Shown here: piece by piece, positions 1 to 64,000 of the stretch
Position numbering within the stretch: the stretch's first letter is position 1
Layout of the letters: every line of letters starts with the position of its first letter
From: Dysidea avara
Lineage: Eukaryota > Porifera > Demospongiae > Dictyoceratida > Dysideidae
Direction of reading: 5' to 3'
DNA length: 64,000 nt
Assembly: GCF_963678975.1 (NCBI RefSeq)
Contig: NC_089281.1
Location: forward strand, 5,729,277 to 5,793,276
Position numbers and translations under genes: made by a program
The notes under the pieces: generated by a model
The model's input: only the letters and a program-made list of their open reading frames with translations
The model's database searches: none
What the model was told of the DNA's origin: nothing

Positions 1-143
1 TTTTATTTTACATAACAGACGTGATATATTTGGTAAAGGATCACTAGCTATTATTGTTGTGACCTTTTTTTTTTTTTTTTTTGGTCTTCAACTGTTTTTC
101 AGCAAGGTGCCCCCCCTCTTTCCAAACTCTGGATCCGCCCCTG
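1..143. mobile_element. End fragment of a hAT-like MITE (CAGGGGCGGATCC family)
   Basis: A poly-T stretch is followed by a segment ending in GGATCCGCCCCTG. The same order (poly-T, GGTCTT, GGATC-GCCCCTG) occurs in the complete copy at 45662-45959, so this is the terminal part of the same family. The other end lies outside the window. Confidence 0.6.
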
Positions 144-239
144 TACAGTAACAATAATAATAATAATAGTAAGCTGAAATCTTAGCCATGCCTTTTTCTG
201 CATGCGTGCACTTCGATGCGCAGAGTATAATAATAATAA

Positions 240-780
240 TACAGTAAATTGCATTGTCTTTGCAACTACCGGCCATGCGCGGTTTGAGCATGCGCGTGTT
301 TTGAATAATAAAATGCGTGCAATACTGCGGTTTTCCAAGTTCTTGCAATGCAAAGCGTCATGCGCTATACAAGCATGTGGTGCGCAGTTGTTCAACAGCG
401 TGACGACTACTGACTCACAGGACTTCAAGGATGTCTACGCATACAACTCGACAGCCACAGAATATTACAGGAGTTTTTAAAGAACTGCGCATACTGACAC
501 ATTATTAGCGCATGACGCTTTCCATTGCAAGAACCTGGAAAACCGCAGTACAGGGTTTTGGTATTTGTTAACTAGTGATGATCCTACCATTCCTGGTATA
601 CTTGCCGTAAAAGTGCGTATAATTCCGGTTATGCAATGATTTAACTGACGTGGAATTGAACGGCTTCGATACCTGCGTACTGTTATACCCGGTATTACGC
701 GCGTTTTATTATTCAAAACACGCGCATGCTCAAACCGCGCATGGCCGGTTGTTGCAAAGACAATGCAATTTTCTGTAATA
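240..780. mobile_element. Foldback (inverted-repeat) element
   Basis: Bases 240-310 reappear inverted at about 710-780. Both arms carry the string GCATTGTCTTTGCAAC and the segment GGCCATGCGCGGTTTGAGC. Inner arms (CGGTTTTCCA and GCATGACGC-type strings) are inverted as well, so nearly the whole unit can fold. No coding capacity is seen. The open frames inside it are arm translations and are not genes. Confidence 0.75.
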
Positions 781-1083
781 GGCCACAACAATCAACAAGC
801 AGCCTGTGAATATTACGTAGCATTTTTCTTTTCAAGTTTGACAATGCCGTATATATAAATAAACACTTAAACAGTGAGCAGAGAGGCAAACTCTGAAGCA
901 GTAAATCATAATTAAACTCAGCAGCAGTACTCACGTTCAGTTGATGCTGAGATAAATACAAAGAACAAAGCCATATCAGTGAACGAGCTTACTGACCTCA
1001 GTGGTAGTAGTCGCGGATCAGTTCTTCAATCGGGTTGGCCGGCACTCTGGTTATGTTCTACACTGATTACCAGTTTCTACTGA

Positions 1084-1115
1084 CAGGAGTTCATAAGCGG
1101 GCTTATGAACTCCTG
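1084..1115. repeat. Perfect palindrome, 15-bp arms
   Basis: CAGGAGTTCATAAGC is followed by GG and then its exact reverse complement. It stands alone between repeats, with no T-run to suggest a terminator. The surrounding stretch 790-1480 holds nothing else I can identify. Confidence 0.8.
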
Positions 1116-1482
1116 CTACTGACTACAACTGCCACACTACTGTGCAAATTCGAGCCGAGTCAGCATAATGTGGTAGTTATAGTAATTCCGGGAATTTCCT
1201 CAACGACAATGTAAACCGAATAAATTGAATTTAATGGGATTAGCTAATTAATTTTAAAATGTAAACACCTCATGACGTTTCATTCATCACAAACGTCAAA
1301 AAGGCGCTAGCTAGTTGATTTAGATTGCTTTATTTTTATTTATCTTTAAGCTACGTAGCTATTTGGAAAAATCCGTCACTTCCATCAAAAAGTATAGCTT
1401 CCAACTATTTGTATAGCTACCCGACATATCTATACTACTGCATGGCAGAGCAATTATAACTAGCAAATACATAAAATTGTGA

Positions 1483-1705
1483 CTGAATTTGACAAAACAA
1501 GGCTTCCACACACATCCACTTTCGTGACTTTGAAGCATCATAACTGAATGCGAGTATAGCCATGCCATTAGTTTCAAAGTTTGACCTAGTATTTTAAAAT
1601 GCTATGGGATAATTGTGTGAAAAGTTTAGGTCAGTAGCTTACTGAGTAGTCAAGTTACAGTCAGAAAATTGGATGTGTGTGGAAGCCTTGTTTTGTCAAA
1701 TTCAG
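1483..1705. mobile_element. MITE of the TTCCACACACATCC family, copy 1
   Basis: The ends are inverted repeats of about 35 bp reading CTGAATTTGACAAAACAAGG then CTTCCACACACATCCA. Copies of the same family lie at 4292-4498, about 27545-27745 (degraded) and 61375-61825. Only non-coding sequence lies between the arms. Confidence 0.75.
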
Positions 1706-1959
1706 ACACAAATAGCTATTATAACAAAGCAAGCTATAATTATTATATGACTAAACATAAAACCATGCAACGTAACAATAGCCATGATACACACTTACAC
1801 AACATATTATCACTTATGTAGCTAGGAGATGGTTGTGAAGTGATGACTCATGACAAAAAGTAATAAATTACGTGCCTTAATTCAGTCTATATGCATGCAT
1901 TGCATATCCTGCAACATTAATGGAAACTTTATATTAATTAACTAATAACTCACTGGATT

Positions 1960-2870
1960 AAACAATGAGCTGACAAGTATGATACTTATATAATTCCCAG
2001 AGTTGACCAAGCCAACAATTACAATTCCCACAGATGTACATGCTGTGTATACACTTTGCAAGTTCGATTCTTCTTGAAGGTTGTGAATTAGCAATGATCA
2101 TTTAAGCCACGTACCTTGCAACAAGACCATGCACTTGATTGGTGAGTGACCAGAGAAAGTACATCTTGTTTGAAGAAAATATCCCAGTTGTAAATTAGCT
2201 TTTTATATATAATTAAGATCAGTAGATTCATCTATCCCAAGCTTAGAACATATTGTTCTTTCATTTGCTGTTACAGTGAGTAGCTAATGTATCTGCATGC
2301 TATTACAGTTAACTGTTTTCACCATTATAATACCTTGTAGGAGAAATTGGAGTTTTCCTGCATACTCATCACCAATGTCTATACGTTTTGTGTCTCAAAA
2401 TATACACCATGAATAAATTTAGCCACCTCAACAAATTAGCTAAACTCTTCAGAAAGCAATGATTGCATGGATGTCAATGCTTGGCGTACTAAATATTGCC
2501 CACATGCATATGAAATTGTTGTCTTGCCAAGAACCTTAGCTGTGTTATATGCATGGGCAGACTTGATAAGTGTAAACTTGAGCTTCCTTAAATGCTCCTA
2601 ATAGTGTATAGTAGTGTACTAACTTCTGCTTTTTGTGAATGTTGGTAATAAATTCTATTAAGCGTTATTTTTTCTATTGTACAAAGCAGTTTCATGATTT
2701 TGAAGCACTTTGGATGTTGAAGTGTTGGTATACTGCAGATGTTTTTGGTCTTCTTTCTCTGCTGTAATTGCTCCCTTTGCAAGGGATTGGACCTCAGCTC
2801 TGGCAGAAGTCAAGAGATCAATGAGTGGTATAACTGAACTTAGATATCAAGAAGCTTTACAACACTCTTT
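1960..2870 (-). pseudogene. Decayed duplicate of the GTPase-gene exon 7
   Basis: The segment is collinear with 6514-7335, the 3' two thirds of exon 7 of the lipase-GTPase gene. Matching strings include TGAGCTGACAAG (1967 and 6516), CAGAGAAAGTACATCT against CAAGGAAAGTACATCT, ATCCCAGTTGT, and near the far end CTTTCTCTGC and CTTTGCAAG. Indels and stops break every frame and the P-loop part is mutated. No copies of exons 8-10 follow it. I infer a partial tandem duplication that died. The regions 2870-3254 and 1710-1960 hold nothing else recognisable. Confidence 0.75.
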
Positions 2871-3254
2871 AAATGTCCACAAGTATATCTGCCGGTGTAG
2901 ACAACTTTCCTTGTTTGACTACCTCTTATTTCTATGATCCCTAATCGAATGTAATGTAACGTAAGTTATGACTTCAAGAAAAAAAGATAGCTATTTGGTT
3001 GGTCAAATTGTGATCGGGCTGGCCTAATAAGAATTTTTAAAAAGAAGGTTCAAACACAGTGATCACAGAATCAAGTCTGAGAGTGTAGCTTCCAGATGGA
3101 TTCATATTAATTTTCCTAATGGTTATTAAATTAAAAAAAAAAATACAACAACAGTATATGCACAATAAAACTGTACGTATGTGATAGTTACAAGGTACAG
3201 TATTCATTTTCCTATAAAAAATAATTTATTGAAAATTTGTTATCACATAAAGTG

Positions 3255-6200
3255 CTACGCTGCTGTGTTACTATACCAATGACATCCTTTCTTTTTCTTT
3301 TCTAAAAAAGCTGTCATTTTAACAGCTAATTCATGATGTTGAAGACTATCAAATGTTTCTACTAACCAATCACCAACATCATAGCAACATTTCAATCCAA
3401 CTTTCATCAGTGTTTTCCTGCCATCATCAGTGTTTAGTACTGAGTCTTTGTCTTGACTTAGTGTTGTTAGGTAAACTGTCCGATTAGGAGACTGTCCCAA
3501 TTTGTCAGTTATGAGCTAGAAATTGTAAAAAAAAAACATCTAAAATGAATGCAATAAATTTAATGCAGATCATGTATCTAGGATATGGAGAACAGATATA
3601 ATAAACACTCAAGTATTTTATAACTCAAATGCATGCACTGCAATTTAGTGTTGATGACCAATTCTGGAACTAACAATCAAGGGACACACCTAAGTAAATT
3701 CCTTTTCACTACTGAATCACAGCTATGTTTGGGTAACAATATATCATTGTACGAATCTTTGTTACAGTCACTGTAACTTGTTCCCAATGCCTAATGCAAG
3801 GTAAGGATTAAATTCTGTAGGTACTATATACTCAATCTCTATATTACGCATGTGTAGCAACTGTTTCAGTTTCCATATTCATGCATTTTAAAAATCTGTT
3901 TTTTGAATACATGAGAAACTTGCTTTGCACGTGTTATTTATTTATATGTTGTTTATATAATGTAATCTGTCTCAAAGAATCCTAAGAAATGCAATGCCTA
4001 TAAATGCTGCAGTGTATGCTGTATGTGTATGGCAAGAAATTTTTGTGGTACTAAATTTTCGTAGATTGCCGAAATGTAGCAAAATAATAATTTTCATGGT
4101 TCATGGTTGAGACATAGATCTCCATACAATTTGTGCATGGGCTGTAAAGTATTTAAATTAATTTTGTGGATAAGATGCCTGCAAAATCCACAAAAATTTC
4201 TATCCCACAAAAATTTCTTGTTTTACACTAGAGATCTGCAATACATATCGATACGGCAATATATCGATACAGTAAATAAGTATCACGGACTGGATTTGCA
4301 AAAAGGGGTCTTCCACACACAACCAATGTAACTTCAGATCGGAAAAGGCTATTGACTTGAAATTTGGTCAGAAGTGAGCACCAACATGGGTGAATACATG
4401 GAGAAATTTTCAGGTTTACATTGTACTTTTATACCAAGTTAAGGTCTCTCATGTTCATGGAATTGGATGTGTGTGGAAGACCCCTTTTTGCAAATTCGGT
4501 CACAAATTATGATACTTTACTTTAAAATATTGAGATATTGAAGTTTTCTAGTAGAACAATCAGCGATTGCTCTATTACTGTAACAGTACCAATAGAAAGC
4601 CTCTCTATTATATACCTGTGCAGCTGTGCTATAAAGTGCAGTGTTATGAGAAGCCACACAAATTACTTGTGTATAATGCTGCTGTTATGGCTAAATATTC
4701 TTATCTGCGTCTTCTGAAAACAGTAATTGTCATACTTTAAGTATAAAGAACTGCACCACTAAGCAATAAACAATCCGCTGTATATAGTAGCCATCCTGAC
4801 AAATCATCAAAATGTGGAGTAATCTGGACAAGACTTTGTGGTAGCGTGCATTTAAATGCTTGTGGTAGATAATTGTCTGGGTAGTGCAATAGAGGCAGGT
4901 ATTATGTGCTTTGTAGCAGCACCTCTGTTTTTCTGCATACTAACAAATATCAGAAACACACCAGCCAATGGTCACATCAGTATAACACTGTGGCATTCAC
5001 TAAATAAAGAAATTTGTACACACAGTAAATGTAGAATTGGTGTCGGCTCTTTAAGGTACAGATAAATTGGATATTGTTGCAACTATTAGCTGACATGCTA
5101 GCTAGTACCAGTCATAACTAGCACTTCATTATAGTATCGTGATACAGTATCGTATCAAACAGTTTATTGATGATGATACGTGATACACAAAATGCACTGT
5201 ATTGCAGAACACTACTTTACACACAGTATGGTCTCACACTCAGAAACTAACCTCTGTCTGCTTTATTAGCTCTGATTTTGCTGCATCTTGCTTAGGGTGA
5301 CTCCCATCTTTACCCATCAACTCAGCATACAACTTGTCAGCATAAGTTAGACAAACTAAAACATAAACATTTTCCTGAGCTAAACGATCTAACCACTCTT
5401 GTGCAGCCTTGGTATGAGCTTTCCTATACAAGGAAATGATAGTATAAAATGTGAAGATTACTCCACATGCATGTCACTATACGTTGTTGCATACAGCACT
5501 CACTTGTAGTCCACAACAAACACTACTATCTGTGCTAGTGATAGCAGTAATTCAGCAAGTTCAGGAATAGTCTCATCACGGTCATCTACTCCTGGAAAAT
5601 CTATTACATCTATTCCAGTCAAGTCCTGCCCAAGGTTGTAAATAAAAGGAATAGTTGTTCTTTTAGACTCTCTTGTACCAGCTGGGACCTGTAATGAGTA
5701 TGAACAAAAGAATAATACGCATGATGCATGCTAAAAGAAATAGTACAGTAATGTACTGCATTGTCTCGGATTACGACCCAGGCATCTATTTCTTTTAAGC
5801 AACTTTTTACCCCGGCTACTAAATGAGACTGGCAACTATACAAGACCGACATTTATATACCTGATCAGCATTCATGAGTCAACTTCCTACCTTGGTGTTT
5901 TACTCTCCTGGACTCTCCTTGATGTTTCCCTCAGCATATTTCACTGATTCAAGCTTAAAAGGAAATCTATAAAACATTCTTCACTTCATTGTTTATAATA
6001 CCGCCTGGAATTGTTAAAAACAATTATTGCACTAGACGTTTATTTGAGACCCGGCATTTATTCAAACCCGGAATTTATTCAGACCCAACATTTATTTTTG
6101 TTATGATGTTGTATACCCCCGGCAACTAAATGGGACCAGGTGTTTATATGAGACCGGCTGTAATTCAAGGCAATACAGTACATTGAAATGGACTTCTTTG

Positions 6201-9200
6201 ACTGTGAACTAAAAGAACGTTTATAACTTGAAGCTAGTGATCAAAATTTGAAGACTTATACAAAGTAACATGCACAGGTTAAGACTATTACATATAATAA
6301 ATTTTCAAAGCAAAGGTGACTTCATTGAATGAGATGACTAATGGAAACAGCATCTATGCTACACAAAGAGTATGTATGGTGAATTGATACAAGCTGTAGG
6401 AAAAGTCGTAAAACTATCCTAGCTTTACGTACATGTAATTATGAACCCCTTCCTCAAAACTACAAATTCATGTATTACGTGTACTTGCTGATAACTTACT
6501 GGTATGCCAAACAGTGAGCTGACAAGTTTAGACTTTCCTGAATTGACCAAACCAACAACCCCAACAGATATGTACTTAGCAAGTTCTTCTCGAAGATTAT
6601 GTATCAGTAAAGACCACTTCAGCCACCTGGCAACAAGCCCCCTTGACTGGGGGGTAACCAAGGAAAGTACATCTCTGTTAAATATGTCATCCCAGTTGTC
6701 TGTTAGTTTCTGAAGTTTTGTAGATGCATCAATGTTCAGTTTATTGCACTGTTCTTGTAGCTGCTGTTCCAAGGAATAACTGATGTATCTGCTGTTACAA
6801 CTGACAGTTGTTTCCATTCCTTGCAGGAGAAACTGGAGTTTTCCTGCATATTCGTCTCCGACATCTACTCTGCTTGATCCAGAGTACGTACCATGTATGA
6901 ACCTAGCCACTTCAACAAATAATGAACTAAATTTCACAGAAAGCAGTGACTCCATGTCAAAATACGGCATGCTTAACAAAGCCCATACACCAACAGCAAT
7001 TGCTGTTTTGCCAATAGCCTGAGCTGTATCTCGAACAGACTTTACAAGAGGCACACGCACTTGAGCTTCCATGAATGCTCCAAGCAACGTACTGCATACC
7101 TTTTGCTTCTTGCGTATATTAGTGATCATATCAAGCATCTTTCTATTGTGAAGAGTAGTTCCACTAAACTTTTGAGCTGATTTTGCCTTAACCTTTGAAG
7201 CATGTGATGTACTAGTAGAGCTACTTCCACCATGTAAGCCATCTTGTTCCTCTTTCTCTGCCACAATTGCTCTCTTTGCAAGCTTCTCCAGTTCAGTTCT
7301 GGTATGGGACAAGAGATCTATTGGTGGCATTACAGCACAACCTAAAGGTGATCTTGAAGTAGCAGGATAGACTGAAGAGATAGGAATTGAGGTTATAGCA
7401 TCAAGGCAAATATGAGTTTGTGAATCTAAATAATCTGTTAAATACTCTATTACATCACATTGATATGCAGAAATATCGGGGGACCATTGTGAACTAAAGG
7501 AGTAATGAGAATACACCATTACAGATGGACCATACACTGGTATAGGAATTTCTATTCGTTGACCAGGTTGGCAAGATGCTGTACTCCTTCTGCGTTGTTG
7601 TCCTCGACCAACTGAACTACCTGATGCAACTCTACGTTTGGGTTTAGCTTTTTTTATGGGAACTTGATGATTGGTCAGGGTGTGCTGGTGGAAATGATGT
7701 CCGTTTTGATGTGTTCTTCTTGCTTTTAACCTCAGATTTAGGTTTGTATGATGAGTCATTAGGATGAGTAGAATGACGATGCCTGCTAAATTGCTGTGAA
7801 TTGCGTTGGCTGGCTACAACCTCAGAGTACAGCACTCGATTATGCGTTGGAAAAACGTATGGACCACTAGCTGTGTCGCTGTCTTCTCCATCCAATAAAT
7901 GTCTTGTTCTAAGTAACATGTTCACAATACGACTACTAAAAGTGTGAGGCCTTTGAAAATCTTGTTCGTGAAACCTTTGTCCAGTAGCCAGTCTTCGAAG
8001 AGCTAAACTCATTCCATTCAATAGCATTTCAGATGGTGCAAATGGTTCATAAGGAAGATCAGAGGTAATAAATGCTTTACAGCAATCCTCTATGATATCA
8101 TCATCTCCACAGCCCAGCGCATAAAACAGACTTTCCAGTGGAACAAGTTTCACCACTTCTTCCAAAAAGTTACGGATGATTCTCATCTTGGGTGACTGCC
8201 TAGACCTGTCACTTAGTCGCTGCTCTAACAGAGCACTGAGAAAAGCTAGTTCGATAATCTCTGATGGCTTGTGCTTGGCAAGTTGCTCTTGTCGAGCAGT
8301 AATTTCATAAAGCTGTCAAAATAATTGACATGACAATGAGAATATACATTGCCTCCTCATTATCATACAGTATACATACAATACCACAGGGAGAGTAGGG
8401 AATCACAATGATTTGTGTTTTCCCTTCACAAAAATATCAACTAAAGCCAGCCCTATTACCACAGCATCATAGCCATACATGGGAAAATCCCTCATTGGCT
8501 GTAGTCATAATTTGTTCAATAAAAAGTAGGGAGTCTCCCACAGGTACGAATACAACCATGTTACTCTCTTGTCACACTATGTATTTTATAGTGCACTGAT
8601 CCCTATTTATTTTTATATTATATAGCAAATACTTGTTAGTCGTCACTGTTCCATTAGGATATTTCAAGGGTCGAGTCAGGTGACTGTTTTATTAGAGTAT
8701 TTTGCACCAACCAGGGTCACAAAATTAAGCGCATGGTTACAAAACTGATTGTTGTTAGTGAAGCTATATCATATCCTTTCATACTTATAAATAAATAGCG
8801 TATAAGTACATATATACCTTCTTAGTGACTTTCAATGAAGAACTGATTGGTTCACAAAACTGACTCTCAACAACCACTTTGACTTGATCTGCTGTGACAG
8901 CAAGTTCATCTGGCTTGCATTGTAAGTTAAACTGCACTGATTTCTGGTTTGTTGCCATAGGACTAACAGACAACTTCTGCAAAGACCCCACTTGAATAGA
9001 GTGAACAAACCAAAGATTATCTCCTTCCAAAGTGATGGCTAGTTCCTTGCCATGTTGATGAAAAGCTATGGAATTGGCAACTGGCTTGGTCATTGCTACA
9101 TCACTGACTGTTTTGACTGGATCAGTGATTTTTAGTTGTGGTGGTTTGCATAAGTGACTTGCAAACACACAGCTGAAATATTCTTGAATGTTGTGCTATG

Positions 9201-9292
9201 GGACAACAATCATGCACGTGAGTACATATTACGACATGCAGCTACATGTATGTATGTACGGTATGTACAGTATACACAAAAACATGCATATT

Positions 9293-9325
<33 letters not shown>

Positions 9326-12300
9326 ACGCACGCACGCACGCACGCACACAAATTAAGCCTAGAATGTTTGCTCTCCTATAGATTATCATATTTATACAGC
9401 ATTTTACAAAACAGTTAATATTGTAAGTAAATACATAAATACATGTACATACGTTGCGTACATTCACACACTCACCTTCTTAAACAAATCCTCACAAGAT
9501 AAGGTTTCAATTTCACCAAATTTTAGTGGACCAAGTTCCTTCAACATATTTTCAGGGGCCAATTGCTTCCATGACAAACCACTTTTTACATTAATGAGAT
9601 ACTGGTTACCAATAATTTGAAATGGCAACTCATCTCCTTGAATGATCAGCTCTGAGGTATTAGCTAGTATTATTTCCTTTAGTTTCTTCAACTCATCACA
9701 TGGCGAACTAATAGACTATACACAACCATTAGTATAACAAAGTTTTACACAATTCTTTACACACCAATGTTTATGAAATTTGTTCAGATATTATGTATGC
9801 AGACATATAGATTACATACATGTTAACAACATTATAAAAATTGGACAACACTCAAGTATCCTTCTCCAAGGGTGCTTATCAGCTCTAGGTAAAATGGTTT
9901 TGGGGACTTATTGCAAAGGTACTGCGTATGTACGTGTACATATGGGTTGTATGTACCTCCTGAAGATAGAATCGTTGCAGTTCTCCCAAGTAGTGCAAGA
10001 ATGGCTTGTAATGAAGAAGTTTCTTCTGCAAGAAAGAAAGCATTTCTCATCAAAAGGATACAAATTTACTGCTATTACCAATACCTACATACGATACACT
10101 ATAGTACATGCCTGAATAGCTCTCACACACATACACACTGTAATGAATGCACATGCATATATACAATTAGAAAAAACATCTAGTAATATTTCTGCTTTAA
10201 ACTTGCCACAGCAATTAAAGTTTTAAAATTACACAAATACGTAGTACATACTTTGATTAGACATGTTCACCTAAACATATACAGTGCTCCCTTGATTATC
10301 TGACCCCCTTTGGACCAATACATGTTCAGATAATCAAAAAGTTTTGATAGTCAAAGCCCATTCATTTATAAACAGAGCCCTGTTCAAATTAGGGCTGGGA
10401 CGAAGCTTCGAATGCTTCTTGTGTTCGAAGGTTAAGTAAACTTCGAATTATAAAAGTATCCTTCGAAGCTTCATAATCCACCCATAGTATACAAAAGAAT
10501 TACAAATATACGTCGTTATCTTTATTGCAGCTGCTTATTCCTCTTGCGTGATCAATGTTCATCTCTTCGCGATCGATCTTCGTGTGCCATGCCCACTTTA
10601 TACCATCGCAGTTCAGCTTGCTACCATAGTTGCAGCCTTAAAACACATTATAAAGTGATAGATAATACATAGAAAGCATACTTTTAGCCATTTCTCGGTG
10701 TTTACCTGTGCATGATTGCAGTATAGCTGACACGCCCATTTGCAATCGATCGATCGTGTCATTCAGTACTGCTGCTATGTACTTTCCAAATGCTTACAAA
10801 CTTATTAAATAGGTTTAGAAAGATAAAACCTAAGAAGGATGTGCATGAATACAAGAAAACCTGCAACTTGAAAGCTAACACCGAAGCTTTGAATGTTCGA
10901 ACATTTCATTAGCGAATATTCGAAGGTAAATTTCAATTTCGTCCCAGCCCTGTTCAAATACTCCAATAGAACATACATATTAGACAAAATACTCTAATAG
11001 AGCAGTCATTTCTACTGTTCAGATAACCAAGTATTCGGATAATAGAGGTTCAGATAATCAAGGGAGTACTGTACTTCAAAGTTAATATGCTTGGAGGACA
11101 GAGGGTACATTGGTGAAATAACCTCAACATCATCTTAAGTCATGAAATAAAATATTACGGCACTCCATAATTTACAATTTATGTTTGTACGTAGTTGGTC
11201 ACCTTGTCAGTAATAACTAGTGATATCTGTTTGTTTGCAGCACACAGAAATATCTGTGGTATTAAATCTGACTTCAAATACACTTGGTGTAGGGTAGCAG
11301 TAAAATCTGGGTACTTCTGTACCAAATCAGATATAAATGGCATATTGATGATGGGTTGTCCAAAGGTCAGACACATGGTGTTGGCCTTTAACCCTTTATT
11401 ACCGAAGTTTTTTTTTACAAAACCGCAAGTGTGAAAACTTTTATGGCTTGTGTGAACTGTGTGCAGTACGAGTGGACCCCACCCATTAATTAACCCATCA
11501 AGCTATATACCGTTTGATAGCCATCTCTCTCTTCTACCAACACAGCTAGAACACTTACAGATTACACACACAACTCACGCGCTATGAAGCGAAGAAAACG
11601 TATCTTCTCCGTATCGCCATGGCATTGAAAGATGGGCGCCGCCATCTTACTAATCAATGCGATGACATCATACTATTTATTTTTAGAATCCTTATCACGC
11701 GGGGAATGGAGTAATTCTAAGTAAAGCCTCCTAGTAGCAGGGAGAAGGCGAACATGGAGTTTTAAACAGGTATTATTGTTTTGTATACGCTATTTTATAT
11801 TGCCAAGTGCCATAACTTTCCCATGCTTCTTCCTATCGCCGAACGGTAAACTTCATTAGAAGCGCCCGGTCCTTCTGAGCAGTTTGGTAGTAATTTCAGC
11901 TTCGTAGCCCCTAGGAAAAAGGAGTTATGGCTCCGTCTATAAAGGGCACTCGTTATGGCAATATATTAGCCATTCGATAATAAAGGGTTAACTCATCAGA
12001 ACCAATGAAACTGTTATCCTTCCAAAGCACAGATGAGACCATACAAGCTAACAGACCTCCAGATGAGAAGCCTACATGAACAAATCAAAGATTATACTTG
12101 CTGGAAGATGGCCCATATACCACACTGAATCACTATGAGTATACATGTACATACGTACATACATATGTACAGTAGTGGCTGTATATACACGCACACACAA
12201 ATGCAGTGAAAGTGAAGTCTGTAATCTATTGATGATGTAACACGTGCCTATAAATCAAATTTAAACCATCACGTGGTGTGTGATTTTTCTTGGACAAATA

Positions 12301-15300
12301 TTTGTAAGCCATCTGACCCGTTGTCTTTAACCAACAAACAGGAAGATTTTAAGGAACAGTTGCAATGGTTCCTTGAGTCTACTGAGAAAAGTGATGTGAA
12401 AATGTTGTCACATTATAGACAAGAAGTGCAAGAAGTGTACAAAGACCTTTCCTTGGGTGGAGAATGACAACAAGAGCAAATTCGACAAGATTATACAAGC
12501 AGTCAAGTAATTCTGTTCACCCCAGATGAACAATCTTTACGAAAGATATGAGTTATACCTGGACAACAGTAAACCCATTGATGCCAACTAAAACAGAAAA
12601 CTGACTTGATAAAGATGGATACTCACAGTCATTCGGTCTCCTTGATGATGAACAACTTCTCCACGAGACTGAGTTAACCTTACCACAAGACATAGGGAAA
12701 CCTCTAGATAACATGTTAAAGAAATGAGTAAGTATAAACAGTGGACCTAGGGACTGGGGATCCAAGGACCCGTAGAGATTCAACTTTTCATGGAATTTTA
12801 CATACTTTGCAATGTTTATATACATTCTGTCATTTTACTAGACGCCTCTGCTAGTCACAGTGGCTAATCTCACATAGTCAATCAACTTTATAATTGTTTA
12901 CACTTTGTTTAATTCAATTAGAAAGAATAAGGATAGAATGTTTATACATTGTGAAGTACGTATGTAAAATTCCCAAAAATTCCACAAAACGTGGGGTCCC
13001 CTTTGGTCCCCGGGTCCACTGTTTATACCTACCCTAAAGAAATGGGTGCCAAGCAATCTTTGGAATGTGACAAATTTTGACACATATATGTTACAAATTG
13101 CAAGCTGTCTTCTCATGTGGGGCAATGTGGTAGTAACACAAATCAAGGGAGTGTGGACAACTCTATGTCATTTGTCACAAGTTCAATCATTTCGGCAGAA
13201 GCAAAGTGACACTGATGCATTGCTTGAGTTCCACAACACCTCAATTACTGGAATATCTCAGCCACCAGCACAGCTGCTAATGGGAAAAATCTATGATGCA
13301 ACCTACCCAAGGTTCCACTAAAATTGACACCACCAAACAGTAACATTGTTACAGAGAAGCTGCAGTGTTGACAGCCACAACAAAATTTGACAGGATTATT
13401 AACACTTTACCACCATGTACAAAGATTGACAGAGTGAGGTACAATAAGTAGGGATCTCCTTGAAAGTGATGCACACCGCCTAAAATGCTGCCTTTAAAAT
13501 ACATCTTATGCGAGAAAAATCACCTTTACAGTATAATAATAGTCCATCTAACATAAAATACAGCTTTAAAACAAGAAACACTTACAGGCAGCTGCATACG
13601 GAATTTGTCTGCCAGCCTACCTGCCTGAACAAATGGCATGGCCACCATTTTAACAAACTTACCTGTGGGATGTGCCCTTTGGGATTCCAATGAGTGTGTG
13701 CCCTCTGCGCCTTGTCTTTCCTTTTATCTTCAATCAGGCTGATTGTCATCTTCATGTGACAAAATCATATGAAGGCATTAATATCAACACTTTCCTTGAG
13801 CAGCATATTTAGATGCCAAGATTATGTAAAGTGGTTTACGTAGATACCTGTAACTTCACGGTAGGCTTGAGACCACGCCCATTTAATGATCTTGGTTTAA
13901 TAACTATCAGGCATGGAGACCACACCTCTTAACAATCTATTTTCTCAATCACAATGATGACACCTATTGGTCTAGCTGTATTTATAATGCTAAAATATGA
14001 AATAGTGACGTGCCCCTGGTAGGTGAAAGGGTGACTTGAGATACTCTAATACAGCAGTCACCGTTATAGAACAATCACACGTGTATAGCTGTATGCTATA
14101 ATCCAAAGCAACTAATATATTTAAAAATGATTAATGTAAAAATGAAGTAGGGATCTAAGCAATAAAAAGTAGTAAAACAAGAGATGAATGATGGTATTAC
14201 AGCATATAGCTTGGTGTGACAATCTGGCATTGAACAAATAATTGTTAGGGATTTTCTAACAGAGCTATGTTGTAATACCATCATTCATCTCTTGTTTCAC
14301 TACTTTTTATTGCTTGGATCCCTACATTAAATATACTAGGATAGGCACCAGTTACTGTTATTTCAAAGCACTTGTTGTTGTATTGTTCAAAATTCCAATG
14401 GAACAACAGGAGGCATCTAAAGGAAACGTTGAGAATTAGGACCAACAATATTAAGATCAGTGAAGAGTGCGAGTTACCTACTAGTACTGCACATGATGAC
14501 AATTTGATCAGTGTTAGTGCTGTCTTCAATTTCAGACAATCTAGATATGGAAGGATTATATAAGGTACAGAGATTACTGAGCTTATGTTATTGTAAGCTT
14601 TTGATTTTCATTGATTTGTTGTTAACTCATGCATCTAAGTAAATATCATCAAAAACTGCTCATATTTGGTGCATGGGTTATTGCAGTGCAAATATCTTAC
14701 TGAAGTGTGTGAAAGTAAATTACAGTCATATAGTAAAATCATACTACATGTACTAGAACTACATAAATATACGTACCTGTAAAAATTACTCGGTTCTTTT
14801 CAACGAGCAACTGCTTTACTAAAAACCGAAATGGAACTTCTTTAGCCTGTGGCTCAAGACCTAAAAACAACAACAATAATTCAATTAGTATAATGAAATA
14901 CATGCATGCATGCCTTTCTCAAATCTGTATCCACACTGCTGCTTTTCACACATTTCAAACCACGAGGTAAAATTCTTCTCTCCATTGAAAGCAATGATGA
15001 ATGTGTTTTGGCTCTTAGCAATTAAGTAATGATCTGAAATGGACATGGAGACTTCTTCAAGATTGTGATCGCTGCTTTGGACTTTGTCCTCAAAAAACAA
15101 CTTGATATTTTCATGGGTATATTTACTGACAGCTTCACAACAAAGGCAAGCATGGTAAACATTTTCTTTACAAAATATCGGCTGAGATTTTTGAGATTGC
15201 TCTGGTAGGGTTGATTGTTCAACACATTTGTCATGACTGAACTTCTCCACTTCAGTAATTCCATACTGCAAAATTTCCTCTTTGTGAATCAGAAAATCTT

Positions 15301-15532
15301 TTTCGAATAAATCTGTCAACTTCTTTTTAACAAAGGCAGCACTACACAGTTGATTTTCCATTGCAGATGTTATAAAAACACTGATTGCTTTCTCAGTTTT
15401 GTGAATGCGTTCTTCCTCAGTTTCATATAAGAACCCATCCTCGTTTGTTCGCAGGTCAGCCAATCTCCTTTTCAACTTAGACAAAGCTGAAGAATCCTGG
15501 GGCAGTTGTTCTTTTTGTAATTCTTCATCCAT
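3255..15532 (-). CDS. Lipase (class 3)-dynamin-like GTPase fusion protein, 10 exons, disrupted
   Basis: Exons, transcript order: 15532-14914, 14860-14777, 12071-11203 (split by an element at 11388-11991), 10025-9957, 9715-9476, 9195-8818, 8312-6500, 5688-5504, 5423-5252, 3515-3255. All junction phases agree if the element is removed and one base of a T-run at 7649-7655 is dropped; the product is then about 1,362 residues. Residues 1-160 are charged and helical. Residues 170-350 resemble a class-3 lipase: a IIAF strand, the nucleophile elbow GFSSGG (235-240), TFGQP, and YLKSDLIP with Asp303. Residues 350-1130 are unassigned, with a basic low-complexity stretch around the frameshift. The GTPase follows: GLVNSGKS (1140-1147), RTT, DFPGVDD (1187-1193), TYAD (about 1250). 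Lipid hydrolysis controlled by GTP is inference. Start: first ATG after an in-frame stop at about 15583. I do not recognise a named orthologue. Confidence 0.8.
4292..4498. mobile_element. MITE of the TTCCACACACATCC family, copy 2
   Basis: The arms read GATTTGCAAAAAGGGGTC then TTCCACACAC and are repeated inverted at 4460-4498. It lies in the last intron of the lipase-GTPase gene. Confidence 0.75.
5753..6184. mobile_element. Inverted-repeat MITE in a GTPase-gene intron
   Basis: AATGTACTGCATTG near 5753 is matched by the inverse of CAATACAGTACATTG at 6170-6184. The interior has several GAGACC-type and TTTATT repeats (for example GTTTATTTGAGACC). It fills most of the intron between exons 7 and 8. 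Confidence 0.6.
7649..7655 (-). other. Homopolymer frameshift in the lipase-GTPase gene
   Basis: The plus strand has seven T. Upstream (in transcript order) the open frame encodes HPDQSSSSHKKS then stop. Removing one base makes it read SSSSHKKAKPKRRV and on through about 1,150 bases of open frame to the P-loop. A one-base sequencing or assembly error is the simplest cause; a true mutation in this allele is possible. Confidence 0.8.
9292..9350. repeat. CA/CG-type microsatellite
   Basis: ACAC repeats grade into ACGC repeats. They lie in the intron between exons 5 and 6 of the lipase-GTPase gene. The open frames across it are repeat translations. Confidence 0.9.
10282..11071. mobile_element. 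pogo/Tigger-like MITE carrying a nested hAT-like MITE
   Basis: The ends are CAGTGCTCCCTTGATTATCTGA and its inverse at the right (CAGATAATCAAGGGAGTACTG), flanked by TA on both sides. TA target duplication with CAGTG ends fits Tc1/mariner-pogo elements. It is interrupted by a second element at 10390-10951. The whole unit lies in the intron between exons 3 and 4 of the lipase-GTPase gene. Confidence 0.8.
10390..10951. mobile_element. hAT-like MITE nested in the Tigger-like element
   Basis: The ends are AGGGCTGGGACGAA and TTCGTCCCAGCCCT. An exact 8-bp duplication GTTCAAAT lies at 10382-10389 and 10952-10959. An 8-bp duplication is the hAT hallmark. The interior repeats TTCGAA-type strings. Confidence 0.85.
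11388..11991. mobile_element. piggyBac-like MITE inserted in the lipase coding exon
   Basis: TTAA stands at 11388-11391 and 11988-11991. Between them is a 596-bp unit whose ends are CCCTTTATTACCGAA and its inverse with one mismatch. TTAA target and CCCTT ends fit piggyBac elements. Removing the unit and one TTAA joins GSDEL to KANTMCLTFG in one frame, so the insertion is in coding sequence. Reading in from upstream, the frame stops within about 13 codons. The unit encodes no transposase. Confidence 0.9.
13187..13443 (+). pseudogene. Decayed Ty3/gypsy integrase fragment
   Basis: One frame reads ALLEFHNTSITGISQPPAQLLMG in outline (a run of the type LL-x-NT-x-SPAQLLMG). This is the end of the retroviral-type integrase core in gypsy/K02A2.6-like retrotransposons. 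After a stop another frame gives KFDR-x-LPP-x-DRVR, the usual following segment. No LTRs or reverse transcriptase are seen. It lies in the long intron between exons 2 and 3 of the lipase-GTPase gene; the rest of that intron (12080-13180, 13450-14140) holds no feature I can support. Confidence 0.6.
14148..14324. mobile_element. Short foldback MITE (TAGGGATC ends)
   Basis: TAGGGATC and AGCAATAAAAAGTAGT are followed by ACAAGAGATGAATGATGGTA, and the same segments return inverted, ending GGATCCCTA. A partial relative lies at about 55590-55680. Confidence 0.75.
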
Positions 15533-16923
15533 GTCTCTTATGTGCCTGCTCTGTAACACAGCTAAGTAGTACAATATTGACTATGGCAACTTCTACTTCA
15601 GCAAGTCAAAGGCAGCTTGTGCAATGGTTCTATTCTTTTGGGCCAGGTGGCCAGGTTGAAAATTTCCCTCTTTATAAAATGTCATGTGCAGAAGAGTAGG
15701 GGAGCAACAGTGATGTTAAAGACAAATAGAAAAATCACTCCGCATATGCACTCGCACAATGCATCCCCACCCACGCATGCTAGCAACAGGGGAACCAGTT
15801 TGTATTAAATAATACGACACGTGCAATCTCTTAAGCCACAGGCTAAAACAAATATTATATGCCCCATCAGTTACATACTTAACGTGTAAATGAATGAAAT
15901 CACTTATCACTCACTTTTATGAAATCATTTCAAAAGCTCTTTTGTCGAAAATCCTAGCGAAAATCTAGAACATTCTACGACGTCATCACTTAGGGGATTT
16001 CCAAATTGTGAATGAGCACCTGGTACGTGACTTGTTCCACTTCTAGTTAACGCGCAATGCGCATCTATGGTAGAATCATAGATACTAAATACATAATGGA
16101 TTGGAAACGCAATACATTTTACGGTTACGGGCTCGATACGGTCACGTGATTTATGGCAACGTTACCAAGTGTACAAACTGCAGTTGTTCTTAACACTGAG
16201 ACTACTATTACAGGTTTTATAAAGCGTTAAATCATTGCTAAATGATTCAGCTATTTATTGGTTTGTGACTGAAGGTTAGTCGTTTCGTACAACCGAAGGT
16301 GTGAAGGAAGGAACGCGAAATTTGTGTTCAAAAACTACTGTGGGGGTTTTAGTGCATAGGGCGTATTACGTACGAAGTTTTAGAAGTGCTGAACAGTTTC
16401 GCCACATCGTAATGAATACAAAATAATTATTTTTAGCACTGTACAGCAGTTACTTTCCGTAAGCGAAGCGAAAGAATGGCTACATGTCGGTAGTGGCTGT
16501 GGGGGTTTTCCTGGCTTTGTGAAAACAAGTCTAGCGATACATGCTATACTAAAGAAAAGTTCATACCTTCGAGAGTGCTAAAAAAAGGATGAACGAATTA
16601 AAAAAGACACCTGTTTACGAGAAAACTCTGGGCGAATTCGACAAAAATGTATTGTGCCTATTGAAAATGCTGCTGTGCCCCGGAAATGTCATCACGTGAC
16701 CGCATCGAGCCCGTAACCGTAAAATGTATTGCGTTTCCAATCCATTATGTATTTAGTATCTATGGTAGAATGTAGAATACGAGATTTTTGCCAGTTGGCA
16801 TGATTTTTTTGAGGCGTACAGAACAGAGTTTTGTTGACAGCTTACTGGAGTGCAGCTTTTTCCCCCACACAAAAGAATAAACAGCGGCCTGAGCGAGAGA
16901 CTAGTGCAGTTCATTTGGTAGAG
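15533..16923. promoter_or_regulatory. Divergent intergenic region between the lipase-GTPase and ATPase genes
   Basis: The two start codons point away from each other, 1.39 kb apart, so promoters of both genes must lie here or in upstream non-coding exons. Half of the interval is the element at 16077-16763. A stop in frame at about 15583 sets the start of the minus-strand gene. I did not identify a TATA box or initiator with any confidence. Confidence 0.5.
16077..16763. mobile_element. 687-bp MITE with 72-bp terminal inverted repeats
   Basis: The first about 72 bases (ATAGATACTAAATACATAAT onward to GGTCACGTGA) recur inverted at the right end with one mismatch. GGTAGAAT flanks both sides (16069-16076 and 16764-16771), an 8-bp duplication as for hAT elements. 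Each arm carries the palindrome TCACGTGA. The element ends 160 bp before the ATPase start codon. Confidence 0.85.
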
Positions 16924-18159
16924 ATGCAGAGGATAGTACGATTGGTTCGTGATGGTTTTGCGCGTGGAAAAGCTGCACTGGGGTTGATGGTGAAGTATCC
17001 GGTGATATCTGGGCCAATTGTGATTACTATGGGATATTGTGTCCATCAATATACTGTTCAAAAGAATACAAATGATGCAATTTATTCAAAGCTGAAGTTA
17101 GGCTCTAAACCAACACAAACACATTTTAACTTTACAGCTGATCGTTCAGATGTAGTGAGTGAAATACAGAAACTATTGATGGAATCAGATGCTGAAAATG
17201 GAAAATTTGGGGTAATTCTGGGACCCAAAGGCACAGGGAAAACTCATGCAACAATTGCTGCATGCAATATCAAATCCAATGGAATTGTTTATAAGAAGAT
17301 AAACCAACCATTAAACACCCCAGCAGGTCTGGCATCAGCTGCAGGCATTCCAGTGGTACCCAGTATTTTTGATAGGATTGAACGATTGTTTGGATTACAG
17401 AGTTCGTTTTATTTCCCTCATGATCCTGTGAAAGCCACATCCTATGTTCTCCGTCATGTTGCAATGAAAGCTGACCAGTTACAGAAAGAAGACAACATGA
17501 AGATGTTGCCTTGTTTTGTTATCGACGGTGCAGAGCTAGTAGCAAAATACCAACCAGAAGTATTTGATACGATATTAAGATATGCTGAGTACTATGCGAC
17601 TACTAAGAGGCTACGTATTGTACTAGTGTTCAGTGATGGAGATGTGTTATCATCAATTGAGCAAGTGTTAGGTCATCGACTGGTTGAAGTTGTTGAGGTT
17701 CTTGACCTTGATGACAAAGACGCAGAAGAATATCTAACAAAGAGAACTAACATGTCCACTGGTTTAGCCAAGCGTGTGGTCAACCTAATCGGAGGTAGGA
17801 TATTGCATCTTAGGTCTGCTATAGATGTTTACCGTAATAATTCTACTCTTAGTGAAGATTTAATCTTTGACACTATTCAGAGTCATCTTTTTGGTAGTGT
17901 TGTTGCCCCAGTAGACAGTGAGGTCCTTGACAATACTCCTCTCTCCAGGCATGTCATAGAGTGCATCATTTCCAATGGTCCATTGTTTCCAGCAGAATTG
18001 AAGAAATTTATCTCTTCTGAGAGAGCAATTAAGCCGTCTGATATACAAAAAGTAATTGATCGTCTTGTTAAGGCAAAACTACTGAGGTATAAATCTGATG
18101 GGAAGTTGACATGGCACAGCAAGTTAGTAGCTAATCAGTATACTGTGTGCATGTTGTAA
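16924..18159 (+). CDS. AAA+/STAND-type P-loop ATPase, single exon
   Basis: An intronless frame of 411 residues. Residues 1-25 are basic and amphipathic, and 28-40 are hydrophobic (SGPIVITMGYCV), suggesting a mitochondrial or membrane-anchored N-terminus; that is inference. Walker A is GPKGTGKT (100-107) and Walker B is FVIDGAE (198-204), with Asp-Gly-Ala-Glu in place of the common Asp-Asp/Glu. A sensor-1-like strand RIVLVFSDGD follows near 233. The last about 90 residues look like a winged-helix fold (DIQKVIDRLVKAKLL). The fold resembles the archaeal-type/Orc1-like ATPase group; no named orthologue is recognised. The frame is open further upstream but has no earlier ATG, so MQRIV is the start. 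It faces ANCHR tail to tail. Confidence 0.75.
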   Translation: MQRIVRLVRDGFARGKAALGLMVKYPVISGPIVITMGYCVHQYTVQKNTNDAIYSKLKLGSKPTQTHFNFTADRSDVVSEIQKLLMESDAENGKFGVILGPKGTGKTHATIAACNIKSNGIVYKKINQPLNTPAGLASAAGIPVVPSIFDRIERLFGLQSSFYFPHDPVKATSYVLRHVAMKADQLQKEDNMKMLPCFVIDGAELVAKYQPEVFDTILRYAEYYATTKRLRIVLVFSDGDVLSSIEQVLGHRLVEVVEVLDLDDKDAEEYLTKRTNMSTGLAKRVVNLIGGRILHLRSAIDVYRNNSTLSEDLIFDTIQSHLFGSVVAPVDSEVLDNTPLSRHVIECIISNGPLFPAELKKFISSERAIKPSDIQKVIDRLVKAKLLRYKSDGKLTWHSKLVANQYTVCML

Positions 18160-18688
18160 TGTGATTACTATACATTTTTGATTGAGTTATAACTTTTTGT
18201 TTTATAGTGAAGTAGCTATATTTTTTAAGAGTTGCATATCCAAGTGATCAGTATATGGTTAACTATATAAACATTGTGACTGTTACTTCCAGAGTTTAAA
18301 ATAATACGAACATAATCATTATCAAATATTGAGCTACACACCGAACCCTTCAGAAAAACAAATTCATTAAAATTTTTACTTGTCACAAGACACAATACAT
18401 ATGCATGTACTTCTGAACAGTCAGTTCTATTTGTGACAATATACCTATCTCAAGCTATATGGGATATTTCAAACATGGAATATTGCTACTGGTCTGCTAC
18501 TGTAGAAGGTTATCAGAGGTGTACTAGTACGTGTACAGGGTACTATGCAATGAAATTGAAATCTCCATATCAACGTACATTGTGAACCATTATGTACATA
18601 GCACAGCCACAGTAGACATTCCAATAAAATAGTTACACAAAGTAAAGATGAACTAACTTCATAATACACACACAGTACATACACACCA
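18160..18688. other. 3' untranslated and intergenic region, ATPase/ANCHR tails
   Basis: Two genes converge here. No third gene, repeat or RNA gene is visible in these 529 bases. An AATAAA-like string near 18623 on the plus strand and AT-rich sequence are compatible with 3' ends on either strand. Confidence 0.4.
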
Positions 18689-19915
18689 TTATTTGTTGGA
18701 AGCACCGGTAGCAGTTTGACCAGGTTTAGTAAAAGTAACATATATGTGATTAAACAGTTGAAATTGTTGATGTCCCTCATGGAAACACCTCTCACAATAC
18801 AGATCATCATCACAATCACAACATCTCAATGTTGCATCATCATTACAAATACAACACCACGGCAGCTCATCTGTCGGACGAGGTTTAGGAATTTCTGGAG
18901 TATCTGTTTGCCCGTATCCCACATCACCAAAGTATTGCTCATCTTTCTTATCAAGTTCTACTTCAGCCGCAAATTGCTCCACCAGCTTTTGTACCTCTTT
19001 GTCTAAATATTCTTCTGATAAGTCTAATGAATAACTATTGCTACTGTCTTCTGTGTGGAGTTTAGAACGAACTTCTTCACTGTACTTGGTTGCTGTTTTA
19101 GCATCATCAGTTAACTTCTGTAACCTTGCTTCACAGTTAGCAATGAATGCATCAGTTTCCTGGCTATGTTGTTCTTCTAACTTGTTTTCTTCCATAGCAT
19201 GCTTGATGAGGTTTTGTACTTCACCATCATTGTTTTCTCCAGATGGTGGCTGGTCTGCTGAAACATTAGTATTGGCTGGAGCTTGTGCATATCCAGAGGG
19301 AGGTGGTTGACCACCAGTCTTAAGATTATACAGACGTTGTCCTAGTTCTGCATCTTGTGTTTGTTCAATATTTACTTCATCAGCAGTCTGTTTCATTAAA
19401 CCACGTGTCTCTTCTTCTGCAGTCTTCCTTGTTGGCAGTGGAGAAGCGCCTTTGTTGCTGGCTGGGTCCTGGGGTTTATCTTGACCAGTAGCTTTATCCT
19501 TACTTGCTTTAAGGTCATCTTCAGCAGCCTTTAGTTTATCTAGTCGCTGTTGTAAAGCTTGTACTGAAGGGACAGTAGAAGTTTTAGGTGCTCCTTTCAA
19601 CTCCTTCAATCTTCTCTCAAGATTCTCGTCTTCTCTGAATCTAGCTCTTTGAGCGGACTTCACAGACTGCTCGCTAGCAACTTTTTTGTATTTCTTCTCA
19701 AGGTTTTCTAACGTTTCTGCCTCTTGTTGTTTCTTTAGAATATTTCTGTCTGCTCTTGAGCAATTGAAGCAAATCTTCGACGTCGATTTCTTCGCAATGT
19801 CGCTGGGCGGATACTGTAAACACTCCGAACAAAACATTCGATGACATTTCATACAATCTTCGGGCTTGTGAAATCGTTTAAAGTGAGCAGCACACCCGTA
19901 ACACTGGTTCGACAT
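18689..19915 (-). CDS. ZFYVE19: Abscission/NoCut checkpoint regulator (ANCHR)
   Basis: A single exon of 408 residues. An N-terminal FYVE-type zinc finger has Cys at 5, 8, 21, 24, 29, 32, 49 and 52. Next come a coiled coil (about 55-140) and three copies of the MIT-interacting pattern LxxRLxxLK: NLERRLKELK (ending 107), ALQQRLDKLK (ending 129) and ELGQRLYNLK (ending 199). A C-terminal B-box-like Cys/His cluster (CCICNDDATLRC, CERCFHEGH, about 353-385) completes the order known for vertebrate ANCHR. In vertebrates this protein binds VPS4 and retains it at the midbody to delay abscission when chromatin is trapped. Human ANCHR is described with two MIM1 motifs; I see three here. It lies 181 bp downstream of the AMBRA1-like gene on the same strand. 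Confidence 0.9.
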   Translation of the reverse strand: MSNQCYGCAAHFKRFHKPEDCMKCHRMFCSECLQYPPSDIAKKSTSKICFNCSRADRNILKKQQEAETLENLEKKYKKVASEQSVKSAQRARFREDENLERRLKELKGAPKTSTVPSVQALQQRLDKLKAAEDDLKASKDKATGQDKPQDPASNKGASPLPTRKTAEEETRGLMKQTADEVNIEQTQDAELGQRLYNLKTGGQPPPSGYAQAPANTNVSADQPPSGENNDGEVQNLIKHAMEENKLEEQHSQETDAFIANCEARLQKLTDDAKTATKYSEEVRSKLHTEDSSNSYSLDLSEEYLDKEVQKLVEQFAAEVELDKKDEQYFGDVGYGQTDTPEIPKPRPTDELPWCCICNDDATLRCCDCDDDLYCERCFHEGHQQFQLFNHIYVTFTKPGQTATGASNK

Positions 19916-20096
19916 GATTTCAGCAAGGAGCTTCTAATTAATTTGCACTTAGGTTTCCAATTAAAGCACAATTTTGATTGCATGCTGACTCGGAATATTA
20001 CCACTACCTTGTGGTTTTGTCTTATACATATGTACGATGTAAAAACTTCAATATGTCTGAAATTTAATATATAGTTACAAGTATAGAAACTATGGC

Positions 20097-21329
20097 CTAC
20101 CAGCTGTAGTAATTACTCATAATGCACAACATTCCAGAACTGGTACCCCACACCACACCCATAATGGGGTATGGTAGCCACTGAGCATTATTTGGAATCC
20201 CTGTGGGGTCGTGATGAGAATTACTGAACAGCCTTCTAGTGCTGTATGGAGTATATGGAGATACAACACATTGTAATGAATAGGACTCTTTGTCATTGAC
20301 TATATCTTTATTGAGCTTCATAATACCCCAATGCCATGGTATTTCACTAGTGGAATTAGCAAAGTTTGTGTAAGTCAACAATAGCAGTCCAGAGGATGAC
20401 AATGATAAGCTATTTATTTGTAGACGACATTTAACCTTGGTCAAAATATTTCCCCATGATTTGGGTGAGGTTGACACAATCATAATCTCAAAGCAGAGAG
20501 TTTCATAAGATTGTTGGCACATACAAGCAAGTAGGTCACCATTCATTGAACATGAGTCAGTAGTACAAATGTACGCTCCTGAAAATAACAGAGTATCAGT
20601 CTCATCATTAAACTTCATATGTGGCCATGTGACATTATCCCAAAAGTGTAACTCACAACAAAATCCACTAGGGTATGGACGTGGCATGACCTCTGTATAT
20701 TGGCCAGTTAATGCTCGAGTAGCAGTTAATAGTTTACCATTTGATGGATGAAATTTTGCCATTCCAATTATACGTTCCATTACCGGCAGACTAATCACTT
20801 TAACAACTTCAAGTTTTGACTGTGTCACACATAAACAAGTAAAATTGTGTACGGTAACAACCAATAGAATGTCTGGTACAACTGGATTAAAATTGACGGC
20901 AGAGATTGGGTTAATATAACTATTCCATGTACTGAGAATAGGATTATTTGTGTTATGAATGTCCCATAGTATCACGGTCTTATCTAAGCTTCCTGAAACT
21001 AGCAGCCTTGAATCAGTTGGGTGGAATGCCAAACAGATGGGAGATCTTTTGTGTCCACTCAAACTGGTATAGTAACATATTTTAGGTTGTATCTTTAGCA
21101 CAATTAAATCATGTCTTGCTGTGGCACACGCTACATACTGGTTGTCTGCAGATGAGGCTATTGCGAATATAGACTTGGCTCCAATCACGATGGTATTCAA
21201 CTTTTTTCCTAATTCCTGGCTGTGCCAGTTCTCGTAAAGATTTTCCAGTTTTGTTTTCTGCCCACGCGTTCCTGGGATACCATACTGGCGGGAAATGAGA
21301 TAACAAACCAGCCCACCATTGCGATACAT
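20097..21329 (-). CDS. AMBRA1-like WD40 protein
   Basis: A single exon of 410 residues made of WD40 repeats. The clearest blades are GHKRSPICLAFHP (92-104) with LDKTVILWDI (115-124), and MERIIGMAKFHP near 190. These match the order and wording of the N-terminal AMBRA1 blades (GHRRTP-x-FHP, LDGEV-x-WDL, MERVR-x-FDP). In vertebrates AMBRA1 promotes Beclin-1/ULK1 activity and is a CUL4-DDB1 substrate receptor. AMBRA1 is about 1,300 residues and has a long disordered middle between two halves of the propeller. Here only a compact propeller remains, with no linker for Beclin-1 or PP2A binding. The start is the first ATG. It is divergent from ATG2. Confidence 0.65.
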   Translation of the reverse strand: MYRNGGLVCYLISRQYGIPGTRGQKTKLENLYENWHSQELGKKLNTIVIGAKSIFAIASSADNQYVACATARHDLIVLKIQPKICYYTSLSGHKRSPICLAFHPTDSRLLVSGSLDKTVILWDIHNTNNPILSTWNSYINPISAVNFNPVVPDILLVVTVHNFTCLCVTQSKLEVVKVISLPVMERIIGMAKFHPSNGKLLTATRALTGQYTEVMPRPYPSGFCCELHFWDNVTWPHMKFNDETDTLLFSGAYICTTDSCSMNGDLLACMCQQSYETLCFEIMIVSTSPKSWGNILTKVKCRLQINSLSLSSSGLLLLTYTNFANSTSEIPWHWGIMKLNKDIVNDKESYSLQCVVSPYTPYSTRRLFSNSHHDPTGIPNNAQWLPYPIMGVVWGTSSGMLCIMSNYYSW

Positions 21330-21790
21330 TGCGGTGGGCCGCTACGCTACCATGGTGGGCTATTAATCCCAAACCCACAATCGATCCTTGGATAAATCAG
21401 TGGGGAATTACCGCTCGTTTCTAAACAAAAATGGCCTCCTACTTGTGCCAAGTCATAAGAAACTACCCAATATCCAGTAATTCGTGATATTGGTAAGCAA
21501 AGAGTGCATGAATTGTGTGTTGTATGTGGTTGTGTATGTATTATGGCCTTGTGTAGTTTGAGTGGTGTATTACAAAGCGGGAACTCTACTGGGAAGTGGA
21601 CACGCACAATTTTAGCAAAGTATACGTCGTTTCTACTGGTGCCTTTAACAAAACCAAAAAAAAACAAGGGCAGAGTTTTAATCTACGATCCACGTGACTG
21701 CATGTACAATGTGTTATGTGGGGGCGGTTATAAGAATGCTTTGTCATAGATAAACGTTCTCTGTGTGTTTTATGATAGTTTCAAGACAGG
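21330..21790. promoter_or_regulatory. Putative bidirectional promoter, AMBRA1-like and ATG2
   Basis: Only 461 bp separate the two divergent start codons, and no transposon lies in between. CACGTGAC at 21691-21698 is an E-box matching most of the CLEAR element (GTCACGTGAC) read by TFEB/MiT factors on autophagy-lysosome genes in vertebrates. No TATA box is obvious. Shared control is inference. Confidence 0.5.
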
Positions 21791-59892
<38,102 letters not shown>

Positions 59893-60157
59893 AACGAGCT
59901 ATGCTTTTAAATATGTGCTTAATTATGTAAATTTATATATTAAATTTTTAATTTTTATTAAATTATTGAAAATATGGTTACACACTTGTGAAATATCATA
60001 CGCAAAAATAAGTTTTCTAACGTAAAAAATTAATGTATTGCAATAGAGTTTACAATATCTTCTGATTATTTTTACACTGTACATACAGAACTTTCCTCTA
60101 ATCCTCTGTAACTACCTACATCAATCTGTCCCCCTAGTTTGCACATTCCAGCTCCTT

Positions 60158-60578
60158 CTGGATTAGGCACCAGCCTATTATGCTTTTAATTTTGCCTATT
60201 ATGCTATACTGCAGTGCTAAAAAATTTTTGCCTATTATGCTCATAATTATGAACAAAAAATTTGCCACTTCCAATGTTTTGTTACTTTCTATGGATAATG
60301 ATAAACTTTGGCTTATGAACAACTGGTTAGACGTAAAATGTTATTGTTGTGCATTAACTGAAGATTTGGCTGCATTGTAAACTATAATAACAGTTGTCAG
60401 ACAACTACTTAATGCCATATCAGTGGCGTCAACTGTTCTATTATTGTAAGCCAACCTTTTTCTGTAGCATGCATTTTTGCTTACAGTATGACAATTATTA
60501 TGCTAGCATTATCTTTCAGGCACCTATTATGCTCAAAATTGTGCCAGCATAATAGGATGGTGCCTATTCTGGATCCAG
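60158..60578. mobile_element. Inverted-repeat element (CCTATTATGC repeats)
   Basis: CTGGATTAGGCACCAGCCTA near 60158 is inverted at 60550-60578 (AGGATGGTGCCTATTCTGGATCCAG in outline). TGCCTATTATGC recurs three times in the left arm. Confidence 0.7.
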
Positions 60579-61374
60579 TACACTATTATGACTTTTAAAT
60601 ACAAGAGGTCACTGTGGTGCCCACATCTACACCTTTCCAGCTACTGTATAAGTTATTAAGTCTAAGTCCTTGAAACTAGGTTAGGTAATCCTAAGGCTGC
60701 AGCACATGTTGTTGTAGACCTTCAGTGCTGGTCACTGTAAAGTGTTAATAATAATAATAAATAAACAATAATATGGTGCCATTGTTCAGATGCATATATA
60801 TTGTTTACTTCTTTTGAGTGCTTGAAGTACCGTGAAAGCATACTTCAGCCAGAAGCCACTGACTAATGTGAATTTGTGTGATCTGTTCAAAAGTAAAATT
60901 TCTTGTTTGTAGTTGCATTTTTATCTTCATTATGTGACTTGAGATATGTTTCAAGATGGTTGAAGTGTGTGATTGAAGGAATACTATCACTGTACTGTGG
61001 AAAGAGTTAGAATTACTATATTCTCAAGTTAGGCTCTGAACAGTTAAGACAGTACATAATTATATGGAATGTCTACAAACACTATTATAATTATTATAGA
61101 ACTTAGGGTGGAAATGAGAAATTGTGCACTGTTATTTTTATTCTCTTAGCTGATTATCCACACTCTGTGGAAATAACTAAGATCGTGATACTCTAATAGA
61201 ACAGTCACTTTAATACAGCAGTCAGGAAGGGCTGATATACTCTTAACAATAGTTCAGTAAACTGTCTCTAGAGCATAATATCTTGCATAATTTAGAGCAC
61301 AATAGGCTGGATTTTTCCACCAACTTTGATCTCACATCTTGGTAAGCTTCAATTCATTGTAGCCACATGTGTCA

Positions 61375-61825
61375 CCAAATTTGATAAAACCAGGCTTCCA
61401 CACACATCCAATATTACCACTTTGCACTGCTTAAAGTTTCTTAGTTTACTATGGTGGTATATCCCCAGTATATGGAACAGTTAATAAGTTGTTATTTTAG
61501 TAGTTTTTCAGTAAACCCGCAAGTTATTGATATTTTACTATCAGTATAACTGGGTACAACTACAGTAAAGTAGCTTAACAAATTAGTAAACTAACAACCT
61601 TTAAGCAGTGTTGACTCTGTTGAGAGATGATAGGAGTATGTCATCAGCTTCAAATTTGACCTGTAATGTTATAGAAGCATTGTGAGAAAATTTCAGGTCA
61701 ACAGTATGCTGGCAGGTTACCTGCCAGCATACTGTTGACCTGAAATTTTGCCACAGCCCGCAGGCTACAATTGGTCAAAGTCAAAGAATTGGATGTGTGT
61801 GGAAGCCTGGTTTTGTTAAATTCAG
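61375..61825. mobile_element. MITE of the TTCCACACACATCC family with an internal palindrome
   Basis: Arms read AAATTTGATAAAACCAGGC then TTCCACACACATCCAAT, and recur inverted at 61785-61825. It is the largest copy of the family. Confidence 0.8.
61687..61749. repeat. Perfect 63-bp palindrome
   Basis: 31-bp arms around a single T, centred at 61718. The centre reads GCTGGCAGGTTACCTGCCAGC, shown here as arms GCTGGCAGGT and ACCTGCCAGC. It lies inside the MITE at 61375-61825. Confidence 0.9.
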
Positions 61826-62379
61826 TCACTATAAAATTATTAAAAATTATTGTCCAGCACCTGACTGCTTCATACACGTATCCTTTTTAAATATTAAGAG
61901 TTACTATATATTAAATCTCCATACATTAAGTATTGTTCTTTGTATTCTGTGACATCTTATAATTTATAAAGTTTATCAAGAAAAAACATTTACACCCCAG
62001 GGAGGACCTGGCAAGGGGAGGGGCATACACAAACAAGCCAATTTGTAAGTGGTTGGAGAGAGCCATCTGCAAATTCTCTTGTTATTAGTTGTTGCATTTT
62101 TAAAGCAGCAAATGATACACTTCTTAGTAGCATCTCACTGTTGATTTTTACCATTTTGGATTTCGTAGATGGATGGTTGTGAAGTTTTTAAAAAGCAACA
62201 TGATAATTATTTTTAGAAGCGCTTAGTATGCACATGCTGGATGACTGACTTTGGTACATGTTTCACTTTGGTTTCAGGTGAATTCGAAAAATGTGCATAT
62301 TTTCATGAGTTTTATAAGCTGATGTTGGCCTGACATAAAGTTTAGTGTTTTAATCAGAAGTATGGCTCCTGCATAAGGG

Positions 62380-62765
62380 TAGTCTGGCGTAGCCGACCCG
62401 CGCGCGTAACGCGAGGGTCTGGTGACAGCCGCATTCAGTACCTGTGCCAGCCTTACGAAAAACTGGTGCGTCCAATCAGATCGCTTAATGACCAATTAAC
62501 AATATTCTATGACGTTATTCCAATTTGGCCACTGATTATGGTGAGCTTCTTATGTCTTTTCTACAACCAGCACAAATGTAAGGGTTTGTAGAGGAAATAA
62601 ACGTCATTCAAGTACAAGTACAGTAGCTGTCGCGCTCTGTTTCCGGAAATTGTCCAAGTGTTTCGCGCGTATTTTCAAATTTAATTGCATTCCATCTGCA
62701 CAGGTACTGAATGCGGCTGTCACCAGACCCTCGCGCTACGCGCACGGGTCGGCTACGCCAGACTA
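62380..62765. mobile_element. GC-rich inverted-repeat element (TAGTCTGGCGTAGCC ends)
   Basis: TAGTCTGGCGTAGCCGACCC and GGTCTGGTGACAGCCGCATT recur inverted at 62707-62765. GCATAAGGG and GCACAAGGG flank it, a 9-bp duplication with one mismatch, suggesting a MULE-type element. Confidence 0.8.
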
Positions 62766-62771
62766 GCACAA

Positions 62772-62793
62772 GGGGGGGGGGGGGGGGGGGGGG
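62772..62793. repeat. G homopolymer, 22 bases
   Basis: An unbroken run of G next to the right end of the element at 62380-62765. The true length is uncertain in any sequencing method. Confidence 0.85.
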
Positions 62794-63605
62794 TTGAAGC
62801 TGAAGCCTAAATTTATACCCAGGCCATAATACAATTTTGGTTACAAAAGCACTTATTTTAGATATCATTTATTACCAAAAAACACTGAAACTGCTTCCTC
62901 AGCACTATTAAAATATTTTCAAACATTTGTAGCTAGTTTTGCAAGTGTTCATTTAATACAGCTTAATTCCTCAAAGTTTAATAGGTACTGAGATATTTGA
63001 CACTGTAAGAAGTGGTTTTATATGTCTAAATACCAATATATGCATACATGGTGCAGTCTTCAAAAGAAAAACCAGAGTCAAAAAGTGGCAAAATAAAAGG
63101 TGTATATAGTTGCATGCAATAAATTTTAATAATGACGTGTAGCCTTGCTAACACTATTAAAATTGATTGGACACAAAAAGATGCTATATACTTCACTGCA
63201 TGGCCACTTCTACTGGGAATATGTTCAGACAGATCATGTGTGCATGTATAAAGAGATCTATATAACATGTCAAAAAAGCATATATAAAGTACGTACAAGT
63301 TGAAGATTAATAAATGTGGAATACAAGCACTAGATATACAATTATTGAGTTTACATATTTTCTGTCAAAGTAATGATCTAGTTGAACATTTTTACAATTG
63401 CGACCACATGCACCTAAGCAGGGAAATTTAGAGGCCGCCACAATTGACTGATGCAATATATACTAGGAGACATTGTGATGATATTAGCATACAACACTTT
63501 TCTGGAAAGATAGTGTTCATTCTAATATTATGAATTCACACAAAACATACTTACACTAAATGCTTTACTATATAGCAATGCCAATAAGCCTCTGTATATC
63601 TGCTG

Positions 63606-64000
63606 TCATAGTATGTTACAGTTGTACTTTGAATATGATGATGTACTGGCTTCCTTTTGCTGCCTATGTAGTAGAATGTAAAATTTGCATTAACTAAAAT
63701 ATAGTTATATACTGACTTTGTTTGCCAAGTTAAACCCTTTTCAATTTCTTGTGTTGCTGATGTTAATTGCGGACTTTGCTTAAGTGCAGCTAATAGTGAC
63801 TCCCAACTACAAGGATGAGCTCCATTAGTCCTAAGCCAGTCCCTCAATAGATCTGCACAACACTGGTAGCAATCTGACTCAGCTTGCTCTATCTGCTGTA
63901 TTCTTTCTTGTGTGTAATTTAAACAGGTTCCTACTATCTTCCATTGAGAATATATTTTCGGAATCACTAGCTCATGTAAAAGCTTCATTTTTGGTTCTAA
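63606..64000 (-). CDS. Death-domain protein, C-terminal part
   Basis: Exon 63717 to beyond 64000 encodes a death domain of about 80 residues: helix VIPKIYSQWKIVGTCL, then QERIQQIEQ, CADLLRDWLR, then SWESLLAALKQSPQL and AQEIEKGL-type ending (here TQEIEKGL). Conserved Trp residues of helices 1, 4 and 5 are present. A GTCAGT donor after codon-phase 2 joins through a 53-bp intron to exon 63663-63606, giving a short tail QQKEASTSSYSKYN and a stop. Reading straight through instead gives a longer tail ending at 63551. The ATG at 63986-63988 has four open codons before it up to the window edge, so it is probably internal. Death domains mediate adaptor assembly in apoptosis and innate immunity; the rest of the protein is out of view. 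Confidence 0.75.

What the first reader, a model, noticed from the sequence alone, without database searches (positions are those of the whole stretch)
11388..11991. TTAA transposon sitting inside the lipase coding exon
Removing 11392-11987 and one TTAA restores an uninterrupted frame from GSDEL to KANTM across the catalytic core. With the element in place, the frame stops after about 13 codons and no good GT donor lies at the junction. This allele is therefore probably lipase-null, or the element is spliced as a new intron. It could be a polymorphic knockout of one haplotype or a case of transposon-made intron birth.
Basis: seen in the sequence. Interest (0 to 1): 0.85.

Follow-up and report, generated by a model that had tools for sequence, protein, structure and literature searches.

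The report
Jumping DNA interrupts a lipase exon
A short, recently active piggyBac-type jumping element has landed inside the catalytic exon of one of two neighbouring lipase-like genes and very probably breaks it; this is a clean example of an ordinary event, with no sign so far that the element has become an intron.

Summary
Window 11388-11991 is a 604-bp element with inverted ends (18 of 19 bp) beginning with TTAA. It splits a minus-strand class-3-lipase-like exon after its GFSSG motif. The empty site is seen directly: a tandem paralogue about 26 kb away has one TTAA at the same codon, and 15 of 15 homologous proteins found read straight through. The 40 closest copies, all that were scored of 285 candidates, are full length, 38 with TTAA on both sides; exact termini occur 223 times genome-wide, control 0. 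This copy has 4 private substitutions in 603 positions, so it is young. The genome also holds 3.9-kb piggyBac elements with a 560-aa transposase frame whose one end matches the short element at 38 of 39 bases, the likely source of transposase. The gene was under purifying selection (dN/dS 0.16 against the paralogue). Of 1018 GT-AG pairs tested none restores the exon. Most likely a recent loss-of-function insertion buffered by an intact paralogue. Polymorphism and RNA processing could not be tested.

The parts
11388..11991 (+). 604-bp non-autonomous piggyBac-type element (MITE) including both TTAA copies
   Evidence: 40 full-length copies fetched from the same genome, this one included
11388..11391 (.). 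TTAA target-site copy, left
11988..11991 (.). TTAA target-site copy, right
11392..11406 (+). terminal inverted repeat, left (CCCTTTATTACCGAA)
11973..11987 (-). terminal inverted repeat, right (CCCTTTATTATCGAA on the minus strand)
   Evidence: the last 39 bases of the element consensus match the 3' end of the piggyBac elements L049, L051, L052 at 38 of 39
11992..12071 (-). lipase exon 3, part before the element: serine motif (GFSSG) to GSDE
11203..11387 (-). lipase exon 3, part after the element: KANTM to ITDK, donor AAG|GTGACC
14914..15532 (-). exon 1 of the same gene (ATG at 15532; GC donor AAAG|GCATGC)
14777..14860 (-). exon 2
9957..10025 (-). exon 4
9476..9715 (-). exon 5 (3' end inferred from a GTGAGT donor)
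8830..9195 (-). exon 6 (3' end approximate)

Best explanation
A roughly 600-bp non-autonomous piggyBac element was recently pasted, probably by the transposase of a piggyBac family living in the same genome, into a TTAA tetranucleotide (codons Leu-Lys) of exon 3 of one of two tandem class-3-lipase-like genes. Shown: the element, its TTAA duplication, the empty site in the paralogue, the copy family, a candidate transposase with a matching end. Inferred: transcripts of this allele carry a premature stop after the serine motif and before the Asp and His of the catalytic triad (roles recalled from class-3 lipases), so the allele gives no active lipase; the intact paralogue makes the loss tolerable; the insertion may still be polymorphic.
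For: TTAA plus inverted ends. 40 of 40 fetched copies full length (599-606 bp), 38 of 40 with TTAA on both sides. 223 exact termini, control 0. 4 private and 12 shared substitutions in this copy. Paralogue exon with a single TTAA at the site. 15 of 15 homologous proteins uninterrupted. dN/dS 0.16 and dS 1.08 between paralogues over 541 codons. PF13843: 120 matches in the genome. L051 and L052 elements of about 3.9 kb, 98.8% alike, with a 560-aa transposase frame (PF13843 E 2e-90; piggyBat 9c0f E 3e-40) and a 3' end matching the short element at 38 of 39. None of 1018 GT-AG pairs restores the exon.
Against: No RNA data, so a partly active or re-spliced product is not excluded. 42 GT-AG pairs keep an open frame, 14 of them keeping KANTM; the mildest in length (12002 to 11393) would cost a net 3 residues, though its donor scores -7.7, and the best-scored pair would swap the stretch after FSSG for element-coded residues at equal length. 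The far end of the autonomous element (TTAACCCAATATTACCTAA) differs from the short element's ends, so trans-mobilisation rests on one end and the shared terminal motif. The splice weights are recalled general consensus values, not trained on this species.
Confidence: 0.9

Rival explanations
1. The element is spliced out and acts as a new intron (an introner-like event), so the gene remains active.
For: Introners made from short DNA transposons with 4-bp duplications are known, and some borrow splice sites from the insertion site (PMC9860276, passages). The compared parts of the gene are open and conserved. One pair (12002 to 11393) would leave an 86-residue exon in place of 89. A second sampled copy (L035) lies in a 244-aa open frame in the same relative orientation.
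Against: The junction donor GA|GTTAAC scores -8.8 and the donor of the mildest pair -7.7, against 1.0 to 7.7 for seven GT donors and one GC donor of the two genes; the acceptors at the right end score -1.0 and -6.0 against -1.9 to 7.8 for eight accepted acceptors, so the first of them is not out of range. None of 1018 pairs restores the exon, and none of the 42 open ones keeps both GSDE and KANTM. On the gene strand the element's strongest acceptor (position 81) precedes its strongest donors (414, 510), the reverse of an intron. With 4 private changes the insertion is too young for the gene's intactness to say anything.
Confidence: 0.05
2. The element is an ordinary old intron that the paralogue and relatives lost.
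For: None found.
Against: 15 of 15 homologous proteins and the paralogue lack it; it has TTAA on both sides and 39 further near-identical fetched copies elsewhere.
Confidence: 0.01
3. The gene was already a dying duplicate and the insertion is a passenger.
For: Exon 1 has a GC where the paralogue has a GT donor; an intact paralogous exon exists.
Against: The compared parts of all six exons are open; dN/dS 0.16 overall, 0.10-0.25 by segment, though this averages the whole time since the duplication; the other positions of the GC donor fit the consensus (4.0), as working GC-AG introns need.
Confidence: 0.15

Closest known systems
Non-autonomous piggyBac elements (TTAA MITEs)
   Same: TTAA duplication, ends beginning CCC, about 600 bp, many near-identical copies, no transposase frame of its own, a piggyBac with a matching end in the same genome
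   Different: Nothing in kind; only the family's sequence is its own. Whether this family has a name was not searched by sequence.
Introners (transposon-derived introns; Gozashti et al. 2022, PMC9860276, passages seen)
   Same: A short DNA transposon with a 4-bp target duplication inside a coding exon
   Different: No usable flush splice sites found, splice-like signals in the wrong order, no evidence of splicing
Class 3 lipases (Pfam PF01764 Lipase_3); EDS1 as the nearest solved structures by sequence
   Same: GxSxG motif and core; 4 of 4 homologues scanned exceed the Pfam cut-off; 8 of the 15 homologues carry PF01764 in the precomputed column
   Different: The interrupted copy's downstream piece scores below the cut-off on its own (14.2 against 22 bits); 207-aa first exon without a significant Pfam family; EDS1 matches are weak (E 0.27)

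Membership tests
piggyBac superfamily, non-autonomous element | TTAA target-site duplication | tested here: met
   38 of 40 copies with TTAA on both sides, the other two with one changed base; single TTAA at the paralogous empty site
piggyBac superfamily, non-autonomous element | inverted ends beginning CCC/CCY (feature recalled) | tested here: met
   TTAA then CCCTTTATTA on both ends
piggyBac superfamily, non-autonomous element | piggyBac transposase with matching ends in the genome | tested here: met
   560-aa PF13843 frame in L051 and L052; 3' end 38 of 39 identical; the far end differs, so met for one end
piggyBac superfamily, non-autonomous element | actual mobility in trans | not testable with these tools
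   needs an excision assay
Introner | removal by the spliceosome with splice sites at or near the element ends | tested here: not met
   by sequence only: 0 of 1018 pairs restore the exon, junction donors very weak; RNA not available
Introner | many copies serving as introns in many genes | tested here: inconclusive
   of 40 copies only L001 lies in a recognised host exon; L035 lies in a 244-aa frame without a Pfam match; spanning frames of the 40 copies (median 57 aa) are no longer than at 300 random TTAA sites of the window (median 61.5)
Lipase_3 (PF01764) | profile match over the curated cut-off | tested here: met
   met by homologues: P0001, P0002, P0003, P0006 at 26.5-30.6 bits against 22; the interrupted copy's two pieces alone give 14.2 bits and no match
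Lipase_3 (PF01764) | lipase activity | not testable with these tools
   no assay

The most novel reading that the evidence does not exclude
The element family has begun to act as an introner in this animal: the copy in the lipase exon is tolerated because it is removed from RNA through weak or non-canonical sites (for instance 12002 to 11393, a net loss of 3 residues), giving a near-full-length protein, and L035 would be a second case in the same orientation.
Probability: 0.05. Interest if true: 0.6.

Novelty: new member of a known kind. Interest (0 to 1): 0.22.

Why it matters
It is a well-preserved natural insertion with every stage visible in one genome: probable source transposase, young copy burst, filled site, and empty paralogous site. 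It gives a ready test of whether a fresh TTAA insertion in an exon is simply null or is ever spliced, and of whether tandem duplication buffers such hits. In itself it is an ordinary event.

Tried and rejected
Old intron lost elsewhere: rejected by the copy family and the empty site. Precise splicing: 41 GT donors and 44 AG acceptors on the gene strand gave 1018 pairs (acceptors at least 60 bases inside the element, introns of 40 or more); 42 keep an open frame, 0 restore the exon, 0 keep both GSDE and KANTM. GC donors were not tried at the element. Exon skipping: exon 3 without the element is 269 bp, not a multiple of 3, so skipping shifts the frame. Excess of copies in coding exons: not seen, on the 40 copies closest to this one, not a random sample. 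A relative bearing the insertion: none with the element-coded part among the 14 proteins found with the chimeric frame (identity tables only). Organism: the listings (10 of 11 papers listed, abstract starts seen; 0 papers) did not identify a 550.8-Mb assembly; I suspect a sponge, from recall only. Papers: searches gave 2 listings each and one search gave 2, none opened; (introner, piggyBac, TTAA) found 0; (5 listed; 3 listed) one paper each was looked into by passages. Relatives of the L035 frame in the genome: asked six times, never answered.

Full report
What is there. The stretch 11388-11991 has 19-nt ends, 95% complementary, each beginning with TTAA. On the minus strand it interrupts an open frame: GFSSGGLLACMVSSVLWKDNSFIGSDEL before it and KANTMCLTFGQPIINMPFISDLV...ITDK after it. 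With the element in place the frame ends after 12 further codons, and the whole read-through has 15 stops. The exon runs from 12071 to 11203, between an AG acceptor and the donor AAG|GTGACC.

The gene. Exon 1 (207-aa frame) has 19 homologues at E 0.001 or better, the best 88% identical over its whole length. Exons 2, 4, 5 and 6 were placed by comparison with the paralogue. The piece of exon 3 after the element scores 14.2 bits against Lipase_3, below the cut-off of 22, and the piece before it gives no match; 4 of 4 scanned homologues pass (26.5-30.6 bits). The roles of Ser in GFSSG and Asp in LKSDLIP are recalled from class-3 lipases, not tested. The nearest solved structures by sequence are EDS1 proteins, weakly (E 0.27).

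Empty site. The window lies at C10:5729277-5793276 of a 550.8-Mb assembly. A protein search of that genome with the joined exon found 3 matches: the two halves here and one uninterrupted exon at C10:5714692-5714979 on the same strand, 76% identical. In that paralogue the two halves meet on one TTAA (6896-6899 of the joined stretch), in the sequence GATGAATTAAAGGCC. All 15 homologous proteins found run through the site. P0013 among them is identical to the own paralogue over their shared part, so it is not independent of it. The closest, P0001, groups with the window gene with modest support (0.746).

The copy family. A DNA search of the genome gave 40 scored matches out of 285 first-look candidates, at 96-100% identity, this copy included. 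I used all 40 with flanks: 599-606 bp long, 38 with TTAA on both sides (L010 and L021 each have one changed base). Divergence from their consensus is 0.5-2.8%. These are the copies closest to the window's, not a random sample. Exact 19-base termini occur 223 times (108 and 115 on the two strands; only the first 100 were listed) and the reversed control 0 times. The window copy differs from the consensus at 16 substituted bases; 12 are shared with other copies and 4 are its own. So its age is at most about 0.7% substitutions, an upper bound since unsampled copies may share those four.

Who moves it. PF13843 has 120 matches in the genome (244 candidates, 116 scored). I fetched flanks for three groups: the 669-aa frame (L047) and the 634-aa frame (L048) show no such end within 4 substitutions in 5.1 kb, while the 560-aa group does (L049). 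L051 331-4224 and L052 358-4274 of that group are 98.8% alike. Their 3' 39 bases match the short element's right end at 38 of 39, and a 34-base copy of that end lies inverted near the other terminus. The far terminus of both reads TTAACCCAATATTACCTAA and differs; in L049 the far end is different again. The frame matches PF13843 from position 2 to 349 (E 2e-90), piggyBat (9c0f, E 3e-40) and the transposase of 6x67 (1e-33; Trichoplusia piggyBac by recall). The three aspartates of the triad, as I recall them, are kept in the printed piggyBat alignment. I infer that this family supplies the transposase.

What the insertion does. Since the duplication the two genes have been constrained: dN/dS 0.16 and dS 1.08 over 541 codons, 0.10-0.25 by segment, with the two halves of exon 3 at 78.6% and 77.4% protein identity. 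A simple splice score with recalled weights puts the junction donor GA|GTTAAC at -8.8 and the acceptors at the right end at -1.0 and -6.0. Seven GT donors and one GC donor of the two genes score 1.0 to 7.7, eight acceptors -1.9 to 7.8; one further donor context was mistyped and not found. Of 1018 pairs 42 keep an open frame; 0 restore the exon, 0 keep both GSDE and KANTM, and 14 keep KANTM. The best-scored pair (12056 to 11456) gives 89 residues with element-coded residues in place of those after FSSG; the next (12056 to 11393) drops 21 residues; the mildest (12002 to 11393) is 3 residues shorter but starts from a donor scoring -7.7. On the gene strand the element's best acceptor is near its start (position 81, 7.2) and its best donors near its end (414 and 510, both 2.6), an order that would make an exon, not an intron. 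The most likely result is a premature stop and loss of this lipase, with the paralogue's exon intact.

Limits. From Gozashti et al. 2022 (PMC9860276) I saw passages only: introners with 4-bp duplications and varied splice-site recruitment are known, and piggyBac is named there for its preference for genes in Drosophila. From PMC3902484 I saw passages only.

Noticed in passing
window 10280-11073 and 10391-10951: Nested transposon-like elements in the next intron: an outer one with 30-nt inverted ends (90% complementary) and TA at both termini, and inside it one with 14-nt perfect ends and GTTCAAAT at or next to both sides, hAT-like by recall.
   Followed up: partly
window 14912-14914: Exon 1 of the lipase gene has a GC donor (AAAG|GCATGC) where the paralogue has GT.
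   Followed up: partly
L035 (G000:C4:35469747-35473349): Another copy of the element sits inside a 244-aa open frame, on the strand opposite to the element, as here; no Pfam match.
   Followed up: partly
L034 and L026: Two further copies interrupt open frames of 175 and 95 aa that look to me, from recall, like a tyrosine recombinase and a LINE reverse transcriptase; no Pfam match over a cut-off.
   Followed up: partly
window 1943-2838 and 6491-7457: Both are similar (80% and 72%) to one stretch downstream of the paralogue, a sign of a third partial duplication in the cluster.
   Followed up: no
window 31340-31993: A 654-bp almost pure (TG)n tract.
   Followed up: no
window 55338-55586: A unit of 124-125 bp repeated twice head to tail without a mismatch.
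   Followed up: no
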